A stretch of DNA of 64,000 bases from positions 2,318,001 to 2,382,000 of the forward strand of contig NZ_CP092333.1 in the NCBI RefSeq assembly GCF_018595675.2, written 5' to 3'. Shown here in pieces: positions 1-64,000 of the stretch (within the stretch, counting starts at the first letter, position 1; each line of letters starts with the position of its first letter). The position numbers and the translations under genes are program-made. Below the pieces are notes generated by a model. That model did no database searches. It had not been told where the DNA came from and saw nothing but the letters and a program-made list of their open reading frames with translations. Origin of the DNA: Flavihumibacter fluvii (GTDB taxonomy: Bacteria; Bacteroidota; Bacteroidia; Chitinophagales; Chitinophagaceae).

Positions 1-1
1 T

Positions 2-370
2 CATCCAGCTGTTAATGATTTCCCTATTCAGGCCACACTAGATTATATAACTGCACACTATGGCAAAATTTCCATGCAGCAATTAGAAAAAATAAGCGGT
101 TTTACAGAACGGCATATCGAGCGCAAATTCCAGGAATATATTGGTATCGCGCCAAAAAAGTATTGCAATATCATTAAACTACATGCTTACTTAAAATACC
201 TAAAAAGCGCTACCATAAAAAATAAACTTACAGCTTCAGCATATGAAGCGGGTTACGCTGACCAATCCCACCTGATCAGGGAATTTAAAAAACTCACCGG
301 AGCTACGCCTAATACCTACCTGAATAAAACAGGCAAACTAACTTCCAACCTGGTAGAATTCCATACCTGA
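2..370 (+). CDS. AraC-family transcriptional regulator, C-terminal part (5' end cut by window)
   Basis: The frame is open from base 2 with no start codon that must be used, so this is the tail of a longer gene; 122 residues are visible. The segment ending in the stop at 368-370 carries two helix-turn-helix units of the AraC/XylS type: a first unit around the motif LEKISGFTERHIERKFQEY and a second with the family pattern AYEAGYADQSHLIREFKKLTG. These bind DNA; the ligand-sensing N-terminal half lies outside the window, so the signal is unknown. The next gene (nitrilase family) starts 73 bases downstream on the same strand and could be in the same transcript. Confidence 0.85.
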   Translation, partial: HPAVNDFPIQATLDYITAHYGKISMQQLEKISGFTERHIERKFQEYIGIAPKKYCNIIKLHAYLKYLKSATIKNKLTASAYEAGYADQSHLIREFKKLTGATPNTYLNKTGKLTSNLVEFHT

Positions 371-443
371 TGGCGATTTGTCGGAATTGTACAATTTTCA
401 TAACCCACTGGCATGTAGCTTTGTCCGGATCTTAAAAAATAAC

Positions 444-1418
444 ATGGACAAACTACGCATCTCTACTGCCCAATTCGAACATAAAAGCGGCGATAAAAGA
501 TATAACCTGGATGTAATTGATCAGCTGGCCCGAAAAGCGTCGGCTGAGGGATCAGCTGTAATTGCCTTTCATGAATGTTCTATTACCGGATATACTTTTG
601 CCCGGCGTCTTACAAAAATACAGATGCTTGAATTGGCCGAATTTGTTCCTGGTGGTGAAAGTACTTTGAAACTGGTCGAAATTGCCCGGAAAAACAATAT
701 TGTTATCCTGGCCGGACTATTTGAAAAAGACGCCGATGATAATTTATACAAAGTTTATATCTGTGTGGACAAAAGCGGGATGATCGCCAAATTCAGGAAA
801 CTTCATCCATTCATTAATCCATATTTACTGCCAGGTGACAGCTATTGCGTGTTCAATATCCATGGTTGGAAATGTGGGATACTGATCTGTTATGATAATA
901 ATATCATCGAAAATGTGCGTGCTACCAGGCTGCTGGGTGCCGAGATCGTTTTCATGCCGCATGTCACTATGTGTACACCATCTACCAGGCCGGGTGCAGG
1001 TTTTGTGGATTCGAAACTATGGGAAAACAAGGAAACCGATCCCACTTCATTACGACTGGAATTTGATGGTATGAAAGGCCGGGAATGGCTCATGAAATGG
1101 CTGCCGGCCCGGGCCTATGACAATGCTATTTATGCTATTTTTTCCAACCCGGTAGGCATGGATGATGACCAGCTGAAAAATGGTTGTTCCATGATCATCG
1201 ATCCTTTTGGGGATATACTTGCAGAGTGTAGGTCATTTGAAAATAGTTTTGTTACAGCAACACTAACAAAGGAAAAACTTACACAAGCCGGCGGGTACCG
1301 GTATATCAAAGCAAGGCGTCCCGAACTGTACAAAGAAATTATTGGGCAGGAGCACCAGTCAGAACAAAAGGTGGTCTGGCTTAATGCATTTCCACCGCAG
1401 GAACCAACGGCAGAATGA
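444..1418 (+). CDS. Nitrilase-superfamily carbon-nitrogen hydrolase
   Basis: Predicted cytoplasmic amidase of 324 residues. The Glu-Lys-Cys triad of the nitrilase superfamily is visible: Glu44 in AFHECSITGY, Lys119 in KFRKLHPF and Cys149 in GILICYDN. The frame extends upstream to a TTG at 378, but the ATG at 444 begins right at the first conserved strand (LRISTAQF), so I chose it. The substrate cannot be told from sequence; related proteins cleave aliphatic amides or carbamoylated amino compounds. The gene is convergent with the CocE-type hydrolase and their coding ends overlap by 38 bases. Confidence 0.88.
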   Translation: MDKLRISTAQFEHKSGDKRYNLDVIDQLARKASAEGSAVIAFHECSITGYTFARRLTKIQMLELAEFVPGGESTLKLVEIARKNNIVILAGLFEKDADDNLYKVYICVDKSGMIAKFRKLHPFINPYLLPGDSYCVFNIHGWKCGILICYDNNIIENVRATRLLGAEIVFMPHVTMCTPSTRPGAGFVDSKLWENKETDPTSLRLEFDGMKGREWLMKWLPARAYDNAIYAIFSNPVGMDDDQLKNGCSMIIDPFGDILAECRSFENSFVTATLTKEKLTQAGGYRYIKARRPELYKEIIGQEHQSEQKVVWLNAFPPQEPTAE

Positions 1419-3165
1419 TACTGCTTGGTCGTTGTCCGCCGTGATGAATTGACTGTTGGGCAACCCTTAGCTTTGCACTGTTTCCCAATGGCTCTCCTGT
1501 ATTAGGATTCCTGTCAAACTGCGGAAAATTACTGGATGTGATGTCTACCCGGATCCTGTGCCCCGGTTGAAATACATTGGCCGTGCCCGTTAGTTCAATC
1601 TCATATTCATACACCTGGTTGGGCGTTAATAATTTTGTTTTATCGAGTCCTTCCCGGAACCGGGCACGTAATATCCCTTCCGACACAGGCATTGCTGTTC
1701 CATCAGGATAAACATCCACCAGTTTGATCATCCAGTCGGTATCAGGCCCGTCTGTCGCAGCAAATAATTTCATTTTAATGGGGCCGGCAACAGTAAGCGG
1801 CGTGTTTAAAAATGCTGAAGTATACACCAGCACATCTTCACGGCGCTCAATCGGTCGCTGATCCGTCGGGCCCGCATCTGTAGGTGTTCCGCAACAATTG
1901 TTCCCGCCTAAAGTGGTAACCGGAGATTTCGGATCATAGGTATATTTATCAACACCACCAGTTTTTGGCGCATCGAAACTCAACTGTCCATCGCCCCTCA
2001 CTGAATTGGCATTCCCGCTACTGGCCAGGTACAAATTTTTATACTGGGTGCCTGGTATAGGGTAATCCTTTTCACTACGCCATTTATTGATGCCCATATA
2101 AAACAATTGCACGGGGTCTTCCTTGTCCAACCCGTTATTGATGCCCTTTAAATGGAAATCGAAGAACATCAGCTCGCGGTCAAACATCTTCATATTAGCC
2201 ACCGGACCAAAATCAACACCGCCGAAGGACTGGCTGGGACCATGGCCCCATGGACCAATGATCATCCGTGCACCTGCACGGGCTTCCGGGGTGGCGCCCT
2301 TGTTCTTCATGCCCATATAACCATTGATCGTACCCATTAAAAAGATATCAAACCAGCCACCATAGGTATGCGTGGGCACAGTCATTTTATTAAAGCGTTC
2401 TTCATCACTGATGGACTTCCAATATTCATCATAGCTTTCATGCTTGATCCAGTCCCGGTAATGTTTAACAGCGTATCCTGCACTTTGCAGGTCGCCATCT
2501 TTTAGCGGCAGGTACCGGAGAATATTTTCATATTTCAATTCCTCTGGAGTATAGGCTTCAGTATGCCAATATTGTGGCAACATGATCCGGTTAGGCATCC
2601 GCACAACACCCCAGCCATAATTGAAACTCAGCCGGAAGGCTCCGCCCATGGTGATCCAGTTGGCGTAAATATTGGTACTCGCAACGCCAGGAAATGCGCA
2701 GACCAAATGAGGGGGTGCCTGGCTCATGGCTGCCCACTGGTTATGACCCAGGTAACTGCCACCCTGCATCCCGATCTTTCCATTCGAAAAAGGCTGTGCC
2801 GCCGCCCACTCAATTACATCGTAGCCATCCTTTGCTTCATCACGGAATGGCTCCCAAAGGCCTTCACTCTCATAACGACCACGCACATCAGCAAATACTA
2901 CAGCATAGCCTTGCTGGGCAAATCGGATCTTATCCTGGTGACCACCGTCACGTTGCACCCCGTAACAAGTACGGATAACAATCGTAGGGTATTTCCCGGG
3001 TGCAGCCGGAAGGTAGACATCCGCAAACAACTTCACACCATCCCTAAGTGTAATAGCTTTGTACCGTTCAATGCGGATCTCATTTTTGATGTTGCCAGCC
3101 TGGGCAAAGGAGGTATTGCCGGTGAACAGAAATCCGGACAACAGGAATGCAAACAGGTATTTCAT
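1381..3165 (-). CDS. Secreted CocE/NonD-type alpha/beta hydrolase (X-Pro dipeptidyl-peptidase S15 family)
   Basis: 594 residues with an N-terminal signal peptide ending near SFAQA. The alpha/beta hydrolase core carries the nucleophile Ser137 in GMQGGSYLGH, a likely acid Asp in GGWFDIFLMG and a His in IGPWGHGPSQ. The C-terminal third is the jelly-roll domain typical of CocE and X-Pro peptidases. Family members are acyl hydrolases or peptidases acting on esters, beta-lactam ester antibiotics or X-Pro peptides; this one should act in the periplasm or outside. The real substrate is not deducible. The coding end overlaps the nitrilase gene in convergent orientation. Confidence 0.9.
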   Translation of the reverse strand: MKYLFAFLLSGFLFTGNTSFAQAGNIKNEIRIERYKAITLRDGVKLFADVYLPAAPGKYPTIVIRTCYGVQRDGGHQDKIRFAQQGYAVVFADVRGRYESEGLWEPFRDEAKDGYDVIEWAAAQPFSNGKIGMQGGSYLGHNQWAAMSQAPPHLVCAFPGVASTNIYANWITMGGAFRLSFNYGWGVVRMPNRIMLPQYWHTEAYTPEELKYENILRYLPLKDGDLQSAGYAVKHYRDWIKHESYDEYWKSISDEERFNKMTVPTHTYGGWFDIFLMGTINGYMGMKNKGATPEARAGARMIIGPWGHGPSQSFGGVDFGPVANMKMFDRELMFFDFHLKGINNGLDKEDPVQLFYMGINKWRSEKDYPIPGTQYKNLYLASSGNANSVRGDGQLSFDAPKTGGVDKYTYDPKSPVTTLGGNNCCGTPTDAGPTDQRPIERREDVLVYTSAFLNTPLTVAGPIKMKLFAATDGPDTDWMIKLVDVYPDGTAMPVSEGILRARFREGLDKTKLLTPNQVYEYEIELTGTANVFQPGHRIRVDITSSNFPQFDRNPNTGEPLGNSAKLRVAQQSIHHGGQRPSSIILPLVPAVEMH

Positions 3166-3262
3166 ACTCTTTCAATTACCAGTAATATACAATTTACTGT
3201 TTTTAAAGCCTAGCTTTAATATGGATTCAAGGCAAAGGTCAGTAATCTATAAATAAACGCTT

Positions 3263-3949
3263 ATGTGTTTTTCCGCCACTGCCAGCTTTGGTGCTGGTAT
3301 CGTTCTTTCAACGATCGGGGTAGCTTCATTAAAAAAAGTCACACAACCTACCCAGAAATTCTTCGCCAGTATCCCATTGCTTTTTGCACTGCAACAAATC
3401 TCAGAAGGATTCTTATGGCTTTCACTGACCAATCCCAAATACGCCGGACTCCAGGCATTTACTACCTATACCTTCCTGTTCTTTGCACAGGTAATTTGGC
3501 CAACCCTGGTTCCCCTGAGTACCTGGCTGCTCGAAAAAAAATCCCAACAAAAACAAATACAGAAAATATTATTGGCCATCGGTATAATTGTATCTCTTTA
3601 CCTCGCCTATTGCCTGTTGAGCTACCCGGTTTCTGCCAGCATTGAAGGATACCATATTGCTTACCAGCAAAATTACCCGGCAACACTATATAATTATGGC
3701 GCTGTACTCTATATATTGGCTACCATAGCCCCAACACTTTTTTCTTCATTGACACGGATGTGGTGGTTGGGTGCAGCCATCCTGGTCTCATACATCATCA
3801 CTAAAATTTATTATACAGATTATTTTATTTCAGTCTGGTGCTTCTTTGCTTCTGTGATCAGCATTGCAGTATATATTGTGATAATAGAATTGAACAAACC
3901 TTCCGAAGATTTTAATTTGTCCACAGAACAATGGCCAGTGATCCATTAG
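3263..3949 (+). CDS. DUF6629-type multi-pass membrane protein
   Basis: 228 residues, mostly hydrophobic, with about six to seven membrane segments. It begins MCFSATASFGAG, which I recognise as the hallmark start of the DUF6629 family. No catalytic motif is visible and the family has no established function. The following gene, also a membrane protein, starts 16 bases later on the same strand, so the two are probably co-transcribed. Confidence 0.8.
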   Translation: MCFSATASFGAGIVLSTIGVASLKKVTQPTQKFFASIPLLFALQQISEGFLWLSLTNPKYAGLQAFTTYTFLFFAQVIWPTLVPLSTWLLEKKSQQKQIQKILLAIGIIVSLYLAYCLLSYPVSASIEGYHIAYQQNYPATLYNYGAVLYILATIAPTLFSSLTRMWWLGAAILVSYIITKIYYTDYFISVWCFFASVISIAVYIVIIELNKPSEDFNLSTEQWPVIH

Positions 3950-3965
3950 AAAATACTGCCTGAGC

Positions 3966-4610
3966 ATGAACAAAACAATCTATACAATTGGATATTGGTC
4001 CGGGCTTTTCGCATTCCTTGCTACAGTTGCCTTTACAATTGTCCAGGCACTGCAGCTCATCAGGGTTTTGGAATATCCATATGACGAGATCCTGATCTAT
4101 GGATTTTCACTTTGCATCGTTTTTCCCTTTATGATTGAAATGCTTGCACTTCATCATATAACCACACCAGGTAAAAAATTCTGGAGTCATGGGGCATTGC
4201 TCTTTACTGTTATGTATGTAATATTCGTTACCAGTAATTATGTGGTTCAACTGGCAACAGTTATCCCAATGACAATTAAGGGGAAGGCTGGGGAAATCTC
4301 CATTCTCCAGCAAACCCCGCATTCCCTCTTTTGGGACTTTGATGCTATAGGTTATATTTTTATGGGATTTGCCACTCTTTTTGCAGTACCCATTTTTGAA
4401 AAACAAGGATTCCAAAAATGGGTGCGGTATTCTTTAATTGCGCATGCCCTGGCCACCCCGATGATTACATTTGTTTATTTCTACCCAACCTATTCGGAAA
4501 AGCTGTTACTCGTTGGAATACCCTGGGGAATTACAGCGCCACTCTTCATGTTATTGTTAGCCCTTTTTTTCAGAAAAAAACGCCAGGGAATTGAAGTGAT
4601 TACGAAATAA
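3966..4610 (+). CDS. Multi-pass membrane protein of unknown function
   Basis: 214 residues with about six hydrophobic helices, ending in a basic tail (FFRKKRQG) that suggests a cytoplasmic C-terminus. I do not recognise the family. It follows the DUF6629 gene by 16 bases and is likely its operon partner. Start ATG at 3966 gives a short polar N-terminus followed by a first helix. Confidence 0.75.
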   Translation: MNKTIYTIGYWSGLFAFLATVAFTIVQALQLIRVLEYPYDEILIYGFSLCIVFPFMIEMLALHHITTPGKKFWSHGALLFTVMYVIFVTSNYVVQLATVIPMTIKGKAGEISILQQTPHSLFWDFDAIGYIFMGFATLFAVPIFEKQGFQKWVRYSLIAHALATPMITFVYFYPTYSEKLLLVGIPWGITAPLFMLLLALFFRKKRQGIEVITK

Positions 4611-4695
4611 AATATTTTTGGGAATGGTGGAACTGAGTCCCATCAGGTTCTACACAAACGCCTTGACCATATAAAAAACAATAGCAAGTTTCGGA

Positions 4696-4726
4696 TTGGC
4701 AGGCAGCACTAACATCTCGACATTTG
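4696..4726 (+). promoter_or_regulatory. Candidate Bacteroidota-type promoter of the alkylation-repair operon
   Basis: TTG at 4696-4698, a 20-base spacer, then GACATTTG at 4719-4726, which matches TAnnTTTG in seven of eight positions. This would place transcription start about 15 bases before the ATG at 4746. Seen by eye only. Confidence 0.4.
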
Positions 4727-4745
4727 TATCCTTAAATGCTGTCAG

Positions 4746-5594
4746 ATGAACGAACAACAACAATTGAATTATAACCGTATCGCCGAAGCCATTGGATACA
4801 TCAGGGCCAACTTCAAGGAGCAGCCGAGCCTGGAACAGGTGGCGGAACAGGTACACCTCAGCCCCTTCCACTTTCAACGCCTGTTTAGCGAATGGGCAGG
4901 AACAAGTCCAAAGAAATTCCTGCAATACATTAGCGTGGAACACGCCAAGGACTTATTGAAAGCGAATAAAAATTCCATTACAGACATTGCCTGGGAAACC
5001 GGACTCTCTGGCTCCAGCCGGCTCCACGACCTCTTCATCAACATTGAAGGCATGACACCCGCAGAATATAAACAAGGCGGAAAAAACCTGGCCATCAATT
5101 ACAGTTTTGCTGAAAGTCCATTTGGTAATATCATTGTAGCATCAACCCTGAAAGGCGTTTGTTATATGGCTTTCAATGAGGATGAATCAGCAGCGCTGAA
5201 AGACCTGGCCAACAAATTCCCTAATGCCAGTTTCACCCGGAAACTGGACCTCCTGCAGCAGAATGCCTTATTTATTTTCCAGCATGACTGGAGTAAACTC
5301 CACCAGATCAAACTGCACCTAAAGGGAACTGATTTCCAATTAAAGGTCTGGGAGGCCTTGCTGAAAATCCCCATGGGACAATTATCCACCTATGGAGATA
5401 TAGCACAACAGATTAACCAACCAAATGCTTCAAGGGCCGTCGGGACAGCCATTGGCAGTAACCCGGTCGCATTCCTGATCCCCTGCCATCGTGTGATACA
5501 ATCCACCGGTTTATTTGGCGGGTACATGTGGGGGAAAACCCGAAAGGCTGCCATTATTGGCTGGGAAGGAGCGAGAATTTCTACTGATCATTAA
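4746..5594 (+). CDS. AraC-type HTH fused to methylated-DNA--protein-cysteine methyltransferase (Ada-like, without N-Ada zinc domain)
   Basis: 282 residues. Residues about 10-105 form an AraC DNA-binding domain (pattern LEQVAEQVHLSPFHFQRLF and a second helix-turn-helix). Residues about 115-275 form the O6-alkylguanine alkyltransferase domain with the acceptor Cys247 in IPCHRVIQSTG. In E. coli Ada the activating switch is a separate N-terminal zinc domain, which is missing here; a small zinc-domain protein is encoded 3 bases downstream. The protein should transfer methyl groups from O6-methylguanine to itself and may also regulate this operon (inference). It is the first of five closely packed genes. 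Confidence 0.93.
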   Translation: MNEQQQLNYNRIAEAIGYIRANFKEQPSLEQVAEQVHLSPFHFQRLFSEWAGTSPKKFLQYISVEHAKDLLKANKNSITDIAWETGLSGSSRLHDLFINIEGMTPAEYKQGGKNLAINYSFAESPFGNIIVASTLKGVCYMAFNEDESAALKDLANKFPNASFTRKLDLLQQNALFIFQHDWSKLHQIKLHLKGTDFQLKVWEALLKIPMGQLSTYGDIAQQINQPNASRAVGTAIGSNPVAFLIPCHRVIQSTGLFGGYMWGKTRKAAIIGWEGARISTDH

Positions 5595-5597
5595 ACT

Positions 5598-5849
5598 ATG
5601 ATCCATCATATTGATATCGGCAGAACCAAATTAAAAAGCTGGATCAAACAAAAACTGATCAATTTTGGTGGTAATCGTACATTTAAAATTTACGGGACAT
5701 TACAGTGCTCATCAGGCAAAAGGATGCTGCTGAAAAACAGGGTTTTCTTTTTTTCAGAAGAAGACGCTATTAAAAATGGTTATCGTCCCTGTGGTCATTG
5801 CATGAAAGCTGCGTACAAAAAATGGAAAGATGGAATTATTCGAAACTGA
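5598..5849 (+). CDS. Stand-alone Ada-type metal-binding domain protein
   Basis: 83 residues; residues about 29-72 match the Ada zinc domain, ending in the signature NGYRPCGHC. Visible cysteines are Cys37, Cys65 and Cys68. E. coli N-Ada uses four cysteines (38, 42, 69, 72); counting back from RPC, Cys37 best aligns with Cys42, so the methyl-phosphotriester acceptor Cys38 seems to be absent. The N-terminal 28 residues are basic and may contact nucleic acid. It lies 3 bases after the AraC-MGMT gene and overlaps alkB by 20 bases, so it is part of the alkylation operon. Its exact role is not established. Confidence 0.85.
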   Translation: MIHHIDIGRTKLKSWIKQKLINFGGNRTFKIYGTLQCSSGKRMLLKNRVFFFSEEDAIKNGYRPCGHCMKAAYKKWKDGIIRN

Positions 5850-6438
5850 AACAGATCCCAAAAAAAACCTGCTGCCCAAAGACGGAATGGTAAATTACTT
5901 TGGAAAACTGTTTTCAATAGCAGAAGCGAACCATTACCTGGACTGCCTGCTCAAAACCATAGCCTGGGAAAATGACCAGGCCATTATTTTCGGCAAACTC
6001 ATCATAACCAAACGGAAGGTGGCCTGGTATGGTGATACGGATTTTGAATACACTTATTCAAATACCACTAAACGGGCATTGCCCTGGACCAGGGAATTAC
6101 TGGAATTGAAAGCCATTATAGAAAAGATGACAGGCGAACAATATAATTCCTGCCTCCTCAACCTTTACCATAGCGGTGAAGAAGGTATGGCCTGGCACAG
6201 TGATGACGAAAAAGACCTGAAAAAAGATGGTGCCATCGGCTCCTTAAGTTTTGGTGCTGAACGAAAATTTGCTTTCCGTCACAAACAGGATAAAACAACC
6301 GTGCCGGTCATCCTGGAACATGGCAGCCTGTTAGTGATGAAAGGTACCACCCAGACCCATTGGCTTCACCGCCTTCCACCAACAAAACTGGTCACAAAAC
6401 CCCGCGTAAACCTTACCTTCAGGACGATAAACAGGTAA
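5830..6438 (+). CDS. alkB: AlkB-type 2-oxoglutarate/Fe(II) DNA dealkylase
   Basis: 202 residues, the usual size for AlkB/ALKBH2-like enzymes. The iron ligands are visible: His123 and Asp125 in MAWHSDDEKD and the distal His in HWLHRLPPT, followed by the 2-oxoglutarate-binding arginines in PRVNLTFR. It oxidatively removes methyl groups from 1-methyladenine and 3-methylcytosine. Its start overlaps the preceding Ada zinc-domain gene by 20 bases and its stop shares one base with the next gene, so translation is probably coupled. Confidence 0.95.
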   Translation: MELFETETDPKKNLLPKDGMVNYFGKLFSIAEANHYLDCLLKTIAWENDQAIIFGKLIITKRKVAWYGDTDFEYTYSNTTKRALPWTRELLELKAIIEKMTGEQYNSCLLNLYHSGEEGMAWHSDDEKDLKKDGAIGSLSFGAERKFAFRHKQDKTTVPVILEHGSLLVMKGTTQTHWLHRLPPTKLVTKPRVNLTFRTINR

Positions 6439-7232
6439 TGGCGAAAAAAATAAAGAACATCTGGTGGGTTGTCCTATTCCTGGCCATACTGGCCGCCTGC
6501 CTGTTTCCTTTGATCCTTCTGGCCAATCACTATTCCTTTACCTTAACTATCGGATGGCAAGCGCTTTTGATTTTTACTGTTTCGGTCATTTGTCAATTGT
6601 TAAGCGGGCATTCAATAAGTGAATTAACCGGAAAGATCAACCTGGTATGGATCAAAGAACTTACTGGCGGATTGGGAATTGGTGCAATACTGATGATATT
6701 GCCGGCTTTACTACTAAAGATCTTTGGGGTAGTTACCTGGCAAACCAATGTAGTTTCTTATGCAACATTGGTTTCCGGGTTATCTGTTTTTGGTGCAGTA
6801 GCCATTGCAGAAGAATTACTATTCCGCGGGTTTATGTTCCAGCGACTTATCAAAGGGTTTGGACAATGGCCGGCACAACTGGTCATAGGCGGACTATTCC
6901 TGTTAACGCATATTAATAATCCGGGCATGACTGGTAGCATTAAAGTATTTGCCACCATAAATATTTTTATTGCATCCTTATTATTTGGCATCGCCTTTAT
7001 TAAAACCAAAAGTTTAGCTATGCCATTGGGCTTGCATTTTATGGCTAATTTTACACAGGGTACGATTTTAGGGTTTGGTGTAAGTGGCGGGAAAGAACCA
7101 TCCTTGCTGCTACCCATCAGCAACAATAAACCTGAATGGCTTACCGGGGGTGAATTTGGCCTAGAAGGGAGCTTACCCGGACTATTGGTCCTTATCCTGG
7201 TCACCCTGTCACTTTATAATTGGAAACGATGA
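6438..7232 (+). CDS. CPBP-family intramembrane metalloprotease
   Basis: 264 residues with about seven or eight membrane helices. The CPBP (CaaX protease / Abi) motifs are present: AIAEELLFRGFMFQRL (EExxxR), a His in LLTHINNPG, and the third motif GLHFMANFTQ. Members cleave within membranes; roles range from prenyl-protein processing to bacteriocin immunity. The ATG at 6438 overlaps the alkB stop in TAATG, which decides the start over an upstream in-frame alternative at 6360 inside alkB. The end overlaps the next gene by four bases (ATGA). Confidence 0.9.
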   Translation: MAKKIKNIWWVVLFLAILAACLFPLILLANHYSFTLTIGWQALLIFTVSVICQLLSGHSISELTGKINLVWIKELTGGLGIGAILMILPALLLKIFGVVTWQTNVVSYATLVSGLSVFGAVAIAEELLFRGFMFQRLIKGFGQWPAQLVIGGLFLLTHINNPGMTGSIKVFATINIFIASLLFGIAFIKTKSLAMPLGLHFMANFTQGTILGFGVSGGKEPSLLLPISNNKPEWLTGGEFGLEGSLPGLLVLILVTLSLYNWKR

Positions 7233-8185
7233 AAAGGAAACTTCTTTTGCTTTTTTTTTGTGGATTAATGTATGGTATGGCTTCCTTCAGCCAGCACCTG
7301 AAACCAGGGGAAGGTTATGTAAAGGTAAATGGCGGCCGTATATGGTATAAGATCGTTGGAAACGGCAAAGGAATTCCATTATTGCTGATCCATGGCGGGC
7401 CTGGCAGCAGGAGTTGTGAGGGTATTGCAGGTTATTCGTTACTTGGAGATGACCGGCCGGTGATATTTTATGACCAACTAGGTTCTGGCAAATCGGACCG
7501 GCCAACAGATACAACGCTGTGGCAGCTACCCAGGTTTGTCGATGAGATTGAGCAATTGCGATCTGCACTGCACTTGAAGGAACTGCATATTTTAGGCAGC
7601 TCCTGGGGTGCGGCCGTGTTGGTTGAGTATATGCTTACTAAAAAACCAAAAGGTGTTAAATCGGTGAATTTTTCAGGTCCTCTTTTGAGCACCCCGCTTT
7701 GGATGGAAGATGCGAAAATCCTTTTATCACAACTTCCAAAAAATTTACAGGATACCATTCAAAAGTATGAGGCATTACGGGAGTATCGTGCGCCATCCTA
7801 CCTCGCCGCAACTGATTCGTTTTATGCCCGGTTTATGTCTGTAAAAGAATGGCCGGAAGTTATTCCTTCTACCTGCGATGGCGTGCCAGGTTTTAATGAA
7901 CAGGTGTACAATTATATGTGGGGGCCAACTGAATTTACGGCAACAGGTACACTGAAAGGTTTTGACAGGACGGACCGGTTGCATGAAATAAAAGAACCCG
8001 TGGTCTTTATGGCGGGACGCTATGATGAAACCAGGCTTGAAACCATATATGCCTTCCAAAAATTAGTGCCAAGATCTACAGTTATGATTATTGAGAACGC
8101 AGGACATTTAAAAATTATTGATCAACCGGTTCAATTTACAAATGCAATCCGAAGTTTCCTGCAATCTGTAGAAACCAGAAAATAA
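7229..8185 (+). CDS. Secreted alpha/beta hydrolase, proline iminopeptidase-like
   Basis: 318 residues with a signal peptide ending near ASFSQ. Motifs of the S33 family are visible: HGGPGSRS (oxyanion region), nucleophile Ser in LGSSWGAA, acid Asp in GRYDETR and His in NAGHLKI. Typical S33 enzymes release N-terminal proline, but other hydrolases share the fold, so substrate is uncertain. The ATG lies inside the ATGA overlap with the CPBP gene, which argues for translational coupling and for this start rather than the TTG nine bases earlier. Confidence 0.88.
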   Translation: MKRKLLLLFFCGLMYGMASFSQHLKPGEGYVKVNGGRIWYKIVGNGKGIPLLLIHGGPGSRSCEGIAGYSLLGDDRPVIFYDQLGSGKSDRPTDTTLWQLPRFVDEIEQLRSALHLKELHILGSSWGAAVLVEYMLTKKPKGVKSVNFSGPLLSTPLWMEDAKILLSQLPKNLQDTIQKYEALREYRAPSYLAATDSFYARFMSVKEWPEVIPSTCDGVPGFNEQVYNYMWGPTEFTATGTLKGFDRTDRLHEIKEPVVFMAGRYDETRLETIYAFQKLVPRSTVMIIENAGHLKIIDQPVQFTNAIRSFLQSVETRK

Positions 8186-8211
8186 CTATAAAGAACAAAC
8201 TGCCTGAATAC

Positions 8212-10161
8212 ATGAAATACCTTCTGCTGATACTATGTTTTGGTATCACAATACCTGCCAAAAGCCAACAAAAGACATCAATCTACAATCCCCGCGATCT
8301 CTTCCCGGCCAGTCCGGTTTACCCGACAGGCAATTCTTACCGGAGTGCATCCGGTGAACCCGGGGAAGCCTATTGGCAAAACCGCGCCAGCTATAGTATT
8401 GATGTGAAACTGGATGACCAGCAAAATACCATTACAGGAATTGAAACCATCACGTATACGAATAATAGTCCGCATGCCCTGCCCTACATCTGGCTGCAAC
8501 TTGACCAAAATTCCTTTCGGCAGCATTCGCGCGGATTAGATGCCAAACTATTCCTGGACAGCAATATGATCAAGACCGGTAAAACATTTGATGGTGGCTA
8601 TACATTCAATGGCATCAAAATTAATGGTAGCCCTGCTAATTACCAGGTCAATGACACCCGTATGCAACTCTACCTGCAATCACCCTTAACAAAAGGAAAA
8701 TCCATAAGCATACAGATCAACTACAGTTACCAAATTCCACAAAATTTTTACAACGCCGATTTCAATGTAAACCGGACCGATATCATGCCCAATAAGGATG
8801 GCGCAATTTATTCCATTGCACAATGGTATCCCCGGCTTTGCGTGCTGGATGATGTGGAAGGCTGGAATACATTGCCTTACCTGGGTAATGGCGAGTTCTA
8901 TCTGGAGTATGGTGATTTCAACGTAAATATTACTTTGCCTGCGGCCTACCTGGTAGTTGCTTCCGGTGAGTTGCTAAATCCGCAGGAAGTGCTGACACCT
9001 CTGCAATTAAAACGATGGGAACAAGCCAAAAACAGTGATCAAAAAGTATTCATCCGCACACCAGCCGAAGTAACAGATAAATCATCAAGGCCACAGCAAT
9101 CGAAACTGACCTGGAAATTCGCCATGAAAAACTCACGCGACTTTGCCTGGGGGGCTTCCAAATCATATATCCTGGAAGGCATAAAAATCAACCTGCCTCA
9201 AGGTAAAAAAGCCTTAGGATTATCCGCCTATCCTACCACTTCCAAACAACCGCAAAGCTGGGACCGTTCAAGCGAATACGTGAAATTCAGCATAGAGTAT
9301 TTCTCCAATAAATGGTGTCCTTACCCATATCCCTGCGCCGTTAATGTAGCTTCCAACCTGGATGGCATGGAATATCCCGGGATCGTATTTTGTTCTGCAA
9401 AAGATACCGGCAATACTTACTGGAAAGTGGTGAAACACGAACTGGGTCATACCTGGTTTCCCATGATAGTTGGCAGTAATGAAAGAAAATATGCCTGGAT
9501 GGATGAAGGCTTTAATGTATTTATCGATTACATCGCTGAAGCCAGTTTTAATAAAGGGGAATTCAAAGGTTACACGGCAGATGAATTACCATATGAGCAA
9601 TACTTTTCAGATAAGCTGCCGCCGATTATGACCCGTCCGGATGGGTTAACAACCGCAGACCTGGTTTTCCATACACAGTACTTAAAAACATCTTATGTGT
9701 TACGACTGCTGCGATGGCAGATCCTGGGTGAAGAACGATTTGACTATGCCCTGAAAAAATATATCCGCGACTGGGAATACAAACACCCTACGCCTTATGA
9801 TTTTTTCAGGAGTATCAACAATTCAACGGGCGAAGACCTCACCTGGTTCTGGAAAGCCATGTTCATGGAGAATTACAAACTCGACCAGGCCATTACCAGC
9901 ATGTCGTATATGGACAATGATCCCACCAAAGGCGCAACAGTATTTATTGAGAACCTTGAAAAAGCGGCGATGCCGATGACGGTTGAAGTCATTACTGCCA
10001 GCGGAAAAAGACAATTGTACAAGTTGCCTGTAGAGATATGGGAGCATGAATACAGGTATAGTTTACAAACAAATACCAGCGAGCAGATTAAAAGTATTGT
10101 GATTGATCCTGAAAAAATTTTCCCGGATGTAAACAGGGAAAATAATGAATGGAAGCGTTAA
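8212..10161 (+). CDS. Secreted M1-family zinc metallopeptidase
   Basis: 649 residues with a signal peptide ending near PAKSQQ. The zinc site is HELGH at residues 409-413, with the third ligand Glu in YAWMDEGFN 18 residues on. The upstream substrate-binding motif is LDGMEYPG, a variant of the GxMEN motif of M1 aminopeptidases. It should remove N-terminal residues from peptides in the periplasm or outside. It begins 26 bases after the preceding hydrolase gene and may extend that transcript, although the gap is wider than in the coupled genes. Confidence 0.93.
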   Translation: MKYLLLILCFGITIPAKSQQKTSIYNPRDLFPASPVYPTGNSYRSASGEPGEAYWQNRASYSIDVKLDDQQNTITGIETITYTNNSPHALPYIWLQLDQNSFRQHSRGLDAKLFLDSNMIKTGKTFDGGYTFNGIKINGSPANYQVNDTRMQLYLQSPLTKGKSISIQINYSYQIPQNFYNADFNVNRTDIMPNKDGAIYSIAQWYPRLCVLDDVEGWNTLPYLGNGEFYLEYGDFNVNITLPAAYLVVASGELLNPQEVLTPLQLKRWEQAKNSDQKVFIRTPAEVTDKSSRPQQSKLTWKFAMKNSRDFAWGASKSYILEGIKINLPQGKKALGLSAYPTTSKQPQSWDRSSEYVKFSIEYFSNKWCPYPYPCAVNVASNLDGMEYPGIVFCSAKDTGNTYWKVVKHELGHTWFPMIVGSNERKYAWMDEGFNVFIDYIAEASFNKGEFKGYTADELPYEQYFSDKLPPIMTRPDGLTTADLVFHTQYLKTSYVLRLLRWQILGEERFDYALKKYIRDWEYKHPTPYDFFRSINNSTGEDLTWFWKAMFMENYKLDQAITSMSYMDNDPTKGATVFIENLEKAAMPMTVEVITASGKRQLYKLPVEIWEHEYRYSLQTNTSEQIKSIVIDPEKIFPDVNRENNEWKR

Positions 10162-10379
10162 ATTAATTGAGCATACCTTAAGGAAATGCCTAAATTCTTT
10201 GATCACCAGGTACAACTGCATATTAACCAACATGCCCTGTTTTATGAGTTAAGAAATGAGAGATATTTTATTGCTATTTCAATTTCCATATACCGACTCA
10301 AATTGTTTATTTTCAACTGAGGGCAAGATGATTGACAATATCCAGTTATTATAGTTCATTTAATTATGTAAAACACCAT

Positions 10380-11147
10380 ATGAAAAGAATAGAAAACAAA
10401 GTGGCGATAGTTACTGGTGCCGCATCCGGCCTTGGTAAAGCAATCACTTTGCTGTATTTGGCAGAAGGAGCCAAAGTTTTGGCTGCAGATATCAATGAGA
10501 AAAACCTTTATGCCTTAAAAAATGATGCACCGGCAAATAATGGCTATTTAACGACTATTGTAGCAAACATGGCTACTGACGATGATATTGAAAATATGGT
10601 CAAAAAGGCCATTGATACTTATGGAACGGTAGATATTCTGGTCAACAATGCCGGTATCATGGATGATTTCAGTCCGGCTGCTGAAGTAACTGATGATATG
10701 TGGGATCATGTTATGGCCATCAACCTTAACGGGCCCTTTAAAGCCATGAGAGCTGTATTAAAAATTATGCTGGAAAAGAAATCCGGGGTAATAATCAATA
10801 TCGCGTCGGTTGGTGGCTTACAGGGCGCGCGGGCAGGAGCAGCTTATACAGCAAGTAAACATGCCATCATCGGCCTTACAAAAAACACTGGCTACATGTA
10901 TGCAAAATCGGGCCTTCGCTGCAATGCCATTGCACCCGGAGCGATGGAAACCAATATTGGTGCAACCATAGATTTCAGTAAAATTTCCACATTAGCGAAT
11001 GAAAGGATAATGCCTGGCATGGTTTTAAATCCAAGGTCCTCCAAACCATCTGAAGTGGCCAATATTGCCCTCTTCCTGGCATCCGAAGCGGCCAGTTTTA
11101 TAAATGGTGCTGTAATTGTAGCTGATGGCGGATGGACTGCTTATTAG
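10380..11147 (+). CDS. Short-chain dehydrogenase/reductase (SDR)
   Basis: 255 residues, classical SDR size. The nucleotide-binding TGAASGLGKA is at residues about 13-22, followed by NNAG and the catalytic Tyr-Lys in AAYTASKHA. The C-terminus ends in GAVIVADGGWTAY, as in 3-oxoacyl-ACP reductase and glucose 1-dehydrogenase relatives. It oxidises or reduces an alcohol/ketone with NAD(P); substrate unknown. An in-frame TTG at 10332 would add 16 residues not typical of the family, so I took the ATG at 10380. Confidence 0.92.
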   Translation: MKRIENKVAIVTGAASGLGKAITLLYLAEGAKVLAADINEKNLYALKNDAPANNGYLTTIVANMATDDDIENMVKKAIDTYGTVDILVNNAGIMDDFSPAAEVTDDMWDHVMAINLNGPFKAMRAVLKIMLEKKSGVIINIASVGGLQGARAGAAYTASKHAIIGLTKNTGYMYAKSGLRCNAIAPGAMETNIGATIDFSKISTLANERIMPGMVLNPRSSKPSEVANIALFLASEAASFINGAVIVADGGWTAY

Positions 11148-11176
11148 TTATCCTGATTTGACAAAGCAAATAAAAT

Positions 11177-11911
11177 ATGAAAACAGCTTCCCTCATTTAT
11201 ACCATACTTTGCCTGGGAAGCCTGTCCCCATGCCATTCACAGCAAAAAGCCACAAAGGCAAAGCCTTCCCATGATGCTATATATACCTACAGGAATGCCT
11301 CCCCCGACGGCATCGGTAAGTTTTACCTGGGCCGGGAAATAGCCCATGTTATGGGGGCTGCCGGCAGTGACTGGCTCGAAAGGGACACCCGAAATGCTGA
11401 AGAAAATACCGCACTGGCGATTAAACATATTGAAGTACCATCCACTGGGGTGATTGCAGATATCGGGGCCGGTACCGGCTATTACAGTTTCAGGTTAACC
11501 GCCAAAGTTCCTTCCGGAAAAGTATTTGCCGTTGAGATCCAGGATGAACTCATCGCCTACCTGAACAATAAAAAAAAGGAATTGAACGACCACCGGGTTG
11601 AAGTGGTGAAAAGTTCCGTTAAGTCGCCCAACCTTCCCGCTAACAGCGTGGACCTGGCGATAATGGTGGATGTGTACCACGAACTGGAATACCCGCAGGA
11701 AATGCTGCAGGCCATCCGGAAATCTTTAAAACCCGGCGGTAAATTATTACTGATCGAATACCGCGGTGAGGATCCATCCGTACCGATAAAGGAATTGCAT
11801 AAAACCAGTGTAGTGCAACTGAATAAAGAATTACAGCAGAATGGATTTAGCTTGTATTATAAAGGGGATTTCCTACCCATCCAGCATTTCCTGCTGTATG
11901 AGAAAAATTAA
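11177..11911 (+). CDS. Class I SAM-dependent methyltransferase with a signal peptide
   Basis: 244 residues. The N-terminus is a clear export signal (charged start, hydrophobic stretch, PCHSQQ). A conserved family stretch GIGKFYLGREIAHVMG precedes the Rossmann fold, whose motif I reads ADIGAGTGYYSF. The later motif KSLKPGGKLLLIEY is typical of class I enzymes. The family with this leader and GKFYLGREIAHVMG block occurs in several bacterial phyla (recognised from memory), but a periplasmic methyltransferase is biochemically puzzling because SAM is cytosolic. It follows the SDR gene by 29 bases. Confidence 0.88.
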   Translation: MKTASLIYTILCLGSLSPCHSQQKATKAKPSHDAIYTYRNASPDGIGKFYLGREIAHVMGAAGSDWLERDTRNAEENTALAIKHIEVPSTGVIADIGAGTGYYSFRLTAKVPSGKVFAVEIQDELIAYLNNKKKELNDHRVEVVKSSVKSPNLPANSVDLAIMVDVYHELEYPQEMLQAIRKSLKPGGKLLLIEYRGEDPSVPIKELHKTSVVQLNKELQQNGFSLYYKGDFLPIQHFLLYEKN

Positions 11912-11922
11912 GCCGCCGATCA

Positions 11923-12294
11923 TTACTGCTCCTTTCTTTTCATTTCCGCTTTTCGCATGGGCATGGCATCGATAATTGCAAAGAGCTCCACTGGTTGGAG
12001 AACTTTTTTTGTCCGGTATTTTTCACCGCCATCTTTTCCAACCAATACCACTGCAAATTCATTGGGTGATACTTTGTACTGTTGATACAGTGCACTTCCT
12101 TTTGGTATAACGCGAATGTTTATCTCCCGTTCGGTTATACCGGTGCTGGCACTATCAAGCACCTGCATTTGATGCAAGACGGTTTCAGGTGCTACACTAT
12201 TGCCAAACAACAACAATTGCCGGTTTTGTTTTTGCTGGTAAGGCATTATAGTACCCAATAATGCACCCATCATGAGCATTGAAATAATCCGCAT
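11923..12294 (-). CDS. DUF4174 domain protein
   Basis: 123 residues with a short hydrophobic N-terminus that may act as a signal peptide. The C-terminal pattern FAVVLVGKDGGEKYR followed by LFAIIDAMPMRKAE is the DUF4174 signature. Function is not established; the fold resembles thioredoxin-like proteins, but no CxxC is present. The gene is convergent with the methyltransferase gene, with 11 bases between their ends. Confidence 0.85.
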   Translation of the reverse strand: MRIISMLMMGALLGTIMPYQQKQNRQLLLFGNSVAPETVLHQMQVLDSASTGITEREINIRVIPKGSALYQQYKVSPNEFAVVLVGKDGGEKYRTKKVLQPVELFAIIDAMPMRKAEMKRKEQ

Positions 12295-12548
12295 AATTTA
12301 ATTCCCTTAATAAAATCAGGCTTCACCAACTGCTTATTGTTTAATCGAAATCCTTGGGGAGTTGGAATAGTCCAGATACATAATAACAATCCTGTACGGC
12401 ATTTGTTGACTGTACGGTCATTGATGGTACCGGGCAAGACCATTGTTCCCGGATTGATCAACGGGTATGGAGATGAGATTGAGCCTTGGTACGACTGAAG
12501 TCAGGAGAAAATGAAATAGTCGGTATATTTAACTATTAACACCCTTCC

Positions 12549-13928
12549 ATGGAAATTCGCAAAATCGCAGGGCGAACAGCCTTCGCCTTACTGGTCGTTG
12601 TTTTGGGTACCGGCGCCTGGTATATGTGGCAGGCATTTCCCATCATCAGTGGATATGGTGCAAAAAACCTTGCTTCAGCAGTCTATTTACAACATCGCAA
12701 CCCAATACAGGTCATAAAAGAAGACTTGGGTGATTTTCCGCTTTCCATAGGCTCATTTACCGTGAATAGCGAAGACTCTTCCGTAACCGGGTCTGTATGG
12801 GGCCTTGCCAAACGAAAAGCCATATACCGAAAAGGGTTGGGCTGCACATTAATAAATGATTTCACTGAAACAGAGATCAGGGCGCAACAGATTGAGTTGC
12901 CGGCTGCTCCACAAATTAACAGCGACACTATTCCCTGGCCCTATGGTGACCGGGTAAGCGATACCATTCCAACCGCCATCAATAAAACCTTACTGGACAA
13001 TGCGATTAATTTTGCCATGCATGCCGCATCAAATGGTGAATCCAGTTACACAAGGGCTGTGCTGGTCGTATATGATGGAAAAATTGTGGGTGAACAATAT
13101 GCAGATGGCTTTGGTAAAAATACCCTTATGCTGGGCTGGTCAATGGCTAAAAGTCTAACCGGAGCCATGATAGGCATTCTGGTAAAGGAAGGGAAAATTG
13201 ATCCAGATGCACCGGCTCCCGTACCAGAATGGAAGCATACAAAAAAAGAAAACATCACTGTCAAACAATTGATGCAACAAACCAGCGGACTGGATTTCAA
13301 GGAAGATTACAAGGGCCCCAGCTCAGTAACCAATATGTTATTTAAACGTGGCGATATGGCCCGGTTTACGGCTAAACTGCCATTACTATTTCAACCAGGG
13401 ACCGTTTTTAATTACACCGGTGGCAATACAAATATCCTCAGCAGGATAATACGACAGACCCTTGGAGAAAAAGAGTACCAGGCTTTCCCTTATCAATCCC
13501 TTTTCCACCCGATAAATGCGTATTCCTTCCTGCTGGAGCCGGATGCTTCCGGAACCTATGTCACTTCCTCTTACAGCTATGCTACGGCCCGCGATTTCGC
13601 AAGGTTTGGTTTGCTATACTACAATAACGGGATATGGAATGGAAAACAGGTGCTGCCTGAAAATTGGGTAAAAGAATCTATCCAGCCTGCCACAGCGGAT
13701 CCCTTAAAGCGTTATGGTTACCAGTTCTGGCTAAATGGATTGGACAAACATGACAGCACAAAACGCTGGTATCCGGATGTACCTGCAGATATGTACTTTG
13801 CAGACGGGTATGGTGGCCAGAACGTATATATTATCCCGTCCAAAAAACTGGTCGTCGTTCGGTTAGGCCTTCACGTGATCAACGAAAATGAATTCCTGAA
13901 AGAAATCATTCAGGCGGTTAATCCCTGA
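12549..13928 (+). CDS. Serine hydrolase of the class C beta-lactamase / penicillin-binding protein family
   Basis: 459 residues with an N-terminal membrane anchor (residues about 10-30). The catalytic SxxK is SMAK in LGWSMAKSLTGAM, the second motif is probably YSYA in SSYSYATARDF, and the C-terminal region has GYGGQNVY in place of KTG. Family members act as esterases, D-amino-acid amidases or beta-lactamases in the periplasm. Substrate unknown. The DoxX gene follows 23 bases later on the same strand. Confidence 0.9.
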   Translation: MEIRKIAGRTAFALLVVVLGTGAWYMWQAFPIISGYGAKNLASAVYLQHRNPIQVIKEDLGDFPLSIGSFTVNSEDSSVTGSVWGLAKRKAIYRKGLGCTLINDFTETEIRAQQIELPAAPQINSDTIPWPYGDRVSDTIPTAINKTLLDNAINFAMHAASNGESSYTRAVLVVYDGKIVGEQYADGFGKNTLMLGWSMAKSLTGAMIGILVKEGKIDPDAPAPVPEWKHTKKENITVKQLMQQTSGLDFKEDYKGPSSVTNMLFKRGDMARFTAKLPLLFQPGTVFNYTGGNTNILSRIIRQTLGEKEYQAFPYQSLFHPINAYSFLLEPDASGTYVTSSYSYATARDFARFGLLYYNNGIWNGKQVLPENWVKESIQPATADPLKRYGYQFWLNGLDKHDSTKRWYPDVPADMYFADGYGGQNVYIIPSKKLVVVRLGLHVINENEFLKEIIQAVNP

Positions 13929-13951
13929 ATTAATCCAGGATAAAAATAATT

Positions 13952-14386
13952 ATGCGTACAACAGACAATACAACAGCAACACCCCACTCTACCATTCCTC
14001 AAACCATTGGGCGTATCCTTCTCGGGTCATTCCTGCTGTTGGCAGGGATCGGCCATCTCTCCTGGTCCCGGACAGAATTCCTTGCGCAAGTACCCGAATG
14101 GTTACCCTTGAACGCAGACCTCGTGGTGATCTTGTCCGGCATTGTTGAAATTGGATTAGGTGCCGCATTAATTGTCCTGCCAAAACAAAAAATTAAAGCA
14201 GGCTGGATAGTAGCTGTTTTCTTCGTGCTTGTGTTTCCGGGTAATATTGCCCAATACCTTAACCATACACCGGCATTCGGTCTAGATACCGACCAGGCCC
14301 GGGCTATTCGCCTATTATTTCAACCGGTACTGATTATTTGGGCATTATGGTCCACAGGTGCATGGAGGGCATGGCGAAAAAACTGA
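13952..14386 (+). CDS. DoxX-family membrane protein
   Basis: 144 residues with four predicted helices. The first helix reads LLGSFLLLAGIGHLSW and the last part has NHTPAFGLDTDQARAIRL, matching DoxX-like proteins. Such proteins are linked to quinone-dependent or thiol redox processes in some organisms, but most members are uncharacterised. It probably shares a transcript with the serine hydrolase upstream; the decayed gene behind it overlaps its last 16 bases. Confidence 0.88.
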   Translation: MRTTDNTTATPHSTIPQTIGRILLGSFLLLAGIGHLSWSRTEFLAQVPEWLPLNADLVVILSGIVEIGLGAALIVLPKQKIKAGWIVAVFFVLVFPGNIAQYLNHTPAFGLDTDQARAIRLLFQPVLIIWALWSTGAWRAWRKN

Positions 14387-14860
14387 ATACACTATTCGCT
14401 ACTGCTTTGCTTTTTGCCTAACCACTTCGGCACAAATCATCAACACAGCAAAATTGGTTAGGCTACCCAAAACCTATGCAGAATTACTGCAGTCCATCCG
14501 GGAAAAATGGCACCATGCTTCAACGAAAGAAACCTTTGTCATTCTCAATTCAAAGGTACTTGATGGCCGGACTGGCGCTTTCGAACTGCCAGGAAAGGAA
14601 TGGTAAGCTGGCTATTTATCAAACACCGGGACACAAGTATAACTGATGCAAAGAATATTTAAGATAATGCGATCAACCTTGCCTATTGACCTGGCTGGGG
14701 CTTGCCAAAAAGCCAATATACCACAGCAATTTTTAAGGAAGGCCGCAATCAAAGCTGGCAGCATTATAACATCACCTTTATCGACAAGGGTATTTACGTC
14801 ATCATTATGACCAATAGCGATAGTGGTGAAAATATATGTAAAGACATCCTGGAAAAATAA
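14371..14860 (+). pseudogene. Decayed serine hydrolase (beta-lactamase superfamily) remnant
   Basis: Starting at ATG 14371, the sequence reads a signal-peptide start (MAKKLNTLFATALLF), and after a one-frame shift continues CLTTSAQIINTAK and onward to a stop near 14606. A second fragment from about 14720 to the stop at 14858-14860 reads FKEGRNQSWQHYNITF and then VIIMTNSDSGENICKDILEK, which is the usual C-terminal end of secreted serine hydrolases. The SxxK core between these parts is missing. I infer a gene broken by frameshifts and an internal deletion. Confidence 0.65.
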
Positions 14861-14907
14861 TTGGCGATACTATTATGCCCTACTATTTTGAACAGAAATG
14901 AACCGCC

Positions 14908-15192
14908 TTATAGAAACCTACCGACCAGGCTTTCCCATTCTTCTTCCAGGCTGGCATCCGGCCGCGACTCACCCGCCTTACGGTACCAGTAATCAGCATT
15001 CCACTGGTCCCCTTCCACCCGGTGCAGGTAGGCGTGTAATAGTGCTGCGTCCTTGCCGGGTTCATCCTGTATCAGGTCATGGGCCCTGGTCCAGTCACCC
15101 ACCCCCGCATGCCAAAGCGTTTGCAGGTAAATGGATAATGCTAGCATTGGTTGTTTAGTCCTAACTGATGATATAAAATCCTCTTTTGTCAT
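14908..15192 (-). CDS. Small conserved soluble protein of unknown function
   Basis: 94 residues, no signal peptide. Core patterns are GDWTRAHDLIQDEPGKDAA, then LLHAYLHRVEGD, then NADYWYRKAG, which I recognise as a conserved uncharacterised family of this size found in many bacteria. It looks like a short helical repeat protein resembling tetratricopeptide units. It stands alone between the decayed hydrolase and the divergent pst operon. No function is known to me. Confidence 0.8.
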   Translation of the reverse strand: MTKEDFISSVRTKQPMLALSIYLQTLWHAGVGDWTRAHDLIQDEPGKDAALLHAYLHRVEGDQWNADYWYRKAGESRPDASLEEEWESLVGRFL

Positions 15193-15281
15193 TTTGACGG
15201 GATATGGTATTAAATATCTATGAAATTAATTATTTCCCGGTTGCAACACATTTTCACTCTTATTGAATGCTGTTTTTTACC

Positions 15282-15312
15282 AGTCTTAATATTCCGGTAA
15301 TATTAAAAGACT
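15282..15312 (+). repeat. Imperfect inverted repeat in the pstS leader
   Basis: AGTCTTAATATT, five bases, then AATATTAAAAGACT, followed directly by a run of T (AATTTTTT) and the pstS ATG at 15324. It could be an operator, or an AT-rich hairpin with a terminator-like tail acting as an attenuator. Direct observation; role is inference. Confidence 0.5.
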
Positions 15313-15323
15313 AATTTTTTAGG

Positions 15324-16163
15324 ATGAAATATGGCATGGCCATTTTAGCGGCACTCCTTTTTGCTTCCTGTTTCCAAAAAAGGGAAAGTATTAGGATCAA
15401 GGGTTCTGATACCGAAGTAAACCTTGTCATTCGCTTGGCGGAAGCCTTTTACAAACAACACCCCGAATATCTGTTATCTGTTTCTGGTGGCGGTTCCGGT
15501 CTTGGAATTGCAGCTTTAATAAATGACCAGGCTGATATTGCCAATTCTTCCCGTGCTATGTCAGATGGTGAAAAAATGCTGTTTACTAAAAAAGAAATTC
15601 CAATAGACACTTTTGTTTTCGCTGAAGATGCCATTGCATTTGTGGTACACCGGGACTTTCCGCAAGATTCAATTACAGTTCATGACCTTTCAAAGTTATT
15701 ATCCGGCCAATATTCCAATTGGTCTGCCCTAACTGGAAAAGCCCTGCCTGTGAATATTTATGGTCGCCAAAGCAATTCAGGGACCCATCAGTTTATCGGC
15801 CGTAAACTGGGCATCAGTTTCAGCCTGAAGGCCAAAGAAATGAATGGGAATGCCCAGATCATGGAGGCCGTTAAAATGGATCCTTCCGGTATCGGATATG
15901 TTGGTGCTGGTTATGTACTAAGTAATCAGGGAGCTCAGGTAAAAGTGTTATCTATTTCCAGGGAAAATGGACAGCAGGCCATTTCACCAATGGATGAATT
16001 AGCTATAAAAAATGGAAAATACTTTTTCCAGCGACCACTTTTTCAATTTATTCAGCAAGGTTCAATCAATAAAGTGCAGGCCTTTCTCGATTTCGAAAAG
16101 AGTGCCGCAGGTCTGGAGATTATCCGGCAGGCAGGATATTACCCTATATTAAAAACAAATTAA
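15324..16163 (+). CDS. pstS: Phosphate ABC transporter substrate-binding lipoprotein PstS
   Basis: 279 residues; lipobox LFASC puts the lipidated cysteine at residue 16. The phosphate-binding segments are visible: IKGSDTEVN near the N-terminus, SVSGGGSGLGIAAL, and RQSNSGTHQFI. It captures phosphate in the periplasm and delivers it to PstCA. It heads a four-gene unit: pstC begins 2 bases after its stop. The inverted repeat just upstream may carry regulation. Confidence 0.95.
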   Translation: MKYGMAILAALLFASCFQKRESIRIKGSDTEVNLVIRLAEAFYKQHPEYLLSVSGGGSGLGIAALINDQADIANSSRAMSDGEKMLFTKKEIPIDTFVFAEDAIAFVVHRDFPQDSITVHDLSKLLSGQYSNWSALTGKALPVNIYGRQSNSGTHQFIGRKLGISFSLKAKEMNGNAQIMEAVKMDPSGIGYVGAGYVLSNQGAQVKVLSISRENGQQAISPMDELAIKNGKYFFQRPLFQFIQQGSINKVQAFLDFEKSAAGLEIIRQAGYYPILKTN

Positions 16164-16165
16164 GC

Positions 16166-17053
16166 ATGGAATATAAGCGCAGGGAATTATTGGATATCGC
16201 ATTCAAACATATTTTCAGGACTGCCGGATTGCTCACCCTATTGATCCTTGCCGGGATTTTTTTTATGCTGATATACAATAGTATTGCATTCTTCCTGCAA
16301 TCAAAACCGCTGGATTTTATTACCAGTTCACAATGGAACCCCGGTTCATCAAAAGTCAGCTATGGCATTGGCCCCCTTTTAGTAAGCACCTTGCTGGTTA
16401 GCCTCGGTGCAATGATCATGGCAATACCCCTGGGTATTTTTACCGCTGCTTTCCTCTCAGAATTTGCCGGGCGGAAACTGCAAAATATCCTGAAACCCTT
16501 TATTGAAATGCTGGCATCAATTCCTTCAGTAGCTATAGGCTTCCTCGGTATAGTAGTTATAGGACCGGGTATCGCAAAAATTTTCGGCATCCAGAATGGA
16601 TTGAATGCCATGAACGGGTCTGTATTGCTGGCCATCATGGCATTACCCACTATTGTAACCATCGCAGAAGACGCCATCCAGGCAGTACCAAAAACTTACC
16701 GCGAAGGTTCTTTTGCCCTGGGCGCCAACAAATGGGAAACCTTGTTTAAAGTCACCCTGCCAGCTGCTTTACCCGGATTGATTGCTGCTATCATGCTTGG
16801 CCTTGGCAGGGCAATCGGAGAAACCATGACCGTATTGATGGCCACCGGTAACGCCGCCGCTTTCCCTACCGGTTTCCTCGATTCTGTTCGCACCATAACC
16901 GCTACGATCGCCATTGAAATGGGCGAAGTGCCTTACCAGACCACCCACTATTTTGCCTTATTCGCAATTGCTGCGGTACTGTTCCTGATCACCCTGGGCA
17001 TTAACCTGTTGGGTGAATATTTTGCCAACCAATTCAGGAAATTCCAACCATGA
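16166..17053 (+). CDS. pstC: Phosphate ABC transporter permease PstC
   Basis: 295 residues with six membrane helices. The inner-membrane permease loop that docks the ATPase is visible as EGSFALGANKWETLFKVTLP, followed by AIGETMTVLMATGN, both standard for PstC. Partner of PstA in the phosphate channel. Its stop overlaps the pstA start by four bases (ATGA), which indicates coupled translation and balanced amounts. Confidence 0.96.
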   Translation: MEYKRRELLDIAFKHIFRTAGLLTLLILAGIFFMLIYNSIAFFLQSKPLDFITSSQWNPGSSKVSYGIGPLLVSTLLVSLGAMIMAIPLGIFTAAFLSEFAGRKLQNILKPFIEMLASIPSVAIGFLGIVVIGPGIAKIFGIQNGLNAMNGSVLLAIMALPTIVTIAEDAIQAVPKTYREGSFALGANKWETLFKVTLPAALPGLIAAIMLGLGRAIGETMTVLMATGNAAAFPTGFLDSVRTITATIAIEMGEVPYQTTHYFALFAIAAVLFLITLGINLLGEYFANQFRKFQP

Positions 17054-17895
17054 AAAAATTTATCCGGCATAGCATCAATAATATATTTCTTTATGGCAGT
17101 GTGACTGTCGTCTGCCTGTTCCTGGTCAGTATCATTTTCCAGATTTTCTCCAGGGGATTACCAGTGATATCCTGGGAATTTATTGCTGATTTCCCCAAAG
17201 ACGGATTAACCAAGGGGGGGATTTTCCCGGCCATTGCCGGTACAATTCTATTAACCTTCATCACTACATTACTGGCTGTTCCTTTTGGTATCGCCTGCGC
17301 CATTTACCTTAGCGAATATGCCCATGACAACTGGCTTACCCGCCTCATACGTGCCGCGATACGAAACCTTGCCGGCATTCCATCCATCATTTATGGCTTG
17401 TTCGGACTGGCACTTTTTGTTCAGGCCCTTCAAATGGGTACATCCTTATTAGCATCCGGCTTTACACTTGGTCTTTTATCCCTTCCCTATATTATCACCA
17501 CTTCAGAAGAATCTTTGCGGCGTGTGCCCACACTCGTTCGCGAAGGATCCCTGGCCTTGGGCGCCACCCAACTCGAATGCATCCGGGATGTTGTATTACC
17601 TGCTGCCCTGCCAGGCATTCTTACTGGTGTAATACTTTCTCTCTCCCGTGCCGCTGGCGAAACAGCGCCCATCTTGTTTACCGGTGCAGTGTTTTACATT
17701 AATTCCTTACCTGGTCAACCCACCCAGGAATTCATGGCGTTGCCCTATCACCTGTATATGTTGTCCACCCAACACCAGTCTATTGAACTGGTCAGGCCGC
17801 TGGCATACGGCACAGCAACCGTATTGATTGTCCTGGTATTCTTGCTAAATATTATTGCCTTCTATATTCGATTTAAGAAAAGGAATTATGAATAA
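17050..17895 (+). CDS. pstA: Phosphate ABC transporter permease PstA
   Basis: 281 residues with six membrane helices. The ATPase-docking loop reads EGSLALGATQLECIRDVVLP, followed by LSRAAGETAPILFTGA, the PstA signature. Forms the phosphate channel with PstC. The start lies in the ATGA overlap with pstC, and the end overlaps pstB by eight bases. Confidence 0.96.
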   Translation: MKKFIRHSINNIFLYGSVTVVCLFLVSIIFQIFSRGLPVISWEFIADFPKDGLTKGGIFPAIAGTILLTFITTLLAVPFGIACAIYLSEYAHDNWLTRLIRAAIRNLAGIPSIIYGLFGLALFVQALQMGTSLLASGFTLGLLSLPYIITTSEESLRRVPTLVREGSLALGATQLECIRDVVLPAALPGILTGVILSLSRAAGETAPILFTGAVFYINSLPGQPTQEFMALPYHLYMLSTQHQSIELVRPLAYGTATVLIVLVFLLNIIAFYIRFKKRNYE

Positions 17896-18649
17896 TCCCA
17901 TCCCTAAATTGGCGACTATTGACCTCCGGCTCAGCTTTGGTCCGAAAGAAGTGCTGAAAGGAATCACCATGGAATTCCCTGCAAAACAGATCACAGCATT
18001 AATTGGTCCCTCAGGTTGTGGAAAAACAACCCTGCTGCGATCCTTTAACCGCATGCATGATCTTACCCCTGATGCCAATATAACCGGTGATATCCTGCTG
18101 AATGGCATCTCCATACTGCATACAAAAACAGCTGTAACTACAATTCGTAGGCAGATCGGTATGGTCTTCCAAAAACCGAATCCATTTCCTAAAAGCATCT
18201 TTGATAATGTAGCTTATGGTTTACGCATAAATAATATTGCAACCAAGGAAATTCCAGGTATTGTTGAACGTTCTCTCCGCGAAAGTTATTTGTGGGATGA
18301 AGTAAAAGATGAATTGAAAAAACCCGCAACAAAATTATCCGGCGGGCAACAGCAACGCTTGTGCATTGCCCGGGCTGTGGCGATCAGGCCCGATATCATC
18401 CTGATGGATGAACCTTGTTCTGCCTTAGACCCAATAAGCACCCTAAAAGTGGAATCCCTGATACTGGAACTGAAAAAATCTTATACCGTAATAATTGTTA
18501 CACATAACATGCAACAGGCACAACGGATTGCAGACCAAACTGCTTTTATGTACCTGGGTGAATTGATTGAGTATGATAAAACAGAAGTAATCTTCAATAG
18601 CGCCAATAATAAACTTACCGCAGATTATATAAGCGGTAGTTTTGGATAA
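17888..18649 (+). CDS. pstB: Phosphate ABC transporter ATP-binding protein PstB
   Basis: 253 residues. Walker A GPSGCGKTT, the Q-loop in IGMVFQKPNPFPKS (a PstB-specific sequence), signature LSGGQQQRL and Walker B IILMDEPCSALD are all present, as is the H-loop in IIVTHNM. It powers phosphate import through PstCA. I chose ATG 17888, within the pstA tail, over a TTG 33 bases earlier. No phoU follows; the next gene is a cupin protein almost 500 bases away. Confidence 0.96.
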   Translation: MNNPIPKLATIDLRLSFGPKEVLKGITMEFPAKQITALIGPSGCGKTTLLRSFNRMHDLTPDANITGDILLNGISILHTKTAVTTIRRQIGMVFQKPNPFPKSIFDNVAYGLRINNIATKEIPGIVERSLRESYLWDEVKDELKKPATKLSGGQQQRLCIARAVAIRPDIILMDEPCSALDPISTLKVESLILELKKSYTVIIVTHNMQQAQRIADQTAFMYLGELIEYDKTEVIFNSANNKLTADYISGSFG

Positions 18650-19141
18650 TGACAATATAGTTTAGCAAGTTACTCCGACAGTATCAGGCATCTGCACTTT
18701 TGAGCACCTCTTCTATTCAGACATAATTTGAATGACCAGAAAATCAATGGTTTTATACACATATAGATGAGGTTTGCAGTCGATATTATCAATTCTCCCG
18801 AAAGTTTCAAATAATAAAACCGGACGTCATTGTACCAAAATCGTACAACTGCTAAATCCAGCATCATCATAATAAATTGATTTACAGCACCATTGAAGTA
18901 TGGCACTTTCTTCGCAGGTAATTAGCCAGATTTTAGCGGCTGTGACCTGTAAGTTGGAATAGATAATAAGAATTTTCGTTTGTTTTATTCAAGACACGCC
19001 CTGGCTATTCCTGGCCGGGGCTTCATTTTACCGGACATTTCCTCAATTCATTCATCGATAGCTACCATCCAGGCAGTATTGTCCTAAAGTATACAAGCGC
19101 GTCTGATAACTTTATGGTATCAAAAAACACTACTTAAAATA
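18650..19141. other. Gene-free stretch between pstB and the cupin gene
   Basis: About 490 bases without a convincing gene. The minus-strand open frame at 18670-18906 has no family features. The only structure I see is the hairpin at 18998-19021. No phoU, no promoter of clear strength. Confidence 0.6.
18998..19021 (+). terminator. Possible hairpin terminator downstream of the pst operon
   Basis: GCCCTGGC and GCCGGGGC pair over eight positions (one G-T wobble) around an eight-base loop, followed by TTCATTTTA. It lies about 350 bases beyond pstB, so its link to that operon is uncertain. Confidence 0.35.
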
Positions 19142-19702
19142 ATGTCAATAATGGAAATCAAATACCCGCATATCATCGAAAATTGCATTGGTGAAAAAAT
19201 AATATTCCTGGATGTTCAACAAAGCCGGGATGGCGAAAAATTACTGGTGGAAAATTATGTTAAGCCAGGTGTTGGCCCGGTGATGCACACCCACTACCTG
19301 CAAGACGAGCAAATTACTGTGCTTGAAGGTAAGATAGGCTACCAGGTGCAGGGCCAGCCGGAACAATTTGCAGGAATAGGGGAAACAGTTTTATTCAAGA
19401 AAGGCACACCACACAGGTTCTGGAATGCCGGACAGGAAATTCTCCATTGCAAAGGGTTTATCCAACCGGCAAATACATCCGTCTTTTTCCTTTCTGCCAT
19501 ATTTGCTGCGCAGAACAAATCCGGTAAAGCAAAGCCTGAAATCTTTGATGCTGCATACCTCCTTACCCGATATTCATCCGAATATGATTTAACCGAGCTT
19601 CCGTCATTTGTAAAAAAGATCATACTACCGGTCATTTGCTATATCGGTAAACTTCTGGGGAAATATGAACACTTCAGGAATGCACCTGCACCAGGAATAT
19701 AA
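19142..19702 (+). CDS. Cupin-domain protein
   Basis: 186 residues. Residues about 35-110 form a single cupin barrel with the metal-binding pattern VMHTHYLQDEQITVLEGK and the second motif GTPHRFWNAG. The C-terminal 60 residues are helical and partly hydrophobic (KKIILPVICYIGKLLG) and may touch the membrane. Related proteins include small regulatory or sugar-nucleotide-modifying cupins; the ligand is unknown. The gene stands alone. Confidence 0.85.
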   Translation: MSIMEIKYPHIIENCIGEKIIFLDVQQSRDGEKLLVENYVKPGVGPVMHTHYLQDEQITVLEGKIGYQVQGQPEQFAGIGETVLFKKGTPHRFWNAGQEILHCKGFIQPANTSVFFLSAIFAAQNKSGKAKPEIFDAAYLLTRYSSEYDLTELPSFVKKIILPVICYIGKLLGKYEHFRNAPAPGI

Positions 19703-19970
19703 AATCAATGCCGATGTTGTGACGTTTCAACAATAAAAATGTGGAGTTCTGTTCAGCTGCACCATTTAAATACCATAATTGCCGGAAAAGAAAGGCATCG
19801 TATGCATTCCGGAGGAATGCACTAATCAGCAATGTAAGTGCAGTTGAGGCAGGGAACCCTGTGAAACTGATGAACGGTCAATATGCCAGAATGCCAAGTC
19901 AACAGATTTTTGTCACTAAAGAAGATCCAGGCTTAAAACACCCCTCTTTCCATCACAAAAAAATCTACAC

Positions 19971-21014
19971 TCACTGGTTCAACCACTTCAGCGCAGCCTG
20001 CACTGTGACATCCTTTTCGGGCTCGCTGTAATTATCATCGCTCTTCACAAATACATCAGGTTGAATATAATAACTGCTAAGTATTTCCTTCCTGGCATTG
20101 GCAATATAGCCGACGGTTAAAAGCAGGTATCCTTTTTCCTGGATCACAAAGCCATTGGTAACACTGGCCACACCAATAGTGGGCTCACCAAATAGCCGGG
20201 TTTTCCGCCGGGTGCTGAACGACAAAGCCATGATTTCACCCGAACTGGCGGTACCTGGACCAATCAATACAGCCACCGGAATATGTTTTTGAAAACTGCA
20301 GGGGCGGTCAGGTAATGCTGCCATTCTGTACCGGACTGTAACTGAATCTGTTTCATCAGGCAATATTTTCCGATTAGCATCTGCAGTATACGTATGGTTT
20401 TCTTCCCCAATAAGGTCCTTCAATGCCTGCCACATCGGTTCGCTATTACCGCCATTATTCATACGCAGGTCCACAATATATCCCCTTGGATGCTGCGTTT
20501 CCAGTTTGCACAATGAATCAGTCAGCATATTTGCCCATTGCTTCATTTTCTCCTGGTTGCTACCAATCAATACGGCCGGCATTTTATAATAAGCGATCCC
20601 ATTGGCCAGCATCCGGATCCTGATAGAGCGGGGCTTTTGGTATTCTGCCAGGATACCCTTGCTGAATTCCCTTTCCGGCCCGGGCTTTTGGTATCGGTAA
20701 GTGGTATCAATTCCGCCATACATGCCATGATGGTCTTTTAATTGTGCAAATACCCAGATCACGGACGACTCCGCTTCTTTTAAAGTTTTGGCCATACCCA
20801 ATTGCTGGTTTACACTGTCCCGGATATTATTCCAATTCAGCTGGCTGGCATAAAGGGATTCTTTCTGCATTACCTCCAGGCAGGCATAAACATAATGTTT
20901 GAGGCTGTCTGGCACCTGGGCCTCCAGGCCGGAAAAAGGTATGCAGGAAAAAAATAGCCCGACCATCAATTGCTTACAGCTCATCTGATGAATTTTAAAT
21001 GGTGATGATTGCAA
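19971..21014 (-). CDS. S41-family (C-terminal-processing) serine peptidase, secreted
   Basis: 347 residues with a signal peptide ending near GLEAQ; an internal Met (start at 20984) would give a shorter, equally good signal. The S41 catalytic core is visible: GYIVDLRMNNGGN, the nucleophile Ser in GTASSGEIMAL and the following FGEPTIGVASV where the general-base region lies. No PDZ domain is obvious, in contrast to CtpA. It should cleave peptides in the periplasm. Divergent from the DUF2268 gene with about 350 bases between. Confidence 0.88.
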   Translation of the reverse strand: MQSSPFKIHQMSCKQLMVGLFFSCIPFSGLEAQVPDSLKHYVYACLEVMQKESLYASQLNWNNIRDSVNQQLGMAKTLKEAESSVIWVFAQLKDHHGMYGGIDTTYRYQKPGPEREFSKGILAEYQKPRSIRIRMLANGIAYYKMPAVLIGSNQEKMKQWANMLTDSLCKLETQHPRGYIVDLRMNNGGNSEPMWQALKDLIGEENHTYTADANRKILPDETDSVTVRYRMAALPDRPCSFQKHIPVAVLIGPGTASSGEIMALSFSTRRKTRLFGEPTIGVASVTNGFVIQEKGYLLLTVGYIANARKEILSSYYIQPDVFVKSDDNYSEPEKDVTVQAALKWLNQ

Positions 21015-21365
21015 AATATCTAATTAGACGACATCTGATCTGCCCGTATGTATGAATTGTGTATTTCATGTGATGAATGGGTACCTGAATGAAAAAAATC
21101 AAACATTGAACAGGAGATGAACCTGGTGGTAATTTGGATCCTGATGCAAATTCCTTCATATTCCAGTATTATCTCCTCTGGGCAATCTGGCATAATAAAA
21201 CCCAAAATGATATTCACACAAATCGTTCATAGAACCACTGTATTAGTAACGCTGATATCATTTTCAATTCCTTCAATTCATCCTGTATTTTCTACCATTC
21301 AACCATTATGGACTTTCGATATGTTAATGGCCATTTTAGTTTTGGCTATATAAATAGCAGCTGTT
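21015..21365. other. Divergent intergenic region between S41 peptidase and DUF2268 genes
   Basis: About 350 bases with no convincing gene; short open frames here lack family features. It should hold promoters for both flanking genes. A clear -7 box for the rightward gene is listed separately. Confidence 0.6.
21337..21344 (+). promoter_or_regulatory. -7 box TAGTTTTG upstream of the DUF2268 gene
   Basis: A perfect match to TAnnTTTG, 22 bases before the ATG at 21366, giving a 5' leader of about 15 bases. TTTCG at 21314-21318 is a weak -33 candidate. Confidence 0.45.
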
Positions 21366-22565
21366 ATGAAAAAAATCGTTTTTGCAATTGGATACGTACT
21401 ACTTACTGTCACCGGATTCACGCAGTCGTCTTATAACTACGACGATTTTTTCTATTACCGGCATTTTCTCTATCTCCGCACCCCTTCCGTTTTATTAAGT
21501 GCTGCAGGTTACAAAGCCGCTGCAGGTGATACCGCGGAAGCCATCAAACTCATCAAACAGGCCGCTGTAAAAAACATGTATGATACCGGCTATATCACGT
21601 ATAATCCGAGGATAAAATTTGTTACCAAAACGCCCCATTGGTTAATGATCAAAGCGATCATTGACAGCAATCAGCAGGCTTTCAGTGACCCGGAAAAAAT
21701 GCAGGTACTGACCAGTGATATTGACAATTTCTGGAAATTATATGACCAGATCGGTAAGCCTGGTGCCGACAAATTACTGATGAACAATTATATTATGAAA
21801 GGCTCACAGGGGTTGCGCACTTTCTATGAAGTCAGGATGGGATTAAGGGTGACCAATATAATTGAAACCGTAAATAAGCGCAGGAAATATTTCGAAAGCA
21901 TCCGGCCGGCCACACAACATTTGTACACCTTCAAACCCCGGATGATCGATGCAGCCAAAAAATTAAAAGCGCTTTATCCGGATGCCATCTTCCCACCTAC
22001 AACCTTTACTATTGGCACATTTGGCGCCTTTGGAACCGCTGACGGCGGAAGCGGCCAGCTGATCGGCGCTGAATTTGTCTGCGATACAAATACGGTTGTT
22101 AAGGATGAGTTGAACGACTGGGAAAAAACCGTCATCTCAGATACCTCCAAAATCCTGGGTATACTGATCCATGAGCTGATCCATATTGAACAACAAACCA
22201 CGCCTTCCAATACCCTGCTAGGAAAAGCGATCAATGAAGGGGCTGCAGACTTTATCACACAACTGGTTCTAGGCTATAACCTTAACAGCCGTATCCATGA
22301 TTATGGAAATGCCCATGAGAACGAACTCCGGGATAAATTTAAAAAGCAAATGGATGGTGAGGCTACTGATGATTGGCTATATAATGGCATTGCTGCCAAA
22401 AACGGCGCACCTGGGGATCTCGGCTATTTTATGGGTTTTAAAATCTGTGAAGCTTATTACAACAAAGCGGTGGACAAAAAACAGGCAGTAAAGGATATCC
22501 TTACTATACCTGATTTTAAGAAATTCCTGGAACAAAGCGGGTACTTTACTTCTTTAGGAAATTAA
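21366..22565 (+). CDS. Secreted DUF2268-type putative zinc protease
   Basis: 399 residues with a signal peptide ending near GFTQS. The zinc-protease motif HELIH lies at residues 269-273 in ILIHELIHIEQQ, with a likely third ligand Glu291 in NEGAADFI. This arrangement matches the DUF2268 predicted Zn-dependent protease family. It would act in the periplasm; substrate unknown. Its coding end overlaps the convergent alpha/beta hydrolase gene by 20 bases. Confidence 0.88.
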   Translation: MKKIVFAIGYVLLTVTGFTQSSYNYDDFFYYRHFLYLRTPSVLLSAAGYKAAAGDTAEAIKLIKQAAVKNMYDTGYITYNPRIKFVTKTPHWLMIKAIIDSNQQAFSDPEKMQVLTSDIDNFWKLYDQIGKPGADKLLMNNYIMKGSQGLRTFYEVRMGLRVTNIIETVNKRRKYFESIRPATQHLYTFKPRMIDAAKKLKALYPDAIFPPTTFTIGTFGAFGTADGGSGQLIGAEFVCDTNTVVKDELNDWEKTVISDTSKILGILIHELIHIEQQTTPSNTLLGKAINEGAADFITQLVLGYNLNSRIHDYGNAHENELRDKFKKQMDGEATDDWLYNGIAAKNGAPGDLGYFMGFKICEAYYNKAVDKKQAVKDILTIPDFKKFLEQSGYFTSLGN

Positions 22566-23496
22566 TCAGGTCGGTGTTTAATTTCTCCCTTTCCGTATAG
22601 AATAAACCATGTGGTGCACCTGCATAAATGAAATAAGTATTATTAGGGATTAACTGCACAGCAATCCTGGCTGAAGAATCAATAGGTACATTTTCATCCT
22701 TATCACCATGTATGACCAGGGTCGGCACATGTATTTTGGCCAAATCCTTCCTGAAATCAGTAAAGGCAAATGATTCAGCGCATTGTAAAGTTGCACGGGG
22801 TGAAGCAAGGGATCCCAGCATCCTGTAATACTCCAGCAGCACTGCACTTACAACATTGTCCTGTACACCAAAGAATTTCTTTCCAAATGCATCCAGGAAA
22901 CTAATACGGTCGGCCTTTATTTTTTCTGCATTTTCATCAAACACTGAGCGAGGTGTTCCAGCCGGATTATCTGTTGTTTGCAGGCGGAATGGTGTTACTG
23001 AACTTATAAATACAGCTTTGGTAACATGCGCCCCATCATACCTGCTGAAATAACGGGCAACTTCACCTCCGCCCATTGAAAAGCCAACTAAGGTTACATC
23101 TTCCAGCTGAAGATGCGCAATGATGGTCTGTAAATCATCGGTAAGGGTGTTATAATCGTAACCATTCCAGGTCTGGGTAGATTTCCCAAACCCACGCCGA
23201 TCATAAGCAATTACACGGAAACCACTGTTCACCAGGGCATCGATCTGGTATTCCCACATATCACTGCTTAGCGGCCAGCCATGGATAAGGATCACCGGTT
23301 TGCCTTCCCCGTAATCTTTTACATGTAATTTAACCTTCGGTCCAACCGTGATATAATCTTCCCGGCCCGTATCACCTGCAATCAGGGCTGCGGTGTAGAG
23401 ATTATTCTCCGGATTCTCTTTTACGAGAATTTCATCCAGCCGTTTATCCTGCGGTGCTGGCTGCAAATCATATAGTTCAGTCTTTTTCATGATCAT
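22546..23496 (-). CDS. Alpha/beta hydrolase, cofactor-free haloperoxidase type
   Basis: 316 residues without a signal peptide. The core matches non-haem chloroperoxidase-like esterases: HGWPLSSDMWEYQ, nucleophile Ser in VGFSMGGGEVARY, acid Asp in HGDKDENVPI and His in GAPHGLFYT. About 45 extra residues precede the usual start of the domain. Physiological role is probably ester hydrolysis (inference). A second Met two codons downstream is an equally possible start. Convergent overlap with the DUF2268 gene. Confidence 0.9.
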   Translation of the reverse strand: MIMKKTELYDLQPAPQDKRLDEILVKENPENNLYTAALIAGDTGREDYITVGPKVKLHVKDYGEGKPVILIHGWPLSSDMWEYQIDALVNSGFRVIAYDRRGFGKSTQTWNGYDYNTLTDDLQTIIAHLQLEDVTLVGFSMGGGEVARYFSRYDGAHVTKAVFISSVTPFRLQTTDNPAGTPRSVFDENAEKIKADRISFLDAFGKKFFGVQDNVVSAVLLEYYRMLGSLASPRATLQCAESFAFTDFRKDLAKIHVPTLVIHGDKDENVPIDSSARIAVQLIPNNTYFIYAGAPHGLFYTEREKLNTDLINFLKK

Positions 23497-23568
23497 GTTT
23501 TACGGATTATAAAAAAATCATGCCGGGTGCGCGTGGATGATTAAATTGTATACGCTGTATTCCAAACC

Positions 23569-25398
23569 ATGAAGCTTTTTGTATACCTTTTTCTATTATT
23601 GGCAGCCATCAGTTCCCGGGCACAAAAAATCACTACCGTTGCCGGAAATGGAACTTATGGCAATTCCGGTAATGGTGGCCCGGCCACTAAGGCGCAACTG
23701 GCCTGGCCGGTGGATATCATAACAGATACTACCGGGAATATGTATATCGCGGACCAGGACAATAACGTCATCCGGAAAGTTGATCCGACTGGTGTCATCA
23801 GCATTTTTGCGGGTACTGCTTCTCCAGGCTACAGCGGAGATGGCGGGCCAGCAACAGCTGCACAATTACACCATCCGGGAAAAATGTGTTTTGACGGTGG
23901 CGGCAACCTTTACTTTACAGACCAAAACGGGGATGTCATCAGGAAAATAGGCATCAACGGCATCATTACTTCTATCACTACATACAATCCGGTTGCTGGT
24001 TATTCAGGTGATAATGGCCCGCTGATCGCTGCCCGGTTTTCCAGCATCTCGGGCATAACCTTCGACCAGTCTGGTAATATGTTCATTGCAGATTACGGCA
24101 ACCATGTCATCCGTAAAGTCAACCCCGCCGGTATTGTTTCCACTTATGTTGGCGACGGAACTTCCGGGTCAGGCGGTGATGGTGGCAATGCAGGTTCTGC
24201 ACAACTAAATGCCCCCTATGCCGTGGTCTTTGATAAGGCCGGTAATATGTATATCCCCGATAATGAAAACCACCATATCAGGAAGGTAAATCCCTCCGGG
24301 ATAATTTCCACCTTCTGCGGCACAGGGGCTCCTGGTTATAGTGGCGATGGCGCTTCTGCAATTATGGCCAAATTAAGATACCCCTGGACCATCGCTGTTG
24401 ACCGGGAAGATAATTTATACATCGGCGATGCCGGTAACCGGGTAATCAGGAAAGTGGATGAAAATGGTATCATTTCCACCTATGCCGGTAATGGCACTTA
24501 TGGCAATACCGGTGACGGTGGTTTACCGGCCTCAGCCGCACTGGGCATAGTGTCGGCCATTCGTGTTGACCAGTCCAACAACCTGCTGATCGCTGTGCGG
24601 GAAAGCTTTAATGTCATCCGTAAAGTGACCAATTGCCATCCTGCAGTACCTGCCATTACTATTTCTTCACCTTCGACCGGCATCTGCCCGGGAGCAGCCC
24701 TGGAATTTACAGCTGCTGTAGTGAATGAAGGATCTGCAGCCGTTTATCAATGGGAAAAAAATGGCTTGCCTGTTGGTAATAATAGTCCGGCTTATACCGG
24801 AACCGCCCTGCTGAACGGGGATGTCATCACCTGCCGGTTAAGTTCCACCAACAATTGTGAAAGTATCATACAGGTAATGAGCAATCCAATAACCATCAGC
24901 ATTCTGCCGGAACCAGCTATCTTATTAGCGCAAACAAAAACATTATGTACTGGAAGCACATTAACTTTGGATGCCGGAAATTTTTCCAGCTACAAATGGA
25001 GTACCGGGTCATTGGAAAGAGCTATAAGAGTGGACCATCCGGGCTTGTATGCAGTAACCGTTACGGATACTAATGGCTGCACCGCAACAGGAAGAATCCA
25101 GGTAAATGCAAAAGAATGCATATCCGGGTTCTTTATGCCCAATGCATTTACCCCCAACAAAGATGGAAAGAATGATTTACTTAAACCTGTCCTGCCGGAA
25201 AACTGGACCCAATTTCAATTCAGCATATACAATCGTTTAGGTCAATTGGTATTTCAAAGCGCAAATCCCTTAACTGGTTGGGATGGGATTACAAACGGAT
25301 CGAAACAGGATAGTAACCTGTACATCTGGACATGTACTTATCAAATTGAGGGACAACCTGTGCAACACCAAAAAGGGACCGTAACTTTAATCAGGTAA
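23569..25398 (+). CDS. NHL-repeat protein with type IX secretion type-B C-terminal sorting domain
   Basis: 609 residues. After a signal peptide come about six NHL repeats (residues about 20-350), each with the pattern NMYIADxxNxVIRKV plus GxYSGDGGPA. A middle region (about 355-510) resembles Ig-like adhesion domains. The last 85 residues begin FFMPNAFTPNKDGKND and contain YNRLGQLVFQS and GWDG, the gliding-motility/T9SS type-B sorting tail. The protein should be exported by the type IX system to the cell surface. Ligand unknown. Confidence 0.93.
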   Translation: MKLFVYLFLLLAAISSRAQKITTVAGNGTYGNSGNGGPATKAQLAWPVDIITDTTGNMYIADQDNNVIRKVDPTGVISIFAGTASPGYSGDGGPATAAQLHHPGKMCFDGGGNLYFTDQNGDVIRKIGINGIITSITTYNPVAGYSGDNGPLIAARFSSISGITFDQSGNMFIADYGNHVIRKVNPAGIVSTYVGDGTSGSGGDGGNAGSAQLNAPYAVVFDKAGNMYIPDNENHHIRKVNPSGIISTFCGTGAPGYSGDGASAIMAKLRYPWTIAVDREDNLYIGDAGNRVIRKVDENGIISTYAGNGTYGNTGDGGLPASAALGIVSAIRVDQSNNLLIAVRESFNVIRKVTNCHPAVPAITISSPSTGICPGAALEFTAAVVNEGSAAVYQWEKNGLPVGNNSPAYTGTALLNGDVITCRLSSTNNCESIIQVMSNPITISILPEPAILLAQTKTLCTGSTLTLDAGNFSSYKWSTGSLERAIRVDHPGLYAVTVTDTNGCTATGRIQVNAKECISGFFMPNAFTPNKDGKNDLLKPVLPENWTQFQFSIYNRLGQLVFQSANPLTGWDGITNGSKQDSNLYIWTCTYQIEGQPVQHQKGTVTLIR

Positions 25399-25414
25399 AA
25401 AATACAGTTGCGCT

Positions 25415-25684
25415 ATGGTTGGTAAAAAGAATTTTTCTTCAATAGTCAAACGGGAACTGGAAGTTGCCTTCTCGAAACATGCCCAACCCTTATGGTTCAG
25501 GTTATTGAAATATATATTATTGGTATTACTGTTCTACTTCTATGGTGGTACCCGTATATTTTGGATCATCTTAGGTATCGTTTTTATATCAGGCTTACTG
25601 CTTCATCTTTGGTACCGGCACAAGACGGAAGGCTGGACGAAAAGTTACGGCTTTTGGAACTATGATAAAAACAAACCTGCTTAA
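25415..25684 (+). CDS. Small membrane protein, unknown
   Basis: 89 residues: a basic N-terminus, two closely spaced membrane helices (about residues 28-48 and 48-66) and a charged C-terminal tail. It starts 16 bases after the NHL-repeat gene and may be co-transcribed. The last four bases overlap the convergent gene. I do not recognise a family. Confidence 0.65.
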   Translation: MVGKKNFSSIVKRELEVAFSKHAQPLWFRLLKYILLVLLFYFYGGTRIFWIILGIVFISGLLLHLWYRHKTEGWTKSYGFWNYDKNKPA

Positions 25685-25950
25685 CCCTTTCTGTATTTAC
25701 CTGGTCCCGGAGCTCTGCCTTCACCAGTATATAAAGTCCTTCTCCTGGCTTCTTTTGCAGCCAGCCAGTTTTTATATTCATCAGATTTTGTGGAGATCAT
25801 TACACAGTAAAAATCCGTCACAATACCAGCCGCCTTTGCTTTATTCAGGAAAAAATCGAAAGCATCATCAATATTCCTGATATGGTATTCTTTGATACCG
25901 GTATGGGATTTCCCGCCGGTTGCAGTATACGTGATGCGAAAATAGGGCAT
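25681..25950 (-). CDS. Small soluble protein, unknown
   Basis: 89 residues, basic, no signal peptide. The start MPYFRITYTATGGKSHTGI and the central helix DDAFDFFLNKAKAAGI look like a compact alpha/beta protein; the tail is rich in Gly, Pro, Arg and Lys. Codon use looks genuine. No function can be assigned. It is convergent with the small membrane protein gene, overlapping by four bases. Confidence 0.6.
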   Translation of the reverse strand: MPYFRITYTATGGKSHTGIKEYHIRNIDDAFDFFLNKAKAAGIVTDFYCVMISTKSDEYKNWLAAKEARRRTLYTGEGRAPGPGKYRKG

Positions 25951-26240
25951 GACATAAAGATAACCTGAAAGCCATATTAAAAGACAAACTCACTCAAAGA
26001 CAGATACCTGCTGGTAATGAACAATTTATTAGGGCTTGAATGAAATGCAGGAAATAGTAACGGCTGTTCATAATGCAGATTACAAAACCGAACTAATGAA
26101 ATAAAGGCGATGTCCTTTAGGTTTTGGGGAAACTCACATTTATTTTACCTCATCTTGTACTATTAAAAACAAAAAATTAAAGTAGAATAATAAGACCAGG
26201 TGACGATTAGCATTCAACTCCCTATTCAGTATTTGCATCG

Positions 26241-26471
26241 TTAGTCACAGGTAACACATGGACTTCCGCTGTAACCATGGGAAGTTGCCCATTGATCGCA
26301 ATCCGCTTTCGTGCTGAAGCACGGCAACCCTAAGTCTAAGGATTCAACCGTCCATGGTGTTGACGCAGCGCAGTTATGTGCACAAATTTTAGTTTCATCA
26401 TCCTTACTGCAGGTGCTTAATGTCAGTGCGAAAACAGGCAAAAAAACCCACCTGAAATTGCCGCTATTCAT
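26241..26471 (-). CDS. Small cysteine-rich lipoprotein, unknown
   Basis: 76 residues from the ATG at 26469-26471 (an upstream TTG is less likely). Lipobox LSTC after a short hydrophobic stretch; the mature part is about 55 residues with six further cysteines, in CAHNCA, PCFS, DCDQW and CVTC. The even number suggests disulfide pairs in the periplasm or on the surface. No family recognised. It is isolated, divergent from the FISUMP gene. Confidence 0.6.
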   Translation of the reverse strand: MNSGNFRWVFLPVFALTLSTCSKDDETKICAHNCAASTPWTVESLDLGLPCFSTKADCDQWATSHGYSGSPCVTCD

Positions 26472-26617
26472 AATATACAATTCTGTACATTTTAAAAGTA
26501 AACATTACCAATAGCCCTATCCATGACGCAAAATTCCTATGAAACTGATTCTGGTCAGGGTATATAAATTCCATTCAATTAGCATGTAAATTTATAAGGC
26601 ATATTAAACCGAGCATC

Positions 26618-27406
26618 ATGAAAAAAATTCTATTACCAATGTTGTCAATAATTCTATTGGCTTCATGCGAAAAACAAATCTCCGTTGACAAATCACCTGA
26701 GGATATTGGATGCATATCAGAGAAAAAGCCTGAAAAAATTAATGCCTGCCATTTTGATGGGAAAACCGGGAATCCGAAAACGATCTCCATTAGTGTAAAT
26801 GCCTGGCCGGCACACCAGGCTCATGGTGACCTCAAGGGAGACTGCTCAGCAGTGATGACAAAAATTTGCGATCAATTTTGGATGGTTAAAAACCTGGACG
26901 TCGCTACTTACAGAAATGGAGACATCATACCACAGGTTAAAGATGCAAACACCTGGTTTAGCCTCACTTCCGGCGCATGGTGCTACTACTTGAATTTATC
27001 TGAAAATGGACCTATATATGGTAAACTATACAATTGGTATGCAGTAAACGATCCACGAGGCCTTGCACCCGTAGGTTGGCATGTACCAACGGAGACAGAT
27101 GTTTCAACATTATCCAATTGTTTAGGCGGCGACCTGGTAGCGGGGGCAAAAATGATGGAAACAGGTACAGCTCATTGGCCTCCTCCAAACAGTGAAGCAA
27201 CGAACTCCAGCGGATTTACCGGACTTCCAGGAGGCACCCGAAGTAAAATCGCTTTGTGGGGCGGCGGCGGTTATTATTGGACTTCTACCGTGTTTGAATA
27301 CGATGCCGATTACGCCAGGTACTTCATTTTAGGCGATCATTCCAAATTAATCAGGAACTTCACTTATACCGTTGATGGCGCATCTGTTCGCTGTGTGAAA
27401 GATTGA
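26618..27406 (+). CDS. FISUMP-domain lipoprotein
   Basis: 262 residues. Lipobox LLASC with lipidated Cys17. The C-terminal 170 residues are a FISUMP domain: VKNLDVATYRNGD, GKLYNWYAVNDPRGLAPVGW (start of the central motif), and the end GASVRCVKD. The domain is common in surface proteins of Bacteroidota and Fibrobacter and is a sugar- or protein-binding C-type-lectin-like fold by inference. Function of this member unknown. Confidence 0.88.
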   Translation: MKKILLPMLSIILLASCEKQISVDKSPEDIGCISEKKPEKINACHFDGKTGNPKTISISVNAWPAHQAHGDLKGDCSAVMTKICDQFWMVKNLDVATYRNGDIIPQVKDANTWFSLTSGAWCYYLNLSENGPIYGKLYNWYAVNDPRGLAPVGWHVPTETDVSTLSNCLGGDLVAGAKMMETGTAHWPPPNSEATNSSGFTGLPGGTRSKIALWGGGGYYWTSTVFEYDADYARYFILGDHSKLIRNFTYTVDGASVRCVKD

Positions 27407-27421
27407 AAATACATAGCCCAC

Positions 27422-29599
27422 CTATTCTTTCACCTTTGGCAACGCAAATGCCACATAACTATCATTCCATGTCCTGTCATCCCATTTAGTGCCACCACAG
27501 GCAATCACCACATATTGTTTGCCATTGGCCATATACACGGAAGGCGTTGCCAATCCTGGTGCCGGAAGGTCTGTTTCCAATAATAATTTTCCGGTCCGTT
27601 TGTTGTATGCCCTGAATTTTGCATCGGCAGTAGCGGCGATGAACAATACGCCGCCAGCAGTAACAACAGGACCTCCATAGTTTTCACGTCCGGTTACAGG
27701 TATCCCTTTCTTTTTCAATTCTTCATATTCACTAAAAGGCACCTTCCAAACATATTCACCGGTATTCAGGTCTATGGCATTGATCGTACCCCAGGGTGGC
27801 GAAATGGCCGGATACCCATCCTTCGTTAAAAACTTATTATACCCGGTGAATCCATACAAGGATGGCGGCGGACCATCTTCCCTGGTAACCGGACCCGTAT
27901 ATTTCTTCTTTTGATCAACAGTGATATTCAATATAAAACTGGCAATGGCATCCTTTTCTGCTTTGGAGAGGTTATTAAATCCGGGCATCATCCTTCTTCC
28001 GGTGGTCAGCAGTTCCGTAAACTGGTTCTTGCTGTATTTCTTCTCGACACCAAGGATGGCCGGATAATCCCCGCCGCCCAAACGCTCCGGACCGTGACAA
28101 CCCATACAATATTGCGAATACAGGGAAACACCGGCTTCAAGATTGGTCCGGTTTGTTTGATCAGCAGGTTTGTTTTCAACCATATTCAGTACCCAGGCCA
28201 TTTCGTTGGCATTCACATACAGGATATTCGTTTCAGGGTCTACCGATGGACCGCCCCACTCCCCGCCACCATCAAAGCCAGGCAAAATAACCGTACCCTC
28301 TATAGAAGGCGGCGTGAACATGGCACCTGAACGATAGGTCCGGAATTGCGTTTGTAATGCTTTAAAAGTCGAATCATTGGTCGTGATATTGTTCAGGTCA
28401 TTGACTGTCATCGTCTGCCTGGCAAATGGCTTCGGTAAAACAGGGAAAGGTTGCGTTGGCCACAATTTCTCCTTCACCAAAGAGGTATTTGTCAATACCG
28501 GCCGCTCTTCAATAGGGAATAAGGGCTTCCCGTTCTCACGGTCAAACAGAAAAATAAATCCGGTTTTAGTGGTTTGTGCAACAGCATCGATCTTTTTTCC
28601 ATTACGGGTCACCGTTACCAATGCTGGTGGCGTAGGGATGTCCATATCCCACACATCATGATGCACCGTCTGGAAATGCCAGATCAATTTTCCTGTGGCA
28701 GCATCCAAAGCCAGCAGGCAGTTTCCATACAATCCTTTACCCAACCGCTGCCCGCCATAAAAATCATGAGTCGGATTACCGGTTGGTGCATACAGTATCC
28801 CCCTCTGCTCATCAAGGCTGAATCCACCCCAACTGTTGGTTGAACCCAGGTATCTATAGGCTGATGTGTCTTCCCAGGTCTCATAACCAGCTTCGCCCGG
28901 ATAGGGTATGGTATGGAAGGACCATTGCTGCTTTCCCGTCTTCACATCAAAGGCCCGGATATCTCCTGGTGTTTCATCACCAACCAGTCCGCTTAATATA
29001 AACAGGTTCCGATAGATCATTACAGGCGAGGTTGGCGCTACAAAGACTTTGGAACTGTCCCGCCCCAGTCCGTCGTGGAGGTCAATTCCACCATCCTTTC
29101 CAAAAGATGGGATGAGCTTTCCCGTTAGTGCATTGATGGCAAAGGCCACGCGGCCTGCGGTATATATGATCCGCTTATCTTCACCTTCTTCCCAATAGGC
29201 CACACCCCTGTTCATATTCACACTGTTCCGGTGCCAGGCTTTATTATTGATGGAATCAGCTGGATCGAAATTCCACAGCCGTTTACCACTTGCCGCATCC
29301 AGGGCAAACAGGTTTAATTTGGGCGATACCCCATACAGCACATTATTCACGATGATCGGGTTGCATTGCATCGGACCAAACCTGGTGGTATCACCGCCTT
29401 CAGAACGGTACACCCAGGCGACTTCCAAATCCTGCACATTGGCAGTATCGATTTGGGCAAGGGTAGAATACCGGATATTCTCTTTTGTCCCGCCAGTGAT
29501 GTTCCAATTGTTATATTCCTTTCTTGGTGAACAGGAACTATTCACAATCAATAGCAGCATGTAACAAGCTATTATTCCCTTATTGATTATTCTTACCAT
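27422..29599 (-). CDS. PQQ-dependent quinoprotein dehydrogenase with fused cytochrome c domain
   Basis: 725 residues from ATG 29597-29599; a 13-residue longer start at 29638 is possible but weakens the signal. The signal ends near NSSC, possibly lipidated. The chain is an eight-bladed beta-propeller of the membrane glucose dehydrogenase type (repeats such as ALDAASGKRLWNF, ALDAATGKLIWHFQ). A haem-binding CMGCH lies near residue 497, inserted before the last blades. It should oxidise an alcohol or sugar in the periplasm and pass electrons to its haem. It is convergent with the FISUMP gene. Confidence 0.92.
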   Translation of the reverse strand: MVRIINKGIIACYMLLLIVNSSCSPRKEYNNWNITGGTKENIRYSTLAQIDTANVQDLEVAWVYRSEGGDTTRFGPMQCNPIIVNNVLYGVSPKLNLFALDAASGKRLWNFDPADSINNKAWHRNSVNMNRGVAYWEEGEDKRIIYTAGRVAFAINALTGKLIPSFGKDGGIDLHDGLGRDSSKVFVAPTSPVMIYRNLFILSGLVGDETPGDIRAFDVKTGKQQWSFHTIPYPGEAGYETWEDTSAYRYLGSTNSWGGFSLDEQRGILYAPTGNPTHDFYGGQRLGKGLYGNCLLALDAATGKLIWHFQTVHHDVWDMDIPTPPALVTVTRNGKKIDAVAQTTKTGFIFLFDRENGKPLFPIEERPVLTNTSLVKEKLWPTQPFPVLPKPFARQTMTVNDLNNITTNDSTFKALQTQFRTYRSGAMFTPPSIEGTVILPGFDGGGEWGGPSVDPETNILYVNANEMAWVLNMVENKPADQTNRTNLEAGVSLYSQYCMGCHGPERLGGGDYPAILGVEKKYSKNQFTELLTTGRRMMPGFNNLSKAEKDAIASFILNITVDQKKKYTGPVTREDGPPPSLYGFTGYNKFLTKDGYPAISPPWGTINAIDLNTGEYVWKVPFSEYEELKKKGIPVTGRENYGGPVVTAGGVLFIAATADAKFRAYNKRTGKLLLETDLPAPGLATPSVYMANGKQYVVIACGGTKWDDRTWNDSYVAFALPKVKE

Positions 29600-29666
29600 A
29601 GAATACAATGTTATGTAAATGGCAGTAAGCTTACACAAAAACAGTAAATTAATTCAATACCTTTAA

Positions 29667-30230
29667 ATGAGACATCCTCAACCAAAAACTATTTCTTTGA
29701 TGCCTGCAAGAATAGAACTCCAAAAAGGTGATATCACAAAAATCAAAGTGGACTGTATTGTGAATGCGGCAAATACGTCACTTTTAGGTGGTGGCGGAGT
29801 TGATGGCGCCATTCACAGAGCCGGTGGGCCTGCTATACTGGAAGATTGCCGGAAGATCATTGCCAGGCAAGGCGGCTGCGAAACAGGGGAGGCAGTTATT
29901 ACAACTGCCGGAAAAATGCCTGCCAAATTTTTAATTCACACGGTTGGCCCTGTCTGGAATGGTGGCAACCACGGCGAACATGAAAAGCTTAAACGCTGCT
30001 ACCAGAATTCATTACAATTAGCCGTTGATAACCATTGCCGGACAATTGCCTTTCCGAATATAAGTACCGGCATATATGGATTCCCCAAGCAAGCAGCTGC
30101 AAAAATTGCCGTAAATACAGTTAAAGAATTCCTTGCTTCGACCGATAAAATAGAAAAAGTGTTATTTGTTTGCTTTGATGACGAAAACTATGCATTGATA
30201 AAACAACTGCTACAATCAAATCATGTATAA
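29667..30230 (+). CDS. Macro-domain ADP-ribose hydrolase
   Basis: 187 residues, nearly all one macro domain. The binding loops are visible: [33 protein letters not shown] and [11 protein letters not shown]. This is the MacroD/YmdB type, which deacetylates O-acetyl-ADP-ribose or removes ADP-ribose from acidic residues. An internal ATG at 29700 (MPARIEL) fits the usual family start better and is compatible with a weak -7 box (TACCTTTA) just before 29667. It precedes two NAD-salvage genes. Confidence 0.93.
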
Positions 30231-30248
30231 AATGCCTATCTTATATAC

Positions 30249-31658
30249 ATGTTATCATTTGCAATAAGCGGCACTTATACCGACCTCTACGAAATAACCA
30301 TGGCGGAAACCTATTTCCTGGAAGGCAGGAAAGATGATACCGCGTGTTTCGATTATTTCTTTCGCAAAATCCCTTACAAGGGCGGCTATGTGGTTTTCGC
30401 CGGACTGCAGGATGTGCTGAACATATTGTCCGACTTACATTTTACCGACGAGGATATTGCTTTCCTGAAAGGACTAAAATTCAATACATCCTTTCTTGAA
30501 TACCTTAAACATTTCAGGTTCCGGGGTAATGTATATGCCTGCCAGGAAGGTGAAATTGTATTCCCTAATGCCCCGGTCCTTCGCGTGGAAGGAACCATTA
30601 TTGAAGCACAGATGGTGGAAACCCTTCTACTGAATATCCTGAACTTCGAATCACTGATTGCAACCAAGGCCTCCCGCATGAAACTGGTGGCTGGCAATAG
30701 CTTACTGAGTGATTTTGGACTGCGCAGGGCACAGGGCATGGGTGGAATACTGGCCACAAAAGCAGCCGTGATCGGTGGGTTTGATTCAACCAGCAATGTT
30801 TATGGTGCACGCCTGTATGATCTCCCTGCAGCAGGAACAATGGCTCATTCTTTTATTGAGAGTTATGACAATGAACTTGACGCCTTCCGGGCTTTCGCAA
30901 GATGCCGCCCGGATGATTGTATATTCCTGGCAGACACCTATGATACGCTGAAAAGCGGTGTACCCAATGCCATCATTGTTGCAAAGGAAATGGAGAAAGC
31001 CGGGCATCGCGCAAAAGGTATCCGACTGGACAGCGGCGACCTTGCCTATCTCTCCAAAGCTGCCCGGAAAATGTTTGACGAAGCGGGCCTGCCGTATATG
31101 AAAATTGCCGCATCCAACCAGTTGGATGAATTTGTAATTAAAAGCCTTCAGGACCAGGGCGCTGTCATTGACATTTTCGGGGTGGGCACCCGCCTTGTTA
31201 CAGGCCAGCCTGATGCAGCGTTGGATGGCGTTTATAAGCTTTCCATGGCGTCTGGAAAACCCCGCCTTAAACTATCTGAAACCTTTGAAAAAACGACCCT
31301 ACCCGGAATTAAACAGGTCAGCAGGATGATTGATGAAAATGGACTGTTCTTTGGCGCTGATGCAATTGCACTCAAGGGGGAGCAGAAAACAACCATCATG
31401 TACCATCCCTTTGAACCAGGCAAATCCCTTCCAATAGAAACTTTTGTACACCAGCCTTTGCTCCGGCAAGTCATGCAGCAGGGTAAGATAATTGCCACAC
31501 AACTATCCTTGAAAGAGATCGCCAATTATGCCAGGGAGCGATTGTCGCTTCTGCCCCAGGAATTTAAAAGATTCGAGAATCCGCATGTGTACAAGGTTGG
31601 CTTAAGTAAAAAATTACTTGAACTGCGTGATGACATCAGGACCCATTATAAAAAATAA
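30249..31658 (+). CDS. pncB: Nicotinate phosphoribosyltransferase
   Basis: 469 residues. The N-terminal substrate loop reads [13 protein letters not shown], then [17 protein letters not shown]. The catalytic-barrel motifs include [16 protein letters not shown], and [13 protein letters not shown], all typical of bacterial NAPRTase. It joins nicotinate with PRPP, using ATP, to make nicotinate mononucleotide in the Preiss-Handler route to NAD. It starts 18 bases after the macro gene and is followed 4 bases later by pncA, so the three form one transcript. Confidence 0.96.
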
Positions 31659-31662
31659 GTCC

Positions 31663-32271
31663 ATGAATGCATTGTTGATCGTTGATGTGCAAAATGATTT
31701 CTTACCCGGTGGGGCCTTGGCAGTCCCGGCAGGTGACCAGGTCATCCCGGTGATCAATGCCTTGCAGGACTATTTTGAACTCGTTGTAGCCACCCAGGAC
31801 TGGCATCCGCCAAACCACAAAAGTTTTGCGTCCAACCATGCAGGAAAAAAACCTTTTGATCTGATCGATCTCAACGGGCTGCAGCAAACACTCTGGCCCG
31901 ATCACTGCATACAGGGCTCATGGGGTGCCAACTGGCCGGCAGCACTAAATATGAATCGTTCAGAAGCTGTTTTCAGGAAAGGTACCAACCCGGAAATTGA
32001 CAGTTACAGCGCCTTTTACGACAATGGCCAGCGCAAATCAACAGGTCTTGCCGATTACCTGCGCGGCAAAAAAGTTACCCGATTATACATCACGGGTTTA
32101 TGTGCTGATATCTGTGTGTTTTTTACGGCATTAGACAGCCTGCAGGAAGGGTTTGAATCCTTTATCATTGAAGATGCTACCTGCCCGCTGGATGCAAAAG
32201 ATGTAATAAAAACAAACCAGGCCTTTATTGAAAAAGGCGGGAAAATAGTTCGCAGTGAAGCGATCATTTAA
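31663..32271 (+). CDS. pncA: Nicotinamidase
   Basis: 202 residues. Catalytic Asp in LIVDVQNDFLPGG, metal ligands in TQDWHPPNHKSF, Lys in FRKGTN and nucleophile Cys in TGLCADICV are all in place. It hydrolyses nicotinamide to nicotinate, feeding PncB directly upstream. An upstream in-frame start inside pncB (31618) is unlikely; the ATG at 31663, four bases after pncB, starts at the conserved first strand. Confidence 0.95.
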   Translation: MNALLIVDVQNDFLPGGALAVPAGDQVIPVINALQDYFELVVATQDWHPPNHKSFASNHAGKKPFDLIDLNGLQQTLWPDHCIQGSWGANWPAALNMNRSEAVFRKGTNPEIDSYSAFYDNGQRKSTGLADYLRGKKVTRLYITGLCADICVFFTALDSLQEGFESFIIEDATCPLDAKDVIKTNQAFIEKGGKIVRSEAII

Positions 32272-32283
32272 ATCCCGTTCTCC

Positions 32284-32700
32284 TCACTGCCCGGCTTTTA
32301 AATAACTGTACCCTTCCTGCTGTTTGCCTGCAAGTTCAAGGATGGCGACAGGCACTATAGTGATGGCTGGCAATAACTGGTCTTTCTCTACATGCCGGGC
32401 ATGCATAGTATTCGCGCAGGCTACAAACTTTATGTCGAACACTTTTTGCAACTCGCTGATATCTGCGGCAACATTCGTTTTATCCTTCACCAATATAAAT
32501 AATCCTCCCATACTGCATACTACTTCCACCCTTGTATTTGGAGCTTCCTTAACTACATTGTTCAACTGCCGGATCATAAAACGGAAATCGGCCGTATCCG
32601 GTTTTGTGAAATCAATTACGATCTTCTGCATTACTTTTTGTGCCGCAGCATGGAAACAATAGAGCAGAAGAAGGGTGGATATAAATAATAGTTTTTTCAT
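32284..32700 (-). CDS. Secreted DsrE/DsrF-like protein
   Basis: 138 residues from ATG 32698-32700, which yields a clean signal peptide ending at AAAQK; a longer reading from 32808 adds a non-signal leader. The body has the DsrE fold pattern, with VVCSMGGLFILV and the conserved Cys in KFVACANTM. Cytoplasmic DsrE proteins relay sulfur; exported versions of this kind are common in Bacteroidota and their role is not established. It is convergent with pncA. Confidence 0.82.
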   Translation of the reverse strand: MKKLLFISTLLLLYCFHAAAQKVMQKIVIDFTKPDTADFRFMIRQLNNVVKEAPNTRVEVVCSMGGLFILVKDKTNVAADISELQKVFDIKFVACANTMHARHVEKDQLLPAITIVPVAILELAGKQQEGYSYLKAGQ

Positions 32701-32819
32701 GCGTGATCTGTTTTTTTGAATCATTCTCTTAAGGTACTGATTTAACTTACCATATAATATCACAGGTTCACTTCTCCCATTTGGTGGCCGTTTGTTTTTA
32801 CAATTCACTATATTGGTAT

Positions 32820-35800
32820 ATGGACAAGTATCTCCATTTATTTTTCAGAGCGTGGTCCCCATTATTAGTTATACTATTATGGACAGGTTGCAGGAATAAT
32901 CCTGATCAACCCAAAACCAATAATACGGGTTTAGGCGTGGAAGAGGCCCTTGCTTCATTTGAACTCGAACCGGGATTCAAGATCGAAGTACTGGCTGCTG
33001 AACCTTTGATCGCCGACCCGGTTGATATGGAGATCGATGAATTTGGCCGGCTCTATGTTGTTGAAATGCATGGCTATCCCCTGGATAAAACCGGCTCTGG
33101 TATCATCAAATTACTATCCGATGCTAACGGTGATGGCCAGATGGATAAGAGTACCATTTTTGCTGATGGACTCACTTTGCCCAACAGCATCATGCGCTGG
33201 AAAAAAGGGGTGATAATAACAGACGCACCTAACGTCCTGTATTTCGAGGACACCAATAATGATGGTAAAGCCGATATAAAAGATACCCTGCTTACAGGCT
33301 TTGCCTTATCGAATCCACAGCATAACTTAAATAGCCCGGTACTTGCTATCGATAACTGGATCTACCTGGGCCATGAGGGCGCCGTCGCCACACAGACCTA
33401 CCAAAAGGAATTCGGCGACGAAGGCACCGAAATCTATTATCCCGGCCAGCCCAATGGTCCCCGCCTGGAAAAAAATGCCAGTGGCCGTTCCGTGCGTTTT
33501 CGTCCAGATCAGCACCTGCTTGAAACCACCTCCGGAAAAACTCAATTCGGCCAAACATTCGACCAGTGGGGGCATCATCTCCTGGTGAGCAATGCCGATC
33601 ATATAATACAGGAAGTCATCGCTGCGACTTACCTGAAACGAAACCCTAAGCTGGTTGTTCCCGATGCAACCGAGTCACTCTCTGATCACGGGACAGCTGC
33701 TGAAGTATTTCCGATCACTAAACATCCGGAATACCAGCTATTGACAGATATAGGGGTGATTACTTCCGCATGTGGAATTACAGCTTACCTGGGCAGCGCT
33801 TTCCCCGCACCTTTCGACAATGCCTCATTTGTTGCAGAACCGGTGAGCAACCTGGTGCATGTTGATAAACTAACAGGTAAGGGCGCCAGCTTTATTGCTA
33901 GCCGTATTCATCCGAATAAAGAATTCCTGGCTTCCACAGATGCCTGGTTCCGCCCGGTAAATATGTATATCGGTCCCGATGGTGCACTCTACATTGTTGA
34001 TTATTACCGCCAGATCATTGAGCATCCTGAATGGATGGGCGAAGAGGTGGTGAAGTCCGGCAAATTGTACAATGGTCAAGACATGGGCCGCATATACCGG
34101 ATAACTCCAGCGAATGCAAAACGGGCGGAATGGACCAAAGGCCTGAACCTTGGGAATGCCAATAGCGAACAACTTGTCGCGCGATTAGCGGATCCAAATA
34201 TCTGGTGGCGTTTAAATGCACAGCGCTTACTGGTCGACAGGAAAGATCCGGCTGCCTTACCGGCATTGGAACAAATGGCGAAAAATCCTGTCACCACATT
34301 GGGCCGGCTACATGCCCTTTGGACTTTAGAAGGCCTTGGGTCCTTAAAGCCCGAACTGATTGAAATTGCATTAAATGATAACGAACCTGGTCTCAGGGAA
34401 AATGCCATCAAACTGGCTGAACTTCATTTGGCTGCGGCACCGGCCTTATCGACATCCCTTTTATCCCTGCAGGACGACCCGGATGCTAAAGTTAAGTTTC
34501 AACTGCTATGTACTTTAGGATCTGTCAATAGTCCTGAAGCAGAACAGGTTAGTCATAAATTACTGTTTAAAGATATCAATGATAAATGGGTGCAGGTTGC
34601 GGCTTTGTCTGGTTCATCAGCTAAAACCGGATCATTGCTAACTGTTGTACTGGATAGTTTCCATAAAGAAATTCCGGCCTATGCTTCATTGGTAAAGCGG
34701 ATCAGTATAATGCTGGGCGGAAGCATACAACCGCTTATCGTTCACCAGTTCATTCAAAAGGCCATTAACGCAAAGGAGGCAGGATGGGCTGCACCTTTAT
34801 TGGCTGGATTGGCACAAGGTCTTACAACCCAGCAATCACAATCTGCTTTTAGAGGCGACCAGGACCTGTTAATTAAAACATTTTTCGGGCATGGTTCACC
34901 GGAGATCCGCAATGCCTGCCTGGACCTGCTAAAAGCAACAGGCTTACGCAATGATCCATTGAAAAAGGATGCAATGAAGAAAGCCCTGGCAATTGCCTCT
35001 GATGAAGACCAACCTGAAGAAAAAAGAGTAGAAAGTATCAGATTCCTGGCACTGGAAAACCCTGCCCCTTATGCTGGTCAGCTGAAAAAAATGATCACAC
35101 CACATGAACGATCACCCATCCAGGTGGCGGCAGTACGCACATTAAATGCCATACCGGATACTTCTGTATGTCATTACCTATTGCAACAATGGAACAACCT
35201 TACGCCAGGGATACAGGATGTTGCAATAAATACTTTTTTAGAGGATGATAGCAGGATAGCCATATTATTAAAGGCTATTGAAGCAGGCACTATTCAACCT
35301 GCCAGTGTTGGCTGGCAAAGAAGTGTACAACTGATGGCACAATCAAACCTATTACTACGTGAAAAGGCCAGGCTGCTGCTCACGAAAACCGAAGCAGAAG
35401 CCGGCAGGGTTAATAAAACCTACCAACAATCCCTGGCAATGACAGGGGATATTGCCCAAGGGAAAACCGTATTCCAACAAAACTGTGCTACCTGCCACCA
35501 GATCAGGGGCAAAATGGGAATTAGTTTCGGGCCCGATTTAGGTACCGTTCATAATTGGTCGGCGGAAGCAATAATGGCAAATATCCTGGCACCTGGTCTT
35601 TCAATATCAAGTGGCTATGATCTTTGGTCGGTAGAACAAAATAATGGGGAATCTTTCCAGGGTATTATATCCAGCGAAACACCAACAGCCATTAAAATAA
35701 AAAACACCCTGGCAGAAGAAAGAACCATCAACCGGACCGATATCAAGATCCTGAAAGCATTGAATATGTCGGCAATGACATCCGGGCTCGAAAAACAGGT

Positions 35801-35852
35801 TAACCAACAGCAGATGGCTGATTTACTAGCATTCCTGAAGCAAAACAGATAA
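32820..35852 (+). CDS. Large lipoprotein: sorbosone-dehydrogenase-type propeller, HEAT repeats and cytochrome c domain
   Basis: 1010 residues. Lipobox LWTGC near residue 24. Residues about 40-440 form a propeller like membrane-bound dehydrogenases of Planctomycetes and Bacteroidota (FELEPGFKIEVLAAEPLIADPV, split here as FELEPGFKIEVLAAEP). Residues about 450-830 hold HEAT-like helical repeats. The C-terminal domain carries CATCHQ near residue 889 and the GPDLG motif. It likely oxidises a sugar or other carbohydrate-derived alcohol in the periplasm. The next gene starts directly after its stop (TAAATG). Confidence 0.9.
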   Translation: MDKYLHLFFRAWSPLLVILLWTGCRNNPDQPKTNNTGLGVEEALASFELEPGFKIEVLAAEPLIADPVDMEIDEFGRLYVVEMHGYPLDKTGSGIIKLLSDANGDGQMDKSTIFADGLTLPNSIMRWKKGVIITDAPNVLYFEDTNNDGKADIKDTLLTGFALSNPQHNLNSPVLAIDNWIYLGHEGAVATQTYQKEFGDEGTEIYYPGQPNGPRLEKNASGRSVRFRPDQHLLETTSGKTQFGQTFDQWGHHLLVSNADHIIQEVIAATYLKRNPKLVVPDATESLSDHGTAAEVFPITKHPEYQLLTDIGVITSACGITAYLGSAFPAPFDNASFVAEPVSNLVHVDKLTGKGASFIASRIHPNKEFLASTDAWFRPVNMYIGPDGALYIVDYYRQIIEHPEWMGEEVVKSGKLYNGQDMGRIYRITPANAKRAEWTKGLNLGNANSEQLVARLADPNIWWRLNAQRLLVDRKDPAALPALEQMAKNPVTTLGRLHALWTLEGLGSLKPELIEIALNDNEPGLRENAIKLAELHLAAAPALSTSLLSLQDDPDAKVKFQLLCTLGSVNSPEAEQVSHKLLFKDINDKWVQVAALSGSSAKTGSLLTVVLDSFHKEIPAYASLVKRISIMLGGSIQPLIVHQFIQKAINAKEAGWAAPLLAGLAQGLTTQQSQSAFRGDQDLLIKTFFGHGSPEIRNACLDLLKATGLRNDPLKKDAMKKALAIASDEDQPEEKRVESIRFLALENPAPYAGQLKKMITPHERSPIQVAAVRTLNAIPDTSVCHYLLQQWNNLTPGIQDVAINTFLEDDSRIAILLKAIEAGTIQPASVGWQRSVQLMAQSNLLLREKARLLLTKTEAEAGRVNKTYQQSLAMTGDIAQGKTVFQQNCATCHQIRGKMGISFGPDLGTVHNWSAEAIMANILAPGLSISSGYDLWSVEQNNGESFQGIISSETPTAIKIKNTLAEERTINRTDIKILKALNMSAMTSGLEKQVNQQQMADLLAFLKQNR

Positions 35853-36698
35853 ATGATTAAATTGACTACAATGAAAACACCATATAAAAATTTAACTGTC
35901 TTACTGGTATTTGCAAGTCTCCTGTTACTGAAGCAGCAAAGCCTTGCACAACTGGATGCTACACCATTCAAGTGGCCCGACGGTAAAAAAATGGCCATCA
36001 GTTTAAGCTTTGATGATGCCCGGGAGAGCCAGGTCCTGGTGGGTACAGCCCTGCTGGATGCCTATGGCATTAAAGCTACTTTTTTTGTTGTTCCTTCTGC
36101 TGTGGAAAAACAATTGGCAGGCTGGAAAAAAGCTGTAACCAATGGACACGAAATCGGCAACCATTCACTCACCCATCCTTGTGCCGGTAATTTCGCCTGG
36201 TCCCGCGATAATGCGCTGGAAAATTATACGCTGAAACAAATGCGCACCAATTTAACAACTTGTAACCAACAACTTGAAACGTTATTACAGGTTAAGACCG
36301 ATGTATTTGCCTATCCATGCGGACAGAAATATGTTGGCACCGGAACCCATACAAAAAGCTATGTTCCGCTCGTTGCAAAAATGTTTATCCTCGGCCGCGG
36401 GTGGAAGGATGAAGCCCCCAATGACCCGCGCTTCTGCAACTTTGCCCAATTGACCGGAACGGAAATGGATGGAAAGGATTTTGAAGATATCCTGCCGATG
36501 ATCAAAAATGCCCGCGAAAAAGGGCTATGGCTAGTGCTGGCCGGACATGAGATGGGCGAGCCAGGCGAGCAAACCACCCGGCTTTCTATGTTAAAACAAC
36601 TGCTTGAGTATGCAAAGGACCCGGCCAATGGCATCTGGATTGCCCCGATGGGAACTGTGGCGAAATATATAAAAAATGGAGAAAAATATCCACTGTAA
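35853..36698 (+). CDS. Secreted polysaccharide deacetylase (NodB homology)
   Basis: 281 residues with a signal peptide ending near SLAQL; the internal Met at 35871 is also a possible start. NodB motifs are visible: MAISLSFDDARES with the catalytic Asp pair, and GHEIGNHSLTHP with the metal-binding histidines. The later motif VFAYPCGQ fits a carbohydrate esterase 4 fold. It would remove acetyl groups from N-acetylated polysaccharide. The start immediately follows the 1010-residue dehydrogenase gene. Confidence 0.9.
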   Translation: MIKLTTMKTPYKNLTVLLVFASLLLLKQQSLAQLDATPFKWPDGKKMAISLSFDDARESQVLVGTALLDAYGIKATFFVVPSAVEKQLAGWKKAVTNGHEIGNHSLTHPCAGNFAWSRDNALENYTLKQMRTNLTTCNQQLETLLQVKTDVFAYPCGQKYVGTGTHTKSYVPLVAKMFILGRGWKDEAPNDPRFCNFAQLTGTEMDGKDFEDILPMIKNAREKGLWLVLAGHEMGEPGEQTTRLSMLKQLLEYAKDPANGIWIAPMGTVAKYIKNGEKYPL

Positions 36699-36713
36699 CA
36701 AGGATCGCTGAAC

Positions 36714-37424
36714 ATGAAATTAATTTACCCCTTAACAACACTACTTCTTTCCCTCGCCGCTTGTGAAACTATCAACAAAAATGAGACAAAAATAAATGAT
36801 GAGACAAAAATAAACTCTGCAATCGACACCATCATTGTTTCTAAAAAACAAACCTTTCATGTACAGGGAAAGGTAATCGGTGATGACCAGGTACAACTCT
36901 CTGCAACTGATGGTGATCAACCTGCTTTAGAGGATACTATCTCCGGACCCGGACTTCTGCCCCTTGAATTCCCGGACTTTAATGCAGACGGTTTTTTAGA
37001 TATCCTGCTGAAATACGCGGACAAAAGCAGTACAGCCTATTTATATTTGTTTGACCCGCGCAGCAATACATTCAAATCCATAGACGGTTTTGTTAATTAT
37101 CCCAATGCTGTTCGATTACACACAAATCCAGCATATTATTATGCCTATTATAGCGAAGGATGCAGTGACCTTAACTGGATCAGCGACCTTTTCAAAATTG
37201 ATAGTTTCAAGACCATTCAGATCGGGCATATTTATGGAAAAGGTTGCGAGTATAATGTGCTGGAGAACCCACAGTTGATAGGAATTTACAAAACCACAGG
37301 CGACAACGGGCAATCAGAAATACTTGTCGAAAAACTCCCTTACCTGAAATTCATTCCAACAAATAACGAAAAGCGGGATTTCCTGGAAAAATACTGGAAC
37401 AACAATTACTACAAATTTGAATAA
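36714..37424 (+). CDS. Lipoprotein with FG-GAP-like region, unknown
   Basis: 236 residues; lipobox LAAC. After it comes a short low-complexity stretch made of a six-residue tandem duplication (NETKIN/DETKIN). The central part FPDFNADGFLDILL is an FG-GAP/calcium-binding-like repeat unit, followed by a region resembling XAC2610-type proteins. Probably a periplasmic or surface protein; function unknown. Follows the deacetylase gene by 15 bases. Confidence 0.75.
   Translation: MKLIYPLTTLLLSLAACETINKNETKINDETKINSAIDTIIVSKKQTFHVQGKVIGDDQVQLSATDGDQPALEDTISGPGLLPLEFPDFNADGFLDILLKYADKSSTAYLYLFDPRSNTFKSIDGFVNYPNAVRLHTNPAYYYAYYSEGCSDLNWISDLFKIDSFKTIQIGHIYGKGCEYNVLENPQLIGIYKTTGDNGQSEILVEKLPYLKFIPTNNEKRDFLEKYWNNNYYKFE
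36781..36814 (+). repeat. Tandem duplication, 18-base period, within lipoprotein gene
   Basis: The unit ATGAGACAAAAATAAA occurs at 36781-36796 and again at 36799-36814, encoding a repeated ETKIN just after the lipobox. The copies are identical, so the duplication looks recent. Confidence 0.85.
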
Positions 37425-37475
37425 ACCTGCTTCTAAAAATAGACTTACCTTAGGACTGAAGCCCAGACCCCAGTC

Positions 37476-38573
37476 ATGAAATATTTATTTGCCCTGGCCA
37501 TTTTTATGCATGGCCTGATCCATTTGATGGGATTCGCCAAAGCCTTCAGGTTTGGGAATATGGCACAACTCACCAAAGACATTTCTAAACCTGCCGGCAG
37601 CTTTTGGTTATTGGCTTGCGGATTATTCCTCACCTGCGCCGTCGGATTTTTATTGAAGAAAGATTGGTGGCCCATACTGGCCATGTTGGCAGTGGCCACT
37701 TCGACGGTAGTTATACTGATTAGCTGGAAAGATGCCAGGCTCGGGATGATTCCCAATTTGATGATCCTTCTGGTGGCAATTGCCGCCTGGACCACACAAA
37801 GATTTGAAGCGTCATTTAAACAGGATGTGATGGACAACCTGCAGCGTACAAATAATTTGGCAATCGACCTGCTCATTGAAAATGACATCCGGCTTCTACC
37901 TAAACCAGTACAAAAATACCTTCACTATGCCGGTGCCCTTAATAAACCCAAAGTAAAAAACATGCGGGTAGTGTTCGAAGGTGAAATGCGAAGCAGGTCA
38001 AAGGGCTGGTTCAAGTTCCAATCGGTTCAATACAATTTCTTCGACGAGCCTGCAAGATTGTTTTTTATGAAAGCCAATATGTTTGGCACGGCCATACCCG
38101 GATACCACAAATACCAAAATGCTTCGGCTACCATGGATGTGAAACCCTTTGGGTTATTTTCAGTGGTACAGGCAAAGGGAGTGGAAATGAACAAGGCGGA
38201 AACAGTCACTGTATTTAATGATATGTGCCTGATGGCCCCTGCCAGTTTAATAGATACACGTATCCAATGGGAAGCCATTGACAGCCTAACTGCTAAAGCC
38301 ATTTTTACCAACGGATCCAGTAAAATAGCCGCCACCCTGTATTTTAGTGAAGCCGGACAGTTGGTCAATTTTATTTCAGATGACAGGTATGATATCAGCG
38401 ACATGAAACAATATCGCTTTTCTACACCCGTAAAAGAATACAAAAATCTGGATGGCCGTAATGTACTTCAATATGGTTTAGCAGTATGGCATTACCCTGA
38501 AGGGGAATTTGATTATGGTAAATTTTATTTAAAAAGTATAGCATATAATGTGGATGACTTCCAAACCTGGTGA
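37476..38573 (+). CDS. DUF6544-family membrane protein
   Basis: 365 residues. Four membrane helices in the first 110 residues, then a soluble domain of about 240 residues. The block KPFGLFSVVQAKGVEMNKAE followed by TVTVFNDMCLMAPASLID is the DUF6544 signature (from memory). The soluble domain is probably exposed to the periplasm or cytoplasm depending on topology; the function is not known. Confidence 0.8.
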   Translation: MKYLFALAIFMHGLIHLMGFAKAFRFGNMAQLTKDISKPAGSFWLLACGLFLTCAVGFLLKKDWWPILAMLAVATSTVVILISWKDARLGMIPNLMILLVAIAAWTTQRFEASFKQDVMDNLQRTNNLAIDLLIENDIRLLPKPVQKYLHYAGALNKPKVKNMRVVFEGEMRSRSKGWFKFQSVQYNFFDEPARLFFMKANMFGTAIPGYHKYQNASATMDVKPFGLFSVVQAKGVEMNKAETVTVFNDMCLMAPASLIDTRIQWEAIDSLTAKAIFTNGSSKIAATLYFSEAGQLVNFISDDRYDISDMKQYRFSTPVKEYKNLDGRNVLQYGLAVWHYPEGEFDYGKFYLKSIAYNVDDFQTW

Positions 38574-38601
38574 AGCAACGATATACGCTGCAACCAGCGA
38601 A

Positions 38602-40272
38602 TTACTGAATGACCGGTGGATGAATAGGCATTGAATGACCATGCTCTGCATGGTAGATGGCGGTTAATTCTGAAAAGGCCTTTTTGAGTGTTTCACCTTC
38701 CAGCTTACCCTTTGTGGCAAACATTTCACGATCGATCAGGGCCCGTAAATACACAATGCGCCAGCGCCAGGATTTGCGTACCTGGGATGTCAATTTTAAT
38801 TCTGCCTGCTCAATCAGTTGAAACGCCTCATTTACGCCGGCTGTAATATTCTCCCGGTAATGGTTTGATTCAAATATTTCCAAAGCTTTTGCAACTGGCT
38901 CCACTACATCGGGTGAAAATTCATACGCTATATATTCCCGCACGATATCTGCAGTGGACCGTTGCCCATTCCAGTATAGCTGGTTACAAATAACTTTGTT
39001 GATATCTTCAAAAATTCCTTCAGAGTATGGGAAGCCACCGGACAATTTGTTGTCTGTCTCATTCCAGAGCCGTTGCAGCCGGTTCGTCAAAGGATTTGCT
39101 CCATATCCGCCCCATGGCTCCTGGCCCCACATGCTGATCTCCGGAAAGTTCAACATCGGCAATCCACCTGGCACGCCCTTATCCAACGGGTAGCGCGGAA
39201 ACCCTTCATGTGAATCTGCCATGATATAGTTTACCCAGCCTTTATCTTTTTGCAGGAATTGCGACAGCCCTTCCCACTCCCCGGCACCCGGCGTATCGAA
39301 CACCCAGGTAGACAACACGATCTTTATGCCGGGATATTTTGCCTGTGCAATTTTTGAAAGGTCACGGCTCAATTTTGGAAAGCCTCGCGCACCCCAGGGC
39401 CAGCATTCGCTGCAACCACAGCCGCCTTCATCGTAGGGCCAGTAAACAATAGCATCCAGCCCAACTGATTTGAACTGGTCCAGGAGTGCCGCCCATTCTT
39501 TACGGAGTAACTGGTGTGCCACCGGGTTAGCCGGATTAAGATTAACCCCAAAGTTGCCACGCCGGTGTAATTGGTCCGGCACAGGGACATTCAGTAATTC
39601 TTTTGGCGTTGATTTGAAACTTCCATTGGGCACCTGGAGTAATCCTACTTTCATGCCGCCGGACCTGGCCACCCGCAATATCTGCCTGAGACGTTCGAGC
39701 AATTGCTGCGCCGCAGGATCATCAAACCCCGTGAATTGAAATTCCGGGTAATGAACCACCAGGTAGTTGACACCCCATAAGGCCAACTCGTCAACATACC
39801 GCTGGACTTCTTCTATTGGTGCGGCTTCGTAAAAATTACCAAAGTGCGAAGCAAAATACATGCCGCGCACTTTTCCTGCGGGCACCGAACTGCCGCGCCA
39901 TGCACCTGGTGTAAAACCACCCTTGTCAAAGCGCGATGATCTCAGGAATTTGCCAGCACCATAAATCAATCCGTTCTCGTCACCACCAATGATCCTGATA
40001 TGAGCTGCACCATTATCTGAAATAAAATACGATTCTGGCTCACCCGTTTTTTCTGTAACCAATTCAATCGTCAGATCGGCAGTTTTCCCTTCAACGACCC
40101 TTGCATTGCACCGGCTCGTAATTTGTTGCGCAAGTACATGCCTTGCATGCGATGCGATCATGCCTGCATCCGCAGGCACAGTGATACGTATAGTATGTAC
40201 CTGGGCTGAAGCCAAACAGTTCATAAAAAAAAGGAAAAGCCCAAGGATAAAATGCTTAAAACTGTTATCCAT
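38602..40272 (-). CDS. Secreted glycoside-hydrolase-like protein (GH20/GH67-like N-domain and barrel)
   Basis: 556 residues with a signal peptide ending near LASAQV. Residues about 22-110 look like the beta/alpha domain that precedes GH20 and GH67 catalytic barrels (DNGAAHIRIIGGDENGLIYG in the middle). The barrel has GVNYLVVHYPEFQF, YWPYDEGGCGCSECWPWG with three cysteines near likely acidic catalytic residues, and WVNYIMADSHEGF. Likely a beta-hexosaminidase or alpha-glucuronidase relative acting on a sugar fragment. No exact family can be given. It lies beyond the PUL on the same strand. Confidence 0.75.
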   Translation of the reverse strand: MDNSFKHFILGLFLFFMNCLASAQVHTIRITVPADAGMIASHARHVLAQQITSRCNARVVEGKTADLTIELVTEKTGEPESYFISDNGAAHIRIIGGDENGLIYGAGKFLRSSRFDKGGFTPGAWRGSSVPAGKVRGMYFASHFGNFYEAAPIEEVQRYVDELALWGVNYLVVHYPEFQFTGFDDPAAQQLLERLRQILRVARSGGMKVGLLQVPNGSFKSTPKELLNVPVPDQLHRRGNFGVNLNPANPVAHQLLRKEWAALLDQFKSVGLDAIVYWPYDEGGCGCSECWPWGARGFPKLSRDLSKIAQAKYPGIKIVLSTWVFDTPGAGEWEGLSQFLQKDKGWVNYIMADSHEGFPRYPLDKGVPGGLPMLNFPEISMWGQEPWGGYGANPLTNRLQRLWNETDNKLSGGFPYSEGIFEDINKVICNQLYWNGQRSTADIVREYIAYEFSPDVVEPVAKALEIFESNHYRENITAGVNEAFQLIEQAELKLTSQVRKSWRWRIVYLRALIDREMFATKGKLEGETLKKAFSELTAIYHAEHGHSMPIHPPVIQ

Positions 40273-40428
40273 AATTTATTGCTGAGAAGGAGTTTGTGTT
40301 AGGCACCCAAATAGCCGGAAACAATTTAGGGTATTATATCACAACCTGGCAACTTATTAAAAATGCGAATCCATAAGAATATTCTGCATCTTTGAAACAG
40401 ATGTATGAAGCAACTGGATTTTATTTAA

Positions 40429-40890
40429 ATGAGAAATATGAAAGTATGCCTGCTATTAATGACAACTTTTTTGATGTCAGCCTGTGCTGCCAATGCCCAG
40501 GAAAAATTATCCGCCAGCCAGAAAGCCGTGCAGAAAACCGTTATGCAACTTTTCGACGCACTGTCCAACCGTGATTCCATTAGCCTTAAAGCTGCCTGCA
40601 CTAACGATATCACCTTATTTGAATACGGCCAGACCTGGAACCTGGATACACTAGTCTTAAAAGCGATCACACAGAATACCGCCACCGATTTTAAACGGGT
40701 GAATACCATCGATTTTATTGATACAAAAGTGGATAAAAACCTGGCTTATACCACCTATAACAACCGGGCGGAAATCACCTCAGGCGGCATAAACCGGAAT
40801 ATCACCTGGCTAGAAACAGTTATTCTCTCAAAAGAGAAAAATCAATGGAAGGTCAAGGTCCTTCACTCCACCCTGATCAACCGTAAATAA
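40429..40890 (+). CDS. Secreted NTF2/SnoaL-like protein
   Basis: 153 residues with a signal peptide ending near ANAQ; a lipid-attachment reading at SAC is less likely. The mature part has the cone-shaped NTF2-like pattern, with VMQLFDALSNRDSISLKAACTN near the start (a helix then strands) and a C-terminal WKVKVLHSTLI. Such proteins bind small molecules or act as isomerases or, commonly, have unknown roles. It sits between the GH-like gene and the PUL. Confidence 0.78.
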   Translation: MRNMKVCLLLMTTFLMSACAANAQEKLSASQKAVQKTVMQLFDALSNRDSISLKAACTNDITLFEYGQTWNLDTLVLKAITQNTATDFKRVNTIDFIDTKVDKNLAYTTYNNRAEITSGGINRNITWLETVILSKEKNQWKVKVLHSTLINRK

Positions 40891-40993
40891 TTGAAGGCAG
40901 GAAGATCCGGCACGCTGCCCCTTGGCACTTATGACCTTACTCAAGGCAGTTGTATTTTTGTAAGAAAAAGTGGAAGATACCATTGCAAAAGCC

Positions 40994-41095
40994 TTACAAC
41001 CTTTCGAGCTCACAGATGGCCTGCATTGCCTGCAGAACCATTTCCTGGTATTCATTGAGGAGAAAGGATAATTGTGCGCTAACGCCAAGGCTCAT
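40994..41095 (-). CDS. Possible 33-residue small protein after the symporter gene
   Basis: A short open frame starting with ATG 10 bases after the symporter stop and preceded by GCGGAG, which could serve as a ribosome-binding site. The 33 residues would form one amphipathic helix (SFLLNEYQEMVLQAMQAICE in the middle). The opposite strand is also open here, so coding is not certain and no family is recognised. Confidence 0.3.
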   Translation of the reverse strand: MSLGVSAQLSFLLNEYQEMVLQAMQAICELERL

Positions 41096-41105
41096 ATGCT
41101 CCGCT

Positions 41106-42704
41106 TCATTTCACCAGCACCAACCTCGAAAACAGGATAAATAACAACACTACAATTCCCAACAGGACTACCGACACCCAGTGCCTGTTCCGCCATGGTA
41201 CCATGTCCAATGATCCCCTGCGCATGGGCTCATAGGCCTCTGGCATGGGCTTCCATTTTCCAATCGCCAGCATCAGCAAAAACGTCAGCACAAAAATGAT
41301 GGCGATCATATGCAAAAAATGCAAGCCAAATCCGAATACAAATTGTGTGAAGCCATAACATACAATGAAAAAAAACAAGCCCATTTTAGCCGCAAGCGCC
41401 GGCACCCGCCGGGTCAAAATACCTACGGCCAGGATGGCAAAAATGGGTACTGTAAACAGGGCCGATATTTTCTGAAAATGCTGGTAAAATCCCTGGCTGG
41501 CAAATAACAAAAAGGGGGCTATACACATGGCCGCCAGGCAGATGTACACTTCAAATTTTTTCGCTGTACGAACGAGTTGTTGCTCATTTACTTCCCGATG
41601 CTTTTTTTCTGTCCATGGCTTGTAGATATTCAATACAAATAATGTACTCGATCCATTTAAACCGGCATTGAATGAGGTAAAGGCGGCACCGAATAATAAG
41701 GCAGCCATGAAGCCGGTATAGAGTGGCGGCGAAACATCCCCCAGCAGCGTGGGAAATGCTTCCGAACTATTTGGCAACTTATCATATAAATGAACAGCGA
41801 TTACTCCGGGTATATTGATCAGCAACACGCAGAGTATTTTTCCGACACAAGCCAGCGCAATCCCTTTCTGGCAGCTGGCCAGGTCCCTCGACCCCAGTAC
41901 CTGTTGCACAATGTATTGCTCTGTGCCCCAATAGTACAGGTTCACCAGCATCATACCGGTAAAGATGGTACCAAAGGGAACCGCATCGCCTGCATTGCCA
42001 ATACTGTTGAGGTGTTCTGTTTTATTTGCCAGCACCTTTTCCAGGCCCGCCATCCAGTCGCCTGCACCTAATGCCTTTAAGCCAAAATAGGGCAACAACA
42101 ACCCGGCGGTAAACATGGCGAATCCTAAGAGGGTATCTGAAATGGTGATGGCTTTTTGTCCGCCAAGCAAAGAGTATAAAACGCCAGCTATGCCAAGGCA
42201 CCAGACCAGCAGCCAGATGGTTGGCCAATAGCTGACGCCATAATGTTCCGATATTCCGAAAATGCCATTCAGCGCAACGGCCCCGCTGTATAATACCGTC
42301 GGCAAGAAGTTCACCAGGTAATTGGCTAAGAAAATGAACGTTACGATGTTTTTGGTTTGCCGGTCATACCGTATACCCAGGTATTCTGCGGTGGTGGAAA
42401 TGCCATGCCGCAAATAGATCGGCATTATAAATTCTGCAACCAGCAACATGGCAAATACCGAGGTCAGTCCCCAGGCCATCACACTCATATTGTTAGTATA
42501 GCTGAGCTCGTTTTCCCCAATAAATAATGATGTATTGATATTGGCAAACAGGAGGCCGAATCCTACCGCAATAAAACCCAGTTTCTTATTGGCAAAGAAT
42601 AAGGCGGAAATGGTGTTCTGCTTTTCCTTCCTGGTCTTGATCCAGGAGACAATGGCAATTATTCCTGTGACGCACAGGAAGGTCAGCAAGACAATCGAAT
42701 TCAT
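41106..42704 (-). CDS. Sodium:solute symporter (SSS family), probable sugar importer of the PUL
   Basis: 532 residues with about 14 membrane helices. Near the N-terminus FANKKLGFIAVGFGLLFANI resembles the SGLT first helix, and later VLGSRDLASCQKGIALACVG matches the SSS signature region. It should import a sugar with Na+ across the inner membrane. It is the last large gene of the minus-strand operon, 35 bases after the regulator gene. Confidence 0.92.
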   Translation of the reverse strand: MNSIVLLTFLCVTGIIAIVSWIKTRKEKQNTISALFFANKKLGFIAVGFGLLFANINTSLFIGENELSYTNNMSVMAWGLTSVFAMLLVAEFIMPIYLRHGISTTAEYLGIRYDRQTKNIVTFIFLANYLVNFLPTVLYSGAVALNGIFGISEHYGVSYWPTIWLLVWCLGIAGVLYSLLGGQKAITISDTLLGFAMFTAGLLLPYFGLKALGAGDWMAGLEKVLANKTEHLNSIGNAGDAVPFGTIFTGMMLVNLYYWGTEQYIVQQVLGSRDLASCQKGIALACVGKILCVLLINIPGVIAVHLYDKLPNSSEAFPTLLGDVSPPLYTGFMAALLFGAAFTSFNAGLNGSSTLFVLNIYKPWTEKKHREVNEQQLVRTAKKFEVYICLAAMCIAPFLLFASQGFYQHFQKISALFTVPIFAILAVGILTRRVPALAAKMGLFFFIVCYGFTQFVFGFGLHFLHMIAIIFVLTFLLMLAIGKWKPMPEAYEPMRRGSLDMVPWRNRHWVSVVLLGIVVLLFILFSRLVLVK

Positions 42705-42739
42705 CTCCTAAAATAGGGCAATTGTCTGTCTGCCGGAAA

Positions 42740-43750
42740 TCATAGGGTTTTTCTCCGGAAGAGGATCATCGGAACGGTTAGCTGTATTGTTTCCCGGTGC
42801 AGGATGGCATTGGCAGCCAGCCTGCCCATCTCCCCGAAATCGGCAGAATAGGTAGTGATACCAACAAATTCTTTGGCGGGTTCATCGTTATGTGATAGTA
42901 TGCCCACATCCTTTCCCGGTTTTAATTTTTTTGCATTGCATTCTTTCAGGATCTCCCACATGATAAAGTTGTCCAGCGTAAAATAAACGGCGCCCTTTTT
43001 CACTGACCCAGGTATAAATTCCGGTATGATACTGCCTTTGATTTTAGTCTGCTTCAGGAACTTCTTAAAGGCCCTGACGATCTCCCTGGGATCCAGTGAA
43101 TCGGGTGAATGGATAAAAATGATCTCACCATACTTCCTGATGTCTTCAGCCAGCGAACTGAATACCTGCAGGGAAGAGGCTTCAAATTCCTGGGTAATAT
43201 GGTTGACTATTCCCGTTAATGGTTCAAAACGGTCAAACATCAGGAGTTTATTGCGCGGTATAGTTTCCAGTAATTCCTTTGACCGGGCATGTGGTATCGG
43301 CGCTATTACATACATTCCGAAATGCCCCCTGATGCGTTGCAGGATAGTTTCAAAGATGTCGATATTTCCATGGTGGAAAAAGATCTGCATTTCAATTTCC
43401 TTTCCCAGCGTATTCCTGAAATTCCGGTAGAACTGTTCTTCAAAACTGTCCAGGTTATACATCACCAGCGCCACTTTCAGCATCTGCAGCGTGTTACCGC
43501 CCGATACGTAATAACCAAGGCGGTTCTTCGATTCTATGATACCCCGGCTCACCAGCTCCCGGTAGCCTTTCATGATGGTTTCCCTGGAATAATGCAGTTC
43601 CCGGATCATTGTATTCACCGAAGGCAGGGTGTCATCTTTTTTGAGGACCTTATCATCTATTGCATTGATGACACCCTGCACAAGGCTATCATGTTTTGAA
43701 TTGGCGGATATTTTTTCTAATTCTTTGATCTTCTGGAAAACGTTGGCCAT
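42740..43750 (-). CDS. GntR-type regulator with LacI-like sugar-binding domain
   Basis: 336 residues. Residues about 15-85 form a winged helix of the GntR family (LPSVNTMIRELHYSRETIMK). The rest is a periplasmic-binding-protein-like sensor of the LacI type (MYNLDSFEEQFYRNF, then FIPGSVKKGAVYFTLDN). This is the same architecture as AraR. It would bind the operon's sugar and control the susC promoter (inference). It lies inside the operon between the glycoside hydrolase and the symporter. Confidence 0.92.
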   Translation of the reverse strand: MANVFQKIKELEKISANSKHDSLVQGVINAIDDKVLKKDDTLPSVNTMIRELHYSRETIMKGYRELVSRGIIESKNRLGYYVSGGNTLQMLKVALVMYNLDSFEEQFYRNFRNTLGKEIEMQIFFHHGNIDIFETILQRIRGHFGMYVIAPIPHARSKELLETIPRNKLLMFDRFEPLTGIVNHITQEFEASSLQVFSSLAEDIRKYGEIIFIHSPDSLDPREIVRAFKKFLKQTKIKGSIIPEFIPGSVKKGAVYFTLDNFIMWEILKECNAKKLKPGKDVGILSHNDEPAKEFVGITTYSADFGEMGRLAANAILHRETIQLTVPMILFRRKTL

Positions 43751-43760
43751 GCTGTTTGTA

Positions 43761-45191
43761 TTATTTCAATGCTGCAGCCACTGCTTGTTGTGGCCCCACT
43801 GTCAGGTCTATATAGGATACAATATTACCCATTTTTTCCACCTGCTGTTTTGCGGTATACTTTCGGCCGGCTGCATAAATATGTTTATGGTTGCCGCTGA
43901 AGGCTGCACGCCACTTGATGGTTGATGGTCCTTCATTCTTAAATTTGGTCTTCCCGGCCCAATGGATGATGCTGACATGGGTGGACAATACCGGCAAATG
44001 TTCAAGGCTGGCACTTTGCCCGTTTTGGTTTCTGTATAATGTTTCAATGCGATTGAACCTGGCATCTGCCGCCACCCCCATCAGTCCCTGCACAATGCCA
44101 TCAATCACACCGTATGACACTTCAGGATACTCCCGTCTCGGTGTAGCCTTATCGGCCAGGTGGAGCAGTATAGCATAGGCTTTATCCCAATACCCGTATT
44201 TATAGAATATTGCAGGCTGGTAGGAAAGGTTCTCTACATTCCATTCATTTCCCAACAGGTGTCCGATGGTTTGCCTGATCCTTGTGGTATCGGTCAATGC
44301 ATCAAACCAAAGCAGGAAGGTCTCCCCTTCCCCTTTTCCGAATTTACCGGCATTCGTGATATGGGTATTATAGCGACCGGCGCCGGGATCCCACCAATGC
44401 TTATCCAACTGCAGTTTGTATTTTTCCGCTTGCTCACGGTATTGAACAGCTGCTTTTTTATTTCCCTTCAGTTGTTCTATACTGGCACAGGTCTGCAGGC
44501 CCTGGTATAATGCAGCCACCAGGTCTGCACCCATGCGTAGGTCCCCTACGTTTTCAGTATACGAGGGCAATCCCCGGCAACGGTGAAAATAATCCCGGGT
44601 ATTAAAGGGTATGGGGGCATTGGGATAGGGCCGCCTTGTTAATAAAGAATCGGCCTGCAATACCCACCGGTTAATATATTCCGAAGCAGAAATATCCCGG
44701 AAAAACGAAAAGGCCGGATCGAAGATATAACTGCTGTCCCCGGTCCACAGGTACAAACGCCAGCTGGCATAGACCAGGTCGAAATTCGCATTCAGGTTAT
44801 ACCAGAAGGCGGTATCGTTGCGGTAATCTTCCGGCGCCGGTTTCCCCTCGATATTTATTTCCCAATAGGTACACCAGTCCTTACCGTTCGAAATGTTCCG
44901 TACAAAATGCGTGAACATGTTTTTGTTTTCTGCAGACATCGAAAGGATCTCTGCTCCTATGCATTGGTGCGATACATCGCGCATGCAGAAGGCATTGCGC
45001 GATGGCAGGGCCGCTTCATACCAGGGTCCTACAGGGTCAGTCGGACTTCCCCTGTAGGACAATGCCATTTCACTGGCGGCATGGAATGCATGCTGCACAC
45101 TGGTATCTGTTGAACGAAAAACTACCCTCTTTGACTGTCCTATTGCCGTGTTAAGGAAAAGCAGGAACAGGATGAAATTCAATAACCTCAT
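43761..45191 (-). CDS. Secreted six-hairpin glycoside hydrolase of the PUL
   Basis: 476 residues, signal peptide ending near AIGQS. The sequence has features of an (alpha/alpha)6-barrel: GPWYEAALPSRNAFCMRDV early on, with a likely catalytic acid in MRDVSHQC, and later WWDPGAGRYNTHI, FLLWFDAL and the helix-rich C-terminal half. It would cleave a glycosidic bond in the periplasm. The exact GH family and sugar cannot be told from sequence alone. It sits 28 bases after susD and 10 bases before the regulator. Confidence 0.8.
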   Translation of the reverse strand: MRLLNFILFLLFLNTAIGQSKRVVFRSTDTSVQHAFHAASEMALSYRGSPTDPVGPWYEAALPSRNAFCMRDVSHQCIGAEILSMSAENKNMFTHFVRNISNGKDWCTYWEINIEGKPAPEDYRNDTAFWYNLNANFDLVYASWRLYLWTGDSSYIFDPAFSFFRDISASEYINRWVLQADSLLTRRPYPNAPIPFNTRDYFHRCRGLPSYTENVGDLRMGADLVAALYQGLQTCASIEQLKGNKKAAVQYREQAEKYKLQLDKHWWDPGAGRYNTHITNAGKFGKGEGETFLLWFDALTDTTRIRQTIGHLLGNEWNVENLSYQPAIFYKYGYWDKAYAILLHLADKATPRREYPEVSYGVIDGIVQGLMGVAADARFNRIETLYRNQNGQSASLEHLPVLSTHVSIIHWAGKTKFKNEGPSTIKWRAAFSGNHKHIYAAGRKYTAKQQVEKMGNIVSYIDLTVGPQQAVAAALK

Positions 45192-45219
45192 GCGTTACTT
45201 TTATATTGGATCGACCAAT

Positions 45220-46896
45220 TTAGTTATATCCGGGATTCTGTTCCAGGCTGGTGCGGTTTATTTCTGTTTTAGGTATAGGTAACAAATAATTGGCCGGCTC
45301 GAAGATCCGCTGTTCCAGCGTCTGGTACGTATAGGTCTTTTTACCATTTGCTGCCCTGTTGATGATCACCTGCCCGATGTTGACATTCTGCGTGGCTTCC
45401 GCAATCTTCCAACGGCGTACATCATAATAGCGGTGCCCTTCAAAACATAATTCTACCTGCCGTTCATTTTGGATCCGCTTTTCCAGCTCCGCACCGGTTT
45501 CTGTAAGCGGTGTAATAATGCCGGCACGTTGCCGAAGCAGGTCAAGGTATTTACGGGCATTGGCTTCCCGCCCAAGATGAAACTCGGCCTCCGCATAGTT
45601 CAGGTAGATCTCACCCAGCCGCGCCAGCACCCAGAATTTATTGGTTTGCGTAGTGGCATTGAAATCATACGTGGTATCCATGTATTTCCTGAAAGTGTAG
45701 CGGGTCTCACTATTGTTCCAGGTATCCAGGCCCTGCGGGGAATCCATACCGCCTTCATAGAATTCTGTTTCCGTCCCGGTCGGGTTCGTACTGCTTACGC
45801 GATAGGTCACATAAGCCGGATTGCCCAATGGCCGCCCATCATACACGATATCGGCATAAAAACGGGGGTCACGGTTGGTATAGGGTTGCTGCGGATCATA
45901 CCCCGATCCGGCATCAGTGATGCGCTTGCCATCCGCCATACCAAAGGCATCCACCAGGTTCTGCGTTGGGGCGAACGCAGCCCATCCGTGGAAGCCGCTT
46001 GGATATGACATCATTTCTATGCCAGTGAAGGCACTCCAGTTATATTGCTTGTTGGACAGTTTCACACCAATCAGTTCCGGATTGAAAGTGGTAAAGATGT
46101 CTGCATAATTTCCGGTATACAGGGAAAAACGATCGAGGTCAATCACCGCTTTTGCAGCTGCTGATGCGGCTTCCCATTTGGAAAGGTCATTGTTGGGATT
46201 CCATTGTGCACTTGCCGCATACAGTAACACCCGCGATTTGATCGCCAGCGCCAACGCTGCCGTTGCCTTACCTATAGTGGATGAGGTATTACTCACCGGC
46301 AATAATTCCGCAGCCTGGTCCAGTTCACTTACAATGAAATTCACACATTCGGTATAGGAACTTCTTGGCACATTGAAATCTGCGTTCAGGTCAAATGGTT
46401 CACTGATCAATGGCACACCGCCATAATCACTCACCAGCTGGTAATAGGCATAGGCCCTCAGGAACATCACTTCGCCCTTGATACGCTGCCTTGTGCCTTC
46501 ATCGCCGGGTATTGCGTCTATTTTCGACAGTAACAGGTTGGCATTCTGTATATGGAAATAATTCTTTGCCCAGATATCAAAATCGCCGGCATTGTCCGGG
46601 GACAATATGCCCTTGGTAATCACACTTCTTACATTGGCATAATCAAATTTATTATACCCTTCATCTGACGCCGGGGAAAGTATGAAACTGCGATTGATGG
46701 ATTTCCCCCAATCGTAGGTCGTCGTGGGTAAAACGTTGTAGATATTATTGGCGAAAGCTTCTGCCAGGGTGAGGTCAGACCAGACGGACTGGTCCGTATA
46801 AGAATCCAAAGGCGCTTTATCCAGTACTTTGTTACAGGCCGTGCCAATGATAATGGTAAGCACTATACTGATGGAATGGAAGAATTTCTGTTTCAT
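45220..46896 (-). CDS. susD: SusD/RagB-family nutrient-binding outer-membrane lipoprotein
   Basis: 558 residues. Lipobox IIGTAC followed by the standard NKVLDKAPLDSYTDQ. The TPR-like helical core is present, with the SusD pattern VMFLRAYAYYQLV and a C-terminal ERQVELCFEGHRYYDVRRWK. It caps the SusC pore and captures the oligosaccharide at the cell surface. It starts 29 bases after the susC stop. Confidence 0.97.
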   Translation of the reverse strand: MKQKFFHSISIVLTIIIGTACNKVLDKAPLDSYTDQSVWSDLTLAEAFANNIYNVLPTTTYDWGKSINRSFILSPASDEGYNKFDYANVRSVITKGILSPDNAGDFDIWAKNYFHIQNANLLLSKIDAIPGDEGTRQRIKGEVMFLRAYAYYQLVSDYGGVPLISEPFDLNADFNVPRSSYTECVNFIVSELDQAAELLPVSNTSSTIGKATAALALAIKSRVLLYAASAQWNPNNDLSKWEAASAAAKAVIDLDRFSLYTGNYADIFTTFNPELIGVKLSNKQYNWSAFTGIEMMSYPSGFHGWAAFAPTQNLVDAFGMADGKRITDAGSGYDPQQPYTNRDPRFYADIVYDGRPLGNPAYVTYRVSSTNPTGTETEFYEGGMDSPQGLDTWNNSETRYTFRKYMDTTYDFNATTQTNKFWVLARLGEIYLNYAEAEFHLGREANARKYLDLLRQRAGIITPLTETGAELEKRIQNERQVELCFEGHRYYDVRRWKIAEATQNVNIGQVIINRAANGKKTYTYQTLEQRIFEPANYLLPIPKTEINRTSLEQNPGYN

Positions 46897-46925
46897 GTGA
46901 TCTGTTTTAAAATTGCTTCGATGAA

Positions 46926-49900
46926 TTAAAAACCAATGTTCACACCGAACCGGAATATCCTCGATTGCGGATAGTTCACACCGGTGATATTATTTGTTTC
47001 CGGATCTATGCCGTATGCTTTCATTTGGTCTACCGAAAAGAGGTTAAACCCACTCGCATACACCCGTAAACTGCCGAGGCCCAGCTTTGAAATATTTTCC
47101 TTCGGGAAGGTATAAGAGACTTCCAGGGTCTTCAAACGCAGGAAGGCGGCGGACTTCAGCCAATAGTCTGCGTAAATGCTGTTGTAGGTACTGCTGGAAT
47201 TAAATGCCCTTGGATATTGGGCTTCAGGCCGGTCTTCGGTCCAGCGGCCATCATAAAGCCATTGTGGTGGTGCGATCAGTGAACCCTGCATCTGCGAAAG
47301 GATCATCTGCCTTGCCATGGCTTGTCCGGAGAACAACAGGTTCACGCCAAATCCCTTGTAAGCACCACCGAGAGTGAGGCCATATACAAACTTAGGCGTG
47401 GCGGATTCATATTTGCGCACCATATCATTACTGGTGATGGTACCATTGTCATCCACATCAATGATCTTCAGGTCACCTGGTTTCACACCCGGAAGGTGCA
47501 CTGATTCATCAATTTCCTTTTGGTTATGGTAGATCCCGTCAGTGGTATAGACCAACCAGGAGTCAATGGGATGTCCTTCAGATTTTTGCCATTCCGGAAC
47601 ATTGGCTGATTCATCACGGAAGATCACTTTACTTTTTGCATAGGTCATGTTTGCGCCGATGGAATAACTGAATTCACCGATGTGATCGTTAAACAGCGCA
47701 GAGAAATCGAATCCCCGGTTCTGTGATTTGCCGATATTTTCCGGCGGTAAAGCCATACCGGTATACAACGGGATCGATGCACTTCTTTGTGCCAGGATAT
47801 CCTTCCGCAGGTATTGGAAATAGTCTGCGCTGATATTCAGCCTGCCCTTCAGCAGGGTCATATCAATACCAATATTGCGGGTATCCTGTGTTTCCCAGGT
47901 AATATTGGGATTGGGTGTGCTGGACAATTGCAGCGTGGTGGCCATAGCATAATTGCTACCGAAATAGGTATAGTAGTTCATATTGGTAACGATCTGGTAC
48001 CTGGTAAGGAAAAGGTATTGCGCAACGGCATCATTACCCATCAGTCCCCAGGATGCACGCAGTTTCAGCTGGTCTATAAAATGGATATTGTTGCTGAAGA
48101 ATTTTTCTTCCGAGATCCGCCAGCCGGCTGATACGGCCGGGAAGAATCCCCAGCGTTCGCCGGATGGGAAATTGAAGGACCCATTCTGGCGGAAACTGAA
48201 TTCTACCAGGTACTTGTTATTGTAGTTATAGCCTACCCTGCCGAGATAACTCAGGCGGCCATCCTGCGCGGCCGACCCGGTGCCGATCTGGCCCTCTGCG
48301 CTACCGGTAAAAATCTGGTCTACCTGGCTGCTCAGCAGGTTCTTCCTGAAGGCATAGGTCTGTCCATAATCGGAGGAATTTTGTTCATAGCCTACAAAGG
48401 CCTGTACGCCATGCAATCCAAACTGCCTGTCATACCCGATCTTAAGGAACAGGGTCTGCGCAGTAGTCTTGCGATCGTCCTGCGTTACACTGGTAATAGC
48501 GGTTGATCCATATTGGTTGGAATAAGTATCAGTTGTTTTGTTATAGGAATATGCGTCCCAGGGCTTAGTGAAGATCTTCTGGTTCCTGATGTTAATATCA
48601 AATGCTGCATAACCACTCACGGACAATCCTTTCGTGAGGAAAGGCAGTTGCCAGTCGAAGCCTGCGGTGGGGTTAAGGATATAACTATTGATATCATTAT
48701 ACCCCGGTGCACCTGTGGTTAAGATGACCGGGTTCCTGCCATTCGATACACCAGCACTCAGTGAGCCATTGGGCCAGCGTACCGGGATGAACGGATATAT
48801 GGAACGGGTTTCATGCAGGATGCTGTTCACACCATAGGTAGGATATTCACGCTGTTCAGTACGGGCAGCGATATCCAGGTTCACTTTCAGGTTTTTGGAA
48901 ATCCGCGCATCTATATTGGAGCGGATATTGAATTGTTTATAGTGCTCAATACTGTTGTCGAAATTACTGCCCTGGTCGAGGTACTGCCCACTGAAAAAGT
49001 ATTTTACATTCTCCGATCCGCCGCGCACCGAAAGGGAATGTGCCGTCTGCGGTGCGTTCTTCCGGAATACTTCATTGATCCAGTCGGTACTGGTGTAATT
49101 GGGATCATTTCCTGCTTTGTATTTATCAATCTCCTCCTGGGCATAGGTATTTGGATTGATCTCATTGTAATAGGTCATATATTGCCAGGCATTGACGATG
49201 CCGGGAAGGCGCGTCAATTGCTGCACACCATAGGAGCCGTCGTAATCGATAGTGGGTTTGCCCGACCTCCCCCTTTTAGTGGTTACCAATACTACCCCGT
49301 TGGCGGATCGTACCCCATAAATAGCAGCTGATGCATCTTTCAGCACGGTGATATTTTCGATATCGGCTGGATTGATGCGTGAGAAATCGCGGTCGGGTAT
49401 GCCATCCACTACGAACAATGGACTGGTTCCACCGCCGAATGAATTCATGCCCCTGATGAGGATGGTGGATCCGTCTTCACCCGGCCGGCCCGACCGGTTA
49501 TTGGCGATAACGCCCGGTACACGGCCGGCTATCGCATTGGCAACGTTCACGGATGGACTCTGGATGAGGTCTGCCCCTTTTACAGATGCTACTGCACCAG
49601 TGAGACTGGCTTTTTTCTGCGTCCCATAACCAACCACCACCACTTCATTCAGGGACCGTCCATCGGGTGTAAGTACAATATTGATTTCTTTGTTATTGGA
49701 TGTTTTAATCTCCATCGCTGCGAATCCTGCATAGGAAATAACCAGGGTCGCTTTGTTATTGGTAACACTGATGGAGAACCGGCCATCGTCCCCGGACAGG
49801 GTTCCATTGGATTGGTTTTTTTCAACTACCGAGGCGCCGGGAACCGGTTCGCCCTTTTCGTTACGGATGGTACCCGTAACCTGTTGCTTTTGCTGCTGGG

Positions 49901-49973
49901 CCAGGGCCACAGGCGAAAATAGGATTGCTGTGAGGAGCAGGCAAAGCGCTGCCCTCAAGGAACACTTTCTCAT
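46926..49973 (-). CDS. susC: SusC/RagA-family TonB-linked outer-membrane transporter
   Basis: 1015 residues. After the signal peptide (PVALAQQ) comes a carboxypeptidase-regulatory-like domain (GTIRNEKGEPVPGASVVEKN), the TonB box region SLNEVVVVGYGTQKKA, a plug domain (PGVIANNRSGRPGEDGSTIL in part) and a beta-barrel ending in FGVNIGF. It imports a glycan across the outer membrane with TonB energy. First gene of the operon; the putative promoter and tandem repeat lie about 140-185 bases upstream. Confidence 0.97.
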   Translation of the reverse strand: MRKCSLRAALCLLLTAILFSPVALAQQQKQQVTGTIRNEKGEPVPGASVVEKNQSNGTLSGDDGRFSISVTNNKATLVISYAGFAAMEIKTSNNKEINIVLTPDGRSLNEVVVVGYGTQKKASLTGAVASVKGADLIQSPSVNVANAIAGRVPGVIANNRSGRPGEDGSTILIRGMNSFGGGTSPLFVVDGIPDRDFSRINPADIENITVLKDASAAIYGVRSANGVVLVTTKRGRSGKPTIDYDGSYGVQQLTRLPGIVNAWQYMTYYNEINPNTYAQEEIDKYKAGNDPNYTSTDWINEVFRKNAPQTAHSLSVRGGSENVKYFFSGQYLDQGSNFDNSIEHYKQFNIRSNIDARISKNLKVNLDIAARTEQREYPTYGVNSILHETRSIYPFIPVRWPNGSLSAGVSNGRNPVILTTGAPGYNDINSYILNPTAGFDWQLPFLTKGLSVSGYAAFDINIRNQKIFTKPWDAYSYNKTTDTYSNQYGSTAITSVTQDDRKTTAQTLFLKIGYDRQFGLHGVQAFVGYEQNSSDYGQTYAFRKNLLSSQVDQIFTGSAEGQIGTGSAAQDGRLSYLGRVGYNYNNKYLVEFSFRQNGSFNFPSGERWGFFPAVSAGWRISEEKFFSNNIHFIDQLKLRASWGLMGNDAVAQYLFLTRYQIVTNMNYYTYFGSNYAMATTLQLSSTPNPNITWETQDTRNIGIDMTLLKGRLNISADYFQYLRKDILAQRSASIPLYTGMALPPENIGKSQNRGFDFSALFNDHIGEFSYSIGANMTYAKSKVIFRDESANVPEWQKSEGHPIDSWLVYTTDGIYHNQKEIDESVHLPGVKPGDLKIIDVDDNGTITSNDMVRKYESATPKFVYGLTLGGAYKGFGVNLLFSGQAMARQMILSQMQGSLIAPPQWLYDGRWTEDRPEAQYPRAFNSSSTYNSIYADYWLKSAAFLRLKTLEVSYTFPKENISKLGLGSLRVYASGFNLFSVDQMKAYGIDPETNNITGVNYPQSRIFRFGVNIGF

Positions 49974-50109
49974 AATTTAGTTTTAATGAATTGATGGTGA
50001 TCTTGGTAATGTGGGGCCAGGTATGGTCGGGAAGATCAGCTGGTATCGTTTGGAACGAAGGGGTAATGTCTAAGCATAGCAATCAATTAGTCTGGTGATG
50101 GTTATTGTA

Positions 50110-50129
50110 CTGTTCTAGTCTGTTCTAGT
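50110..50129 (-). repeat. Tandem 10-base repeat at the susC promoter (possible operator)
   Basis: CTGTTCTAGT occurs twice in direct tandem (on the minus strand ACTAGAACAG, twice). The pair starts three bases beyond the -7-like box of the susC promoter, so it covers the expected transcription start. It could be the binding site of the operon's GntR/LacI-type regulator (inference). Confidence 0.5.
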
Positions 50130-50131
50130 TG

Positions 50132-50159
50132 TAAATATATAAAATATTTGATTCCCCAA
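50132..50159 (-). promoter_or_regulatory. Candidate susC promoter
   Basis: On the minus strand: TTG (50157-50159), a 17-base spacer and TATATTTA (50132-50139), which matches TAnnTTTG in seven of eight positions. The spacing is at the short end for Bacteroidota. Confidence 0.4.
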
Positions 50160-50177
50160 TAATTTTTATTGGCGGGG
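50154..50177 (-). terminator. Hairpin downstream of the outer-membrane barrel gene, possible terminator
   Basis: CCCCAATAA pairs with TTATTGG-c-GGGG (one bulged C, loop TTT). On the minus strand it is followed by a T-rich stretch. It lies about 110 bases after the stop of the upstream minus-strand gene and overlaps the -33 region of the susC promoter. Confidence 0.35.
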
Positions 50178-50289
50178 AAATTGCACTTTCAAATTATCGT
50201 TGGAATTGAAAAAGAATACGCTCTTATAATTGTGGAAAATATTTCCTTCCAGGATGCCGACGAATGTGATGATGGGAAGACACCATCAG

Positions 50290-51408
50290 TCAATATTTCG
50301 AACTATTTGAACCGAAGATCAGGTCGATTGAAAAAGCATCACCGCTTAGATTTGTTCCGCCACCCGTGGAGTATTGTATGGCGTTATAACGGGCTTGCAG
50401 ACCAATATAAAAAGAATGCGTAACATAATAATTGAACCGCAATCCGGCATTGGCATTAAAGGACCCAATGGTCACGTGACTGGTATAGTATGGTTCGTAA
50501 TAATAATATTCGTAAGGATCGGGGGCAAAATCAAATCCATCCCAACCAATACCAGCCAGGAGCCCGAAATCATACCTTGCTGTTGAAACCAGGTAATAAT
50601 TGTAATCCAGGCCAATGTATCCCCCGAAATAATAATCGGTTGAATCCAGCTGGCCGCCTCTCTTTACTGCATATGGATTGGCGCTGTGCAAATAACGGAT
50701 CTGCATGGTCAGATCAAGCTGGTGATGCATATCTCTTAAGCCGGCATGAAATCCAAAAGATGGATGGACACCTAAGGTGGAAAGATTACCGGTAGGCAAC
50801 CATACACCCGTGCTTAAAGCCAGATCAAACCTGGGCCCTTTTCGTTCGGCGGCTAACTCATTCTTTAGCATAGCCGCAAATTCAGGATAGTTTGACCGGT
50901 TCTTTTCTATTTCTTTCCGGGGATTGTTAATTTCACCGCTTAACACCCTGCAAATAAATATTTCATTCTTATCCAGCTTTTTCTCTTTCAGTAAAAGCCT
51001 TGCCCAGGCAGCACTGAATTTATAAAATGAATTTTTAGGTGCCTCGGATCGGGCAGGTGAAGGAAAATCACCGGCATATCCGGTTAGCAGATCCAGTGTA
51101 GCACCGTTAGTATCCTGTGATAAGGAAAACTTATCTTCTTCCATGTCAAGCAGCATCCTGGTAATACTTACCTCGGGCATACCATAGCAGGATCTTTCCC
51201 ATATGCCAAGTGCTTTGTCCAGGGAATCAAGTGATTTTTTCCTATACAATCCCGGCAACACATCCATCGCATTCATAAGCATGGTCTGGCAATCCGGATG
51301 GCTCTTCGACATCTGTTCTTCTATGGTTTGGGCATACAAACAACTGGTAACAAAACTTAAATGAAACAGTATTATTATTTTGAGGTACTTAACCACCATT
51401 GCTTTCAT
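50290..51408 (-). CDS. Predicted outer-membrane beta-barrel protein, unknown
   Basis: 372 residues with a signal peptide ending near CLYAQT. The first half is helical and charged, the second half (from about residue 195) shows alternating hydrophobic strands with aromatic ends (LDLALSTGVWLP, YYFGGYIGLDYNYYLV) and a terminal aromatic-containing strand, as in 8- to 12-stranded barrels. A Tyr-rich loop (EYYYYEPYY) is present. Function unknown. Divergent from the iorA gene. Confidence 0.75.
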   Translation of the reverse strand: MKAMVVKYLKIIILFHLSFVTSCLYAQTIEEQMSKSHPDCQTMLMNAMDVLPGLYRKKSLDSLDKALGIWERSCYGMPEVSITRMLLDMEEDKFSLSQDTNGATLDLLTGYAGDFPSPARSEAPKNSFYKFSAAWARLLLKEKKLDKNEIFICRVLSGEINNPRKEIEKNRSNYPEFAAMLKNELAAERKGPRFDLALSTGVWLPTGNLSTLGVHPSFGFHAGLRDMHHQLDLTMQIRYLHSANPYAVKRGGQLDSTDYYFGGYIGLDYNYYLVSTARYDFGLLAGIGWDGFDFAPDPYEYYYYEPYYTSHVTIGSFNANAGLRFNYYVTHSFYIGLQARYNAIQYSTGGGTNLSGDAFSIDLIFGSNSSKY

Positions 51409-51492
51409 ACCTTCAAATTAGCCAACCCAGGCCAGTCGAATAATGACGAAAATCAGGTAAAACCCTAATTGTATCCCCTTACAGCGAAAAGC

Positions 51493-51538
51493 GTGTTTCC
51501 AGCATATTCATATATGGGAATGAATATGCTGGAAACAC
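51493..51538 (+). repeat. Perfect 19-base inverted repeat upstream of the molybdenum hydroxylase genes
   Basis: GTGTTTCCAGCATATTCAT at 51493-51511, eight-base loop ATATGGGA, and the exact reverse complement at 51520-51538, followed by ACTTTTATAT. It lies between the divergent barrel gene and iorA. It may be a leader hairpin/attenuator or an operator. Confidence 0.8.
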
Positions 51539-51576
51539 ACTTTTATATGCTTACATTAGGGGTACAACCCCTATTT

Positions 51577-52032
51577 ATGCCTTCCTACAATTTAAACATC
51601 AACAACAAGACCTACAAAGCCGATGTGGATGCTGATACCCCATTGCTCTGGGTGCTGCGTGACATACTCGATCTCACCGGAACAAAATTTGGCTGTGGTG
51701 TGGGAAGCTGCGGCGCATGCACCATCCTCTTCAATGGGAAGTCTGTGCGCAGCTGCCAGTTGCAGGTCCAGGCCGTTGGTGAGGCTAAGATCACTACAAT
51801 TGAAGGTCTTAGTGAAGATGGTTCACACCCGGTACAAAAAGCCTGGGAGAAAGCCGGGGTACCACAATGCGGCTATTGCCAGTCAGGGCAAATCATGACG
51901 GTTGCCGGCCTGCTCAATACAAATAAGCACCCCACAGAAGAACAGATCAGTACGGCGATGGCAGGCAATCTCTGCAGGTGCGGAACCTACCACCGGATCA
52001 AAGAAGCGATACTGGAAGCAATAGCAAAATAA
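51577..52032 (+). CDS. iorA: [2Fe-2S] subunit of a molybdenum hydroxylase (isoquinoline 1-oxidoreductase alpha type)
   Basis: 151 residues. The plant-type ferredoxin cluster ligands are in GCGVGSCGACTILF with a distal Cys in RSCQLQ; the second cluster ligands are in QCGYCQSGQIM and NLCRCGTYHRI. It relays electrons from the molybdopterin subunit encoded next. The frame is open upstream to 51469, but that part overlaps the inverted repeat; the ATG at 51577 starts with the expected MPSYNLNINN. Confidence 0.94.
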   Translation: MPSYNLNINNKTYKADVDADTPLLWVLRDILDLTGTKFGCGVGSCGACTILFNGKSVRSCQLQVQAVGEAKITTIEGLSEDGSHPVQKAWEKAGVPQCGYCQSGQIMTVAGLLNTNKHPTEEQISTAMAGNLCRCGTYHRIKEAILEAIAK

Positions 52033-52042
52033 AGTCCTCCCC

Positions 52043-52057
52043 CCCCATTGAATGGGG
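52043..52057 (+). repeat. C-tract and short inverted repeat between the two hydroxylase subunits
   Basis: Eight consecutive C at 52039-52046, the last four being part of CCCCATTGAATGGGG, a small self-complementary hairpin. It separates iorA and iorB by 39 bases. Confidence 0.6.
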
Positions 52058-52071
52058 CTTCAAATTTTTAT

Positions 52072-54303
52072 ATGAATACCAAATTGCATAGACGCCATTT
52101 CATCAAACTCAGTTCAGCCGCAGGCGGCAGCCTTATCCTTGGCATGATGCTGCCAATGGCTTGCAAAACAGGCACCAAAGTGGAAGTGGCAGCATGCGAC
52201 CCTTTGCAGCCTATGCCTTACCTGAAAATTGAATCAACCGGCGATATTACCATATATTTTGCCCGCGCAGAAATGGGCCAGGGCGTAAACACCTCGCTGC
52301 CAATGATACTTGCGGAAGAGCTCGACGCCGACTGGGCCAAAGTGAAAACCGACCTGCTGCCATATGGCGTAACAATTGAAAGGGCCGACAAGCCTGCATT
52401 TGGTGGCTACTATACCACCGGCGGGAGCCAAAGCGTATTAACCGACTGGAACGAAATGCGCAGGGTGGGCGCTACTGCGAAAGCTATGCTGGTAAGTGCT
52501 GCCGCAAAAAAATGGAATATTGCGGAATCTGATTGCAGCACAGCCAATAGTGTGGTCACCAATACAAAGTCGAAAGAAACATTAACCTATGCTGAACTCG
52601 TTTGCGATGCCATTAAGCTGCCCGTTCCAAAAGATGTGAAACTTAAAGAGGCCAAAGACTTCACCCTCATAGGAAAGCCTGCCCCAAGGAAAAACCTGGG
52701 TAACATGATCACCGGCAAAACAAAATATGGCATCGATGTAAAAGTTGACGGCATGGTATATGCCGTTGTTGAACGCTGCCCCGTGCTGCAGGGAAAAGTA
52801 AAATCATTTGACGACAGCGCCTGTAAAAATATAAGTGGTTATTTAAAAGCCATACAGTTCGACGGTGCAGGGGCACCCATGCATATACATTCCGGCGTGG
52901 CCATCCTGGCAACAAGTATATGGAGCGCCATGAAAGCCAGAAAGCTGTTGAAAGTGGAATGGGATGAAGCCGGCCATGGTAACGAATCCACAGATGAACT
53001 GTTTAAAACATTTGAATCAAGATCGAAGAACAAACCTGCTATTGAAGTCTTTAAGAAAGGCGATCCGGCTAAAGTGAAAGCAACCGCAGTGAATACCCTG
53101 GAGTCGGCGTTTGCTGCACCCTTCCTTGCCCACGGAACCATGGAACCCATCAATGTCATTGCTCAGGTGCAGAACGGTAAAGCGGAATTTTGGTGCGGTA
53201 ACCAGTTCCCTGAATTTGCCCCTCCTACACTTGCCACTGAACTGGGCATTGACCCCAAAAATATACAGATCAACCTGGCCTATATCGGTGGCGGATTTGG
53301 AAGAAGGCTCTTTTTCGATTATATGCTGGAAGCGGCAAAGATTGCCAGGCAATACGACAAGCCCGTTAAGGTTATCTGGGACAGGGTGGATGATATCCGC
53401 AACGATGCATTCAGGCCTGCCAATTACCACCGTATGAAAGCATCCTGGGACGATACAGGAAAACTTTTGTCCTGGCAGCACCATTATGTTGGCAGCTCTA
53501 TCAACCTGATGCTGGAAGGGCCGGATGCAAAAGTTATCGGGGATATGAATGGCGGTGCTACCGCCGATTTCTGGTACGACATTCCCAATGTAAAAACCGG
53601 GTTCACACATGTTGATTTTAACCTCCAGCGCGGCTGGCTGCGTGCTGTGGAAATCAATATCAATGTTTTTCCTGTTGAATCTTTCATTGACGAATTGGCT
53701 GTAAAACTGAAAAAGGACCCGGTGCAATTCAGGCTGGACCTGCTTTCCACGATGCCAAAGCGCATGACCGAATACCCATTCCAGGATCCGCAGCGCATAG
53801 CCGGCGTGTTGAAACTCGTTGCGGATAAAATAGGTTACGCACAACCCTTACAACCCAACCATTATATAGGTGTGGCCACACACCATTTCTCCTTCTGCCC
53901 TACTTATGTAGCGCATGCTATAGAAATTGAAATGCTTGCCCCTAAGAAATTCAGGATAGTAAAAGTGGTAGCAGCGGTAGACTGTGGCATTGTAGTGAAT
54001 CCCGATGGTTTGCTTAACCAGATGCAGGGAGCCCTTGCCTTCGCGCTTACCCAGGCACTCAAAGGCGAGATCACCATAAAAAATGGCCGCGTTGAACAGG
54101 ATAGTTTTTTTAATTACGAATTGTTGCGCTATCCTGAAATGCCCCCCATTGACGTGCATGTGGTACAAAGCGCAGAACCCTGCGGCGGTATTGGCGAAGT
54201 GGGTATGCCTACTGTTGCCCCTGCCCTATGCAATGCCTTAGCCGCAGCAGGTCAACGGCCTTATCGTTTGCCTTTGAAGAAAGATGGATATGAATGGGTG
54301 TGA
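52072..54303 (+). CDS. iorB: Molybdopterin-binding subunit of a molybdenum hydroxylase (isoquinoline 1-oxidoreductase beta type)
   Basis: 743 residues with a twin-arginine signal (RRHFIKLSS, residues 6-14) and an early Cys in LPMACKTG; the enzyme should be exported folded with its cofactor. The core has AEMGQGVNTSLPMILAEELD, GGGFGRRLFFDYM and the active-site region PCGGIGEVGMPTVAPALCNA with its Glu. It would hydroxylate an aldehyde or N-heterocycle in the periplasm. No membrane cytochrome partner is encoded beside it. The usual substrate family is aldehydes or isoquinolines, but this one is not known. Confidence 0.92.
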   Translation: MNTKLHRRHFIKLSSAAGGSLILGMMLPMACKTGTKVEVAACDPLQPMPYLKIESTGDITIYFARAEMGQGVNTSLPMILAEELDADWAKVKTDLLPYGVTIERADKPAFGGYYTTGGSQSVLTDWNEMRRVGATAKAMLVSAAAKKWNIAESDCSTANSVVTNTKSKETLTYAELVCDAIKLPVPKDVKLKEAKDFTLIGKPAPRKNLGNMITGKTKYGIDVKVDGMVYAVVERCPVLQGKVKSFDDSACKNISGYLKAIQFDGAGAPMHIHSGVAILATSIWSAMKARKLLKVEWDEAGHGNESTDELFKTFESRSKNKPAIEVFKKGDPAKVKATAVNTLESAFAAPFLAHGTMEPINVIAQVQNGKAEFWCGNQFPEFAPPTLATELGIDPKNIQINLAYIGGGFGRRLFFDYMLEAAKIARQYDKPVKVIWDRVDDIRNDAFRPANYHRMKASWDDTGKLLSWQHHYVGSSINLMLEGPDAKVIGDMNGGATADFWYDIPNVKTGFTHVDFNLQRGWLRAVEININVFPVESFIDELAVKLKKDPVQFRLDLLSTMPKRMTEYPFQDPQRIAGVLKLVADKIGYAQPLQPNHYIGVATHHFSFCPTYVAHAIEIEMLAPKKFRIVKVVAAVDCGIVVNPDGLLNQMQGALAFALTQALKGEITIKNGRVEQDSFFNYELLRYPEMPPIDVHVVQSAEPCGGIGEVGMPTVAPALCNALAAAGQRPYRLPLKKDGYEWV

Positions 54304-54456
54304 ATCAACAACAATTCGCGACATAATACGCCGCTATTAGCAAGACTGGTAAAACTGGCTTTAATAAACATCAGTGACTGCGCTGGCTCAGGTACAATAG
54401 TTTAAGGCCTGCAGCAAAATGGGTTGACATAAATCATCGAATCATTGGGAATAGAT

Positions 54457-54464
54457 TAGTTTTG
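54457..54464 (+). promoter_or_regulatory. -7 box TAGTTTTG upstream of the kelch lipoprotein gene
   Basis: A perfect match to TAnnTTTG, about 21 bases before the ATG at 54485. This supports that ATG over the TTG at 54476. No good -33 motif seen. Confidence 0.4.
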
Positions 54465-54484
54465 TGCGTAAATAGTTGCCAATC

Positions 54485-55966
54485 ATGAAATCGGCACTAA
54501 AATTTTCCACTATTGTCCTACTCGCAGCAGCATTGGGCCATATTTCCTGCCAAAAAGAATTTAGTTGCGAAAATTGTAGGGATAATCCAACAGGCAGTAG
54601 TAATAAATCGCCCATTGCTCATGCGGGTGCAGACCAGGCTATATTGTTGCCAGTAGATAGTGTTATTTTAAATGGCAGTGCCTCCACTGATCCGGATAAT
54701 AATATCATTAGTTATGCCTGGATAAATTTATCGGGACCTTCACCATGTAATATCGCAACTGCAAATGCTGTGCAAACAAAAGTTTCTAATCTTGCAGAGG
54801 GTATTTACCAGTTTGAATTAACAGTAACCGATGCGGATAGCTTGTTTTCAAAAGACACCATACAGATTATTGTTTTGAAATTTGTGCCGGCCTGTCCTGA
54901 CAGGCCTTATGTTTATGGGAGACTTGTGCCAATAGGTTCACTTTCTATGAAAGGTGGTCTCTTAGCAAGTGCAACAGCAGGTAACAAGATTTTTTTTGGA
55001 GGAGGCGTAAGGGAAATTTTTTCAGGCGGCATTGGGGAACCTGGATATTCAACAAGAGTGGATATTTATGATATTACAACGAATACATGGTCCATTGCAG
55101 AATTGAGTCAAAGGTCCAGGCAAGGTATGGCTACAGCAGTGGTTGGGAATAAAGTCTTTTTTGCCGGAGGAGGTGACAATGATAATGGAATTGTTACATC
55201 AAGAGTTGACATATTCGATGTCTCTAACAACAGCTGGTCAACGGCTGAATTAAGTCAAGGCAGGGAATATCTTGCTGCCGCAACGATTGGGAATAAAGTT
55301 TTCTTTGCCGGGGGAGGCTCCTGGGACGGTAGGGGTTATACCGGATCCAATGTGGTGGATATTTATGATAACGCGACAAATACCTGGTCAACGGCCGAAT
55401 TAAGTAAATCCAGGTCATATCTCACAGCTACCACAGTAGGGAATAAAGTTTTCTTTGCGGGAGGTGTATCAGGGCTGCCGGGCCCTGATGATGGTTCAAC
55501 GCAAATTGATATTTATGATGCTGCAACTAATTCATGGTCAACATCCAATTTGCAGCAAGGCAAATATTTTATGGCAAGCATTGCAGCCGGAAATAAAATA
55601 TTCTGGGGTAGTGGTGTTTTTAATGAAAATGGTAATTATCAGACATCTGACCAGGTTGAAATAAAAAATATAAATACCGGGGTATCTTCCTTTGCATGCA
55701 TGATTCCAAGATATAATTTTAGTGCTGTGTTAAAAGATGATAATATTGTTTTTTTTACTGGATATTCTCCTAATTCCACACTGGAAGGTGGTAATCATTT
55801 CGAAATCTACAATACCACTTCCGATACCTGGTCAACCGGCGTATTAAATTTGAAATTAAGCGCTGCTGCTATTATTTCTGTAAACAATACCATCTATGTT
55901 GCAGGAGGAATGGAGGATTATAATTCTTCAAAAATGTTCAGCCAGGTGTGGAAACTGGAATTCTAA
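54485..55966 (+). CDS. Kelch-repeat lipoprotein with PKD-like domain
   Basis: 493 residues. Lipobox GHISC. Residues about 45-135 resemble a PKD domain (HAGADQAILLPVDSVILNGS, then ASTDPDNNIISYAW). The rest is a kelch propeller of about six blades, each with VGNKVFFAGGG and a central WSTAELSQ motif. Three of the blades are similar at the DNA level with a period close to 147 bases, so they may recombine. Function unknown, probably surface or periplasmic binding. Confidence 0.88.
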   Translation: MKSALKFSTIVLLAAALGHISCQKEFSCENCRDNPTGSSNKSPIAHAGADQAILLPVDSVILNGSASTDPDNNIISYAWINLSGPSPCNIATANAVQTKVSNLAEGIYQFELTVTDADSLFSKDTIQIIVLKFVPACPDRPYVYGRLVPIGSLSMKGGLLASATAGNKIFFGGGVREIFSGGIGEPGYSTRVDIYDITTNTWSIAELSQRSRQGMATAVVGNKVFFAGGGDNDNGIVTSRVDIFDVSNNSWSTAELSQGREYLAAATIGNKVFFAGGGSWDGRGYTGSNVVDIYDNATNTWSTAELSKSRSYLTATTVGNKVFFAGGVSGLPGPDDGSTQIDIYDAATNSWSTSNLQQGKYFMASIAAGNKIFWGSGVFNENGNYQTSDQVEIKNINTGVSSFACMIPRYNFSAVLKDDNIVFFTGYSPNSTLEGGNHFEIYNTTSDTWSTGVLNLKLSAAAIISVNNTIYVAGGMEDYNSSKMFSQVWKLEF

Positions 55967-56087
55967 AATATTCCCATTAAGAAACACCAGCCAGGCCTGC
56001 AAATCTTCCTCAGCCGGCAGGAAAAAGCAATGAACAGGAAAACAGTCTGACCTAATATTAGTAAATTGGTATACACAAGTCCCCGCC

Positions 56088-57632
56088 ATGCTTAACCTTG
56101 CTTCCATCCTTGAAGATAGCACCCGCCGTTATCCGGCAAAGCCTGCATTCACCTTCCGGGATAACAGCTTTACTTATGCGGAAATCAATATGGCAGCTAA
56201 TAAAGTAGCCAATGGACTTATCGAAAAAGGCATCCGGCCCGGTGATAAAGTGGCCCTGAGTTGCCTGAACCTGCCGCAATTCCCCATCATTTACTTTGGC
56301 ATCCTGAAAGCTGGAGCCATTGTTGTGCCCCTTAGTGTTTTATTGAAAAAAGAGGAGATCGAATACCATTTGCGCGATAGTGATGCAAAGGCTTATTTCT
56401 GCTATACCGGCACTCCCGAAATCGCCATGGGTGAAATGGGTTACGCCGCTTTCAAGGCTGTGGAAACCTGTACAGAATTCATTCTCGTGATGCCAACTGC
56501 CAGCATGCCGGCTGCTATTGAAGGCACAACAACTTTAGGCAGTTTCATGATGCCACAATCCGCTGACCTCGAAACCTACCTGAGCAATGGCGATGATACC
56601 TGTGTCATCATTTACACATCCGGTACTACCGGCAGGCCTAAGGGCGCCGAACTTACCCATTCCAACCTGCTCCTCAATGCCCTTATTTCCTGCGACCTGA
56701 TGTCCACCAATTCCACTGATGTTTCCCTGATCGTTTTACCCCTGTTCCATATTTTTGGCATGACTGTGTTAATGAATGCCGGTGTACTAAAAGGCTGTAC
56801 AAATGTTTTATTACCCCGCTTCGATGCTGAAACAGCTTTTGACCTGATGCAAAAACATAAGGTGACGCTTTTTGCTGGCGTCCCCACCATGTATTGGGGC
56901 CTGTTGCATTACAATGATCCGAAGTTTGATTATGACCGGATTGCCGCCAACTTAAAATCCTGTGTTTCTGGCGGTGCTTCTTTGCCTTTGCAGGTGATCG
57001 AAGATTTTGAACGACGCTTTAATGTACCGATCATCGAAGGCTATGGCATGTCTGAAGGATCACCAGTTGTTACTTTTAACCGGTATGATACCATCCGCAA
57101 GCCAGGCTCCGTTGGTACTCCCGTCTGGGGCGTGGAGGTCAAACTGATAGATCATGATGGCCTTGAAGTTCCCGTTGGCGAAAAAGGTGAATTATTGTAC
57201 CGCGGCCACAACGTGATGAAGGGTTATTACAAAAAACCGGAAGAAACAGCAAAGGCTTTACAAAACGGCTGGCTGCATTCCGGCGATATTGCCATTAAAG
57301 ACGAAGACGGATTTTACTTTATTGTTGACCGTACCAAAGACATGATCAACCGCGGCGGCTATAAAGTTTACCCACGCGAAATAGAGGAAGTCATGATCAC
57401 CCACGAAGCGGTTTCCCTGGTGGCCGTCATTGGTATCCCGCACTATGAACTGGGTGAAGAAGTGAAGGCTTTTGTGGTGCTGAATGCAGGACAGAACATC
57501 ACCGAAATTGAACTGATCAGCTGGACAAAAGAAAAAGTGGCCACCTACAAATATCCACGCCACGTTGAGTTCCTGGCTGCCCTGCCCATGAGTGCCACCG
57601 GTAAGATCCTGAAAAAGGAGTTACGGAAATGA
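56088..57632 (+). CDS. AMP-binding acyl-CoA ligase
   Basis: 514 residues. The AMP-binding P-loop is IIYTSGTTGRPKGAELTHSN near residue 173; the later motifs YGMSEGSPV and GWLHSGDIAI and the C-terminal lysine in MSATGKILKKEL are all present. It activates a fatty or aromatic acid to its CoA thioester. The chain is of medium- to long-chain ligase type (EC 6.2.1.3 family) but the acid is not known. The MaoC hydratase gene lies one gene further on, in opposite orientation. Confidence 0.95.
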   Translation: MLNLASILEDSTRRYPAKPAFTFRDNSFTYAEINMAANKVANGLIEKGIRPGDKVALSCLNLPQFPIIYFGILKAGAIVVPLSVLLKKEEIEYHLRDSDAKAYFCYTGTPEIAMGEMGYAAFKAVETCTEFILVMPTASMPAAIEGTTTLGSFMMPQSADLETYLSNGDDTCVIIYTSGTTGRPKGAELTHSNLLLNALISCDLMSTNSTDVSLIVLPLFHIFGMTVLMNAGVLKGCTNVLLPRFDAETAFDLMQKHKVTLFAGVPTMYWGLLHYNDPKFDYDRIAANLKSCVSGGASLPLQVIEDFERRFNVPIIEGYGMSEGSPVVTFNRYDTIRKPGSVGTPVWGVEVKLIDHDGLEVPVGEKGELLYRGHNVMKGYYKKPEETAKALQNGWLHSGDIAIKDEDGFYFIVDRTKDMINRGGYKVYPREIEEVMITHEAVSLVAVIGIPHYELGEEVKAFVVLNAGQNITEIELISWTKEKVATYKYPRHVEFLAALPMSATGKILKKELRK

Positions 57633-57767
57633 AGCCGGGCATCAAATCAACAAAGGGTTTATTGTTAAATTTTTCATGAACTTATTATTATAATTTTAAT
57701 AACTCTGATCTATCTATTTGAAAAGGACTTGAAGTTAGTAGCGCTCATAAACAATCAAAACCCTGTT

Positions 57768-58610
57768 ATGGAAGTTTTAACATGGATGCGTAGCTTACCT
57801 TTGCATACAAAGAAGGCAATACTAATTTTACTTATTCCCCTTGTGGCCGGCCAGGCTTTCGGCCAACAGTTCAATTCAGATAGCTACCTATCTAAAAAAC
57901 ATGGTACAATAACGATTATTCCAACGTTTGGCCAACGGAATACGATGCTCATGACCACCTATTCCCTTTTTCCAAAGTGGGAATTTACAATGGCTGCATA
58001 TATATATAATAACGATAAGGACCTTGCTACCAACGATGGCTATTCAACATCATTTTATGGCAAATATATGTTCTATGAAAACGAGGCCAAGACAGGGGGG
58101 GCTTCTGTAAAAGCAGGTACAGGGCTATTTCCGGGCAACCTTGAGGGTGAGGATAAAGTAAATGATGCCTTCAAAACTTTTTGGGTAAACGCTCCTGCGA
58201 CCATCGCACTTTTTAAAAACACACTACAATGGGATCTTATGCCAGGCGCAAGTATGACTGTAGATTATGGATCAAAAAATATGACTGCCTGGGGAATCAC
58301 TTACTCCACACGCCTGGCCTGGTATCCGCTTGGCCCGAAAGTATCCATCGTGGGGGAAGTATTTGGCATGACTGGGCCTGCAGGATCCCCCACTGAATAT
58401 AAAGGTGGCTTGCGTTGGGAACCCAGCCAATATGCTGTTTTTGCACTGACCTATGGCCAGGAATTTAAAGGCAATAATGGCGCCGGGTTTGAACTTGGTG
58501 TGATGATATTTACCCCGCCATTTGCCTGTTTCCGCGGGTGTGGTACACCGAAGAAAGAACGTAGTAAATGGTTTAAACGAAAATCCCAACAGCAAACCTC
58601 CGTACAATAA
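57768..58610 (+). CDS. Secreted protein, probable outer-membrane barrel, unknown
   Basis: 280 residues from ATG 57768 (a longer TTG start at 57729 is less likely). After a signal peptide (GQAFGQQ) the chain is a set of amphipathic strands (TITIIPTFGQRNTMLMTTYS, WEFTMAAYIYNNDKD). It resembles outer-membrane beta-barrel or porin-like proteins. The C-terminus is charged with KKERSKWFKRK, unusual for a barrel. Convergent with the MaoC gene. Confidence 0.7.
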   Translation: MEVLTWMRSLPLHTKKAILILLIPLVAGQAFGQQFNSDSYLSKKHGTITIIPTFGQRNTMLMTTYSLFPKWEFTMAAYIYNNDKDLATNDGYSTSFYGKYMFYENEAKTGGASVKAGTGLFPGNLEGEDKVNDAFKTFWVNAPATIALFKNTLQWDLMPGASMTVDYGSKNMTAWGITYSTRLAWYPLGPKVSIVGEVFGMTGPAGSPTEYKGGLRWEPSQYAVFALTYGQEFKGNNGAGFELGVMIFTPPFACFRGCGTPKKERSKWFKRKSQQQTSVQ

Positions 58611-58619
58611 AGAAACTAC

Positions 58620-59078
58620 TTACACAAAATGGTAGAGAAACACAACGTCGCCGCTGAATGCGAGTTTTGGCTGGTCTTTTATTTCCAGTTGAATGAAGAG
58701 CGTAGCCTTGGTGACACCTCTCAGGTTGATGATGGATTTAAGTGATACCCTGCAGCGTACCTCATTGTTAACACAAACGGCCTGCCCGAACTTAAGCTGC
58801 TCAATGCCGTAATTCACCTCCATCTTAACATCCTGTACATCCACAATCTGTTTCCAGAAAAAAGGCACAAGGGAGAGCGTTAGATAGCCATGCGCTATTG
58901 TTGTTTTAAAAGGGCTTTCTGCTTTGGCCCTTTCTGCATCACAATGAATCCATTGATGGTCGAGGGTGGCATCGGCGAAATTGTTGATCTGCTCCTGTGT
59001 TATTTTGTGCCAGGATGATACACCGATTTCCTTCCCTAAATATGACTCGAATGCCGCATGACTATTGATGATTACCAT
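58620..59078 (-). CDS. MaoC-type (R)-specific enoyl-CoA hydratase
   Basis: 152 residues, a single hot-dog fold. The hydratase 2 motif is visible: FADATLDHQWIHCD with catalytic Asp and His, then TIAHGYLTLSLVP. It hydrates enoyl-CoA to (R)-3-hydroxyacyl-CoA. With the acyl-CoA ligase in the next cluster it suggests acyl-CoA metabolism here. The C-terminal VFLYHFV is slightly shorter than in some relatives. Confidence 0.92.
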   Translation of the reverse strand: MVIINSHAAFESYLGKEIGVSSWHKITQEQINNFADATLDHQWIHCDAERAKAESPFKTTIAHGYLTLSLVPFFWKQIVDVQDVKMEVNYGIEQLKFGQAVCVNNEVRCRVSLKSIINLRGVTKATLFIQLEIKDQPKLAFSGDVVFLYHFV

Positions 59079-59208
59079 AAAGCTAATTTAATGGAATGAT
59101 TTGTTTTTTGGCAATTTTATTTTGGCCATAATCATCAACTATATTGATGTAAATCATTTCCAGTGCAGCAGGTTAAACAGAACTTTATCGACATTGAAAA
59201 TTTCGTCC

Positions 59209-60507
59209 ATGGGAAAGCTAATAAAGGTGCTGGTTGTAGTTTACCTGTTAATAAATGTACCTGCGTGCAAAAAGGATACTGTTGAAACCCCTGCTACGCC
59301 TAAACCTTCCATATCCAACCTACAGTATTTGCCTGATACTGTTGCACTTATTAAACCAGGATCCACCCTGACGATTCATGGCTCTGTTGATTTTACAAAT
59401 GCTGCAGGCGGCGTTTCCAAATTAAGGCTGACCACTTCAACCGGGTCAGATATAACGGTACTTATTCCCTCTAACGCACAAACAAGTGGTACTGTAACGG
59501 GGGTCCTTGAGGCTTTATTTCCGGCGGAAGCCGGTAAGGTAACATTCCAGCTCTGGATAATTGACAATAAGGGTAACGTCTCCAACAAATTGAATGGTGC
59601 TGTCGTGGTTATTATCGACGACAGTGGTAAGGAATGGACGCAGATAGGTATAACTTCGAATTGGAGCCTATACAGGGTGACTTGGGCTAACCAAAGATTT
59701 ATGGCAGTGGGAGAATCCGGCGTTATTGTCACCGCATCTGATCAGTTAAGTTCATGGACCGAACTTAATTCCGGAACAAGTTCCACGCTTCATGGCATTA
59801 TTTGGTCTGGCTCGCAATATATTACCGTTGGATCATCAAATACAATTCTCAGTTCACCGGATGGCACAGAATGGACATCCCGGTTTTCCCCTCCTGCCGG
59901 CAGTAATTTTTGGTTTAATTCAATTGCGTGGTCAGGTAATGTTTTTGTAGCTGCCGGAATAGATTATTCTGACCCAATGGGTTCAACAACTGCTATATTC
60001 AATTCAACCGACGGCAATACCTGGACAAAAAATGCATTTACAGTTGCAGGTGGCGAAATTAATTCTGTGATATGGGCCAATGGCCAGTATGTAGCGGTTG
60101 GAAAAGTATTAGGTTCGCCACTCATTCTTACATCATCAGATGGATTGAGCTGGGTAAACAGAAGCAAGTCTATTGATTTCGGTAAGGGATCTTCACTAAG
60201 TGATATAACCTATACCGGGCGAAAATATGCTGCCGTGGGATTTAGCCTGACAGCCACTTCTACTGATGCTATAAACTGGACTATAAATGACAATATTTCC
60301 TGGGGAGCTACGGGAGTCACCTGGTCTGGCCACACATTATTGGCAACAAGTGTTGGCGGCGGAATCTACGGTTCCACAGATGGTTTAAACTGGTCAATAA
60401 CCTACGATGGAGCCACCCCTTTGGCAAGTATTACCTGGTCGGGGTATCAATATGTTAGTGTCGGATTTATTCAACCGATACTCTTAGTATCCCCGGCACT
60501 ATTTTAA
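59209..60507 (+). CDS. Lipoprotein with tandem WSG/SSDG (BNR-like) repeats
   Basis: 432 residues from ATG 59209; the lipobox NVPAC follows the membrane segment. Residues about 30-145 look like an Ig-type domain. From about 146 to the end there are about six copies of a 45-residue repeat with the pattern IxWSGxxYVAVGxxxxIxSSxDGxxW, similar to BNR/Asp-box propellers. Ligand unknown. The stop codon overlaps the frameshifted gene on the opposite strand. Confidence 0.8.
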   Translation: MGKLIKVLVVVYLLINVPACKKDTVETPATPKPSISNLQYLPDTVALIKPGSTLTIHGSVDFTNAAGGVSKLRLTTSTGSDITVLIPSNAQTSGTVTGVLEALFPAEAGKVTFQLWIIDNKGNVSNKLNGAVVVIIDDSGKEWTQIGITSNWSLYRVTWANQRFMAVGESGVIVTASDQLSSWTELNSGTSSTLHGIIWSGSQYITVGSSNTILSSPDGTEWTSRFSPPAGSNFWFNSIAWSGNVFVAAGIDYSDPMGSTTAIFNSTDGNTWTKNAFTVAGGEINSVIWANGQYVAVGKVLGSPLILTSSDGLSWVNRSKSIDFGKGSSLSDITYTGRKYAAVGFSLTATSTDAINWTINDNISWGATGVTWSGHTLLATSVGGGIYGSTDGLNWSITYDGATPLASITWSGYQYVSVGFIQPILLVSPALF

Positions 60508-60660
60508 CTTTGCAGTACAGGAACTATCTCCGGGTCATTAAATATTTCTTCAATCAATTTCTTATAGGTCTCGGGAATATACTCTTTGTATTTTCCCGGA
60601 CCCCAGGCAATAGTTCCACCTAATTCCCGCTTGCCACGAAATGTTTTTTGTTTTATAAAT
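60504..60660 (-). pseudogene. Out-of-frame C-terminal extension of the adjacent lipoprotein gene
   Basis: In the frame that overlaps the end of the 161-residue lipoprotein, the minus strand reads FIKQKTFRGKRELGG, then IAWGPGKYKEYIPETYKK and LIEEIFNDPEIVPVLQS before the stop at 60504-60506. This is coding-like, continuing the sense of the gene after one missing base in the TTT run near 60657-60659. The gene seems broken by a single frameshift. The true gene would run to about 60504 and overlap the opposite repeat lipoprotein gene by four bases. Confidence 0.6.
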
Positions 60661-61138
60661 CATCTTGCTCAGAATAAATGTTAATCTCTAAATTATACAT
60701 TAAGGATGTAACGCCATATCCATCCGTATGAAATTCCTTACAATCGATCAGGATCAGTCTATTATTATTGGTCTTTTTAAGCTTATCAATGACCAGGGAT
60801 TCCTTTTCATTAAACTGGGTTGTTACAACAGATACTGTACTTCCTTGTTTTGACAGGGAAGAAGAAATGGATGAGGACATATTATCTGTAAAGGGCTTTC
60901 CATTGGCCGTGCCCATGGGATAAGCTATTCCTGCTCCGGAACGCGTATACCCTACGAAATCAGATTTGCGGGCGCCACTAACAACCTGTTCCCTCTGATC
61001 CCAACTTGCCAGTGCAATTCGCTGTTTGAAGGCAGGAACATTCGCATAAACACCTTCATACTCCACTTTCCGGGAAATAGCACAACTGATCAATAAACAT
61101 AAAACCAAAAAATTAATAATTTTTACTTTCATATGCAT
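60653..61138 (-). CDS. Putative lipoprotein, frameshifted at its C-terminus
   Basis: 161 residues in the open frame. Lipobox LLISC gives the lipidated Cys near residue 19. The body is alpha/beta with no recognised family (KSDFVGYTRSGAGIAYPMG; SLVIDKLKKTNNNRLILIDC). The frame ends with EQDDL, but a conserved-looking continuation exists in another frame to 60504, so the intact protein was probably about 211 residues. A sequencing error is also possible. Confidence 0.7.
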   Translation of the reverse strand: MHMKVKIINFLVLCLLISCAISRKVEYEGVYANVPAFKQRIALASWDQREQVVSGARKSDFVGYTRSGAGIAYPMGTANGKPFTDNMSSSISSSLSKQGSTVSVVTTQFNEKESLVIDKLKKTNNNRLILIDCKEFHTDGYGVTSLMYNLEINIYSEQDDL

Positions 61139-61347
61139 AATTTAAAACGAGATATTGTAAGCTACCCTATTATTCGGAAAGGCCATTTTTGAGACGAAAT
61201 TTTCTACCAAAATCACAGACTATTTGCCGCATTACATATGATGCATGTTATTTCCAGGTATGATTTATAAAGATCAGGGCCTAATGTACCTGACTTACTG
61301 CGGGGATATAAAGGTTGACACCAGAGAAAAAGAGTTTACCGGGTTTG

Positions 61348-61379
61348 TTGTTCAAATACCGGCAGTTTAGCTTATTTTG
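61348..61379 (+). promoter_or_regulatory. Candidate promoter of the 66-residue protein and sugar dehydrogenase unit
   Basis: TTG at 61348-61350, a 21-base spacer, then TTATTTTG at 61372-61379 (seven of eight to TAnnTTTG). The transcript would start just before ATG 61402, supporting this start over an upstream in-frame alternative at 61315. Confidence 0.4.
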
Positions 61380-61401
61380 GAATAAGCATCTTATAATTAG
61401 T

Positions 61402-61602
61402 ATGACTCAAAAATATGCTGGTATGACAGTGAATGAGCGACTTTCCGAAAGTAGCATGTTGGATCTTTTTTATACAGCTGTGGAGGAAAAAAATGTGCAA
61501 CAGGTTATGGCCATATTTAAGCAAATGGAATTAACTGATTCATCAATTACTGACATTTTAATTTCTTTAGGTTTTAAATATCCTGATGACGGTAATCAAT
61601 AA
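61402..61602 (+). CDS. Small conserved protein (66 residues), unknown
   Basis: No signal peptide. The core TVNERLSESSMLDLFYTAVE and the following NVQQVMAIFKQMELTD match a small widespread family of about 65 residues that often starts TVNERLYVSGLMDEF (from memory). It looks all-helical. No function is known. Nine bases separate it from the sugar dehydrogenase gene, so the two are probably co-transcribed. Confidence 0.72.
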   Translation: MTQKYAGMTVNERLSESSMLDLFYTAVEEKNVQQVMAIFKQMELTDSSITDILISLGFKYPDDGNQ

Positions 61603-61611
61603 TTATACATT

Positions 61612-62739
61612 ATGAAAACTCTTAAAACCATTCATGCATTCATACTGGTCTTTCTTGTAACATCCTGCAGCACAAAACAGAAAGAGTTCTTTACCATAGA
61701 AAGTGAAGGCACCAAACTGAAAGTTGAAACGGTTACCGACAGCATCACTATTCCCTTTGGGATGGACTTCCTGCCCAACGGCCGTTTGCTGGTGACGGAC
61801 AGGGCCATCGGACACATGGTGGTGGTAAATACTGCAACCGGTGAAAAAGAATTAATACAAGGCGTTCCCCCGGTAGTAGGCCAGGGTGATGGCGGCCTGC
61901 TTGACATCTTAGTTCATCCTGATTATAAAAATAACGGCTGGATCTATTTTTCTTACAGCGAGGGCGACACCACTTCCAATACCATGGTGGTGGAGCGCGC
62001 TAAATTAGACGGGCTGAAACTCGTTCAGCGGGAAAGATTATTCACGGCCCTGCCCTACTTTAAAAAACCCCTCCACCATGGCTCGCGACTCGTACTTAAA
62101 GATGGCTACCTGTTCATCGCCATGGGTGAAAAAACAGACCTGCAGGATTCCGCTCAAACCCTGGGTAACCATTTAGGCAAAGTCCTGCGCATCTTTGAAG
62201 ATGGCCGCGTACCGAGGGATAACCCATTTGTGGATACTCCTGACGCCAAACCAGAAGTCTGGACATACGGGCATCGCAATCCGAATGGTTTAGCCCTCAA
62301 CCCGGCTACAGGTGATTTATGGGAACATGAGCATGGCCCCATGGGTGGTGATGAACTCAACCTCATTAAACCAGGGTTGAATTACGGATGGCCTGTCATT
62401 ACATACGGATTAAACTATGACAGTACAAAGGTTGGTGAAGGCATTACAGAAAAGGAAGGGATGGAGCAACCCGTTTATTATTACAAACCATCCATTGCAC
62501 CCAGTGGTATGCAGTTCTATTCTTCTGATGTGATACCCATGTGGAAAGGCAATCTGTTCATTGGTGCCATGGCGCTGAAACACCTGAACCGGCTGGTCCT
62601 TGAAAACAATAAAGTCATAAAGGAAGAACGCTTACTCACCGATAAAAAATGGCGGGTGCGCTCAGTGAAACAAGGACCAGACGGCTTCCTGTATATAGGT
62701 GTTGATGGCGGAAAGATTCTACGGATCAGGCCCAATTAA
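61612..62739 (+). CDS. PQQ-dependent sugar dehydrogenase (soluble glucose/sorbosone dehydrogenase type), lipoprotein
   Basis: 375 residues. Lipobox VTSC. The family motifs are present: FGMDFLPNGRLLVTDRAIGH, GQGDGGLLDILVHPDY, YGHRNPNGLALNP and EHEHGPMGGDELNLI, the last with the likely catalytic His. The six-bladed propeller would bind PQQ and calcium. It oxidises an aldose in the periplasm. No PQQ synthesis genes are in the window. Confidence 0.94.
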   Translation: MKTLKTIHAFILVFLVTSCSTKQKEFFTIESEGTKLKVETVTDSITIPFGMDFLPNGRLLVTDRAIGHMVVVNTATGEKELIQGVPPVVGQGDGGLLDILVHPDYKNNGWIYFSYSEGDTTSNTMVVERAKLDGLKLVQRERLFTALPYFKKPLHHGSRLVLKDGYLFIAMGEKTDLQDSAQTLGNHLGKVLRIFEDGRVPRDNPFVDTPDAKPEVWTYGHRNPNGLALNPATGDLWEHEHGPMGGDELNLIKPGLNYGWPVITYGLNYDSTKVGEGITEKEGMEQPVYYYKPSIAPSGMQFYSSDVIPMWKGNLFIGAMALKHLNRLVLENNKVIKEERLLTDKKWRVRSVKQGPDGFLYIGVDGGKILRIRPN

Positions 62740-62816
62740 GCACCATGCCCAAAACCGATTATGGCCAGTTTTGAAAAAGCAGCCTGTTGATTAAAGATCG
62801 TGTTGGTACAAAAGTG

Positions 62817-62833
62817 AAGATTAAATTAATCTT
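62817..62833. repeat. Perfect 17-base AT-rich palindrome
   Basis: AAGATTAA-A-TTAATCTT between two convergent genes; the last bases overlap the stop of the minus-strand gene. Perhaps a bidirectional terminator; the low GC argues against a strong one. Confidence 0.4.
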
Positions 62834-63320
62834 ACAACTTTATTTTCAGCGATACCGCAGGCTGCGATTTTACCAAGAAATTGCTACCCTTCGGTAAATA
62901 CAATTCCTGGTTCTTAAAACTTATAGCCGCCGCCTTCTTGGCATTGTTGCGGGAACTAATAAACAGCGGAATACTGCCCAAGGCGGTACAAGTACCAACT
63001 AAAAATAGAATGCCGCCGGTGTCGGTTTGACTGTCGCCTTCAAAAAGCCAGTCAGATTGGTTAAAGACAATTACACCAGCAATCCCCACTGCTACACCGG
63101 TTCCCAACAATACCCAGCCAACCGTTTTCTGGCTTTTACTTTTCTGCAGGTATTCTGCCTTTAGTGTGGAAGAATCACTGAAATTTCCCAGATTCATGCT
63201 GGCCTGGAAGGAGTAGCTGAAAGAAGCTGCTGCAAGTGAATTTTTATCATTTTGCTGTTGGGCAATTATGGAAATATTTACGCATAACATACCTGCGATG
63301 AGTATTAAACTATTTTTCAT
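62832..63320 (-). CDS. Secreted or membrane-associated protein, unknown
   Basis: 162 residues with a signal peptide ending near SIIAQQ and two internal hydrophobic stretches (VGWVLLGTGVAVGIAGVIVF, and ILFLVGTCTALGSIPLFISS). This arrangement is a common uncharacterised Bacteroidota type. The end LVKSQPAVSLKIKL has the alternating pattern of a beta-strand. No function known. Convergent with the sugar dehydrogenase. Confidence 0.7.
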   Translation of the reverse strand: MKNSLILIAGMLCVNISIIAQQQNDKNSLAAASFSYSFQASMNLGNFSDSSTLKAEYLQKSKSQKTVGWVLLGTGVAVGIAGVIVFNQSDWLFEGDSQTDTGGILFLVGTCTALGSIPLFISSRNNAKKAAAISFKNQELYLPKGSNFLVKSQPAVSLKIKL

Positions 63321-63543
63321 ACCCCTTCTTTTGTTGAGTACACTAAAGTAAATTTAAACCGCAATGCGGGTAATGATGGCTGTCAGGATTTTCGTTGATG
63401 GTTATCACATACAGACCTTGACTGATAGCCAGGCTGGTTATGCAAATTCAGCCCTTCTTTTCACTACTCTGTTAGCTGGTGACGAAGGCACCGCAGAATT
63501 TGTAGAGTGATTTATTCTTCTTACCTTATTTAAAATATGCCAT

Positions 63544-64000
63544 ATGTTTCGGCTGATTGCAATTCACATATTCCTGGCAACGGTAGTTTGCCCTGGTATG
63601 GGCTGTAAAGCCCAAACGGGTCCCCACAAATTTTTGCTGGCGCTTTCAAAGGCCAACCATACGCTGGCCATTGTAGATCCCGTTACATTAAAAGTGATTA
63701 CGCGCATTCCGGTTGGCGAAGATCCGCATGAAGTGGTGGCTTCTACAGACGGTAAGACGGCTTACGTCTGCATTTATGGCGGGGGAAGTTTTCATGAAAT
63801 AAACGTCATAGACCTGGTTGCGCAAAAACCATTACACAATATTGATACAAGGCCGTTGTTTGGCCCGCATGATATCACCTTTGTACAAGGCAAGGCGTGG
63901 TTTACTGCAGAGGGTTCCAAAGCTGTTGGTCGCTATGACCCTGCAACCGGCAAACTGGACTGGAGTATGGGTACCGGGCAGGACCGGACACATATGCTGC
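63544..64000 (+). CDS. YncE-like beta-propeller protein, cut by the window end
   Basis: 152 codons are visible from the ATG at 63544 and the frame stays open to base 64000. A signal peptide is followed by HTLAIVDPVTLKVITRIPVG, then DPHEVVASTDGKTAYVCIYG, the recurrent pattern of YncE/surface-layer-type propellers. The start of the next blade is GRYDPATGKLDW. Ligand unknown. Confidence 0.8.
   Translation, partial: MFRLIAIHIFLATVVCPGMGCKAQTGPHKFLLALSKANHTLAIVDPVTLKVITRIPVGEDPHEVVASTDGKTAYVCIYGGGSFHEINVIDLVAQKPLHNIDTRPLFGPHDITFVQGKAWFTAEGSKAVGRYDPATGKLDWSMGTGQDRTHML

Follow-up and report, generated by a model that had tools for sequence, protein, structure and literature searches.

The DNA analyzed here (the window) is a 64,000-nt stretch of the Flavihumibacter fluvii genome that contains a divergent gene pair. 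On the minus strand, an ORF of 372 aa (positions 50290 to 51408, start at 51408) has no Pfam or NCBIfam match at an E value of ≤0.001. The plus strand encodes a molybdenum hydroxylase, consisting of an iorA-like [2Fe-2S] subunit with Fer2 and Fer2_2 domains (51577 to 52032, ATG at 51577) and an iorB-like molybdopterin-binding subunit with MoCoBD_1 and MoCoBD_2 domains (52075 to 54303). None of the NCBIfam models listed for the two subunits, including all 11 for the iorB-like one, is matched at its cut-off, and therefore no substrate was assigned to the hydroxylase. IorB is 85% and 84% identical to proteins of two other genera (G063 and G149), and in the same search five other members of the genus had no IorB match at an E value of ≤1e-250. 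This patchy distribution of the hydroxylase pair (51577 to 54303) may reflect horizontal transfer or loss. Both G063 and G149 also encode a homolog of the 372-aa protein, on a contig other than that of the hydroxylase pair.

The 168-nt gap between the minus-strand ORF and the iorA-like gene harbors a long hairpin. In agreement with a preliminary description of the locus, which reported a perfect 19-base inverted repeat with an eight-base loop, positions 51493 to 51511 and 51520 to 51538 are exact reverse complements of 19 nt each, separated by 8 nt (51512 to 51519). The repeat is longer than described, with 25-nt arms (left arm, 51487 to 51511; right arm, 51520 to 51544) in which 24 of the 25 positions pair. 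The single mismatch (51492/51539) opposes C to A in plus-strand RNA and G to U in minus-strand RNA, so that the latter folds without a break. The left arm has an AAAA end and the right arm a TTTT end. A short T run had been noted after the repeat; it is present, but it comprises TTTT only (51541 to 51544) and pairs with AAAA at positions 51487 to 51490, which makes it part of the stem. It is followed by ATAT. With 7 G-C pairs among the 19 of the perfect core, the stem is not G+C-rich. The predicted fold has a minimum free energy (MFE) of −48.6 kcal/mol on the plus strand (z, −7.4) and −54.1 kcal/mol for 121 nt on the minus strand (z, −8.1).

The base of the hairpin ends 32 nt before the ATG of iorA. 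As first described, the flanking genes diverge, and the ORF (50290 to 51408) and iorA (ATG at 51577) leave the hairpin between them. Its placement outside coding sequence holds with one qualification: the iorA frame is open upstream through the hairpin (51469 to 51576), with a TTG at 51469 and in-frame ATG codons at 51514, 51520, and 51526, located in the loop and right arm, and an extension in this frame would cross the repeat. The ortholog in a syntenic relative from the same genus (G296, discussed below) starts with MLMPTYN, and the upstream extension is not kept there. Automatic annotation may thus add an unconserved N-terminal extension to iorA.

No other perfect repeat in the 64-kb window has arms of ≥14 nt (loop of 3 to 30 nt), and 512 kb of second-order Markov sequence contained no perfect repeat above 11 nt (loop of 3 to 20 nt). 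These results, together with the z score of −7.4 on the plus strand, bear out the initial view that the repeat is too long to have arisen by chance. To place it in a genomic context, forty 20-kb stretches were sampled in addition to the window, amounting to 864 kb of the 5.0-Mb genome. This sample holds further perfect repeats, whose arms measure 27, 22, 21, and 19 nt; the 22-nt repeat consists of reiterated GTAAACGGTGAAC-like units. In this genome, long hairpins are habitual, and that of the window is not unique in kind.

With a minimum score of 12 (+1 per match and −2 per mismatch), the 864 kb contain 37 hairpins, of which 6 are coding and 31 non-coding. Among the latter, 26 follow an ORF of at least 80 aa at a distance of up to 120 nt, a class that accounts for 36.9% of the non-coding positions (simple binomial P of ~1e-7; ORFs were called mechanically, making gene ends approximate). 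The automatic gene-end rule leaves five non-coding hairpins, namely that of the window and four others. Manual inspection placed one of these 9 nt after a tRNA-Cys gene and another 16 nt after an ORF ending at 14198 that the rule had missed, and which we take to be rsmG-like from reading its protein. A third (L144:16943-17012) belongs to a dispersed hairpin family. The fourth (L087:14855-14888) is preceded by a short reading frame that an in-frame stop interrupts and is possibly a second hairpin without a gene end. For the hairpin of the window, the mechanical rule puts the nearest ORF end that is directed towards it at a distance of 7,076 nt, and the window contains no tRNA or Rfam gene. This poses the puzzle of the locus: a hairpin of the gene-end type is found where no gene ends.

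The gene-end bias points to a function for most members of the class. A-rich and T-rich ends, as in the hairpin of the window, occur in 15 of the 26 gene-end hairpins; they also occur in 3 of the 6 coding hairpins, so that the ends alone are weak evidence. Long stems without a U-tract are found among the gene-end hairpins as well. Three intergenic hairpins of the same genome are similar in having long perfect arms and a short loop (L151:15053-15110, 27 nt; L151:14214-14258, 21 nt; and L072:7769-7811, 19 nt). They differ from the hairpin of the window in that an ORF ends 3 to 45 nt before each of them. No second full copy of the 21-nt hairpin (L151:14214-14258) was found. That at L151:15053-15110 is a perfect palindrome with a 4-nt loop, located 3 nt past a peptidase-like ORF, and has no U-tract.

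Based on these similarities, our leading reading, to which we give somewhat less than an even chance, is that of a bidirectional, terminator-type stem-loop, specific to this lineage and present once in the genome, which was stranded or placed between divergent genes. Transcription from either side would fold a 24- to 25-bp hairpin, which could act as an intrinsic-type terminator or roadblock and insulate both divergent units. The hairpin was among the hits on both strands in a loose scan for terminator-like sites, which returned 5 sites in 2 kb, versus a mean of 2.1 (standard deviation, 1.6) in shuffled sequence. With bidirectional Rho-independent terminators, it shares the A-run and T-run ends, terminator-like properties on both strands, and the build of the gene-end hairpins of its own genome. 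It differs from them in its divergent neighbors, the missing gene end, the short U-run inside the stem, and the long A+T-rich stem. Of the features of a terminator, a stable RNA stem-loop is present on both strands; the U-rich tract after the stem is limited to the TTTT paired inside the 25-bp stem and the ATAT behind it; and the genes on both sides point away. The missing gene end, the short U-run, and the core that is not G+C-rich argue against a terminator. A literature search returned nothing on intrinsic terminators with a hairpin and U-tract in Bacteroidetes, and for Rho-independent terminators in Bacteroides it yielded a Clostridium study only.

Copies of the hairpin were sought in its own genome and beyond. 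In a BLAST search of the own genome, the 140-nt region retrieved itself only, on both strands, besides matches with E values of ≥2. A covariance model built from both strands found, in 15 genomes of the genus, the hairpin itself and a weak 30-nt match in G298 (E value of 0.07; 0.095 on the other strand). Of 294 genomes of the family, 46 gave BLAST matches with E values of ≤0.1, the own genome included; those in other genomes span 17 to 38 query bases (best E value, 9.9e-4) and were treated as noise. Plasmids and phages contained no copy. The exact 19-nt arm has four single hits in GTDB genome contigs, all in other taxa, which is of the order of the ~2 random hits that we estimate for a sequence of this length in 257 Gb, and a 17-nt part of the arm has eight single hits in viral contigs; none of these GTDB or viral contigs carries the second exact arm. 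A dispersed or REP-like repeat, for which the preliminary description had proposed a search of the genome for many copies of the arm, is consequently rejected: the hairpin is present once in its own genome and has no sequence copy in the 15 genus and 294 family genomes.

These searches also bear on the suggestion that the repeat is the scar of a mobile element or a lone miniature inverted-repeat element, which we now regard as improbable. The outer sequences TTGTATCCCC and GGGGTACAA can pair, and by eye CCCTA flanks both sides. However, 640 of 5,000 shuffles reached this outer pairing in a local test, which is not significant, and an in-register fold test was borderline (96 of 2,000 on the plus strand and 146 of 2,000 on the minus strand). 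Supporting copies are missing from all genomes, plasmids, and phages searched, and the hairpin thereby lacks the multiple copies expected of a MITE or insertion-sequence remnant.

The closest comparison is provided by G296. The 372-aa neighbor has a match in one of the 14 other genus genomes, with 73% identity in G296, which was the sole genome where the divergent pair was found again. DNA similarity to G296 covers the neighbor gene and an upstream block (51409 to 51469), ends before the hairpin, and resumes at 51575; its end at 51469 coincides with the edge of the outer pair, in favor of a mobile origin. The gap in G296 measures ~1.1 kb and contains a 147-aa ORF and an ORF of ~70 aa, the shorter one identified by eye, both directed towards iorA. 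It holds no hairpin with a score of ≥8 (loop of up to 20 nt) and no arms of 10 nt (loop of up to 120 nt). The 147-aa protein has matches in 3 of the 15 genus genomes, G296 itself included, and no match in the genome of the window. Because the comparable locus has two more ORFs in its gap, the likeliest origin of the hairpin would be a terminator-type structure stranded when neighboring DNA was lost or rearranged. On the other hand, G296 shows no apparent candidate for an ancestral hairpin, which speaks against a stranded relic.

Alternatively, the repeat could be a young, functionless palindrome that arose by quasi-palindrome mutation, a template switch during replication in which one arm served as the template for the other. 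Template switching is described as a source of inverted repeats (PMC4060949; PMC3820800), and inverted repeats are reported to be over-represented between bacterial genes (PMC4060949). The near-perfect arms, the single copy, and the lack of conservation in the relatives searched are as in such quasi-palindromes. The locus departs from them in that no ancestral single arm is shown: neither arm aligns significantly with the G296 interval, and the best alignment (right arm, plus strand) was reached by 40 of 500 shuffles. Given also the function suggested for most hairpins of this class, an accident of this type is unlikely here.

The position of the hairpin relative to candidate promoters was evaluated against the Bacteroidetes consensus, which is given as TAnnTTTG at −7 and TTTG at about −33 (PMC7366714), with TAnnTTGY as a variant of the −7 box (PMC9723704). 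On the plus strand, the promoter scan detected two weak −7-like boxes (5/6), both downstream of the hairpin, and none upstream of it. The first, TACATTAG (51552 to 51559), lies between the hairpin and the iorA start, where it is a putative promoter element only; its upstream element would fall in the right arm. The second, TATTTATG at 51572, overlaps the iorA start codon. In G296 and G149, alone among the six relatives checked, a −7-like TAACTTTA precedes iorA at −46 and −45, respectively, and the right arm occupies the matching position in the window. For the minus-strand gene, a possible −7 box (TAATTTGA, 51413 to 51420, minus strand; TAATTTGC in G296) was recognized by eye and is absent from the automatic scan. 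It is 5 nt from the start codon, at about which transcription would then start; if TAATTTGA is the promoter, the hairpin is outside the mRNA of this gene.

These positions are relevant to the earlier idea of a leader attenuator. Under this reading, iorA would be driven by a promoter before position 51487, placing the hairpin in the 5′ leader, where under some condition it would terminate or slow transcription or mask the in-frame start codons that lie in the loop and near it. Its proximity to the iorA ATG, its location at the site of the TAACTTTA box of G296 and G149, and the ATG codons in the loop and right arm are in line with this, as is an unrelated repeat before iorA in G112 (see below). 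Nevertheless, the plus-strand boxes are all downstream, MFE and centroid folds show one strong stem only, no Rfam model matches the window at its gathering score, and the hairpin sequence is not conserved in orthologs, five of the six having no comparable repeat. The attenuator thus stays in contention as a serious, if unlikely, alternative. A known RNA family was rejected separately, as no Rfam match reached its gathering score; the 13 matches below the cut-off are mostly to eukaryotic or viral microRNA models.

Besides the G296 gap, the 500 nt upstream of iorA were read in five orthologs from other genera, giving six in total. No arms of ≥10 nt (loop of up to 120 nt) were present in G063, G149, G141, and G070. 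In G112, positions −147 to −62 before iorA (L141, about 3190 to 3275) form a perfect repeat whose 19-nt arms are separated by 48 nt and are unrelated in sequence to the hairpin of the window; shuffles of this stretch gave at most 13 nt. The G112 repeat also occupies a divergent gap, towards a 248-aa ORF starting at L141:3364, and the 372-aa neighbor is not beside this ortholog. A comparable repeat is thereby found in one of the six orthologs. Within the genus, iorA-like matches other than the best of G296 are at most 63% identical and are probably mostly paralogs. Of 29 genus iorA-like loci whose 5′ side was read, a set that includes two additional loci from the own genome as well as the ortholog in G296, three carry arms of ≥10 nt there (loop of up to 120 nt): L050 with 10 nt, L066 with 15 nt, and L067 with 19 nt. 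A 17-nt repeat at L063 is on the 3′ side of the gene.

The repeats at L066 (G300) and L067 (G231) are likewise in divergent gaps before iorA-like paralogs. The L067 hairpin (L067:2005-2072) belongs to a dispersed G+C-rich family with GGTGGCACC-type units, to which L066 is assigned by likeness. This family has matches in 8 of the 15 genus genomes and is very abundant in G231, G300, and G008, with at least 80 matches in G231 and at least 72 in G300, both strands counted. At L066 and L067, it shares with the hairpin of the window the placement in a divergent gap ahead of an iorA-like gene; it differs in its G+C-rich, unrelated sequence and dispersed nature. Thus, iorA-like genes recurrently have a long repeat in the divergent gap in front of them; the sequences differ, and at least in G231 the repeat is a dispersed element. 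A mobile scar gains from the presence of this family in such gaps, and loses from the fact that the family has no match in the genome of the window.

The preliminary description had further suggested an operator shared by the two divergent genes, that is, a DNA site for a common regulator. The divergent gap is a suitable location for such a site. Complementarity over 19 to 25 nt is, however, longer than the usual half-sites of dimeric regulators, no similar site is found elsewhere in the genome, and the same sequence is absent before the orthologs. Because of the arm length and the absence of the sequence elsewhere, we consider an operator very doubtful.

Taken together, the G112 repeat and the dispersed family of the relatives weigh down the terminator and template-switch readings and raise those of a mobile scar and of an insulator. 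For the latter, the bidirectional hairpin would be a transcription insulator between divergent genes that protects each of them against divergent or antisense transcripts from its neighbor; it would have displaced the iorA promoter box of the ancestor and made a new promoter necessary next to the hairpin. On this view, the unrelated repeats in divergent gaps of G112, G231, and G300 would have arisen independently as similar solutions, and the G112 repeat fits a local role better than a stranded relic. Even so, we judge a dedicated insulator rather unlikely, and the terminator-type stem-loop remains our preferred, tentative explanation. If the hairpin terminates transcription in both directions, it would represent a terminator-type hairpin that acts outside a gene end and is ignored by annotation pipelines. 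Otherwise, a locally striking repeat becomes ordinary against its own genome, where such long hairpins recur and mostly mark gene ends.

Two other groups of related hairpins were encountered in this genome. A dispersed intergenic hairpin family of ~73 bp (CCTCTTTGGG...CCAAAGAGG) is present in five full copies (G000:C1 at 607573, 741940, 1422237, 1655955, and 2192840) and a partial one (3364207); in the sample it is represented by L144:16940-17015 and L073:7576-7645. Four full copies are 90 to 92% identical to the query copy. This family resembles the hairpin of the window as a long intergenic hairpin and differs in copy number, with five full copies and a partial one versus a single copy. Finally, the hairpins at L160:2356-2382 and L161:19950-19976, one coding and one of the gene-end class, have the arms TGTCTGACA and TGTCAGACA in common and differ in their inner bases.
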